Shown: positions 1 through 31,590 of the stretch, in pieces
How the letters are laid out: each line of letters starts with the position of its first letter
How positions within the stretch are numbered: the first letter of the stretch is position 1
DNA from: a virus
IMG/VR virus record: IMGVR_UViG_3300013006_000091
Coordinates: 1 to 31,590 of that record
Direction: 5' to 3' (one strand)
DNA length: 31,590 nucleotides
Program-made: the position numbers and the translations under genes
The notes under the pieces: generated by a model
The model's database searches: none
What the model was told of the DNA's origin: nothing
Seen by the model: only the letters and a program-made list of their open reading frames with translations

Positions 1-2
1 GT

Positions 3-68
3 GGAGTAGATACTCGCGGTTCACATAGAATACCACCAATAGATGAACGACTACTAGTTAAGGAGTAG
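3..68 (+). CDS. 3' end of an unidentified upstream gene (partial)
   Basis: An open frame enters from the left edge and ends with TAG at 66-68, giving 21 residues that finish IPPIDERLLVKE. Its stop overlaps the AAGGAG ribosome site of the next gene, the same tight packing seen through the rest of the block, so it is probably the tail of a real gene. Too little remains to name a family. Confidence 0.45.
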   Translation, partial: GVDTRGSHRIPPIDERLLVKE

Positions 69-70
69 TA

Positions 71-172
71 ATGTCATACGAACCACCACTTGAAGATGAC
101 ATAGCACTAGACAAAGATGAAGTAGAAGAAGAAGATACGGGAGAACCAGATAGGATGTGGGGAGATGAATGA
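71..172 (+). CDS. 34-codon acidic microprotein
   Basis: The ATG at 71 follows AAGGAG with a spacing of about 6 bases and encodes 33 residues rich in Asp and Glu, with a run DEVEEED in the middle and the ending RMWGDE. There are no Cys residues, signal peptide or membrane segment. Its stop lies inside the start of the next small gene, so the two are probably translationally coupled. Function is unknown. The ribosome site and the overlapping chain of genes support it as real, though its size makes it easy to miss. Confidence 0.55.
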   Translation: MSYEPPLEDDIALDKDEVEEEDTGEPDRMWGDE

Positions 173-260
173 CATTACATTCCTCCCTCTCACACCATTA
201 CAGTCCTGGGTCTTCCTCATTACAGTTTTCTATATCCTCTACAGATGGGTTACTAAATGA
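165..260 (+). CDS. 31-aa single-span membrane microprotein
   Basis: The ATG at 165 overlaps the end of the acidic microprotein, and the TGA at 258-260 overlaps the ATG at 257 of the lytic transglycosylase. The peptide has one hydrophobic segment at about residues 13-27 (WVFLITVFYILY) followed by the basic end RWVTK, so it should span the membrane once with a cytoplasmic basic tail. Its position directly before a cell-wall-degrading enzyme suggests a holin-like or spanin-like accessory role, but that is inference. A competing frame starting at 169 runs through the next gene and looks like noise. Confidence 0.55.
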   Translation: MNDITFLPLTPLQSWVFLITVFYILYRWVTK

Positions 261-670
261 AAAAAGTATTCGCACTACTTACAACATGGTATGTAGCATT
301 CTTATCGCTACTACCATGGCACATGCCAATAACAAATGCACACACAGAACCCAAGCCTACAGAGATGAGCGAGTTTCATTGGACTCCCCGTGCTCTGAAA
401 CTATATGCAAAACAGTTTATGCGTATGGCCTATCCCGAGTGGAATATGTCTGAGCATCGTGCACTCATGAAACTATGGGGAAAGGAATCAGCATGGAATC
501 CAGCAGCAGATAACCCAAACAGTTCTGCATTTGGTATTCCACAACTATTAAACCTTGACCCAGAAACGCCAGCCCCGCTTCAGATTGAGCGGGGGCTGGC
601 CTATATCCAGCACCGTTATGACAAACCATCAGTCGCTTGGTCACATTGGCGAAGCAATGGCTGGTACTAG
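257..670 (+). CDS. Lytic transglycosylase-like protein with N-terminal signal or anchor
   Basis: This 137-residue protein probably cleaves the glycan strands of peptidoglycan. Residues 1-28 begin MKK and then form a hydrophobic stretch, a signal peptide or membrane anchor. The rest matches the goose-lysozyme/SLT pattern: WGKESAWNP with the likely catalytic Glu77, then SSAFGIPQL at 89-97, and a late GLAYIQHRY motif at 113-121, all hallmarks of actinobacterial and phage transglycosylase-like domains. It starts inside the stop of a membrane microprotein. It sits in the plus-strand replication block, far from the late lysis genes at 9565-10475, so it might serve in entry or early wall remodelling instead of final lysis. 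A GC-rich inverted repeat lies inside its 3' part (568-600). Confidence 0.8.
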   Translation: MKKVFALLTTWYVAFLSLLPWHMPITNAHTEPKPTEMSEFHWTPRALKLYAKQFMRMAYPEWNMSEHRALMKLWGKESAWNPAADNPNSSAFGIPQLLNLDPETPAPLQIERGLAYIQHRYDKPSVAWSHWRSNGWY

Positions 671-680
671 AAAGGAAATC

Positions 681-1097
681 ATGGCAAGAGGAATAACAGT
701 TAAGGTTGCAACGCAAAAAGTAATTGCTGCGTTGGAAACCAAATTAACATCAGTCAAAAATGAGTACGCAAATCAAGAAGAATATGAAACAAAGTTCCAA
801 GAAGAATTTGCTGCATGGCAAAAGTCAATAACAGACTATGCCATTAAACATATTGATAAAGCAGTTAACTTTAGAACAAACATTCGCCAGTGGCAAAATA
901 CAGTAAACATTGATTACGATGTTCCATATAGTGATAGTGATTTACTTGCCATGCCTGAGCGTACGTTTGAACCTATTCGTGAATATCAATACAAAGAAAT
1001 TGTAGATGATATTACAAACGCTTTATCAATATTACGCATGACAGATGAAACAACAGTTAACGCTTCAACCATGAAGCAAATAGCGAAGTACCTATAA
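681..1097 (+). CDS. Hypothetical phage protein, 138 aa
   Basis: I chose the ATG at 681 because AAAGGAA lies 6-10 bases upstream and because a longer frame from 555 would run through the transglycosylase gene. The 138-residue product is charged and mostly helical by appearance (a run VIAALETKLTSVKNEYANQEEYETKF), with no Cys motif or membrane segment. I do not recognise a family. It is the first of three closely spaced genes (681-1791) that look co-transcribed. Confidence 0.75.
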   Translation: MARGITVKVATQKVIAALETKLTSVKNEYANQEEYETKFQEEFAAWQKSITDYAIKHIDKAVNFRTNIRQWQNTVNIDYDVPYSDSDLLAMPERTFEPIREYQYKEIVDDITNALSILRMTDETTVNASTMKQIAKYL

Positions 1098-1111
1098 CTA
1101 AGGATAAACAA

Positions 1112-1294
1112 ATGACAGCAACAGTTGGAGTAATACAACTAACAGAAGCAAAAGAGTTAGCCAGAAAACTTTATGATGAGGAGTTCGGTCCTCATTATTT
1201 ACTTGGCTATCTATGGGCAACCTTAACCCAAAAGCAACAACAAGATGTGTTGGAATCCCTCCAACGCTATGCAAAAGAAAAGGAAAGTAAATGA
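1112..1294 (+). CDS. Hypothetical 60-aa phage protein
   Basis: The ATG at 1112 follows AAGGA at a good distance. The 60-residue product appears helical and ends with the charged run RYAKEKESK. Its TGA overlaps the next ATG (ATGA at 1291), pointing to translational coupling with the DUF4192-like gene. The function is not recognisable. Similar short helical proteins with an EEFGPHYLLGYLWATL-type core seem plausible in actinophages, but I cannot name a family. Confidence 0.7.
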   Translation: MTATVGVIQLTEAKELARKLYDEEFGPHYLLGYLWATLTQKQQQDVLESLQRYAKEKESK

Positions 1295-1791
1295 CAGTAA
1301 CACTAGAAGAAATAGAAAACTACTACACTATTCTCTTAGATGAGAATGGAAAAGAAGAACAACTACTAACACAACGTAAGCGTTTAACTGACGCTATTTA
1401 TGCACAGGTTGATTCAGGTTCAGCACCAGATGATGACCATATTGCAGAGATAGCAGCAGCACTACAGAAAGACATTCAGTTACGTGACTTTGTATTAGGT
1501 CTACCATCTGAGCGTGAGGTTGTATCAGTCAATAAGTATTTAACATATCTTTATGAAACAGTACCAACCAAGTTTATTGCACCTATTGCAAGTGTGTTGG
1601 CTGCAAATCTATATGCGTTAGAGGAAGTAGATTCTGCTAAAGAAATGCTTCACAATGCAATAGTACATAACCCTAGTTATTCACTAGCAAATCTACTTAA
1701 CCGTGTCTTTACTTCAGGCTGGCCTTCAGGTGCGTTTGTTGCTATGACCCACGAACTACACCCAAAGGTTAAAGAAGGAATGGGTATCTAA
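1291..1791 (+). CDS. DUF4192 family protein
   Basis: This 166-residue protein resembles DUF4192, a family of unknown function largely found in actinobacteria and their phages. The features I use are the helical body with LRDFVLGLP, the AANLYALEEVDSAKEML segment, and the C-terminal signature NPSYSLANLLNRVF followed by HELHPKV near the end. The chromosomal family members I know of are longer, so the phage form may be compact. The ATG overlaps the preceding stop codon. Function is unknown. The family is one of the arguments for an actinobacterial host. Confidence 0.65.
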   Translation: MTVTLEEIENYYTILLDENGKEEQLLTQRKRLTDAIYAQVDSGSAPDDDHIAEIAAALQKDIQLRDFVLGLPSEREVVSVNKYLTYLYETVPTKFIAPIASVLAANLYALEEVDSAKEMLHNAIVHNPSYSLANLLNRVFTSGWPSGAFVAMTHELHPKVKEGMGI

Positions 1792-1793
1792 TC

Positions 1794-2270
1794 ATGGGAT
1801 TGGATATGTATCTCTATGCCCGTAAAGGCATAGCATCTATTGACTGGCAGCCAAAGAAAAAACTTAACGCTGACTACACAATACTAACCGCCCTTATGGG
1901 AGCAACAGATTGGGCTTATGACCCAGAAGAACTAGCCTTTGCTCAAGTATCTATTCAAGTTGGATACTGGCGTAAGGTTAATGCTATCCATAACTGGTTC
2001 ATTCAAGAACTAGCAGGTGGAGAAGATAACTGTCAGCAAATCTATGTGCCTCGTAGTTCTTTGGTTGACCTAAAGATTCTATGTGAACAGGTATTGGCAG
2101 ACCACAGTAAAGCAGATACACTACTGCCAACAGGCTCTGGATTCTTCTTCGGAAGCACAGAGTATGACGAATGGTATTTTCACGGTATTGAAAGAACCGT
2201 GAAGATAATAAGTAAACTCATTGAAGATGTACCCGAAGGATGGGCCTTCGAGTATCAGGCTTCATGGTAA
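1794..2270 (+). CDS. MGLDMYLY-type conserved phage protein
   Basis: This 158-residue protein begins MGLDMYLYARKG, a start shared by a family of phage and bacterial proteins of unknown function. Other recognisable blocks are GYWRKVNAIHNWF in the middle and SGFFFGSTEYDEWYF near the C-terminus. The several Trp, Tyr and Asp residues suggest a compact ligand- or nucleic-acid-binding fold, but no activity can be assigned. It starts two bases after the stop of the DUF4192-like gene, and the following gene has its own AAAGGGA ribosome site. Confidence 0.75.
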   Translation: MGLDMYLYARKGIASIDWQPKKKLNADYTILTALMGATDWAYDPEELAFAQVSIQVGYWRKVNAIHNWFIQELAGGEDNCQQIYVPRSSLVDLKILCEQVLADHSKADTLLPTGSGFFFGSTEYDEWYFHGIERTVKIISKLIEDVPEGWAFEYQASW

Positions 2271-2282
2271 AGAAAGGGACAT

Positions 2283-3236
2283 ATGACTACAGCAGATGTA
2301 GTAGAAAAGAAAAACCGTTCAGCCTGGATTAAAGCAGGCGTAGCGGTAAAAGCAACCAGCGCAGCACAGGTAGCACAACAAGCAGGACTTAACTGGACTG
2401 TTGGATTATCTGAGATGCACACCTCCGACTTCTTGCATGTACCAAAGAAGCAAGCAGTCGTAAAAACACATCAAGGAAAAGAGTCAGTCATTGGTGTAGT
2501 GGGCAGCAAGTACAAAGTCTTTCAAAACTCTGAAGTCTTTGGCTCACTAGATGGATTGATTGATTCAGGCGAGGCTCGCTATGCAGCAGCAGGTGAGTAT
2601 GATGACGGAGCAAAAGTATGGATGCTCATGTCATTACCAAAAGAAATGGAAATCAAGGGCGACCCGCATGCTGCCTTCTTACTGGCCAAGACCAGTCATG
2701 ATGGTTCATCATCAGTAGTATTACGCCCTATCATTGAGCGATTGTTTTGTGCTAATCAAATCAATCGTATATTTAGAGCCAAGAATAAAGCACATACATA
2801 TACACTGCGTCATACACAAAACGCAGTGCTATCAGTATCTGATATGCGAAACATTCTTGACCTAACCTACTCAAACATTGATATGTATAGCGACCTGGCT
2901 AATCATCTCATTAACCGTGAAGCAGATATAGCACATGCAACAGCCTATTTCAAAAAGGTGTGGGCATTGCCAACCAAGATAGAGAACGCACCGCTGCACC
3001 TGTTATCCAAGGGTGAGAAAAACGCTAAGTCTCGTGCTCTCAATGCACGACAAAAGGCGTTTGCTATCTACTCAGATAGCCCAACGCAAGAGAACATTCG
3101 CAACACAGAGTTTGGTTTGTGGCAAGCAGTTGTAGAATATGCTGACCATTACTCTCAAAAAGATGCTAGTATTGCTACCCTAGCAGGACGCAATGATGGT
3201 ATTAAACTTCGAGCACTAGAACTACTAACAATCTAA
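2283..3236 (+). CDS. DUF932 phage/plasmid-like protein
   Basis: This 317-residue protein fits the DUF932 family, which occurs on phages and plasmids and has no settled biochemical role. The N-terminal half carries the family-like elements GLNWTVGLSEMH, KYKVFQNSEVF and KVWMLMSLPKEM. The centre has the conserved block LRPIIERLFCANQIN at about residues 146-160, followed by a helical C-terminal domain. The start at ATG 2283 follows AAAGGGA. Such genes often lie near replication and recombination genes, as here. Confidence 0.8.
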   Translation: MTTADVVEKKNRSAWIKAGVAVKATSAAQVAQQAGLNWTVGLSEMHTSDFLHVPKKQAVVKTHQGKESVIGVVGSKYKVFQNSEVFGSLDGLIDSGEARYAAAGEYDDGAKVWMLMSLPKEMEIKGDPHAAFLLAKTSHDGSSSVVLRPIIERLFCANQINRIFRAKNKAHTYTLRHTQNAVLSVSDMRNILDLTYSNIDMYSDLANHLINREADIAHATAYFKKVWALPTKIENAPLHLLSKGEKNAKSRALNARQKAFAIYSDSPTQENIRNTEFGLWQAVVEYADHYSQKDASIATLAGRNDGIKLRALELLTI

Positions 3237-3244
3237 GGAGAATC

Positions 3245-3679
3245 GTGTACCTAAATCCAATCACAGTAGACGGAACAACCTACAACTTCACAGAAGAATC
3301 ACTCAAAGAACTAATCAAGAGTGAAATCTCAGCAAAAAGAAAGCACGAAGCAGTATCAACTGAAGCACAAGAAGGCTATAGAAAAATTGCAACTTTGCGT
3401 AGCAAAGTGTATGATTTCTTTTCGGAAGCATTTGATGATGGTTCAGATGAAGCAACAGTTAGTCGTGACGACGTTAACGAATTGCTTGAAGCAATCGGTT
3501 CAGATGTACTTACTACAACCTGGTCAGCAACTGTAGAGATTACAGTTACTGTTACTGGTATCAAGGCTACCTCCCCTGAGGAAGTTGAAGATATTATTAC
3601 GGACAACATCGAAGTCAGCGGCTACGACTTAGAGTTGCACGACCCAGATGTACGAGTACAAGACATCGAGCGAGAGTAA
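3245..3679 (+). CDS. Hypothetical acidic phage protein, 144 aa (GTG start)
   Basis: The start is GTG at 3245, eight bases after a strong AAGGAG that overlaps the stop of the DUF932 gene. Residues 15-60 look like a charged helix (EESLKELIKSEISAKRKHEAV), followed by a very acidic middle (FDDGSDEATVSRDDVNELLE) and a beta-rich segment with alternating Thr and Val (SATVEITVTVTGI). The end is acidic. The layout suggests an oligomerisation helix plus a small beta domain. No family is recognised. It is the last gene before the structured gap at 3680-3794. Confidence 0.75.
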   Translation: MYLNPITVDGTTYNFTEESLKELIKSEISAKRKHEAVSTEAQEGYRKIATLRSKVYDFFSEAFDDGSDEATVSRDDVNELLEAIGSDVLTTTWSATVEITVTVTGIKATSPEEVEDIITDNIEVSGYDLELHDPDVRVQDIERE

Positions 3680-3699
3680 CCAACATCAGCAGCGCTATC

Positions 3700-3777
3700 T
3701 GACACATAGGAGTTTATTCATTTCTACTATGTGTTAGACTTGGGGATGGGTGGTCCCGCCATCTGCGAACACGGGAC
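3700..3777 (+). other. Structured intergenic region with two inverted repeats
   Basis: Between the genes ending at 3679 and starting at 3795 lie two inverted repeats. The first pairs TGACACATAG (3700-3709) with CTATGTGTTA (3727-3736), a 10-bp stem with one G-T pair and a 17-base loop. The second pairs GTCCCG (3753-3758) with CGGGAC (3772-3777). GTGTT (3731-3735) can also pair with AACAC (3769-3773), which would compete with both stems. There is no U-tract, so it does not look like an ordinary terminator. A transcript processing site, a small RNA or a translation control element of the nuclease gene are options. Confidence 0.45.
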
Positions 3778-3794
3778 ACTAAACAAGGAGACAA

Positions 3795-4577
3795 ATGCCA
3801 ACAGAAATAGCAAGAGATAGATACGGTAGACCAATGGTTGTACCACCCAAAGGTGGTAAAGCAATTGCTTATACTCGTGCTACTACAATCGCTAACAGTC
3901 TTGATGATGCGTCAGCATTAACGGCATGGAAAATGAGAATGGCAGCAATAGGTTTAACAAGCAGACCAGACTTACTATTAGCCATAGGCGTAGCAGCGGA
4001 AGACAATAAGTTAGTTAATGCATACATCGAAGAAGCAATGGATGCAGCAGGTGCAAGTAAGGCAGCAACAATAGGCACAGCCATACACGCACTAACAGAA
4101 AAGTTAGATTTAGGATTAGAATTAGGTCCAGTACCAGAACAATGGATGCCAGACATTAAAGCCTACGAACAGGCAACCAGTATATTAACTAACTTATTCA
4201 TTGAACAGTTTACAGTTCTTGATAAGTTTAAGATTGCTGGCACACCAGATAGAGTTGTTGAGTACAAGGGTGAGCGATTTATTGCTGACCTCAAGACAGG
4301 TCGCATTGACCATCCAAATAATATATCAATGCAGTTAGCAATCTATGCCAACGGCATGCCGTATATGGCGGACACGGCAAGCCGTGGCACATGGGGCGAC
4401 ATCAACAAAGAGAAAGCAATTATAATTCATGCCCCAGCAGGGACAGGAACATGCAAACTAGTATGGGTTGACATCAAAGAAGGATGGAAAGGTGTACAGT
4501 TTGCAATGAAAGTAAGACAGTGGCGTGACCAGAAGGGTCTAGCCACTCCATTTGAGCAAGGAGAAGATAGTGCCTAG
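3795..4577 (+). CDS. PD-(D/E)XK nuclease, Cas4/RecB-exonuclease-like
   Basis: This 260-residue protein has the ordered active-site motifs of Cas4/RecB-type PD-(D/E)XK exonucleases: GTAIHALTE with His98, GTPDRVVEY with Asp152, IADLKTG with Asp165 and Lys167, and the MQLAIYA helix with Gln180. It should be a metal-dependent DNA exonuclease used in recombination or replication. I do not see the four Cys residues that hold an iron-sulphur cluster in true Cas4, so the RecB-like label is safer. The start follows AAGGAG at 3786-3791. Its end overlaps the start region of the following Cys/His protein gene, and together with the ATPase they form a replication-recombination set. Confidence 0.8.
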   Translation: MPTEIARDRYGRPMVVPPKGGKAIAYTRATTIANSLDDASALTAWKMRMAAIGLTSRPDLLLAIGVAAEDNKLVNAYIEEAMDAAGASKAATIGTAIHALTEKLDLGLELGPVPEQWMPDIKAYEQATSILTNLFIEQFTVLDKFKIAGTPDRVVEYKGERFIADLKTGRIDHPNNISMQLAIYANGMPYMADTASRGTWGDINKEKAIIIHAPAGTGTCKLVWVDIKEGWKGVQFAMKVRQWRDQKGLATPFEQGEDSA

Positions 4578-5016
4578 CACCGAAGCACCAATCAGTATCA
4601 CAGTAAAGACACCAGCAGGTAGTCTTGTAACAGTCCGCGCAGAAAGCGGAGACGAACTAGATAACATCATTGCACTATCAGTGCATGCAATTGCATCAGC
4701 AGCACAAGAAATGGAGTCCGCAGTACGCGGTACTCCAGCCCCATCAGCACAGTCAGTAGCAGCAGCGTTCAATGGCAACATCATTGAAACAGGAGCACCA
4801 GTTCCTACCCAAGAATATGCACCAACACCAATCATTGGTGGGCGCAATTGTCCACACGGCAAGATGACTGCAATTCAGGGCATGGGTAAAGATGGTAAGC
4901 CATACAAAGGTTACTTTTGCCCAGCACCAAAGGGTGCATTTGATAAATGTAAAAATCAATATGTCACAGTTCAGTCACCTGATTGGAACACATTTGTTCC
5001 AGAACAGATTAAGTGA
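4570..5016 (+). CDS. Actinophage-type Cys/His (zinc-ribbon-like) protein, possibly DNA-binding
   Basis: I chose the GTG at 4570, six bases after AAGGAG (4558-4563), over the TTG at 4552. The 148-residue product has a first half (about 1-60) that looks like a small mixed fold and a Pro/Ala-rich linker. The C-terminal module has Cys94-Pro-His96-Gly, a GYFCPAPKG block with Cys117, and Cys127, which could bind one metal ion. I recall this CPHG...FCPxPKG arrangement next to Cas4-like nucleases in actinophages. A single-strand-binding or nuclease-partner role is a guess from context. It overlaps both neighbours by a few bases. Confidence 0.65.
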   Translation: MPSTEAPISITVKTPAGSLVTVRAESGDELDNIIALSVHAIASAAQEMESAVRGTPAPSAQSVAAAFNGNIIETGAPVPTQEYAPTPIIGGRNCPHGKMTAIQGMGKDGKPYKGYFCPAPKGAFDKCKNQYVTVQSPDWNTFVPEQIK

Positions 5017-5825
5017 AAACCCTTAAACGCTCTATAAATAAAGCAGAGGTGGGTGGCGAACCGTTGCCACCTGCCTTTGCTGCATTTGAAAGGGCTGGTA
5101 TTATTCTGCGTCGTGCAGAAGTAACTGTAATCGCTGGCACTCCAGGTGCAGGTAAGTCATCAGTTGCATTGTCTATTGCTGCAAAAACAAAACATCCGAC
5201 ACTTTACTTTTCAGCAGATACCAATGCACACACAATGGCTATGCGCTTGATTGCCATGACTGGCAAGATGACACAAACAGCAGCAGAAAGTTTGCTAAAG
5301 AATAACCCAAACAAGTCACATGAAATACTGCAACTCAACAATCATTTGTTCTGGTCATTTGAATCTAGCCCTACACTCAAGGACTTAGATGATGAAGTCT
5401 CAGCCTTTGAAACTGTATGGGGTAAGAGTCCTACCTTGATTGTTGTAGACAACCTAATGGATGTAGCAATGGATGGGTACGATGAGTTCGGTGCAATGCG
5501 TGCCGTTATGAAAGAACTTAAGTACCTAGCCAGAGATACTAACGCAGCAGTGTTGGTACTACACCATACTAAAGAAGGCTTTGATGGGTATCCTTGTCAG
5601 CCGCGTAGCGCAGTGCAAGGCATGGTCAATCAGATACCAGCAATGGTACTTACAATTGGACAGATGAAACAGGGAGATGAAACATATCTATGTGTAGCCC
5701 CAGTTAAAAACAGATACGGACGGGCTGACCAAACAGGCAGCAACTATGTTACCCTGTCATTTAATCCTGAGTCTATGTACTTAGAAGATGTAGCAGTTAG
5801 ATACCAACAAGAGGAGGTAGTGTAA
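5013..5825 (+). CDS. RecA/DnaB-fold ATPase, replicative helicase-like
   Basis: This 270-residue P-loop ATPase has Walker A GTPGAGKSS at 42-50, Walker B TLIVVD at 141-146, the sensor-like LVLHHT at 181-186, and a late VKNRYGRADQTG motif at 231-242 that matches the arginine-containing C-terminal loop of DnaB-type helicases. The length corresponds to the motor domain alone, with no N-terminal primase-interaction domain, so it may be a hexameric helicase or a loader-like ATPase. The GTG start at 5013 overlaps the TGA of the previous gene. Its stop shares a base with the next ATG. The primase halves lie 600 bases downstream. Confidence 0.8.
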   Translation: MKTLKRSINKAEVGGEPLPPAFAAFERAGIILRRAEVTVIAGTPGAGKSSVALSIAAKTKHPTLYFSADTNAHTMAMRLIAMTGKMTQTAAESLLKNNPNKSHEILQLNNHLFWSFESSPTLKDLDDEVSAFETVWGKSPTLIVVDNLMDVAMDGYDEFGAMRAVMKELKYLARDTNAAVLVLHHTKEGFDGYPCQPRSAVQGMVNQIPAMVLTIGQMKQGDETYLCVAPVKNRYGRADQTGSNYVTLSFNPESMYLEDVAVRYQQEEVV

Positions 5826-5944
5826 TGCCTAGTTATACAATTACTGTAGAAGTAGACCAACAATGGTTTGATATTCTTGGTCAAATTTCCCGTCATCAAG
5901 ACGGGTTTATATGGATTAAAGTAGAGGAGTTAACTAATGCCTAA
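5825..5944 (+). CDS. 39-aa microprotein
   Basis: The ATG at 5825 sits at a TAATG junction with the ATPase stop, with GAGGAGG just upstream inside the ATPase gene. The 39 residues include a beta-like TITVEVDQQW, then DILGQISRHQDGFIWIKVEEL. There is no Cys motif or membrane span. Its end overlaps the next start by eight bases. The ribosome site and coupling on both sides support it as a real gene, but the function is unknown. Confidence 0.6.
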   Translation: MPSYTITVEVDQQWFDILGQISRHQDGFIWIKVEELTNA

Positions 5945-6080
5945 ATACAGAGTGACATACTCGCAATACAAAGTAAAAGTTATTCGTGCATCATCATTAA
6001 AGATAGCAGAAGAACGTGCAAAGAAAGCAGAAACAGGTAGATGGGAACTAACGGAAGTTAGGGACGAGCCACAAGAATGA
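5937..6080 (+). CDS. 47-aa basic microprotein
   Basis: The ATG at 5937 lies inside the end of the preceding small gene and follows GAGGAG (5925-5930). The 47-residue product has a beta-like start (PKYRVTYSQYKVKVIRAS) and a helix (KIAEERAKKAETGRW). Its TGA overlaps the ATG of the resolvase-like gene. It could be a small DNA-binding or accessory factor for the neighbouring replication enzymes, but there is no motif to prove this. Confidence 0.6.
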   Translation: MPKYRVTYSQYKVKVIRASSLKIAEERAKKAETGRWELTEVRDEPQE

Positions 6081-6421
6081 GTACAGCAGCCAAGCGTAAA
6101 GGCAGCAAAGCAGAAGCAGATGCTGTCAAGTGGTTAAAGGTCAATGGCTTTCCATATGCAGACCGCAGAATCGCAGGAGCACAACTAGACAAAGGTGATA
6201 TCAGCGGTGTGAATGGAGTAACCATCGAGGTTAAAGACCACGTCCGCATGGACTTGAGCGCTTGGGTCAAAGAGTTAGAAGTAGAAATCAAGAATGATAA
6301 CGCGTGGACTGGGACAGTTCTACACAAGCGGAAAGGTAAGTCAGATGTTGGCGAGTGGTATTGCACAATGCCAGCCAGCATTTGGCTTGCCCTAATCAGA
6401 AAGGCAATAGGTGAAACATAG
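6077..6421 (+). CDS. Holliday-junction-resolvase-like PD-(D/E)XK nuclease
   Basis: This 114-residue protein has the compact layout of archaeal or phage Hjc-type and VRR-like nucleases. A basic N-terminal helix carries KGSKAEADAVKWL with Glu13, followed by a KGDISG strand with Asp41 and TIEVKDH with Glu51 and Lys53. These are the metal-binding and catalytic positions. It probably resolves branched DNA made during replication and recombination. It overlaps the 47-aa gene by ATGA and the CHC2 gene by 11 bases, so translation is likely coupled with primase synthesis. Confidence 0.72.
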   Translation: MSTAAKRKGSKAEADAVKWLKVNGFPYADRRIAGAQLDKGDISGVNGVTIEVKDHVRMDLSAWVKELEVEIKNDNAWTGTVLHKRKGKSDVGEWYCTMPASIWLALIRKAIGET

Positions 6422-6785
6422 TATCGCGGACTACTTAAGATATGTAGGCGCAGCCGTGCCTCCTGAGGGACACGGCTGGCGCAAAATTAAGTGTCCATTT
6501 CATGCAGATAGTCATGCATCAGCAGGTATTAACTTTGAAGAAAACAGATTCAAATGCCACGGATGTGGTGTTGGTGGAGATGTATACGATTTAATTATGC
6601 ATAGAGAAGGAGGTAACTACAGTGAGGCTGTCAAGTTCGCACAGACAATTTCTCTTACAGGCGACGCACCAGTACGCAAAACAGATTCATCTAGCAACAG
6701 AGTATCTAGCAACACGCAATCTCTCGGTCGACGAGGCGCAACGCTTTCATCTTGGAGTGGTAAAGGACGCTCTTCCAGGTCATGA
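6411..6785 (+). CDS. Primase N-terminal part: CHC2-type zinc-binding domain
   Basis: The GTG at 6411 opens a 124-residue frame. Residues 1-80 match the DnaG-type zinc-binding domain: KIKCPFHADSHAS with Cys28 and His31, FKCHGCGVGGD with Cys49 and Cys52, then the usual helix IMHREGGNYSEAVKFA. After about residue 85 the product becomes Ser/Arg-rich and loses family likeness, while the overlapping +1 frame takes up primase-like sequence. The real primase therefore continues in the other frame, through separate translation, a +1 frameshift, or a sequence error. Alone, this domain would recognise template DNA but could not make primers. Confidence 0.75.
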   Translation: MKHSIADYLRYVGAAVPPEGHGWRKIKCPFHADSHASAGINFEENRFKCHGCGVGGDVYDLIMHREGGNYSEAVKFAQTISLTGDAPVRKTDSSSNRVSSNTQSLGRRGATLSSWSGKGRSSRS

Positions 6786-7248
6786 ACAGTACACAGGCAG
6801 ACTAGCAATACCCTACATAACACCATCAGGTGTAGTTGATATTAGATTCAGAGCGATAGGTAATGCTGACCCAAAGTATATGGGTATGCCAGGTGCTAAG
6901 ACCAGCATGTTCAATGCACAAGTAGTTCTTACTGCATCAGATTATATCTGTGTGACAGAGGGAGAAATAGATTGCATTACGGTTAGTGTCAAGACTAACC
7001 ATCCAGCCGTAGGTATTCCAGGGGCCAACAATTGGAAACCGTTTTACTCTAAGATATTAGATGACTTTGATACAGTAATTGTGTTAGCAGATGGTGATAC
7101 AGCGGGTATGGATTTTGGTAAGAAAGTTAGCCGAGAGTTAGGTAATGTTAATATAGTGCAGATGCCAGAAGGGCATGATGTAAACAGCATAGTAATGCTA
7201 GAGGGGGCAGAGTTTATTAATGAGCGAATCCGAAAATGCATTTCTTAA
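6622..7248 (+). CDS. Primase catalytic part: Toprim domain
   Basis: This 208-residue protein carries the Toprim catalytic signatures of DnaG-type primases: CVTEGEID at 110-117 and VLADGDTAG at 154-162, preceded by EYLATRNLSVDEAQRFHLGVV and RLAIPYITPSG, which normally follow the zinc domain in a single chain. No helicase domain follows. The GTG at 6622 has a near-perfect AAGGAGGT six bases upstream, so independent translation is possible. It overlaps the CHC2 frame by 164 bases in the +1 frame. The region around CGC AAA ACA at about 6677-6685 could also allow a +1 slip on Lys. Confidence 0.78.
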   Translation: MRLSSSHRQFLLQATHQYAKQIHLATEYLATRNLSVDEAQRFHLGVVKDALPGHEQYTGRLAIPYITPSGVVDIRFRAIGNADPKYMGMPGAKTSMFNAQVVLTASDYICVTEGEIDCITVSVKTNHPAVGIPGANNWKPFYSKILDDFDTVIVLADGDTAGMDFGKKVSRELGNVNIVQMPEGHDVNSIVMLEGAEFINERIRKCIS

Positions 7249-7531
7249 TAATGGTGAGGAAGTATGGGAGTTCATCAAAGAACATCCTAGATACATAGGC
7301 ATACCAATCTCCAACAGCAAGGGATTAGATATCCTTAATGCGTTAAGAGATGTATGGATGGCAAATAAAACAGACCCACAAAAAGCCAACAGCATGTTAA
7401 CTATGCTGGCAGCCGTGTTAGTATCGTCAGAGGCAGGCCACGGAGATGAGATTGTAGAAGAAGTATTAGTACAAGAAGCAATGATAGGCTTTGAAGAACA
7501 GGCTAGGGAGATACTTGATGAAAGACCTTAA
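7220..7531 (+). CDS. Hypothetical 103-aa phage protein
   Basis: The ATG at 7220 overlaps the Toprim gene by 29 bases. The product is acidic and helical, with HPRYIGIPISNSKGLDILNAL near the start and a very acidic segment (GDEIVEEVLVQEAMIGFEEQARE) near the end. There are no Cys residues or membrane segment. I do not recognise a family. Its stop overlaps the next start region, continuing the coupled chain. Confidence 0.68.
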   Translation: MSESENAFLNNGEEVWEFIKEHPRYIGIPISNSKGLDILNALRDVWMANKTDPQKANSMLTMLAAVLVSSEAGHGDEIVEEVLVQEAMIGFEEQAREILDERP

Positions 7532-7808
7532 TAATTTTGAAGATATATTAAATGAACTACGTATTATTATGGTGCGTAAGCATCAAGACTACGGCCCGTT
7601 TAACATAGCCAATGCTCCAGGTGGTGCAATGAATGGACTACTTGTGCGTATGCATGACAAAATGGCACGATTAGAAAACCTTTACTACAAAAGTAGCGAC
7701 ACGCCCAACTATGAAAGTATTGAAGATACCTTTATTGACCTAGCAAACTATGCAATAATCGGACTATTGGTACAAAGGCGACAATGGGAAGGCGTAGCAG
7801 AGGGATAA
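7518..7808 (+). CDS. DUF1599-like (nucleotide modification associated) protein
   Basis: I chose the ATG at 7518, seven bases after AGGGAG, over an in-frame start at 7491 that lies deep in the previous gene. The 96-residue all-helical product carries KHQDYG, LVRMHDKMARLENL and ESIEDTFIDLANYAIIGL. These are the acidic and basic helix motifs of the DUF1599 family, which resembles MazG-type NTP pyrophosphatases. It could act on nucleotide pools or modified nucleotides during phage replication. No base-modification enzymes are visible in the window. The family call is good and the biochemical role is uncertain. Confidence 0.68.
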   Translation: MKDLNNFEDILNELRIIMVRKHQDYGPFNIANAPGGAMNGLLVRMHDKMARLENLYYKSSDTPNYESIEDTFIDLANYAIIGLLVQRRQWEGVAEG

Positions 7809-7809
7809 C

Positions 7810-8457
7810 GTGGACTACTTAGAAGAGTATGAGCAGATGGTTGTGGCTATTGCTGCCGAATACCAGCGCAAATACCCTATGACTGACCAGCAAGACATAC
7901 AGCAGGTGCTGTGGATATGGTTCGTTAGTCACCCAGTTAAGTATAAAGAGTGGTCAGCACTGCCAAGAAAAGACAAGGACAAACTCATAGCCAAGTCTCT
8001 TCGCAATAAAGCAATTACTTATTGTGAACGCGAAAAGGCACGGACGGTTGGCTATGAGTTGCTTGACCTCTACTACTACGATGCATCTGTTATTGAAGCG
8101 TTCTTACCATCAATCATTGCTGAGTCGTATGAGATTCCAACTAAAATTAAAGACCTTAACTTTAAGTTTAATAAGTCAGAGGCTGCCAATGATGGGAACA
8201 ATTGGCTAGTACTTAGGTCTGATATTGCAGCAGCATATTATAAACTTTCAGAAGCAAAACAGTTTATTCTTAAAGTTAGGTTCACAGTGGACAATGTCGA
8301 TTGGAGTGAGACAGCCAAAGAGTTAGACACAACACCAGATGGTGCACGAATGAAGGTCCAAAGAACTATTGCATCTCTAATTAGAAATTTGGGCGGATGG
8401 AAGCCACAGCCTGATGATGATTTAGTAGAGGCAGATGATGAACAACGAGGAGAATGA
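7810..8457 (+). CDS. Sigma-factor-like protein with C-terminal HTH
   Basis: The GTG at 7810 begins a 215-residue protein. Residues 27-39 (DQQDIQQVLWIWF) look like the end of a sigma region 2 helix, and residues 55-80 are basic and helical. Residues 164-190 (DWSETAKELDTTPDGARMKVQRTIASL) look like a region 4 helix-turn-helix. The tail is acidic. This arrangement matches sigma-70-like proteins seen in actinophages, which could redirect host RNA polymerase to phage promoters. A simple HTH regulator is the alternative. It lies next to WhiB and two zinc-ribbon genes, a cluster suggesting transcriptional control. Confidence 0.6.
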   Translation: MDYLEEYEQMVVAIAAEYQRKYPMTDQQDIQQVLWIWFVSHPVKYKEWSALPRKDKDKLIAKSLRNKAITYCEREKARTVGYELLDLYYYDASVIEAFLPSIIAESYEIPTKIKDLNFKFNKSEAANDGNNWLVLRSDIAAAYYKLSEAKQFILKVRFTVDNVDWSETAKELDTTPDGARMKVQRTIASLIRNLGGWKPQPDDDLVEADDEQRGE

Positions 8458-8683
8458 TGTCGTTAAAGAAATCAGAGAGTTACTACATCCAACGGATTAC
8501 TCACACGCTATGGACTTGCGAGGAAAATCTATTGGAGATGTTTGCATATGTGGAGGGGATGTATTTCATGCGCTTGTTGCATTTGAACAAGGTGAAATAT
8601 GCTTTTATTTCCTTGATGGAGAGTGCGTTAACTGTGGGTCTATGGTCACACTCCCTCACCCAACAGGTCAGGAGTTTGACTAA
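8435..8683 (+). CDS. Zinc-ribbon protein, 82 aa
   Basis: The ATG at 8435 overlaps the end of the sigma-like gene. The 82-residue product has two Cys pairs, DVCICGGD and GECVNCGS, separated by a beta segment (FHALVAFEQGEICFYFLD), the layout of a single zinc ribbon. I recall similar short ribbons with a YFLD-type core in actinophages. A second frame from 8454 with a nearby GAGGAG reads through this region but lacks the Cys pattern and is rejected. A nucleic-acid or RNA-polymerase contact is plausible. Confidence 0.7.
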   Translation: MMNNEENDVVKEIRELLHPTDYSHAMDLRGKSIGDVCICGGDVFHALVAFEQGEICFYFLDGECVNCGSMVTLPHPTGQEFD

Positions 8684-8844
8684 TGCCACTGTTTGATTTT
8701 AAATGTAATTGTTGTTCAGATGTAATTGAAGTAACCGAAAATATACCGCCAGCCTGCTCAACTTGTGGTGAAACTATGCAGCGTATATGGTCAGTACCAG
8801 CGGTCAAGTTTAATGGCTCAGGCTTCTACTCAACAGGAGGATAA
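8683..8844 (+). CDS. FmdB-like zinc-ribbon microprotein, 53 aa
   Basis: The ATG at 8683 shares a base with the preceding TAA. The 53-residue product starts MPLFDFKCNCC and has a second pair STCGE, then ends with SVPAVKFNGSGFYSTGG. This is the pattern of the FmdB family of putative regulatory zinc ribbons, including the PxVxFxGSGFY ending. Its molecular role is unsettled. AGGAGG at its 3' end serves the adjacent WhiB gene, so the two are likely translated together. Confidence 0.7.
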   Translation: MPLFDFKCNCCSDVIEVTENIPPACSTCGETMQRIWSVPAVKFNGSGFYSTGG

Positions 8845-9111
8845 ATGGAATACCCAGACTGGCAAGGTGAACCTAACTGCAGAAGTGTAGATTCAGAGGA
8901 GTTCTTTGTACCAGATGGTAGTTCTACATATAGAGATGTTAATATGCTTAAGAAAATCTGTAACAACTGTGAAGTAAAACAACAGTGTTTAGATTACTCA
9001 CTTAAGAATGGTGTATTTGGATACTGGGGTGGAACAACAGAGTTCCAACGCAGGGTACTAAGAAAGAGATTAAAAATTACGGTCAAGCCACTATACTTAG
9101 GATACCCATGA
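8845..9111 (+). CDS. WhiB-family iron-sulphur transcription regulator
   Basis: This 88-residue protein has all the WhiB (Wbl) hallmarks. Four Cys residues for a 4Fe-4S cluster are at 12, 39, 42 and 48 (the middle pair as CNNC), and EEFFVPDG precedes them. The turn GYWGGTTEFQRR at 59-70 corresponds to the G(V/I)WGG motif and is followed by a basic tail (RKRLKITVK) for DNA contact. Wbl proteins occur in actinobacteria and their phages and bind the principal sigma factor. Here it may alter host or late phage transcription. ATG 8845 follows AGGAGG directly after the FmdB-like gene. Its stop overlaps the next ATG. Confidence 0.88.
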   Translation: MEYPDWQGEPNCRSVDSEEFFVPDGSSTYRDVNMLKKICNNCEVKQQCLDYSLKNGVFGYWGGTTEFQRRVLRKRLKITVKPLYLGYP

Positions 9112-9482
9112 GCAAACTATCAGACTTTGATTTAGACTTAGCCGTTGGCCAAGCAGGAGAAGGATTAGTAGAACAACTCCTAACAGGTGGTAGTACAGTA
9201 GAAGTTAAGACAGATTTACAATGGAAAGATACTGGCAATCTATACATAGAAACAGTTTGCTGGTCACATAACAATGAGAATTGGTATCTATCAGGATTGT
9301 CCAGCACTAAGGCTGCATACTGGGCATTTGTGTTGGAGGGGGCAACCTTGATAGTGCCAACGGAGGTATTAAAACAAGCAGTAACGGTTCGGGGAAGAGC
9401 CATTACTTGCAACATACCTCCGAACCCTAGTAAGGGCTACCTTATTAAGGTTGAAGACATACTTTCTGCTCTGCAGAAATAG
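9108..9482 (+). CDS. PD-(D/E)XK-like endonuclease
   Basis: This 124-residue protein begins with an acidic DFDLDLAVGQAGEG segment, followed by VEVKTDLQWKDTGNLYIET. The Glu in the GEG segment, then EVK, a following Asp and the distal Glu, fits a compact PD-(D/E)XK nuclease core like those of phage restriction-like endonucleases. The remainder is beta-rich and contains a second Trp cluster. The ATG overlaps the WhiB stop. The gene ends immediately before the terminator at 9489-9523, so it closes the plus-strand transcription unit. The catalytic residue assignment is tentative. Confidence 0.6.
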   Translation: MSKLSDFDLDLAVGQAGEGLVEQLLTGGSTVEVKTDLQWKDTGNLYIETVCWSHNNENWYLSGLSSTKAAYWAFVLEGATLIVPTEVLKQAVTVRGRAITCNIPPNPSKGYLIKVEDILSALQK

Positions 9483-9488
9483 AAAAAA

Positions 9489-9523
9489 CCCCCCGCGCTG
9501 GTAGGGGAAACCAGAACGGGGGG
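9489..9523. terminator. Bidirectional intrinsic terminator between convergent blocks
   Basis: CCCCCC (9489-9494) pairs with GGGGGG (9518-9523), and an inner stem pairs CTGGT (9498-9502) with ACCAG (9510-9514). On the plus strand only TTT follows; on the minus strand the hairpin is followed by six T residues (complement of 9483-9488). It should stop minus-strand late transcripts best and also help end the plus-strand unit that finishes at 9482. Confidence 0.85.
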
Positions 9524-9537
9524 TTTACTGTCTCTAT

Positions 9538-9553
9538 GGGGCTGCTAGGCCCC
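9538..9553. other. Second short hairpin behind the terminator
   Basis: GGGG (9538-9541) pairs with CCCC (9550-9553), with an adjoining C-G pair (9542, 9549), and is followed by TTAAAT. It sits between the main terminator and the end of the last late gene. It may be a backup terminator for plus-strand transcripts or protect the 3' end of the late mRNA. Confidence 0.4.
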
Positions 9554-9564
9554 TTAAATAGGTA

Positions 9565-9750
9565 CTACTTTGAACCGCGACCAAACTCTGGGGCAGAGTT
9601 ATCTAGCCACTTGAGTAGTGGACCAGCAAAGCCAGCCACTCCAGCCATTGCTAGTGTTTTAAGGTCCGTCTCACCAGCAAGGTAAAGTGCAATAGCAGAT
9701 GCTGCTGCTGCACGAAACCAAGTAAGTGATAGTTGTTTGAATTGCTCCAT
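9565..9750 (-). CDS. Putative holin-like small membrane protein
   Basis: This 61-residue protein has two moderately hydrophobic Ala/Leu-rich stretches. One is at about residues 12-26 (FRAAAASAIALYLAG) and the other at 31-47 (TLAMAGVAGFAGPLLKW). The C-terminus is charged (EFGRGSK). The start follows TAGGAGG with good spacing. It is the last gene of the late unit, directly after the M15-type endolysin, so a holin that opens the membrane is likely from context. The family is not named with certainty. Confidence 0.6.
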   Translation of the reverse strand: MEQFKQLSLTWFRAAAASAIALYLAGETDLKTLAMAGVAGFAGPLLKWLDNSAPEFGRGSK

Positions 9751-9768
9751 TTGTATCCTCCTAGGGGA

Positions 9769-10272
9769 TTAGGATTTTGTACTGTGCAATTTGCAGCAAG
9801 TACAAACTTGTTTTGTATATGCTTTCTTAGCAGGTACTGGTGTTACTTTAGCAATAACTTGACTAATAATTTTAGGTTGGTTCATCCACCAAAACCATGG
9901 AGAAGTATCGGTACCCATAGTGGACTCAATAGAAATATGTAGATGCTTATTATGAGGATTACTCCCAGTGTACCGTCTGGTTCCTTGCTTAGCCTTTTCT
10001 TTAGACCATATCTTGCCTTGAAAGATAAGATACTTAACTCGCTTATCTTCTTTAAGGTGTTCAAAAATTTCAACACAATCAATTCCATTCCTTGGGTCGT
10101 GCGTTAGGTCAACTGCAAGTCCAGTATTGTGGTCGCTAGTTGGACTCTGTTTCAGATGAGCGTTCGACGGCAGAAGTCCATCGCTGGCTTTCATACGCAA
10201 TGGCGAAATCGCTGTGGCTTGTCGAAGGACAGCAATAGCGGCAGGTGTGGCTCTCTTGACTACAGACTTCAT
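9769..10272 (-). CDS. M15-like peptidase, probable endolysin
   Basis: This 167-residue protein carries the metallopeptidase signature of VanY/DacB-like and M15-type wall peptidases. SDHNTGLAVDL has His48 and Asp55, and HNKHLHIS has His110 and His112. It should cut peptide stems or cross-links in the peptidoglycan. The C-terminus has an odd Cys-rich end (VCTCCKLH at 156-163), a possible metal site outside the usual fold. The ATG overlaps the stop of the 68-aa membrane gene (ATGA). With its membrane-protein neighbours it makes a lysis cassette, distinct from the lytic transglycosylase at 257-670. Confidence 0.75.
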   Translation of the reverse strand: MKSVVKRATPAAIAVLRQATAISPLRMKASDGLLPSNAHLKQSPTSDHNTGLAVDLTHDPRNGIDCVEIFEHLKEDKRVKYLIFQGKIWSKEKAKQGTRRYTGSNPHNKHLHISIESTMGTDTSPWFWWMNQPKIISQVIAKVTPVPAKKAYTKQVCTCCKLHSTKS

Positions 10273-10475
10273 TCATTTCTCCCCTTGTGTAACATCATTT
10301 GATATAAGATTTCTACTTTTTCTTCTAGTCTTGTAACAGAATCTTTGAGGCTTGAGCCAGAATTTGGTTTAAGTTCATTGAGATAATGTTTAACTAGCCA
10401 GCGCACCGCTGCGACAAAGCCACCTATAATTGTCATTACAGCAACAGCAACGGTTGCATAGTCTTGTGCTTGCAT
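10269..10475 (-). CDS. Small membrane protein with coiled-coil tail, holin-like
   Basis: This 68-residue protein has one hydrophobic segment at about residues 8-25 (TVAVAVMTIIGGFVAAVRW), then a basic stretch and a charged coiled coil (KDSVTRLEEKVEILYQMM). This topology resembles small holin or anti-holin partners and DUF2746-like actinophage proteins. It starts at a TAATG junction with the 673-aa tail gene and overlaps the endolysin gene by four bases, so it is made together with the lysis proteins. Confidence 0.6.
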   Translation of the reverse strand: MQAQDYATVAVAVMTIIGGFVAAVRWLVKHYLNELKPNSGSSLKDSVTRLEEKVEILYQMMLHKGRNE

Positions 10476-12496
10476 TACACAGTCCTTATCGTGATATCAA
10501 TGATGCCACCATAACCATTAAAGCCACGGTCAGGTGGAGTCAAACGAGTGAATGAGATTTGTTCAATGAGTGCCTGACGTGACTCACCCGTAGTTAAGTC
10601 CTGCCATGTAACAACATCACCGTTTTGTTCAACAGATTCTAGTTGTGTGATTCTGTCAAATGCTCGTCCGTCATATCCCGTTAACACATTATACTTATCT
10701 GTCTCTACATCATAACAATAGACAGGAAACTTTATAATTCTTTGACGTGGTGTAGCAATGTAAGCCTTTGCCTGATAGCCCTGCATGATGGGACCTTTAC
10801 TTGAGTCAGTACCATCACGGAATAAAAGAAACTTGTAGGCTAAATACTCCTGTGCTTCCTGTGGGTTAGATGTAGTTACCTCAACTGGTGGTACTGATGA
10901 GTCATAAGATACGACATCATATTCTGTGCCATCGGCAGTAACTGTTTCTAGGGTCATAGACCCAAACTCATAATTTCCACGTGCAATAAGACGCTTAAAG
11001 TTTTTAGGTTCTAATGTATTGTATCTAATATATCCAGTAGTTAAATAGCCATCAGTTACTAATTCTGTGGCTGACTCTAAATAGATTGCACCATTTGTAA
11101 CATTGTATGCTGTAGTAAACGCAAGTCTATTAGTTGTACCAAGAAATGCTACACCTGTTGTGTAATGTTCTGTTGTTTGTTCAATCTGTAAGTCGTTTGC
11201 ATAAGCAAAACGCAATGGTTCTATTTCTGTTCCTAAATCAAGGCGGATAAGTCCGCCATCTAAAGCACCTATACCTGATGCTGACCAAACAAATCTATCT
11301 CTGCCAGCAAAGTCATAGACTGGTTGTATTGTTTCTACAATCAAAGGGCCATAGTTAATAGAACCATCTTGGTCAGAGACGGTTGCAACTCGAATACCTT
11401 TATTAGTTCCAATCATCATGTAACCTAGGTAGTAGTATAACTTTTCTACAATTTCACCAGCAGGTAATTCTGCTGCAACAACAGCAGATGTAAGGGTAGG
11501 CATTACACCAGCAGTAGATAGTGTGTACTTTTGAATAGTAGAATAAATACCAGAATGTCCAGCAGTATAAATAGCAGGACCAGATGCAGCCACAGATGTA
11601 TAGTGATAGTTAGTGTTAGGATTTGTGTATACTGGGCTTGGAAGTGCAGCAGCATTAGTTGCTAATTCATACACTGCATTATTTACACAAAGAACTATAC
11701 GGTCTTTAACAAACTCCATGGTTGCATATTGAATTTCTATGCTGCCGCTTTGGAACATTTGAGTAACGTCACCAGTAGCAGATGGATTAGATGAACCAGT
11801 AGTTGAGTCTCCAGTTAATGGCTTCTTAAACATAGTAAGGCGTTGATTACCACCTACTGTTTTATTAGTTACCCAGTAAGCATTAACACCATCATCACAA
11901 ATAGCAAATACCTTACGGTCAGTACCAGCAGTGTAGTCAATAAACTTTGTGACAGTGCCTGCTGTTGAAATTTTCTCTACATCAAACTCATCATGTAATA
12001 ATACCCCATTAGTACTAGACCATTGAATAGAACGTACATGTTGATTAACATGCTGATGGTCTGTTCCTACAATCGCACCAGTAGTTGAGTGTGTATTAAC
12101 TACACTTTTAAGTAAAGTTACTTCTCCCTGCTCAAATACATTTACTCCTTGGCTATCTGCAAAACGAAAGTGTCCAGGTGTATTGGCTGCGCTTTGAGAT
12201 GGGTCAAAGAATGTTATGCCATCTCCGCCATGAAAGGACATTTGACTACGAATCCACCAGCCAGTAAGTGATTGCTCGCCTGGCTCTGTTTGATTATCAA
12301 ACTGTTCCTTACGGAAAGGTGCAGTTTGGCGGATGTATGGACGAGCGTCGCTAATAGCGTAGATAAACGGCATACCACCAACAGCAACGTCATAGGCTAC
12401 GTCTGTGTTTTGCCAGATAGCAGAGGTGGCAACGACACCAACATCGACAGCAATGGCTCTCGTTGCACGACCTTCGGTAATATCACGATTAGCCAC
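10475..12496 (-). CDS. 673-aa tail protein with beta-rich or propeller-like body
   Basis: The GTG at 12496 follows AGGAG. The N-terminus reads ATRAIAVDVGVV and contains a block of aromatic and basic residues (PYIRQTAPFRKEQFDNQ) plus SLTGWWIRSQMSFHGG. The remaining 500 residues are beta-rich with repeating Gly, Thr and Asp turns, as in a beta-propeller or nozzle-like tail subunit. It may be the tail tip or nozzle at the distal tail. The last 80 residues contain VYCYDVETDKYNVL, and the end is beta-rich. It follows the glycosyltransferase and precedes lysis genes. A precise homologue is not recognised. Confidence 0.6.
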   Translation of the reverse strand: MANRDITEGRATRAIAVDVGVVATSAIWQNTDVAYDVAVGGMPFIYAISDARPYIRQTAPFRKEQFDNQTEPGEQSLTGWWIRSQMSFHGGDGITFFDPSQSAANTPGHFRFADSQGVNVFEQGEVTLLKSVVNTHSTTGAIVGTDHQHVNQHVRSIQWSSTNGVLLHDEFDVEKISTAGTVTKFIDYTAGTDRKVFAICDDGVNAYWVTNKTVGGNQRLTMFKKPLTGDSTTGSSNPSATGDVTQMFQSGSIEIQYATMEFVKDRIVLCVNNAVYELATNAAALPSPVYTNPNTNYHYTSVAASGPAIYTAGHSGIYSTIQKYTLSTAGVMPTLTSAVVAAELPAGEIVEKLYYYLGYMMIGTNKGIRVATVSDQDGSINYGPLIVETIQPVYDFAGRDRFVWSASGIGALDGGLIRLDLGTEIEPLRFAYANDLQIEQTTEHYTTGVAFLGTTNRLAFTTAYNVTNGAIYLESATELVTDGYLTTGYIRYNTLEPKNFKRLIARGNYEFGSMTLETVTADGTEYDVVSYDSSVPPVEVTTSNPQEAQEYLAYKFLLFRDGTDSSKGPIMQGYQAKAYIATPRQRIIKFPVYCYDVETDKYNVLTGYDGRAFDRITQLESVEQNGDVVTWQDLTTGESRQALIEQISFTRLTPPDRGFNGYGGIIDITIRTV

Positions 12497-12504
12497 TTAG
12501 ACTC

Positions 12505-13227
12505 CTAGCCTTGTTGTTCGTTAAGTTTATTCTTTAAATGTTCGTGTGCCCAGTACAGTGCGTAGTATCCATAGTCAAGGCTAAAGCGTTTAATATGTTT
12601 TACTAATGCACCAGTGTGTGCATGTAATGGGATTCCTGCTGCTTGCATCTTACGGAAGAAAACAATATCTTCACCTACATATCTATCACCAACGTTTTCT
12701 TGTTCAGCAAACATTGACTGGTCTGGGAACTTCTTGCGCATAAGTGCAATAATTGACTTGTGCATAAGCACAAAACCAAAGCCTGCACTATCTACTTTAA
12801 TAAGTTCATTATCTGGTAGTGGATGTACATGCTGGATACTAAACTCATCTACATCATAGAACAATGCTGGGTATGGCTTAGCCAATGTGCCCTCATTTTC
12901 TTTAGAGATAAAGTATGTTCCACTAACTACTGGTCGGTTAATCTTGTCAGCAGTATCCCAGAGTTTAGTAACTACTTCCATGTTAACTACAATGTCTGAG
13001 TCAATCCATAAAAGCCAGTCAGTTTTAATGTGGTCAGCCCAGTAGTCAAACAAAACTTGACGTTGTCTGCCAATTTGATTACCTTGTACTCGCATACTGT
13101 GAGTTAATTCAATGCCGTTGTTAGCACATTGTAGCGCTACACTAACAACACCTTCTGTAAACTTACCATCAGTGTTACCGTTGTCACACCAGCCAATTGC
13201 TAGTGTTCCCTTGTTTACTTTTGCCAT
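12505..13227 (-). CDS. GT-A fold glycosyltransferase
   Basis: I placed the start at the ATG of 13227, which has AAGGGGA upstream; an earlier in-frame ATG at 13266 lacks a ribosome site. The 240-residue enzyme has the GT-A features GWCDNGNTDGKF near the start, the metal-binding WIDSDIVV with DSD at 76-78, SAGFGFVLMHK at 147-156, and GEDIVFFRKMQAAG at 185-198, a common acceptor-side motif. It likely adds sugars to a phage protein or a host surface glycan. It lies between the adhesin genes and the distal tail protein, so virion glycosylation is a possibility. Confidence 0.8.
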   Translation of the reverse strand: MAKVNKGTLAIGWCDNGNTDGKFTEGVVSVALQCANNGIELTHSMRVQGNQIGRQRQVLFDYWADHIKTDWLLWIDSDIVVNMEVVTKLWDTADKINRPVVSGTYFISKENEGTLAKPYPALFYDVDEFSIQHVHPLPDNELIKVDSAGFGFVLMHKSIIALMRKKFPDQSMFAEQENVGDRYVGEDIVFFRKMQAAGIPLHAHTGALVKHIKRFSLDYGYYALYWAHEHLKNKLNEQQG

Positions 13228-13281
13228 GTTAGTCCCCTTAAATGTTAGTGAGCAGTTTGTATCCATACTCAGGGATAATCT

Positions 13282-13524
13282 TTATTCGTTTATCGGTTCT
13301 TCAATTACTGGTTCAATATCTTCAAAGTAAGCAATAAGTTCTTCTTCGGTTGCTTCAACCCAAGAAGTTCCATTCCATTTGCTACCAATAGCAATTGTTC
13401 CAGTTTCTTCTGTTTCTTGAACAAAAGTACCTGGCTCAAGAATTGCAGCAGCACTTTCATAAGAATCAAAAATCAATCTATTGCCAATACGTTCTTTATA
13501 AATTGTACAAATTATTACAGTCAT
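13282..13524 (-). CDS. 80-aa tail-region protein
   Basis: This 80-residue protein lies directly after the glycine-rich adhesin and has AAAGGAG before its ATG. It has a KWNGTSWVEATEEEL block typical of small tail fibre-associated or chaperone-like proteins (a Trp-rich short beta segment), and an acidic C-terminus (DIEPVIEEPINE). A tail fibre assembly factor is a guess from location. No known family is certain. Confidence 0.55.
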   Translation of the reverse strand: MTVIICTIYKERIGNRLIFDSYESAAAILEPGTFVQETEETGTIAIGSKWNGTSWVEATEEELIAYFEDIEPVIEEPINE

Positions 13525-13535
13525 ATTTTTCTCCT

Positions 13536-14693
13536 TTAGTAAAACAAGGCTAGAACGCCTTGTCCGCCTACTCCGCCAGCACCACCATTACTACTAGAAC
13601 ACGCTCCACCACCGCCACCGCCGCCGCCAAGACCTCCAGCACCACCAGACCTAGTTGTTGCAGTAGTTCCTGGTTTTAAAGCACCAGCACCGCCACCTCC
13701 GCCAATAGAAGTACTACCTGTTTGTTTGCTAGATTCACCGCCACGATTTAAACTGCTTTGTCCACCGCTACCACTATTGTAATTAGGAACTGCACCACCA
13801 CCGCCACCGCCTGTACACCAACCACTAAGACCGTTGCTTCCGTGAGGGTCATTACCAAGACTTCCACCAACACCACCGTAAGCAACACCTCTTGATGTAA
13901 TAGTGCCTGTTGTAAAAAGTGTATTGTTGCCAAGAAATGTAGTAGTGGTTGCTTCTTGATTATTATGAAAAAAACTAAGCCAGTTACTTCCAGGAAAAAT
14001 ATCATTAGACATTTCGGCTTGCTGAGATGTAGAAGAACCTGAGGTATAAAGTTTTAAATCATTATTAACCCAACCATTCATAAAATATAGTTTATTTGCA
14101 CTATTAATACTTGCTGTATATGTAGTGGCATTTCCACCTATGGAACCATTATCCGTAGTATTTCCACCGCTACCACCAGGACCGCCACCAGAACCAATTG
14201 CATAAGTGCTTGTATATCCAGTAAGACTTGGTCCGCCTGTTGTGTCTAAACATTTGCGTGCTATTGTTCCATTAGAAGAGCCACCAACATTGTTTCCATT
14301 GCCAGCACCACTGCCACCAACAGCGCCAATTAATTGCAAAGTTAAATTTGTATTACCAGCCTCTACTCTTGCTAAAGGAACTCCTAAATAAGAATTACCG
14401 CCATTACCTGCAACAGTATTATTGCCACCGCCTGCTGGACCTGCAGTACCACCTGCACCAATTGAAACATAAATTTTTCCACCAAGAAATAATTGTCCGC
14501 CAATGGCACCAGAACCACCACCGCCGCCGCCGCCGCCATAACTATCGTCATTTGAACCACCGCCGCCACCGCCTCCTCCGCCAGTAAGGATAAAAGTAAT
14601 TAAACGAGGGTCACCAAGGTCAATCCAACCACTGCTTGTAATAACTCTTTGTAAAGACATTGGTGCTTTACTAGGTGTTAATGAAACTGCCAT
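13536..14693 (-). CDS. Glycine-rich tail adhesin / receptor-binding protein
   Basis: This 385-residue protein has several long Gly runs: at about 38-46, 53-60, and further runs in the second half, joined by Ser, Asn, Thr and Tyr turns. Polyglycine runs of this kind form polyglycine-II sandwich domains in some phage tail-tip adhesins such as T-even gp38. The N-terminus (PSKAPMSLQRVITSSGWIDLG) looks like a tail attachment part, and the end is hydrophobic (GQGVLALFY). The ATG lies at a TAATG junction with the preceding small gene. It probably contacts a host surface receptor, so its loops should evolve fast. Confidence 0.65.
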   Translation of the reverse strand: MAVSLTPSKAPMSLQRVITSSGWIDLGDPRLITFILTGGGGGGGGGSNDDSYGGGGGGGGSGAIGGQLFLGGKIYVSIGAGGTAGPAGGGNNTVAGNGGNSYLGVPLARVEAGNTNLTLQLIGAVGGSGAGNGNNVGGSSNGTIARKCLDTTGGPSLTGYTSTYAIGSGGGPGGSGGNTTDNGSIGGNATTYTASINSANKLYFMNGWVNNDLKLYTSGSSTSQQAEMSNDIFPGSNWLSFFHNNQEATTTTFLGNNTLFTTGTITSRGVAYGGVGGSLGNDPHGSNGLSGWCTGGGGGGAVPNYNSGSGGQSSLNRGGESSKQTGSTSIGGGGGAGALKPGTTATTRSGGAGGLGGGGGGGGACSSSNGGAGGVGGQGVLALFY

Positions 14694-14998
14694 TATACTA
14701 TCTCCACTCCGCTGATATGAAAGTTAATTGTTGTTGCAGATGCTGAACCTGAAATGATTTGAGTAGTAGGAATTACCTGCTTTAAATCAATAGAGACAGT
14801 TGATAATCCATCAATAGGAATTGTTGAATATGCTGCAATGCTGTTAAAGTTAATTGTAAATGTACCAGCATTTACTGCAGTATTTGATACAAGAATATTT
14901 GTAGCAACTGCAGTTGTTGATGCTGGAGCGGTATAAAGAGTTGTATTACTTGTTGCTGCTGCTGTTCTAGCCAGCACCTTACTTGTTACTGTAGCCAT
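14693..14998 (-). CDS. 101-aa beta-rich virion protein
   Basis: This 101-residue protein is rich in Ala, Thr, Ser, Val and Ile, with short alternating strands (TTLYTAPASTTAVATNILVSN, cut here to its main strand region) and no Cys or charged clusters. The pattern suggests a small beta sandwich, as in fibre or decoration proteins. AAGGT lies before its ATG, and its stop overlaps the ATG of the glycine-rich adhesin. It is probably part of the fibre or adhesin complex. Confidence 0.6.
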   Translation of the reverse strand: MATVTSKVLARTAAATSNTTLYTAPASTTAVATNILVSNTAVNAGTFTINFNSIAAYSTIPIDGLSTVSIDLKQVIPTTQIISGSASATTINFHISGVEIV

Positions 14999-15016
14999 TT
15001 GTACTACCTTTCGTTG

Positions 15017-17080
15017 TTAGAGTGCTTGCATTACTATAAGTTGTTCGTCTGCTCCGCCACCTGCTGGTGCTGACCAAACAGGAATTCCGCCCGAAACTGT
15101 AAGCACATTTCCTGTTGAGCCGATTGCTCTTTTAGCAAGGGTATTAGTTCCAGATGCATAAAGAATATCACCTGTTGTATATGTAGTTGTATTTGTTCCA
15201 CCACGGGCTTCACCCAAAGTTCCAGTTGTTCCTGTTAGTGGAAGCCCTGTAGCATTTGTCAGTGTACCGCTTGCTGGCGTTCCAAGTGCTCCACCAGATG
15301 TAAGAAGTGTTGCAGATGTTGGAATAGTTGTCGAGTTAATAGTTAGACCATAAATATTTGTTACTGTTGCACCTGATGCAATAGATGTTGAGCCAAGGGT
15401 TGGTGCTGAGTAAGAAGCAACAGTTCCCCATGAAGAAGATGTTCCATTAGTTGTTAAATACTTGCCAGAGTTACTAGTTTGTGATGGCAGTGCTTCTGAT
15501 AAGTTTCCAGTTGTAATAACTGTACCGCTGGTATCAGGAAGGCTTATAGTTCTATCTGCTGTTGGGTCAACAACTGTTAATGTAGTTTCAAAAGCATCAT
15601 TAGTTGCTCCTTCAAATTCAATAGCATAACCTGTTGGAAGGCGGACGCCTTCAACTATAACATGCGAAGCACTTGTTTGCGTTATTTTTCCGCCAAGAGC
15701 AATAGTAAGAGTTCCATTTGCAGTAGGGTCAGTTAAAGTTAATCCAGAGATATTTGTAACCGTTGCACCTGAGTTGATAGTTGTGCTACCAAGGGTAGGT
15801 GCTGAGTAAGATGCAGTTGTAGTAATTTGAACCCAAGCACTGCCTGACCATACAAACATAAGGCTAGATGTTGAGTTCCAGTACATAGCACCAGTAAGCA
15901 AAGCATTGCCATCATTGTCTACTGTAGGCGCGGTTGACTTGCTACCAAGGTAACGGTCATCAAAGTTGTCGTAGGTTGTAGCAGCATCGGAAGCACTTGT
16001 TGCTGCACTGGCTGCACTTGTTGCTGCTGCTGTCTGGCTTGTTAAAGCAGATGAAGCAGAAGTGGCAGCACTAGTTGCGCTAGTTGCTGCAGCGGTTTGA
16101 GAAGTCAAAGCCGATGATGCACTTGTGGCTGCACTTGTAGCGGATGTGGCTGCTGCTGTAGCACTTGCTGCTGCACTAGTTGCACTAGTTGCGGCTGCTG
16201 TGGCAGATGCTGCTGCTGAGGTAGCACTTGTTGCTGCTGCTGTCGCTGAACTTGCTGAGGCTGTAGCAGATGATGCTGAGGCAGTAGCAGAAGTTGCTGC
16301 GCTTGCAGCGCTTGTTGCAGCAGATGCTGCACTAGTTGCTGCAGATGCAGCACTAGTAGATGCTGCAGTTGCTGAGCCTAAAATGCTATCTACATAATCC
16401 TTAGGAGTAGCAGATGATGTTGACATACCTGCAGAAGATAGACCAGTAATTACTGGTGAGCCAGAGATAGTTGGGCTAGTTAAAGTTTTATTTGTTAAAG
16501 TCTGTACCGCTGTAGCAATAACCACTGTACCTGTTGTGTTAGGCATTGTGATTGTATTGTCTTGTGTAGGGTCAACCACTGTAAGGGTAGTCTCAAAGGC
16601 ATCAGGTGTCGCACCTTCAAAGACAATGCTTGCATCTACGCCAGCGCCTGAGATGTTAGGGTTGGTGATTGTAGGGCTTGTAAGAGTTTTGTTGGTTAGT
16701 GTCTGAGTATCTGTAGTACCCACCACAGCCCCTGTAGCCCCGTGTACACCTGTTGTAGACTCAATGTGAACATTAGCCTCGCGATAGTCACGACCAATTG
16801 CCATGTGGCGTGTGACCGCACCAGCCGAGTGGGCTTGGGCAGAGGAACCATCTATAGCACGGGTAATAGTAAAGGTGTTAGTAGATACTGCCGTAGCATC
16901 TACAATTTCTTCAAGCGCTGTATCTGGGTCAATGACCAGAGTAAAGGTTGTGCCACCTGAGATGGTTGCACCACCAAGAAGCGCAGGCCCAGACTGAACA
17001 ACAATCGTTGTTGCACCAGCAGTAACCGCGCTAGTCAACGTAGATTGCTGAGAGCGTGAGGAGTAATTTCTAGTTGTCAT
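15017..17080 (-). CDS. Tail fibre protein with Ala/Ser/Thr-rich shaft
   Basis: This 687-residue fibre has four parts. Residues 1-125 are an N-terminal attachment domain with RDYREANVHIEST. Residues 126-215 hold beta repeats (QTLTNKTLTSPTI twice). Residues 238-368 are a low-complexity Ala/Ser/Thr shaft. The C-terminal part begins NFDDRYLGSKSTAPTVDNDG, a widespread phage fibre element, then repeats GATNDAFETTLTVVDPT (also at 157-172) and SYSAPTLGSTxI (twice). It is probably a trimeric host-recognition fibre. The modules are internally duplicated, a sign of growth by recombination. Confidence 0.82.
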   Translation of the reverse strand: MTTRNYSSRSQQSTLTSAVTAGATTIVVQSGPALLGGATISGGTTFTLVIDPDTALEEIVDATAVSTNTFTITRAIDGSSAQAHSAGAVTRHMAIGRDYREANVHIESTTGVHGATGAVVGTTDTQTLTNKTLTSPTITNPNISGAGVDASIVFEGATPDAFETTLTVVDPTQDNTITMPNTTGTVVIATAVQTLTNKTLTSPTISGSPVITGLSSAGMSTSSATPKDYVDSILGSATAASTSAASAATSAASAATSAASAATSATASASSATASASSATAAATSATSAAASATAAATSATSAAASATAAATSATSAATSASSALTSQTAAATSATSAATSASSALTSQTAAATSAASAATSASDAATTYDNFDDRYLGSKSTAPTVDNDGNALLTGAMYWNSTSSLMFVWSGSAWVQITTTASYSAPTLGSTTINSGATVTNISGLTLTDPTANGTLTIALGGKITQTSASHVIVEGVRLPTGYAIEFEGATNDAFETTLTVVDPTADRTISLPDTSGTVITTGNLSEALPSQTSNSGKYLTTNGTSSSWGTVASYSAPTLGSTSIASGATVTNIYGLTINSTTIPTSATLLTSGGALGTPASGTLTNATGLPLTGTTGTLGEARGGTNTTTYTTGDILYASGTNTLAKRAIGSTGNVLTVSGGIPVWSAPAGGGADEQLIVMQAL
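15977..16369 (-). repeat. Low-complexity Ala/Ser/Thr shaft repeat in tail fibre
   Basis: These bases encode residues 238-368 of the fibre, made almost only of Ala, Ser and Thr in short units such as SAASAATSA, SATSAAASATAAA and SSALTSQTAAAT, the last unit occurring twice. The DNA is an imperfect GCN/ACN/TCN repeat, so slippage could change shaft length. Long open frames on the other strand here are side effects of the composition. Confidence 0.8.
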
Positions 17081-17088
17081 TTATATTC

Positions 17089-18009
17089 CTATCGGCTGTA
17101 GTGAACTCGTGTTGGGTACTGAGTTAATTGTTTTTGTTTTTCTTCATTAAGACGTTGTTGATATAGTCCAAAAATTTGACGCACTGCTGTATTAGATGCA
17201 CCAAACGGACGCTTAGAGTCAATCTCATCAGACTGTGGGCTGTACTGAGCAGCACGGGCTGGGTCAAGATAGGACAGCAATCTGTATGCTGCGCCTAAAA
17301 TAATTACATCTTTAACTGTATTTGATAATCCAGTTTGTGTAGAAAAATCTTGTGAGTTACTTGTAAAAGGTAATGGGTGTGTAGCATACATAGCCTTAAC
17401 AGTTCTACCAGGAATAATAACATCATGAATAGTTACAGTTTGTGAATCGCTACCCCATGTTGCCGTATCAGCCAATGGGTCAAAGGTCCATCTACGAACT
17501 CTAATCCATTCTTTTGTAGGCCCAATATCCTGCCATGACATAGTAAGGATATTTTCTATGTTTAAATCTTGTAACTCATAAGTTGTTACCGCTGCATTGT
17601 AAACAAATGATGTTTGTTTAACTGCATAGATAGCAGAACCAACTGCTTCAATAGTATCGTTAATAGCCTTCTTAATAACATAGCGCGGGAAAATAGGTGA
17701 AATAGTAACCTTTACATCCGCAGCATGAGTAGCAGCAGTTGTTCCTAGATAGCCTCGCCCGTAAGGAGCGACTGTTGCTGTATTGCCAACACGGTCAAAT
17801 GAATCAACCCACATTAACTCTTCATCAATTTCAAGTACACCTTTGCCTACATTGCTAGTGTCTCCAAGAGACAAAATTGTAGGTGCAGTACTTGGTGAGG
17901 TTAAAGTACTAATCGCAGTTCTAAGATAAGTAGAGCGGTCTTGCTGATATGTGTAACCCGATAGATTGATAAGTACTTCATCAATCATCTGTGTCAATGT
18001 TGTTGTCAT
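17089..18009 (-). CDS. Probable head-tail connector or tail adaptor protein, 306 aa
   Basis: This 306-residue protein begins with a helical MIDEVLINLSGYT segment, then has beta elements typical of adaptor proteins, including GRGYLGTTAATHAADVKV at about 84-101 and FPRYVIKKAINDTIEAVGSAIYAV. The C-terminal 70 residues are helical and charged (QIFGLYQQRLNEEKQKQL). It lies between the small basic genes and the tail fibre, where head-tail connectors or tail tube adaptors normally sit. I cannot assign a named family. The ATG overlaps the preceding stop (ATGA). Confidence 0.6.
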   Translation of the reverse strand: MTTTLTQMIDEVLINLSGYTYQQDRSTYLRTAISTLTSPSTAPTILSLGDTSNVGKGVLEIDEELMWVDSFDRVGNTATVAPYGRGYLGTTAATHAADVKVTISPIFPRYVIKKAINDTIEAVGSAIYAVKQTSFVYNAAVTTYELQDLNIENILTMSWQDIGPTKEWIRVRRWTFDPLADTATWGSDSQTVTIHDVIIPGRTVKAMYATHPLPFTSNSQDFSTQTGLSNTVKDVIILGAAYRLLSYLDPARAAQYSPQSDEIDSKRPFGASNTAVRQIFGLYQQRLNEEKQKQLTQYPTRVHYSR

Positions 18010-18281
18010 AGGTCTATGCTCCTTAGTGCAACAACTGCTGACAGTCCAGTAGTTCCCGCTAGTTCGTTACAGATAGCGTTTAGCATCTTGTAATTATTAG
18101 GCTGACGGCTAGCACTGGCTTTAATATTTAGTGCTGCAATAATACCTAAGCCGCTAGTGTCAGCATAGTTGTTTGCTGCACCTTGTTCGGACTGGTATGC
18201 ATCTGGTGTTGGGTATGTTCCACCATTTGCAAGACGATTTAACTCGTCAGCAAATGTGCTACCTGCTACTCCTGTTGCCAT
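18006..18281 (-). CDS. 91-aa hypothetical structural-region protein
   Basis: This 91-residue protein has FADELNRLANGGTYPTP at the start, then QGAANNYADTSGLGIIAALN and an end with ELAGTTGLSAVVALRS. It is small, neutral and without Cys. It begins at a TAATG junction with the 78-aa basic protein and overlaps the 306-aa gene by four bases. A connector or minor virion role fits the location. No family is certain. Confidence 0.55.
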   Translation of the reverse strand: MATGVAGSTFADELNRLANGGTYPTPDAYQSEQGAANNYADTSGLGIIAALNIKASASRQPNNYKMLNAICNELAGTTGLSAVVALRSIDL

Positions 18282-18517
18282 TATCTAAACCTCGCAGCCT
18301 TCTTTGCTATTGACTTTGGTTGTTTTACAAACTGTTTACCCTTTGCATTGCCCGCAGCCTTTGCTTTATTAGTGGCTGCTTTTTCAGCAGGACTTAATGC
18401 AGCCCATGCTGCTGCTGGTAAATATCTTTTCTTACCTTTAGATGGTTTGCCATCAGAAGTTTTCCACTTCTGACCAGTCCACTTTTTAAGTGACTGTTGT
18501 GATTTAGCAAGAGCCAT
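18281..18517 (-). CDS. Lys-rich basic microprotein, 78 aa
   Basis: This 78-residue product is strongly basic, with KKWTGQKWKTSDGKPSKG near the start, KKRYLPAAAWAALSPAEKAA in the centre, and the basic tail KQPKSIAKKAARFR. The centre matches a family of short phage and giant-virus proteins containing RYLPxxAW and SPAEKxATNxAK, which I associate with DUF5872-type sequences. Its high charge suggests DNA or RNA binding, and its position among structural genes suggests a head-internal role. It is one of five basic small proteins in a row. Confidence 0.6.
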   Translation of the reverse strand: MALAKSQQSLKKWTGQKWKTSDGKPSKGKKRYLPAAAWAALSPAEKAATNKAKAAGNAKGKQFVKQPKSIAKKAARFR

Positions 18518-18699
18518 TACTTGTATCCTCCGCCTGCCTTCTTGTATTGAACTGCAAGCAACTGTGCTTTACGAGCAGACCATTCACCAGGGTCTCCACC
18601 CTTAGAGCCAGCCTTAATCTTCTTAAACAATGCAGCACGCATACCTGGCTTTGTATAGTTACCAGCAGCGTTAACTGTAGATTTCTTTTTAGCAGCCAT
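18517..18699 (-). CDS. Lys-rich basic microprotein, 60 aa
   Basis: This 60-residue product is basic. It has KPGMRAALFKKIKAGSKGG and the run PGEWSARKAQLLAVQYKKAGGGYK (cut here at the key words). The WSARKAQLLA and GGGY elements recur in short basic proteins of phages and large viruses. It starts at a TAATG junction with the 98-aa gene. A DNA-binding role is likely by charge only. Confidence 0.6.
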   Translation of the reverse strand: MAAKKKSTVNAAGNYTKPGMRAALFKKIKAGSKGGDPGEWSARKAQLLAVQYKKAGGGYK

Positions 18700-18995
18700 T
18701 ATTTTTTAGCCTTATTTCTCTTAGAGATAGCAGCAGCCTTAGCCTTTGCATCTGACTTTGAAGAAGCACCCCATGCTTGCAGTGATAGAAGCAAACGAGT
18801 AGGCGAGCCATCAGGCTTGCGCTCTGGGCCTGGCATCCCACCCATCCGTGCTAGGAAGGATGCCCTGCGTGGGTTGTCTCCAGATTTAACAGGAGCCTTA
18901 AGAGTGCCACCCTTATAGGATGCACGACCTTTTGCGTTAAGTCCTCCTTTAGGATTCTTGCCTTCTTTACGCGTCCATGCTGGAGATTTAGCCAT
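18699..18995 (-). CDS. DUF6321-like basic protein, 98 aa
   Basis: This 98-residue protein starts with the word SPAWTRKEGKNPKGGLNAKG and contains KSGDNPRRASFLARMGGMPGP, then TRLLLSLQAWGASSKSDAKA and the basic ending SKRNKAKK. These words match a family I recall in cyanophages and other aquatic phages (DUF6321-like), of unknown function. Its charge and neighbours suggest nucleic-acid binding in the virion or during packaging. Confidence 0.65.
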   Translation of the reverse strand: MAKSPAWTRKEGKNPKGGLNAKGRASYKGGTLKAPVKSGDNPRRASFLARMGGMPGPERKPDGSPTRLLLSLQAWGASSKSDAKAKAAAISKRNKAKK

Positions 18996-18998
18996 TGT

Positions 18999-19151
18999 TT
19001 ACTCTGTTCCTTTTCCGTCTTGAAAGCCAGGGATTTTTGTAATATCGCCTTTGTATTTAACAAGCAACTTTTCAAAAGTTGTAAGTTTACGTGGCTTAAT
19101 ACGTGTTTGAATATCTCTAACTTCTGCTGGCGTTTTCTTTTTAGGAGTCAT
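18999..19151 (-). CDS. Basic microprotein, 50 aa
   Basis: The complement of CAT at 19149-19151 gives an ATG, and the frame ends with TAA at 18999-19001. The 50 residues read MTPKKKTPAEVRDI at the start, KPRKLTTFEKLLVKYKG in the centre and FQDGKGTE at the end. It is basic and lies exactly between two basic neighbours with no gap upstream. The packing and composition support it as a real gene. Function is unknown. Confidence 0.6.
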   Translation of the reverse strand: MTPKKKTPAEVRDIQTRIKPRKLTTFEKLLVKYKGDITKIPGFQDGKGTE

Positions 19152-19304
19152 TTACTTCTTCTTGCCCATTTTCTTCATAGCCATTTTCTTTGCTGTCTTT
19201 TTGGCTGTGTTCTTCATTGGCATACCAGTCTTCTTGGCAGCCTTCTTTGCTGCCATCTTACCTGCTGCTGTGTATGGGAACTCTTGATTTCCGACCATTG
19301 GCAT
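19152..19304 (-). CDS. Very Lys-rich microprotein, 50 aa
   Basis: The ATG at 19304 shares a base with the TAA of the 106-aa gene. After MPMVGNQEFPYTAAG, the remaining 35 residues are mostly Lys, Ala and Met (AAKKAAKKTG, then KNTAKKTAKKMAMKKMGKKK). This resembles a histone-tail or protamine-like sequence and should bind DNA by charge. It is the first of five basic genes behind the two small head genes. Alternatives include an antisense-derived artefact, but the continuous TAATG packing argues against that. Confidence 0.6.
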   Translation of the reverse strand: MPMVGNQEFPYTAAGKMAAKKAAKKTGMPMKNTAKKTAKKMAMKKMGKKK

Positions 19305-19624
19305 TATATTTGTCCTATCTCTTTCATTACTGCTGCGGTTGATTTATTTACTTTGTTTGCATCAGGCATTGTGTTCGAGTTGTATGGCTTGCCTAATACT
19401 TCGGAAGCCTTTTCGGCTTCACGAATCCTTTGCATTGATGTACCGCCAGGTTGTATACCCTGTGCTCTGGCCTCATTGTAAGCATTTAGTTCTTGGTTAA
19501 ACGCTCTCTGTGGTCTTTGACGACGAGAGTCAGCATCACCTGTACCTAGTTCAAGGGTCATAACCTTGCACCCAAAACATCCTTCTACATATTCAGGATG
19601 TGTCTGTATTTGATGTAGGCTCAT
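19304..19624 (-). CDS. 106-aa head-region protein with Cys/His N-terminus
   Basis: This 106-residue protein has HPEYVEGCFGCKVMTLELGTGDA near the start (His and two Cys at GCFGC), which may bind a metal, followed by a basic charged centre (SRRQRPQRAFNQELNAYNEAR) and helical C-terminus (STAAVMKEIGQI). I recall an EGCFGCKxxTL motif in actinophage head-region proteins. It starts at an ATGA overlap with the 90-aa gene. Confidence 0.6.
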   Translation of the reverse strand: MSLHQIQTHPEYVEGCFGCKVMTLELGTGDADSRRQRPQRAFNQELNAYNEARAQGIQPGGTSMQRIREAEKASEVLGKPYNSNTMPDANKVNKSTAAVMKEIGQI

Positions 19625-19893
19625 ACTTCCGTAAAGTTTGCTTCCGTTACTCCTACACCACCAGCAATAAGCGCTGCCTTAGTAGCATCATCTACTGTAT
19701 GGTTGTAACCACCACGATAGACAACAGGATAGGTTGGCAAATCAGAATCAAGTGGATAACGAATTTGCTGGTATTGTCCATTAGTATTTAATACAATAGA
19801 TATACCACGGTCTAACTTGTAAAACTCAAATAGTCTGTGCATGCCTGCAGGACCTTCTTCAACTATTGGTGTCTTAAATAACCAGTTAGACAT
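19621..19893 (-). CDS. 90-aa head-region protein
   Basis: This 90-residue protein has AAAGGAG before its ATG. It has FKTPIVEEGPAGMHRLFEFYKL, then a beta segment (GISIVLNTNGQYQQIRYP), then YRGGYNHTVDDATKAALIAGGVGVTE. It is the first gene after the capsid gene and its hairpin. A head completion or capsid-associated role is likely from location. No family is certain. Confidence 0.6.
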   Translation of the reverse strand: MSNWLFKTPIVEEGPAGMHRLFEFYKLDRGISIVLNTNGQYQQIRYPLDSDLPTYPVVYRGGYNHTVDDATKAALIAGGVGVTEANFTEV

Positions 19894-19921
19894 TTATTCT
19901 CCTTTAGTGGACTCACCATAA

Positions 19922-19939
19922 GGCTGGGTTGCCCCAGCC
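19922..19939 (-). terminator. GC-rich hairpin after the major capsid gene
   Basis: GGCTGGG (19922-19928) pairs perfectly with CCCAGCC (19933-19939) around a four-base loop. It lies between the capsid stop at 19957 and the ATG at 19893. On the minus strand it is followed only by TTATGG, so it may be a leaky terminator or an mRNA 3' stabiliser that raises capsid message levels relative to downstream genes. Confidence 0.55.
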
Positions 19940-19956
19940 CTACAGTCAATTAACTA

Positions 19957-21159
19957 CTACTTAGCAGCGATTGATGAACCTGCTGTGATTCGGAATAGAG
20001 CCTCATCACGGTAAACTGCAAAACCAAGTACGCCGTACCAACCCATTGGGCGGAAACGCATTAACTTATCAGTTACGTTACCAATAACTACGTGTGGTTC
20101 TTCTGCTACGGCTTCCGCCATTGCCTGTGAACCGCATGCAATTGTGTCAAAGACACGTGTTACTGGAGTTACAGTTACTGTTGCTCCTACTGTTACTGCT
20201 GCAGTGTTTGCTACAGTAACTGTAATGGTTGTTGTTGAACCACTTGTTGCAATAGAAGCAATCTTTGCAGTAGATGCAATACCTGTTGCAGCAATCTTGT
20301 CGCCAACTTCAGCACGAGATGCAATAACAGATGATGAAGCAACACCAATAGTAAATCCTGCTGATGTTCCTGCTACTGTTGCTGTTGTTGTTGCCAATGC
20401 TGTCTGGTCTGCACCTGTCTTGTCATTAAACAAACGTGATGATTCTACGAAGAACGCGCCTTCGTACTCACCAATTTCTCCAGCCCAAATCTTGCTTGAT
20501 TCAGAGGCAGACTGTGACTGTGGGTAGCGCCATCCAAGGTCGCCTGTTTCAGCACGAAGGTCGTGTGAAACTTCTGGGTGAATACCAACCCAGTATTGAT
20601 TTCCGCGACGGCCCTTAGCCTTGTTAGAACGCAACTTTGCTACAGCGCGACGAATGTCTGCTGAGTCTAGTGTATCTGCTGCATCAATTGTTGCAACTGA
20701 TGTCGCATTACCTGCGAAGATGTTGTTTGTACCTGAGCGTAGAGTTGTCATTGCAACCTTGTCGATAGAATCTGCAAGGTTATATGCAATGATGTTAGCA
20801 ATTGCTGGGTCTACATCTGCAAGTGAGAAGAGTTCCAATGCGCGAGTTACTAGAACTGCGTTACCGTACTCATTAAGTGTTACTGTAATAGAGGTAGGAG
20901 TTGTCAGTGCTACTGCATCTGGGTCAACTGTCTCTGTGAGTGTTGATGTTGCTGCATCAAGGTCAACGTACTTCTGTAGAACTACTGTTGAACCTGGGAT
21001 TGCTTGACGTGCGGGGCGCTTATCTGCGACAGAACGAATTAGGGGTTCTGAACGGAGAGCGAACTCGAGAAGGCGGTCGTATGCCTTCTGAACGAGACCT
21101 GCGCCACCTACTGTACCACCGAACGAACCGCTCGATGTATCTGTAAAGGCGTTTGCCAT
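19957..21159 (-). CDS. Major capsid protein, N4-gp56-like
   Basis: This 400-residue protein has the features of the N4-gp56 family of HK97-fold capsids: a start with VQKAYDRLLEFALRSEP, the block GSTVVLQKYVDLD, then EYGNAVLVTRALELFSLADVDP and the helix NLADSIDKVAMTTLR, plus YWVGIHPEVSHDLR in the later part. Residues about 246-335 are a Thr/Ala/Val/Ser-rich insertion that looks beta-rich and could be surface exposed. The C-terminus returns to fold-typical sequence (RPMGWYGVLGFAVYRDEALF). AAGGAGA precedes the ATG. The acidic scaffold gene lies directly upstream. Confidence 0.82.
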   Translation of the reverse strand: MANAFTDTSSGSFGGTVGGAGLVQKAYDRLLEFALRSEPLIRSVADKRPARQAIPGSTVVLQKYVDLDAATSTLTETVDPDAVALTTPTSITVTLNEYGNAVLVTRALELFSLADVDPAIANIIAYNLADSIDKVAMTTLRSGTNNIFAGNATSVATIDAADTLDSADIRRAVAKLRSNKAKGRRGNQYWVGIHPEVSHDLRAETGDLGWRYPQSQSASESSKIWAGEIGEYEGAFFVESSRLFNDKTGADQTALATTTATVAGTSAGFTIGVASSSVIASRAEVGDKIAATGIASTAKIASIATSGSTTTITVTVANTAAVTVGATVTVTPVTRVFDTIACGSQAMAEAVAEEPHVVIGNVTDKLMRFRPMGWYGVLGFAVYRDEALFRITAGSSIAAK

Positions 21160-21190
21160 GTTTTTTAGTCTCCTTGACTATGAACGGATA

Positions 21191-21661
21191 TTATTGTTGT
21201 GATTGAAGAAAAGCAATAAAATCTTCAGCGCTCTCAAAATTGCCATTTAGACGAGCGTTCATATCATTTGCTTTATCTGGCGAAATACCCTGCTGCGTCA
21301 CAACATCTTGCTGGCGTAATGCCGCAAGATTAGTGTCGTCATTGTTTGACTTAGGCTGATACCCAATTAAATCTCCGTTGTCAGATAGCCAATTATTAAT
21401 TGACTCTTCATTAACTTCGGAAATATCCTTTAGGATTAACCGTGCTGCTTTAGTATTTACGCCCTTCTTTTCAAGGACTTCCTTAACGGTTGACTCACGC
21501 TGCGCCTTGGAAAATACCTCAAGTTGCTCTGTGAGTTCTTTAATACGTTTTTCATCCGAACGCTTTGCTTTCCGTAACTTCTTTACCAAGTCACTTCCGT
21601 CAGAGTTATCGATGTCTGTATCAAAGTCATCGTCTTCTTCATCCCAGTTGTTGTTGCTCAT
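21191..21661 (-). CDS. Scaffold-like protein, 156 aa
   Basis: This 156-residue protein starts with a strongly acidic stretch (WDEEDDDFDTDIDNSDGSD), followed by a charged coiled coil (KRSDEKRIKELTEQLEVFSKA), then helices and an end with FESAEDFIAFLQSQQ. Highly charged helical proteins directly before the capsid gene are typical scaffolds that help assemble the prohead. Its upstream region (21662-21780) contains a hairpin-rich gap with an AAGGGTGG ribosome site. Confidence 0.72.
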   Translation of the reverse strand: MSNNNWDEEDDDFDTDIDNSDGSDLVKKLRKAKRSDEKRIKELTEQLEVFSKAQRESTVKEVLEKKGVNTKAARLILKDISEVNEESINNWLSDNGDLIGYQPKSNNDDTNLAALRQQDVVTQQGISPDKANDMNARLNGNFESAEDFIAFLQSQQ

Positions 21662-21780
21662 AGCAACCCACCCTTCTATTCGTTGTTAGTTCGCAGGCCA
21701 CAGGTCAGTTCGGGGAAACTGTCTGGCTCCTACTATCGGTCTATTACGCTGCATGGGGCCGATAGGTCCATGTCAGGATT
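21662..21780 (-). other. Structured 119-base gap before scaffold gene
   Basis: This is the longest gap in the late block. It contains the stem CTATCGG (21733-21739) with CCGATAG (21759-21765) and the short stem CAGTT (21706-21710) with AACTG (21717-21721). No clear -35/-10 pair at normal spacing was seen. It may set mRNA processing, stability or translation levels for the scaffold and capsid genes. Confidence 0.45.
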
Positions 21781-23538
21781 TTAGATTTGTCCTACGCTTG
21801 ATGTAGTAAGACTTGTTCTGTTGGTTCCACTTGAACCACCAAAGGCTGCAATTTCTCGTTGAGTTAACTTCTGTCGTCTACGCTGAGCAGAGGCAAGTTG
21901 ATTAAACACTTCTTGCTCTGCTTGTCCAAGGTCATAACCTTCAAGGGTTGTACCGTAAATATCAGATAGTTTCTTAGCATCAGGCAGGATGTCTGCAATA
22001 GTTGCATAACCCTTTTGTGCTTCTGCTTGAGTAACTCCTTGTGCTGCTAGTTGTTCAGCAACATTAACACCAGCCTGTAGTCCTTGTCGTCTTGCTGCTA
22101 CGCCAATCTCAGCAGCCTGAACTTGACGTTCAATTTTTTGGAACTGTTGATTAGGGTCAAGTACATAAGCAACAAGGTCATTCTGACCAATGTTATAAAA
22201 CTCTTTTAACTGACTTGTAATTGCTGGGTCAGCATTTTGTACTCGTTGAACTGCAGTAACAATACGATTAGATAATTCATTAGCAGAAATATCATTAGCA
22301 ATAAACTGAGATACATAATCATCAGTATCAAACTGCTTTAATCCATATGCTCGCAATGCTTGGCGATAAGAATCTTCCATACCAATGTATGTTCCAGCAT
22401 CTAAAACCGATAATCCCTTTTTTAAACGCTCAGTATTTGCCTTAAAGCGTTGCTTATACTCTGGTGTTTCTTGTAGTTCAAAAGCAATAGTTGATTCTGT
22501 TGAACCATTAATTACTAACTCTCTAATCTTAGGAACTAAAGATTCCAAACCATACTTAGAAAAACGTGCAGTTAAACTAGTTAAAGCGTTTTCTTTACGC
22601 TGCCTTTCTTCAAGGGCTTTTTGTTCTACCGCTAAAGTATTTGCTGTTGTTGTGCTAGTAACCTGTTTGTTTAATGCTGTAATTTGGTCTTGTAAAGATT
22701 TAATTAAAGCGGTAGTTTGAGCATCAAGACCAGATGTATTTGTACTAGAGTTACTACTTACTACTTCTGGGTCATCAAAAGTTTCGTTTGTTCCATCAGA
22801 ATACGTAACTACTCTTTTGCGATTTAGGCCACTACCCGTATATGTAGTGCTTTTAATTGTTTTAGAACCAGCAACTTCTGGGTCGTCAAAGGTGTCTGTT
22901 GTACCATCAGAATATTTAACAACTCTTTTACGGTTTTTGCCAGTACCAGTATAAGTAGTACTTACAATTGTTTTTGTTGTAGGAGTTAATGTTGTATCCG
23001 TAGTAGTTGTTGTATTCCAACTATTAGTTTCTGGATTCCATGTTGCTGGAGTTACAAGAGAGTTAGCGCCAACTGGAGAATCTGGAGTTGCCTGAGTTTC
23101 CCCACCTATCGAACGACCACCATACTTTGCTTGATTTGCTGGAGTGTCAGGGGCTGAATAAAGTTTCCATGAACCAGTATTTGTATCACCAATCCAAGCA
23201 TAATATTGAATCATGCCTGGCTTAGTTGGAGCCTCTGGACGATTGGCAAAGTCAAACATTGGGTTAGATGCTGCACGTTCCTCTGCATCAAGACGGGCTT
23301 GTTCTTCACGGGCTGCTTTAAGATAATCCATTTTTTCTTTTTGAGTCATCGCTCTGCGTTCATCAGCAGAAAGTTCTGAATAAGGAGTCATTGCTAATTC
23401 TCTTGCAGCAGCAATAGAAGCAGCCTTAACTTCGGCATCTGTCATTTGAATAGTATCTTTAGGTTGAGTAGATATAATTCTTTGAGGCTGGTCTTCGCCA
23501 TCAACTCTCGTTACATTTAGGTTACCAAAATTAAACAT
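21781..23538 (-). CDS. 585-aa virion-associated protein with tandem repeats
   Basis: This 585-residue protein has a charged helical N-terminus (about 30-95), a Trp/Tyr-rich segment (YYAWIGDTNTGSWKLYS) at 112-128, a Thr-rich linker (175-190), two 37-residue repeats (190-263), and a long helical second half (280-560) with many Gln, Ala and Glu residues. The ATG is at a TAATG junction with the 331-aa gene. It may be a tail or internal head protein that joins a long helix bundle to a beta repeat. No named family is certain. Confidence 0.6.
   Translation of the reverse strand: MFNFGNLNVTRVDGEDQPQRIISTQPKDTIQMTDAEVKAASIAAARELAMTPYSELSADERRAMTQKEKMDYLKAAREEQARLDAEERAASNPMFDFANRPEAPTKPGMIQYYAWIGDTNTGSWKLYSAPDTPANQAKYGGRSIGGETQATPDSPVGANSLVTPATWNPETNSWNTTTTTDTTLTPTTKTIVSTTYTGTGKNRKRVVKYSDGTTDTFDDPEVAGSKTIKSTTYTGSGLNRKRVVTYSDGTNETFDDPEVVSSNSSTNTSGLDAQTTALIKSLQDQITALNKQVTSTTTANTLAVEQKALEERQRKENALTSLTARFSKYGLESLVPKIRELVINGSTESTIAFELQETPEYKQRFKANTERLKKGLSVLDAGTYIGMEDSYRQALRAYGLKQFDTDDYVSQFIANDISANELSNRIVTAVQRVQNADPAITSQLKEFYNIGQNDLVAYVLDPNQQFQKIERQVQAAEIGVAARRQGLQAGVNVAEQLAAQGVTQAEAQKGYATIADILPDAKKLSDIYGTTLEGYDLGQAEQEVFNQLASAQRRRQKLTQREIAAFGGSSGTNRTSLTTSSVGQI
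22750..22971 (-). repeat. Two 37-residue tandem repeats in 585-aa protein
   Basis: Residues 190-226 and 227-263 repeat the words STTYTGxGxNRKRVVxYSDGT and TFDDPEV with a period of 37. The DNA copies are alike but not identical, so the duplication is not brand-new or is under coding selection. Similar short beta repeats are found in adhesins and wall-associated proteins. Confidence 0.75.
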
Positions 23539-24533
23539 TACATCATCACCTTCCAGTCTCTAAGAATACTGGCACCAATTTCATTAAAACTATCCTGTGC
23601 ATTTTTGGTGTATAGATAATCATCTTGTGACTTCATAATTTTTTCTGCTTCCCACAAAGGAATAGGGACTGGTTGCTTAGTCTTTGGGTCTACATACTGA
23701 GTTAACTTCATAAAAGTTGGATTGCTCCACTGAACAGTATCTGGGTCTACACCATAAAGAGTTGCATAACTTTGCTTAAGGGCTGATGTTTGTGATGCTA
23801 AACTTCTACCAGCCATAATGCCAGGAGCATAGGCTGCGTAAGCACTAGCGGACATGTTACGGATTTCTTCCTCAATGTCATCATCAGTTGTTTTGCCAGC
23901 AAATAAATCTGTTGACTTCTGGTCCCACCATGACTTATTAAGTAACTGATTAACACCATAGTCATCAGCATAAGTCTTAAGGGTATTAACCATGCCAAGA
24001 GTAGTGCCACCAATAGTGCCAAGTTTTCCAGAGTTAAGAATCTTTACATCTAATTGATTCTCATCCAAGCCAGAGTCAAAACCTTCTTCAGTTAATTGAT
24101 TAAAGGTAGCATCATCTAGGTTAATACCTTTGCCAACAAGTCTTTTACGTTGTGCAATTCGGTAAGCATCTATTAACTGAGCATACTGACCAGGAGCAGT
24201 AGCCTTTAAACCTTGACGGTTTTTACCAGTTTCGGTTATGCCCTTGTAATAATTAGTTGCGAAATACTTAAGTCGTGCTTCTGTATAATCTTTCTTTAAA
24301 AATAAATCATAAACTTCTTGTAGTTCTGGAAACGCTCTAATAAGAGAATCGGTTAAACCAAAGGCTAAAGCCTCAGCCCTTCCATCAACAGATTCACTTC
24401 CCGTAGCCTTAGGCTTACCATTAGGATACTTAAGGTCAAACTGTTCTTTAGCCCTAACTCTTTCAGCACCAGTTAATCGGCTAAGGGCTTCAAGGTCTGC
24501 ATCATATTGTATTTGCGCTGGAGTCTGAGCCAT
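23538..24533 (-). CDS. 331-aa virion-associated protein, possible internal protein
   Basis: This 331-residue protein is largely helical, with YDADLEALSRLTGAERVRAK near the start and a charged central part (GLDENQLDVKILNSGKLG). The end is NEIGASILRDWKVMM. There is no signal peptide or Cys motif. Its ATG and stop touch both neighbours with no gap. With the 283-aa and 1791-aa genes it forms a large-protein module upstream of the scaffold. An ejection or internal core role is a guess. Confidence 0.55.
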   Translation of the reverse strand: MAQTPAQIQYDADLEALSRLTGAERVRAKEQFDLKYPNGKPKATGSESVDGRAEALAFGLTDSLIRAFPELQEVYDLFLKKDYTEARLKYFATNYYKGITETGKNRQGLKATAPGQYAQLIDAYRIAQRKRLVGKGINLDDATFNQLTEEGFDSGLDENQLDVKILNSGKLGTIGGTTLGMVNTLKTYADDYGVNQLLNKSWWDQKSTDLFAGKTTDDDIEEEIRNMSASAYAAYAPGIMAGRSLASQTSALKQSYATLYGVDPDTVQWSNPTFMKLTQYVDPKTKQPVPIPLWEAEKIMKSQDDYLYTKNAQDSFNEIGASILRDWKVMM

Positions 24534-25385
24534 TTAACCACGTCCCTCCATTCCTGCTAGAAAACTAATAAAGTTAATACTTTGTGCTTGGTTGTAATCC
24601 AATTTATTTTCCTTTGGGATTTCCTCACCAAGTTCGGCACGTACCTGTGCTTCAGAAAAAGGAACTGTTGATTTACGCACTACTTCTTTGCTACCTTCTT
24701 TGATGGTAGTTAAAGTACCCTTTTCAATCTGCTCCATATAACGGTCAGTCTTGGCTTTAATAATTTTTGGGTCTACTTCTTTTTGTAGTTCAGACATATA
24801 GACATCTCTAATAATTGCCTCAACTACATCGCGGTCCATAAGGTTAATGTCACGAACTGGCAAATCTTTCTTTTTATCATCACCAACAGCAGGCTTAGCA
24901 TTTAGCCACTTATCAAATGTAGGAAACTTTGTTTTGCCGTCTACTGTATAAGAATCTACAACCTCTACAGTAAACTCATTGGCAGCAGATAACATACCGC
25001 TAATAAGTGATGTTTCGCTACGAGCATTGTAATCACGCTCTGATATGTAATCAAGGTCAAAGAGTTGCTTGCGCAATGCTTCTTTTTTATTAGAGTATAA
25101 CTTACGAATTGCATTAACAATTTCAGTTTTATTAGCAAAAGAATAATTAACACCATCTGAGTTAACAACTAAAAACTGTTGTAATGGTTTTCCATCATCT
25201 AAAAGTTTATTAAGTATACGAACTCTACCATATGGGTCAAAGTCTAAAAAGTATTTAGGTCTTTCTCCGCCAAATCTTTCTTCAAGAGAGTTTTTTTGGT
25301 CGCGGTCAAGGTTAGCCTTGTTGGCATTAGCCTTATCCTTAGCAGCCTGTTGAGCACGGGCTTGGTCTGGTGAACGTGCGACCAT
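24534..25385 (-). CDS. 283-aa charged virion-associated protein
   Basis: This 283-residue protein starts with a basic and polar helix (RSPDQARAQQAAKDKANANK), then has ERFGGERPKYFLDFDPYGRVRILNKLL, a helical centre and an acidic C-terminal part (EAQVRAELGEEIPKENKLDYNQ). The ATG sits at a TAATG junction with the 1791-aa gene. I do not recognise a family. Position suggests a structural or internal protein. Confidence 0.55.
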   Translation of the reverse strand: MVARSPDQARAQQAAKDKANANKANLDRDQKNSLEERFGGERPKYFLDFDPYGRVRILNKLLDDGKPLQQFLVVNSDGVNYSFANKTEIVNAIRKLYSNKKEALRKQLFDLDYISERDYNARSETSLISGMLSAANEFTVEVVDSYTVDGKTKFPTFDKWLNAKPAVGDDKKKDLPVRDINLMDRDVVEAIIRDVYMSELQKEVDPKIIKAKTDRYMEQIEKGTLTTIKEGSKEVVRKSTVPFSEAQVRAELGEEIPKENKLDYNQAQSINFISFLAGMEGRG

Positions 25386-28300
25386 TATCTGTTAACCTCC
25401 GTAGGACTTGCTGTGTTGACATCTCGTGAATATGTATTAAGTAATGGTTTAAATATCAATCTATTTGCTTCAGCAACTGCTGGATTTGCCAATGCAATCT
25501 TGTCAATGATTTCAGTAACTTCTGTTTTTCTTTGTGCTTTAATATCTGTATAGTCATATCGAGCAGCAAGTTGTGTATCTTCTCCTATGAGAACTAGGTC
25601 TGCTACTTCTTCAAGAATTAATTTCATGGCCTTGCGGGTGTTTTTATCAATTGGTGTAGTAGGACTATTAATAGCCTCGTTAAGTACTTTAAACTTTGTC
25701 TTTAATACACCACGGTCATTAACAGAACCTTCAATTTCTGCCTGCAAGAAAGGATTAGAGTTTAATAATAGTTTCTTTTTCTGTGCAGCAGCAGCAATTA
25801 ATTCTTTGCGAGAATCAGCAATACCAACTGTTTTTAACTGTTCATCTAGTTGCTTAGAAATACCAAAGTATAATTGCTTATCTTCTGCAATTTGAAGTTT
25901 TACTAAATAGTCTTCTAGTTCAGGTGACTTAATTAAACCTTCTGCTTCTATCCAGTTATAAACACTTGGGTTGTATTCACCAACCTTTGGTGCAAAAATG
26001 TAAGCAATTTCCTTGTATGTATTTACAAATGATTTGTTTTCTATGGCCCAGTTTTTAAGATTATCTGTTGTGTTAATAAACACCTTATATTCTTTTGATG
26101 TTCGTTCAACAGTATAAATAATTTTTCCTGGGTTCTTACCTACAAATGTAGCAACTGCTAAATCAAAAGTATTGTTAACATCATCGCCAGCATTACGCAA
26201 AATACCATTATAAATATCCCAGAACTCAGGTTTAAATCCAGTAATACCAACCTTTTTCATGTAGTTAGGTAAGTCTTTACTTTCCTTAAAGGTTGGCATG
26301 GCTGGAGATACGTATCCCAAAAGAGTTCGAGCAATCATAATATTGCTTGTAGCAATCTTTAAACCTTTTATGTATTCGTACTTTTCTTCTTCTGTTGCAT
26401 TTGCACTAGGAGCAGTTCCAAATGCCTGGAAGTAAGCCATAGCCTGATACATTGCTGTATTTTGTTGACGTTCCCAATCCTTATTAAATTTTTGTAATAC
26501 AGGAACTTTTCCTGACAATCCAGCACCAAAGGTATCAAGCAACATTGGTGTAAAGGCTTTAGTAAATGTCATTGAATCAGCAAAGTTACCTAATCCAATT
26601 TTACCCAAAACATCTGAAGATTTTTCTGCATAAGGTTGTAATGACTCAGCCTGCTTTTCATCAATAATTCCAAGACCTTCTAAAGTTGAGGCAAAGTTAC
26701 GAAGAAGTCCGCGTCCAATAAGAACACCCACGGCTCCCATTGGTCCAGACAATGCTGGTTGTCCAGCATCTGGAGAAAACGATGGGTTTGTTAATCGTAG
26801 TTTAAGTGTTAACTCGTTATAAGTAGGAACCTTAAAGTTATCATTTCCAGTAAGTACTCTAAGTACTGGTTCAACAGCAGAACTTAAGATAGCATCTGTT
26901 GGGAAGATAACAAACTTTTCACCATTCTCATCTTCATAAACATCTCCTGCCGCATCAAGTCCTGTGTTTAATAAACGCAAGCGATACAAAGAACGCAATG
27001 GTGCTTTTGTGTATAAACGATAAATACGGCGTTGGAAATCTTCTGTTGACCTGTAAAAACGAGCAACAGAACGAGAAGACATGGCAAAGTTAGACTTAAC
27101 TGATGGGTTATCTACATACTCTAAAAGTTTTTCGCTTGAGTCTTTAAAAGCAATTTCATCTACTCGTTTTTCCGCATGTAATTTTGCTGCTTTTTTAGCA
27201 TTTTCTACAGGCATACCACTATCTATTAATTGCTTTTCGATTCTTGCGCGTAACATATTTTCATATGGTTTTAATTCATTCATGCGATGATTAGTAAAAA
27301 TCCATAATGCTTTTTGACGGAACATTCCCGTTGTTGTTGCATCCATTACTTCCATTGCTTGATTGCCTAGTTTAGAAATTAAATATCCAATACCAGTTCC
27401 TTCTTTAAAAATGTCCATATCGACATTTTCACCCGTACTAACTAGGCGCGTATTAACATCTCCACTAACTGGGTGGCGACCAAGGGTTGCTATTTCAAAA
27501 TCTTTGTAAGTAATGCTGCCAGCAGCATTAGCCCAGACTCTATCATCCATACTCTTTTTAGACTTTAATCTAAACTGTTCAATTTCAGAATATTTAGTCT
27601 TAACTAAATCAAACAATTCATCATTAAATGTATTTGGACCACCATGAAAGGTGTTTCTTAAATCTACAAGCATGGTTTGAATATGAATCTTGGCAATTTT
27701 TTCATCTGGTATACCCTGTTGACGGTAGTAAACAGTAGTATTAAACATTGAAAGAAACTTCTGGGCAACCGTTGGGTTGCTTATAATAAAATCGTCAACC
27801 TCATTTGAGTATTTAAATCCCATTTGCTCTAGTATTTCATTACGGGCATTTAAAAAATCATCTTTAGTTCTTAATGCATCGTTACGGAAAAACACAGGTA
27901 CTGGGTCAATAACTACAGGACCAACAACACGCTTGCTATTGTATGGAAAACGAGTACTCCAGTTATCAAAGTGTGCTTTAGCAATCTGCGTTTCTGACAT
28001 TTGAGAAACTTGCTTTGCTGTGTATCTATTGTCAGCAATTAAGCCATTGTCTCTATACATTTTAGTTAAATTGCTAGGAGTAAACATTGAATCTACAAAA
28101 TCTACGTCAATTTTTCCAGAAATAGAAGCACGTGCACCCATTGAGTTAATCATCGACTCAAAAACAACAGGGTTATTTTTCATCAACCTTCTAATATTTT
28201 TCCATTCAGAAGGTGAAACTGTATTTTGATACAATTGCTCAGCACGAGACACCATGTTTTCACGAATCAGCGCCATAGAAATTTCTGCTTCTGGCACATC

Positions 28301-30760
28301 ATAGCCACGCTTAGCAGATTCTAGTCTTGCCAGTTCTCTTACTGCTTCTATTCTAGTTTCTGGACTAATTTTTTTTGTTGGGTCTAACTTAGGCATCAAC
28401 TTAAGATAAAGTCTGGTGTATAAACCTTGAGATGCTTTAGAACCAGTAATAGTAGTTAAGGCTCTTGTTGGGCCAATAGCAGAACCAGAAAAAAATTCTC
28501 TTAAAGCATAAAAAGGAGCATACAAAGAAAAGAAAAAAGTTTCATCTATTCCCGAACGCGGACCAGAACGTGGATACAAAGTCCAGTTTGCCCAAAAATC
28601 GTTAAGATTTTTAATATTGTTGCGTCTTGTTAAACCAGATATTGTAAAAAAGTATCTAAATTTTTCATTTCGCTTAGAATCAGCAGCATACTGATACAGC
28701 AAATCATAAGGTAGCGGTGCTACACCTTCTGTTAATTGGGATGGCTGAATAGCACCTTTGCTTGATATCAGTGCTGTTTCGTTTTCAAAACGAATTGCAC
28801 CCTTTTCAAAAACATCTAACCAGTCTGATGGTATTTCACTTCGAGTTGTAGCAGTAAATTGGTCATCATTCATTACCTTAGATAAAATTTCATCCATACT
28901 GCTTCTACCGCCAGTGGTTCCATTCATTCCAAGTTTAAGCATGTACCCGTAATAAAGGTTGCGAACTACTGTTCTTTGCAATTCTGGTGGTGTATCTAAA
29001 AACAACTCAACAAGTGCGTCAGCAAACTTAGTATCCATTACCTGGTTTGCTAAATTTCTTACGCTTTCAATTGTTTTAATTGCGTCATTGCCAAACTGAA
29101 TACGTCCAGGTGAACGAGCCAAACCAGTACCAACCTGATAAGCAAATTTTCTTGCTGCTCTAACATTGGTTTGAAGTTCAAAAATATCTGCAACAGCAGG
29201 ATTAACAAGAACATCTGAATCATCAGAAACCTTTTTTAAGGTTTCCATAATAGTTGCTAAGCCTTCATCGTTTTTACGGATTGCTTCTTCTGTAGAACGG
29301 GCAGCAATTGTAGGATTAAAGGTATCATATATAGTTCGTGTTATAGCAGAGGTTAAATTTCTAGAAGAACGAGCAGTAACAATGCCGTCACGACGGAAAT
29401 ATATTCCATCTACTGGACCACTTAAAAATGAATCAAAGTCGTCTACTTCTGTAAAAAATCTTTTAGCACCTACTGCATTAAAGTCGTCAGTCTTCTTCAT
29501 TTCAGAACCAATTAGTTTAACTAGTTCTCTATCTCTCCATTGAGGATAGTCTTGTTTAATTCTATTCCAAGCCATTGATTTTACTGTTGGGCTTGTAGCA
29601 TCTGTGTATTCTTTAATTAGTGGTCCAAGGTCATCGTCCCAAAGTTTAACTACCTCTGGTTGGGTAAATGCCCAGTCTAATGCTTTAGAAGTATCGCCTG
29701 ATTTTTCTGCAATAAACTTATATTGGTCAGCCATACGCTCACCGCGAGTTTTTAATCCTACAAATCTTACGGCTTCGCCAGCAGTAACATTAAGACCAGC
29801 AACACCTTTAGTAACTGCTTTAACAGCAGGACCAACACCAACATAAGTTAATGGGTCAATTGCAAATTGATAAACTGCATCTACTGGAGCAGAAAGTTTT
29901 TTCTTTAATTTAACGCTTGCTTCTTCTGGTGATTTAACACCAGCAATAGCAAGAGCCTGCTTAGTTCCTTTTTCTGTACTTAAATCAATTCCAACTCTTT
30001 TGAGCATTTTTACTGCCCAGTAGTTTTTATTAACAGTTGGAGAATCTGTAGGTGCAACCTTGTTTGCAAAACTGCGTCCTAAAGAAATTTGAGACTCTAC
30101 TTTAACAAGGTCTAATAAGTTTTGGAACTTTTCTGGCTCATTGCCCATAAAAGAAATAGCAGCATACATGTCTTCATCAAAAGGCTTTCCGTATAAATCT
30201 AAAGATTCACCAATTGTACGACCTTCAACATTACCTCTAACTAATGTAATTAAAGCCTTGCCGTATTGTTTTTCAAAATCTTCAACACGCTTCCAGTTCC
30301 AAGAGTTTAAACTTTTGTAAGAATCAGAAAGAAGTTTTAAACTAAAAGGTTTTCCTTGACCCATTTGAGAAGCAACTGTATACGGAGTGTTAATAGCCCT
30401 ACCGTATATTTCAGCAACCTTAAATCCTGCAATCAAAGGGCTTGCATATGCAGCAGCAGTTCCTAGTGCAGCACTTTTTGTTGCTGTTAAAACATTTCCT
30501 AAAATACCCTTTTCTTCTGCAAACTGTGCTTTGTTAGGATGAATATAACGAATGTTATTTTGCACAAGCGGGTCAAGTTTTAAAAATTCTTCACGTGCTT
30601 TTTTTTCGCTTAACTTTAATAACTCTGTACCCTTAACAGCACTTAAAGAAAACTGCTCAACCATCATTTTAGATTGAGAATCAAGGTTAGATTTAATAGC
30701 AGCAGAATAAAAGTTAGGGTTTAATTTTGCTACAGATGGGTCTAAAGGAACCTCTGGCAT
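25385..30760 (-). CDS. Giant 1791-aa protein, candidate internal/ejection protein
   Basis: This is the largest gene in the window, at 17 percent of its length. It starts at a TAATG junction. The product is mainly helical with scattered hydrophobic or Gly/Ala-rich parts: residues about 86-125 (NVLTATKSAALGTAAAY), a DPLTYVGVGPAVKAVTKG segment and GPMGAVGVLIGRGLL near two thirds. Large helical proteins with such membrane-like patches act as internal or ejection proteins in podoviruses, and that is the most likely role. I saw no catalytic motif for a transglycosylase, polymerase or toxin. A tape measure is less likely as no tail-tube gene is present nearby. Confidence 0.6.
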   Translation of the reverse strand: MPEVPLDPSVAKLNPNFYSAAIKSNLDSQSKMMVEQFSLSAVKGTELLKLSEKKAREEFLKLDPLVQNNIRYIHPNKAQFAEEKGILGNVLTATKSAALGTAAAYASPLIAGFKVAEIYGRAINTPYTVASQMGQGKPFSLKLLSDSYKSLNSWNWKRVEDFEKQYGKALITLVRGNVEGRTIGESLDLYGKPFDEDMYAAISFMGNEPEKFQNLLDLVKVESQISLGRSFANKVAPTDSPTVNKNYWAVKMLKRVGIDLSTEKGTKQALAIAGVKSPEEASVKLKKKLSAPVDAVYQFAIDPLTYVGVGPAVKAVTKGVAGLNVTAGEAVRFVGLKTRGERMADQYKFIAEKSGDTSKALDWAFTQPEVVKLWDDDLGPLIKEYTDATSPTVKSMAWNRIKQDYPQWRDRELVKLIGSEMKKTDDFNAVGAKRFFTEVDDFDSFLSGPVDGIYFRRDGIVTARSSRNLTSAITRTIYDTFNPTIAARSTEEAIRKNDEGLATIMETLKKVSDDSDVLVNPAVADIFELQTNVRAARKFAYQVGTGLARSPGRIQFGNDAIKTIESVRNLANQVMDTKFADALVELFLDTPPELQRTVVRNLYYGYMLKLGMNGTTGGRSSMDEILSKVMNDDQFTATTRSEIPSDWLDVFEKGAIRFENETALISSKGAIQPSQLTEGVAPLPYDLLYQYAADSKRNEKFRYFFTISGLTRRNNIKNLNDFWANWTLYPRSGPRSGIDETFFFSLYAPFYALREFFSGSAIGPTRALTTITGSKASQGLYTRLYLKLMPKLDPTKKISPETRIEAVRELARLESAKRGYDVPEAEISMALIRENMVSRAEQLYQNTVSPSEWKNIRRLMKNNPVVFESMINSMGARASISGKIDVDFVDSMFTPSNLTKMYRDNGLIADNRYTAKQVSQMSETQIAKAHFDNWSTRFPYNSKRVVGPVVIDPVPVFFRNDALRTKDDFLNARNEILEQMGFKYSNEVDDFIISNPTVAQKFLSMFNTTVYYRQQGIPDEKIAKIHIQTMLVDLRNTFHGGPNTFNDELFDLVKTKYSEIEQFRLKSKKSMDDRVWANAAGSITYKDFEIATLGRHPVSGDVNTRLVSTGENVDMDIFKEGTGIGYLISKLGNQAMEVMDATTTGMFRQKALWIFTNHRMNELKPYENMLRARIEKQLIDSGMPVENAKKAAKLHAEKRVDEIAFKDSSEKLLEYVDNPSVKSNFAMSSRSVARFYRSTEDFQRRIYRLYTKAPLRSLYRLRLLNTGLDAAGDVYEDENGEKFVIFPTDAILSSAVEPVLRVLTGNDNFKVPTYNELTLKLRLTNPSFSPDAGQPALSGPMGAVGVLIGRGLLRNFASTLEGLGIIDEKQAESLQPYAEKSSDVLGKIGLGNFADSMTFTKAFTPMLLDTFGAGLSGKVPVLQKFNKDWERQQNTAMYQAMAYFQAFGTAPSANATEEEKYEYIKGLKIATSNIMIARTLLGYVSPAMPTFKESKDLPNYMKKVGITGFKPEFWDIYNGILRNAGDDVNNTFDLAVATFVGKNPGKIIYTVERTSKEYKVFINTTDNLKNWAIENKSFVNTYKEIAYIFAPKVGEYNPSVYNWIEAEGLIKSPELEDYLVKLQIAEDKQLYFGISKQLDEQLKTVGIADSRKELIAAAAQKKKLLLNSNPFLQAEIEGSVNDRGVLKTKFKVLNEAINSPTTPIDKNTRKAMKLILEEVADLVLIGEDTQLAARYDYTDIKAQRKTEVTEIIDKIALANPAVAEANRLIFKPLLNTYSRDVNTASPTEVNR

Positions 30761-31191
30761 TAAGCACCACTATCTTCTAGCATACGATAAATTAACTCTG
30801 TTTCTCCAGTTGGGTCTTGTTGAGCAATTTGACGAATAACTGAAAGAATATTTCTTTCCTGCTGTTGAGGAAGATTTAAAATAGTAGAATCAGGACCAGG
30901 ACCAAAGTCTGAACCAGCAGTAATTGGTTCATCTTTAAACTTTGTTTCAGCAGTTAATGGTGTAACTTCTAAAGGACTTGTTCCAATTCTTTCAGTACCT
31001 TGCATAGGTGCACCCATTTGTTGTTCCATGGTTGCCTGTCCCTCGCCATATGGCATGCCAGCAATATACTTTGCGGGTTGTGTGGCACGGCCTGATTGCC
31101 CGTTGCCACCAGTTGCAGAAACATTTGCTGGGTTATTTTGAGGGGCTGTTGGGCGATACCCACCACGATTGTCCATTGGTGCAGTTGTCAC
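30760..31191 (-). CDS. 143-aa Gly/Pro/Gln-rich virion-region protein
   Basis: The start is GTG at 31191, seven bases after an AGGAGG lying inside the preceding acidic gene; an ATG at residue 6 is an alternative. The first 80 residues are Gly-, Pro- and Gln-rich and likely unordered (PQNNPANVSATGGNGQSG), and the last 40 form a helix (QQERNILSVIRQIAQQD). It overlaps the 1791-aa gene by one base. Similar leading genes precede large internal proteins in some phages. Function is not known. Confidence 0.6.
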   Translation of the reverse strand: MTTAPMDNRGGYRPTAPQNNPANVSATGGNGQSGRATQPAKYIAGMPYGEGQATMEQQMGAPMQGTERIGTSPLEVTPLTAETKFKDEPITAGSDFGPGPDSTILNLPQQQERNILSVIRQIAQQDPTGETELIYRMLEDSGA

Positions 31192-31454
31192 TCTTCATCC
31201 TCCTCTTGCTCAATAGGTTCGTGCTTAGTACCAAGTACTTCGCTGTTGTACTCTTGTGCCATCTTCATCATGCCGTATGCGTTCCACGGTGTCATGGCAT
31301 CGCTAACTTCTGTGTGTAAATATCGGGTCCCTTCGTAATCCGCCCACTCGGTTATAATTAACCAGTTAGTGCAGATAAACTCAGTCCCCTTCTCATCTTC
31401 TTCTATAAGAATTTTTAATGCTTCTTCTATTTTATTTCTAAACTCTTTGCTCAT
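31188..31454 (-). CDS. 88-aa acidic phage protein
   Basis: This 88-residue protein has an acidic helix (EFRNKIEEALKILIEEDEKG), then CTNWLIITEWADYEGTRYLHTEV, then MTPWNAYGMMKMA and a very acidic end (EPIEQEEDEE). I recall actinophage proteins with this WLIxTEWA-type core, of unknown function. It overlaps both neighbours by four bases, so translation is coupled along the operon. Confidence 0.6.
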   Translation of the reverse strand: MSKEFRNKIEEALKILIEEDEKGTEFICTNWLIITEWADYEGTRYLHTEVSDAMTPWNAYGMMKMAQEYNSEVLGTKHEPIEQEEDEE

Positions 31455-31590
31455 TTTGCGTTCTGTATCTTTACTACAACTGGCTCACCAGTATGTATAT
31501 CCCAGCGAGATGCAATTTTAATTGCCATTCTAATATCTATTTCCGCCACCTTTGGCGTAGTTTGCTTTCTAGAATTAGCAAAAGCCTCAA
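31451..31590 (-). CDS. 3' end of an unidentified late gene (partial)
   Basis: An open minus-strand frame enters from the right edge and ends with TGA at 31451-31453, overlapping the next ATG. The 45 visible residues begin EAFANSRKQTTPKVAEIDIRM and end with VVVKIQNAK. They are too few to name a family, but the ATGA overlap shows it is part of the same late operon. Portal and terminase genes probably lie farther upstream. Confidence 0.6.
   Translation of the reverse strand, partial: EAFANSRKQTTPKVAEIDIRMAIKIASRWDIHTGEPVVVKIQNAK

Follow-up and report, generated by a model that had tools for sequence, protein, structure and literature searches.

A conserved element with a covarying pseudoknot precedes replication and recombination genes in actinobacteriophage-type genomes

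The window analyzed here is a stretch of 31,590 nucleotides (positions 1 to 31,590 of the IMG/VR virus record IMGVR_UViG_3300013006_000091). Within its plus-strand gene block, a 115-nt gap (3680-3794) separates ORF 3245-3679 from ORF 3795-4577. The upstream gene (3245-3679, + strand) has no assigned function; in other phages, its homologues are preceded by the element described below. The downstream gene (3795-4577, + strand) is by family match a PD-(D/E)XK exonuclease (PDDEXK_1, phrog_466). The block also encodes a DUF932 protein, a DnaB-like helicase, primase parts, a RusA-like resolvase, a sigma-like protein, and a WhiB protein. Homologues of the exonuclease are found in 594 phage records, all at less than 60% identity, and most belong to phages of Mycobacterium, Streptomyces, and other actinobacteria. 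Thus, we treat the window as an actinobacteriophage-type genome. A preliminary description called the gap the only sizeable one in the plus-strand block, which is roughly correct. An ORF list with a cutoff of at least 60 codons also leaves 5826-6076 and 8697-8844, which by eye seem to contain short reading frames, and 9483-9732, at the end of the block.

We find that this gap holds a highly conserved element. The viral collection contains 359 stretches that encode a relative of the exonuclease, and in all of the best 80 of these 359, the element lies upstream of the exonuclease gene. Four of these relatives (L003, L008, L034, and L064) have an extra stretch between the two. For the comparison of identity to the window, 57 distinct sequences (the window among them) had enough flank. 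The core of the element (3744-3777) has a mean identity of 99.2% and is the most conserved stretch of the compared region. Mean identity falls to 87.0% in the upstream coding stretch and to 83.4% at the start of the exonuclease coding sequence, where third positions average 70.7%. Between these lies the hairpin P1, part of window positions 3695-3743. Conservation is higher in its 3′ arm and linker (98.3%) than around its 5′ arm (87.3%), suggesting a possible additional role of the 3′ arm.

As defined from its relatives, the whole element spans 85 nt (3693-3777, + strand). It begins with a CGC (3693-3695) that is invariant in the window family, the 5′ strand of helix P0, next to the 5′ side of P1. 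The proposed partner of this CGC is GCG at 3765-3767, and their pairing would close a three-way junction. P1 (3698-3738) is a hairpin of 12 bp (3698-3709 with 3727-3738) with a 17-nt loop. Two crossing helices then form an H-type pseudoknot: S1 (3744-3764; 3744-3749 with 3759-3764) and S2 (3753-3777; GTCCCG at 3753-3758 with CGGGAC at 3772-3777). Loop L1, GUG (3750-3752), does not vary among the distinct cores (22 of 22), but GUG was demanded by the filter used to collect them. Loop L3, GCGAACA (3765-3771), includes the GCG able to pair with P0; its GCG and ACA are invariant in the 22 cores and were mostly demanded by the scan patterns. The core ends 17 nt before the exonuclease ATG, with a G-free linker (3778-3784) leading to the Shine-Dalgarno sequence AAGGAG (3785-3790) of that gene. 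The plain fold of 3680-3810, computed by a program without pseudoknots, is unremarkable (z = -1.41; 22 of 200 shuffles equally good). The preliminary description had noticed P1, which it gave as 10 bp at 3700-3736, as well as the GTCCCG/CGGGAC stem that we call S2 and that relatives support. It overlooked S1, hence the pseudoknot, and the CGC at 3693-3695. It also noted that there is no U-tract, and we see none after either stem.

Pattern scans gathered cores with differing sequences. A pairing filter, which biases the set toward paired sequences, left at least 103 distinct contexts and at least 23 distinct cores. Alignment A1 comprises 22 distinct cores; one core found later (L312) lies outside it. 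Across A1, 98.5% of 263 pseudoknot cells are paired. The covariation score is 0.447, compared with 0.144 ± 0.021 for shuffled alignments (reached in 0 of 500 shuffles) and at most 0.115 when the pairing is slid. Both sides change in 6 of the 12 pseudoknot pairs, namely four of six in S1 and two in S2. GAUGG/CCAUC in S1 is replaced by ACUGG/CCAGU, GCUGG/CCAGC, or GUAGG/CCUAC, while GUCCCG/CGGGAC in S2 is replaced by GCACCG/CGGUGC, GUACCG/CGGUAC, or GUGCCG/CGGCAC. Pairing in S2 is complete (100% of cells in the 22 cores), and the four unpaired cells of A1 are confined to the two outer pairs of S1. Since the patterns or the filter prescribed the GUG loop, most of L3, and the inner S2 pairs, their invariance is partly built in. 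One scan design left S2 free and another left most of S1 free. In two scans, the patterns placed no constraint on the variable parts of either helix, and every one of the stretches concerned (14/14) forms S1 and S2.

The pairing filter dropped as chance matches 4 of the 23 new loci of the scan with S2 free, and 17 of 32 in another pattern scan, which gave at least 120 matches and at least 32 new loci. From the 87 new loci of the first core scan it dropped a single one (L116, minus strand, near 481-510). The 3′ strand of S2 ends in T at this locus, giving a G-U pair; L116 is probably a true copy, lost because the filter fixed the last C.

The window family itself (alignment A2, 36 distinct sequences) gives the same picture. 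P0, P1, S1, and S2 are jointly 99.9% paired over 972 cells. In P1, 431 of 432 cells are paired, and three pairs show double changes. The S1/S2 pseudoknot and P1 are established features of the element. G-U combinations outnumber A-C combinations 44 to 1 among the 432 cells of P1, and the core helices show a ratio of 12 to 1; both favor an element that acts as RNA rather than as DNA. These compensatory changes, together with the 99.2% core identity, bear out the earlier claim that a structured and conserved noncoding element precedes the nuclease gene. Covariation among relatives had been named as the check on that claim; the compensatory changes are present, and the gap did not prove to be unconserved.

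To describe the element outside the window family, we use 24 dissimilar contexts separated by 6-mer sharing, a few of which share stem segments (L231, L237, and L241). Three of 103 contexts were excluded from the 24 for having less than 70 nt upstream. Loci L169-L207 were excluded from counts, and L281-L310 from the stem and CGC count. The stem preceding the core differs widely in sequence among these contexts. The best such stem is equaled by at most 4.5% of shuffles in 14 of the 24, and by 7% to 91% in the other 10. CGC adjoins the 5′ arm of P1 in 22 of 24 contexts, compared with 3.2 expected. One of the two contexts without a scored CGC has it by eye (L249), leaving L257 as the exception. 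CGC and GCG never vary in A2, so P0 rests on position, not on covariation. Taken together, the CGC/GCG pairing is strongly suggested to be part of the fold.

The preliminary description had also proposed a switch-like layout of competing stems, based on a third pairing between GTGTT (3731-3735) and AACAC (3768-3772). This complementarity is present but does not exceed chance. The window family gives no covariation for it, and just 1 of the 24 dissimilar contexts could form it, so we rejected it as an alternative fold; the two stems with which it was said to compete belong to one fold. The window does contain the 24-codon frame (3746-3820) suggested as a leader peptide, which extends into the next gene, but relatives do not keep it. 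The start position is ATG in 11 of 24 dissimilar contexts and otherwise CTG, GTG, TTG, CAG, TAG, or TGG. Frame length ranges from 0 to 349 codons, and some families have an extra loop base. The leader peptide was rejected on these grounds.

The element precedes homologues of five genes from one replication/recombination block. Among 101 contexts, the gene that follows is the exonuclease in 65, a homologue of 3245-3679 in 13, a homologue of 681-1097 in 12, a DUF932 gene in 3, and a homologue of 1291-1791 in 3, with none of these in the remaining 5. The distance from core to start codon is 17 to 31 nt in 77 of these contexts, but the contexts lack independence, as exonuclease leaders account for 48 of the 77. 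It is 32 to 60 nt in four and more than 60 nt in 15, and it is negative in five, where the start was picked inside or upstream of the core. In whole-record model searches, 21 of 22 phage contigs have one strong copy and the other (G010) has two; all other matches in these contigs are weak (E of 0.01 or worse). A second copy lies 2.5 to 3.0 kb upstream in seven loci on five contigs. Two loci stand apart. On a 97-kb contig (L312), a tRNA-Pro gene begins 3 nt after the copy, within a region (302-6236) containing 24 tRNA genes. At L233, the element is followed by a terminator-like hairpin (by eye) and by an ORF on the opposite strand (5362-5847, - strand) that appears HNH-like by eye. We also observed an exonuclease frame without the usual N-terminus behind the element at L141 (4061), and a 108-aa ORF with no match to window genes behind it at L094 (4777).

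Several loci carry a second likely structured motif, GTATGCATACTGC..GCAGCGATAGCGC, located 3′ or 5′ of the pseudoknot within an outer stem that varies (ATTGG/CCAAT, TTCCG/CGGAA, or CTTCGG/CCGAA). The loci are L003 (2841), L034 (2674), L231, L241, L029 (346), L035 (312), L137, L166 (3612), and L303. The GCATACTGC part of this second motif is absent from the window.

The strip between core and ribosome site has an unusual composition. We find no G in 424 nt from 39 distinct leaders (leaders with an AGGAG-type site and ATG, taking at most the last 12 nt before the site). The 329 other leaders of these loci contain 13.1% G, and the 194 of them with stops in all three frames contain 12.0%. In a broader set of 15 contexts, ~1% of the 202 nt are G. 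Because the leaders are related to one another, this nearly G-free strip is suggestive and not a formal test. Predicted openness of the Shine-Dalgarno sequence averages ~0.50 over 72 contexts and ranges from 0.01 to 0.75 across 16 contexts; thus, folding does not clearly bear out an “unstructured” strip. By eye, three loci (L114, L237, and L249) have hairpins with a CTCC-containing loop (e.g., TCTCCTTT) between the element and the exonuclease start, and this loop could meet the Shine-Dalgarno sequence.

Database searches link the element to no known family. Rfam 15 gave no match at gathering score in the window. A permissive scan of 3640-3820 (to E of 10) returned only mir-190 at chance level (E of 2.2; 15.2 of 48 bits), and five other loci (to E of 1) returned only a snoRNA model below threshold (E of 0.45). 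The T-box antiterminator consensus is AGGGUGGNACCGCG, which the core here resembles in reading GGGUGGNNCCGC; permissive Rfam scans gave no match to the T-box family, and no specifier stem is seen. The element may also bear some resemblance to HDV and twister, neither of which came up in the Rfam scans. Topic searches of the open-licence literature, several aimed at the comparison systems and made by topic instead of by motif sequence, found no description of the motif. Because Rfam returned only chance-level matches, we class it as a new structured RNA motif whose general kind is already known. STAXI (RF01728) is likewise a pseudoknot near genes for DNA-handling proteins, but it is repeated two, usually three, times and occurs in Enterobacteriales, as far as the account in PMC2864571 goes, whereas the element here has no Rfam match.

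We also searched cultured phages and a genome collection for the element. There was no blastn match to the gap among cultured phages, three cultured-phage records with an exonuclease homologue have no gap directly before that gene, and model searches of six whole phage records returned nothing better than weak matches (best E of 0.006). The 18-mer of the window-type core occurs in 39 stretches of the genome collection, none of which extends to a whole core in the flanks shown, in a scan blind to cores with another S1 or inner S2. A generic pattern matched 1 of 396 genomes from the phylum of L169 (Actinomycetota), where S2 is unpaired by eye. Model matches at E of 1e-5 or better occurred in 4 of 296 genomes from the order of the L169 genome, all within one oxidase-like coding sequence. 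These four (L332-L335; 27 to 33 bits) lie at codons for LGG(T/S)ASGEHGIG in a gene that is FAD-linked oxidase-like by eye, and S2 is not formed by eye. Their E-values (3e-9 to 3e-7 for one genome) are rough and, at face value, below what chance would produce. We take these matches, without proof, to be codon resemblance.

What might such an element do? We tentatively propose, at a probability of roughly 0.4, that it acts in cis as an mRNA leader, most likely as a pseudoknot operator bound by a factor, of the kind that precedes T4 gene 32. In the gene 32 operators of T4 and RB69, a pseudoknot of ~28 nt precedes a strip that is less structured and holds the ribosome site, and control is autogenous by the SSB protein (PMC535899). 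The parallels are a phage genome, a pseudoknot 5′ of the ribosome site and start codon, a strip behind the pseudoknot that includes the ribosome site, and a gene for replication or recombination (PMC535899). In the transcript, P0, hairpin P1, and hairpin S1 would meet in a three-way junction, and pairing of the S1 loop with the sequence directly downstream (S2) would give the pseudoknot. The nearly G-free strip would connect this pseudoknot to the Shine-Dalgarno sequence of the replication/recombination gene. A phage or host RNA-binding factor might then recognize the pseudoknot and, via the strip, control ribosome access to the next gene or protect its mRNA. Here, we infer action in cis, protein binding, and the direction of control.

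There are also differences from gene 32. The T4 strip contains UUAAA/UAAA repeats, whereas the strip here is A/C-rich, and a three-way junction is not mentioned in the passages of PMC535899 drawn on here. The gene 32 operator precedes an SSB gene, whereas our element precedes the exonuclease or another block gene and not a recognized SSB. No SSB or RNA-binding protein was recognized among 19 plus-strand ORFs of the window, several of unknown family, or in the one minus-strand ORF scanned. Since neither the gene nor a recognized SSB fits, we tentatively claim the working principle, a factor-bound pseudoknot leader, and not membership of the gene 32 group. Further points against an operator are that the downstream gene varies, that copies precede the tRNA-Pro gene of L312 and the terminator-like hairpin of L233, and that 15 of 101 contexts have their chosen start codon at a distance above 60 nt.

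A ligand-binding riboswitch is a possible but doubtful alternative; a small molecule would sit in a pocket made by the conserved loops and thereby hide or free the ribosome site. A compact pseudoknot with conserved unpaired GUG and GCG.ACA directly 5′ of the ribosome site would suit this explanation. Two of 16 contexts, L246 (p = 0.03) and L258 (p = 0.003), taken singly, also have upstream complementarity to the Shine-Dalgarno sequence beyond that of shuffles. However, consistent masking of that site by upstream sequence was not found over the 16 contexts (median p = 0.50; combined p = 0.19). The genes behind the element have no evident common metabolite theme, and the chance-level Rfam matches also count against a riboswitch.

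It is unlikely that the element is a processive antitermination RNA that lets RNA polymerase read through a long operon or tRNA array, as do put, the antitermination RNA of HK022 (PMC9378689), and the Bacillus EAR. The single strong copy in 21 of 22 contigs, at variable positions in one gene block, would fit such an RNA, as would the terminator-like hairpin right behind the element at L233 (by eye) and the copy among the tRNA genes of L312. EAR (the epsC motif, RF01735) is a reported antiterminator and, like our element, a pseudoknotted RNA in an operon leader, but one of exopolysaccharide genes in Bacillales, according to the account in PMC2864571, and our element has no Rfam match. Against antitermination, plus-strand sequence downstream of the element, within positions 1-10400 of the window, has only two short terminator-like sites (5889, 6 pairs; 6820, 5 pairs), and the G-free strip and the short distance to the start codon would call for no explanation under this reading.

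Protection of the mRNA 5′ end, with a fold that halts a 5′-3′ exonuclease such as RNase J and so preserves the downstream message, is rather improbable. Flaviviral xrRNAs share the topology of a three-way junction with an apical loop that pairs with downstream sequence, and one of them blocks bacterial RNase J1 (PMC5760640). An element that is not bound to one gene would also fit. But the likeness is one of topology: the xrRNAs described in PMC5760640 belong to the flavivirus 3′ UTR, and the junction here depends on P0, which has position and not covariation behind it. In a specific form that we consider quite improbable, the P0/P1/S1 junction and S2 would close round the 5′ strand and stop a host RNase J-type 5′-3′ RNase, protecting the replication-gene message. 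If true, this roadblock would be a DNA-phage counterpart of viral xrRNAs.

The preliminary description had also considered a small RNA. A free small RNA, produced either by cleavage from the operon or by termination at a site of its own, has the L233 hairpin and the tRNA neighborhood of L312 in its favor, but we hold it to be improbable to a similar degree, given that in 77 of 101 contexts a start codon follows the end of the element by 17 to 31 nt and that the window has no terminator-like site directly after it. A cis-acting leader fits the evidence better. An element at the DNA level, such as an origin, packaging, or recombination site, might explain one strong copy in 21 of 22 contigs and a position that shifts within the block, but is very improbable because G-U pairs far outnumber A-C, pointing to RNA.

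Here, we present a structured RNA motif of actinobacteriophage-type genomes, with clear covariation, a nearly fixed core, and different block genes behind it. A core so constrained beside drifting genes must contact something conserved. This partner, which could be the ribosome, the polymerase, a nuclease, a phage protein, or a ligand, would, once found, reveal a regulatory step of these phages.
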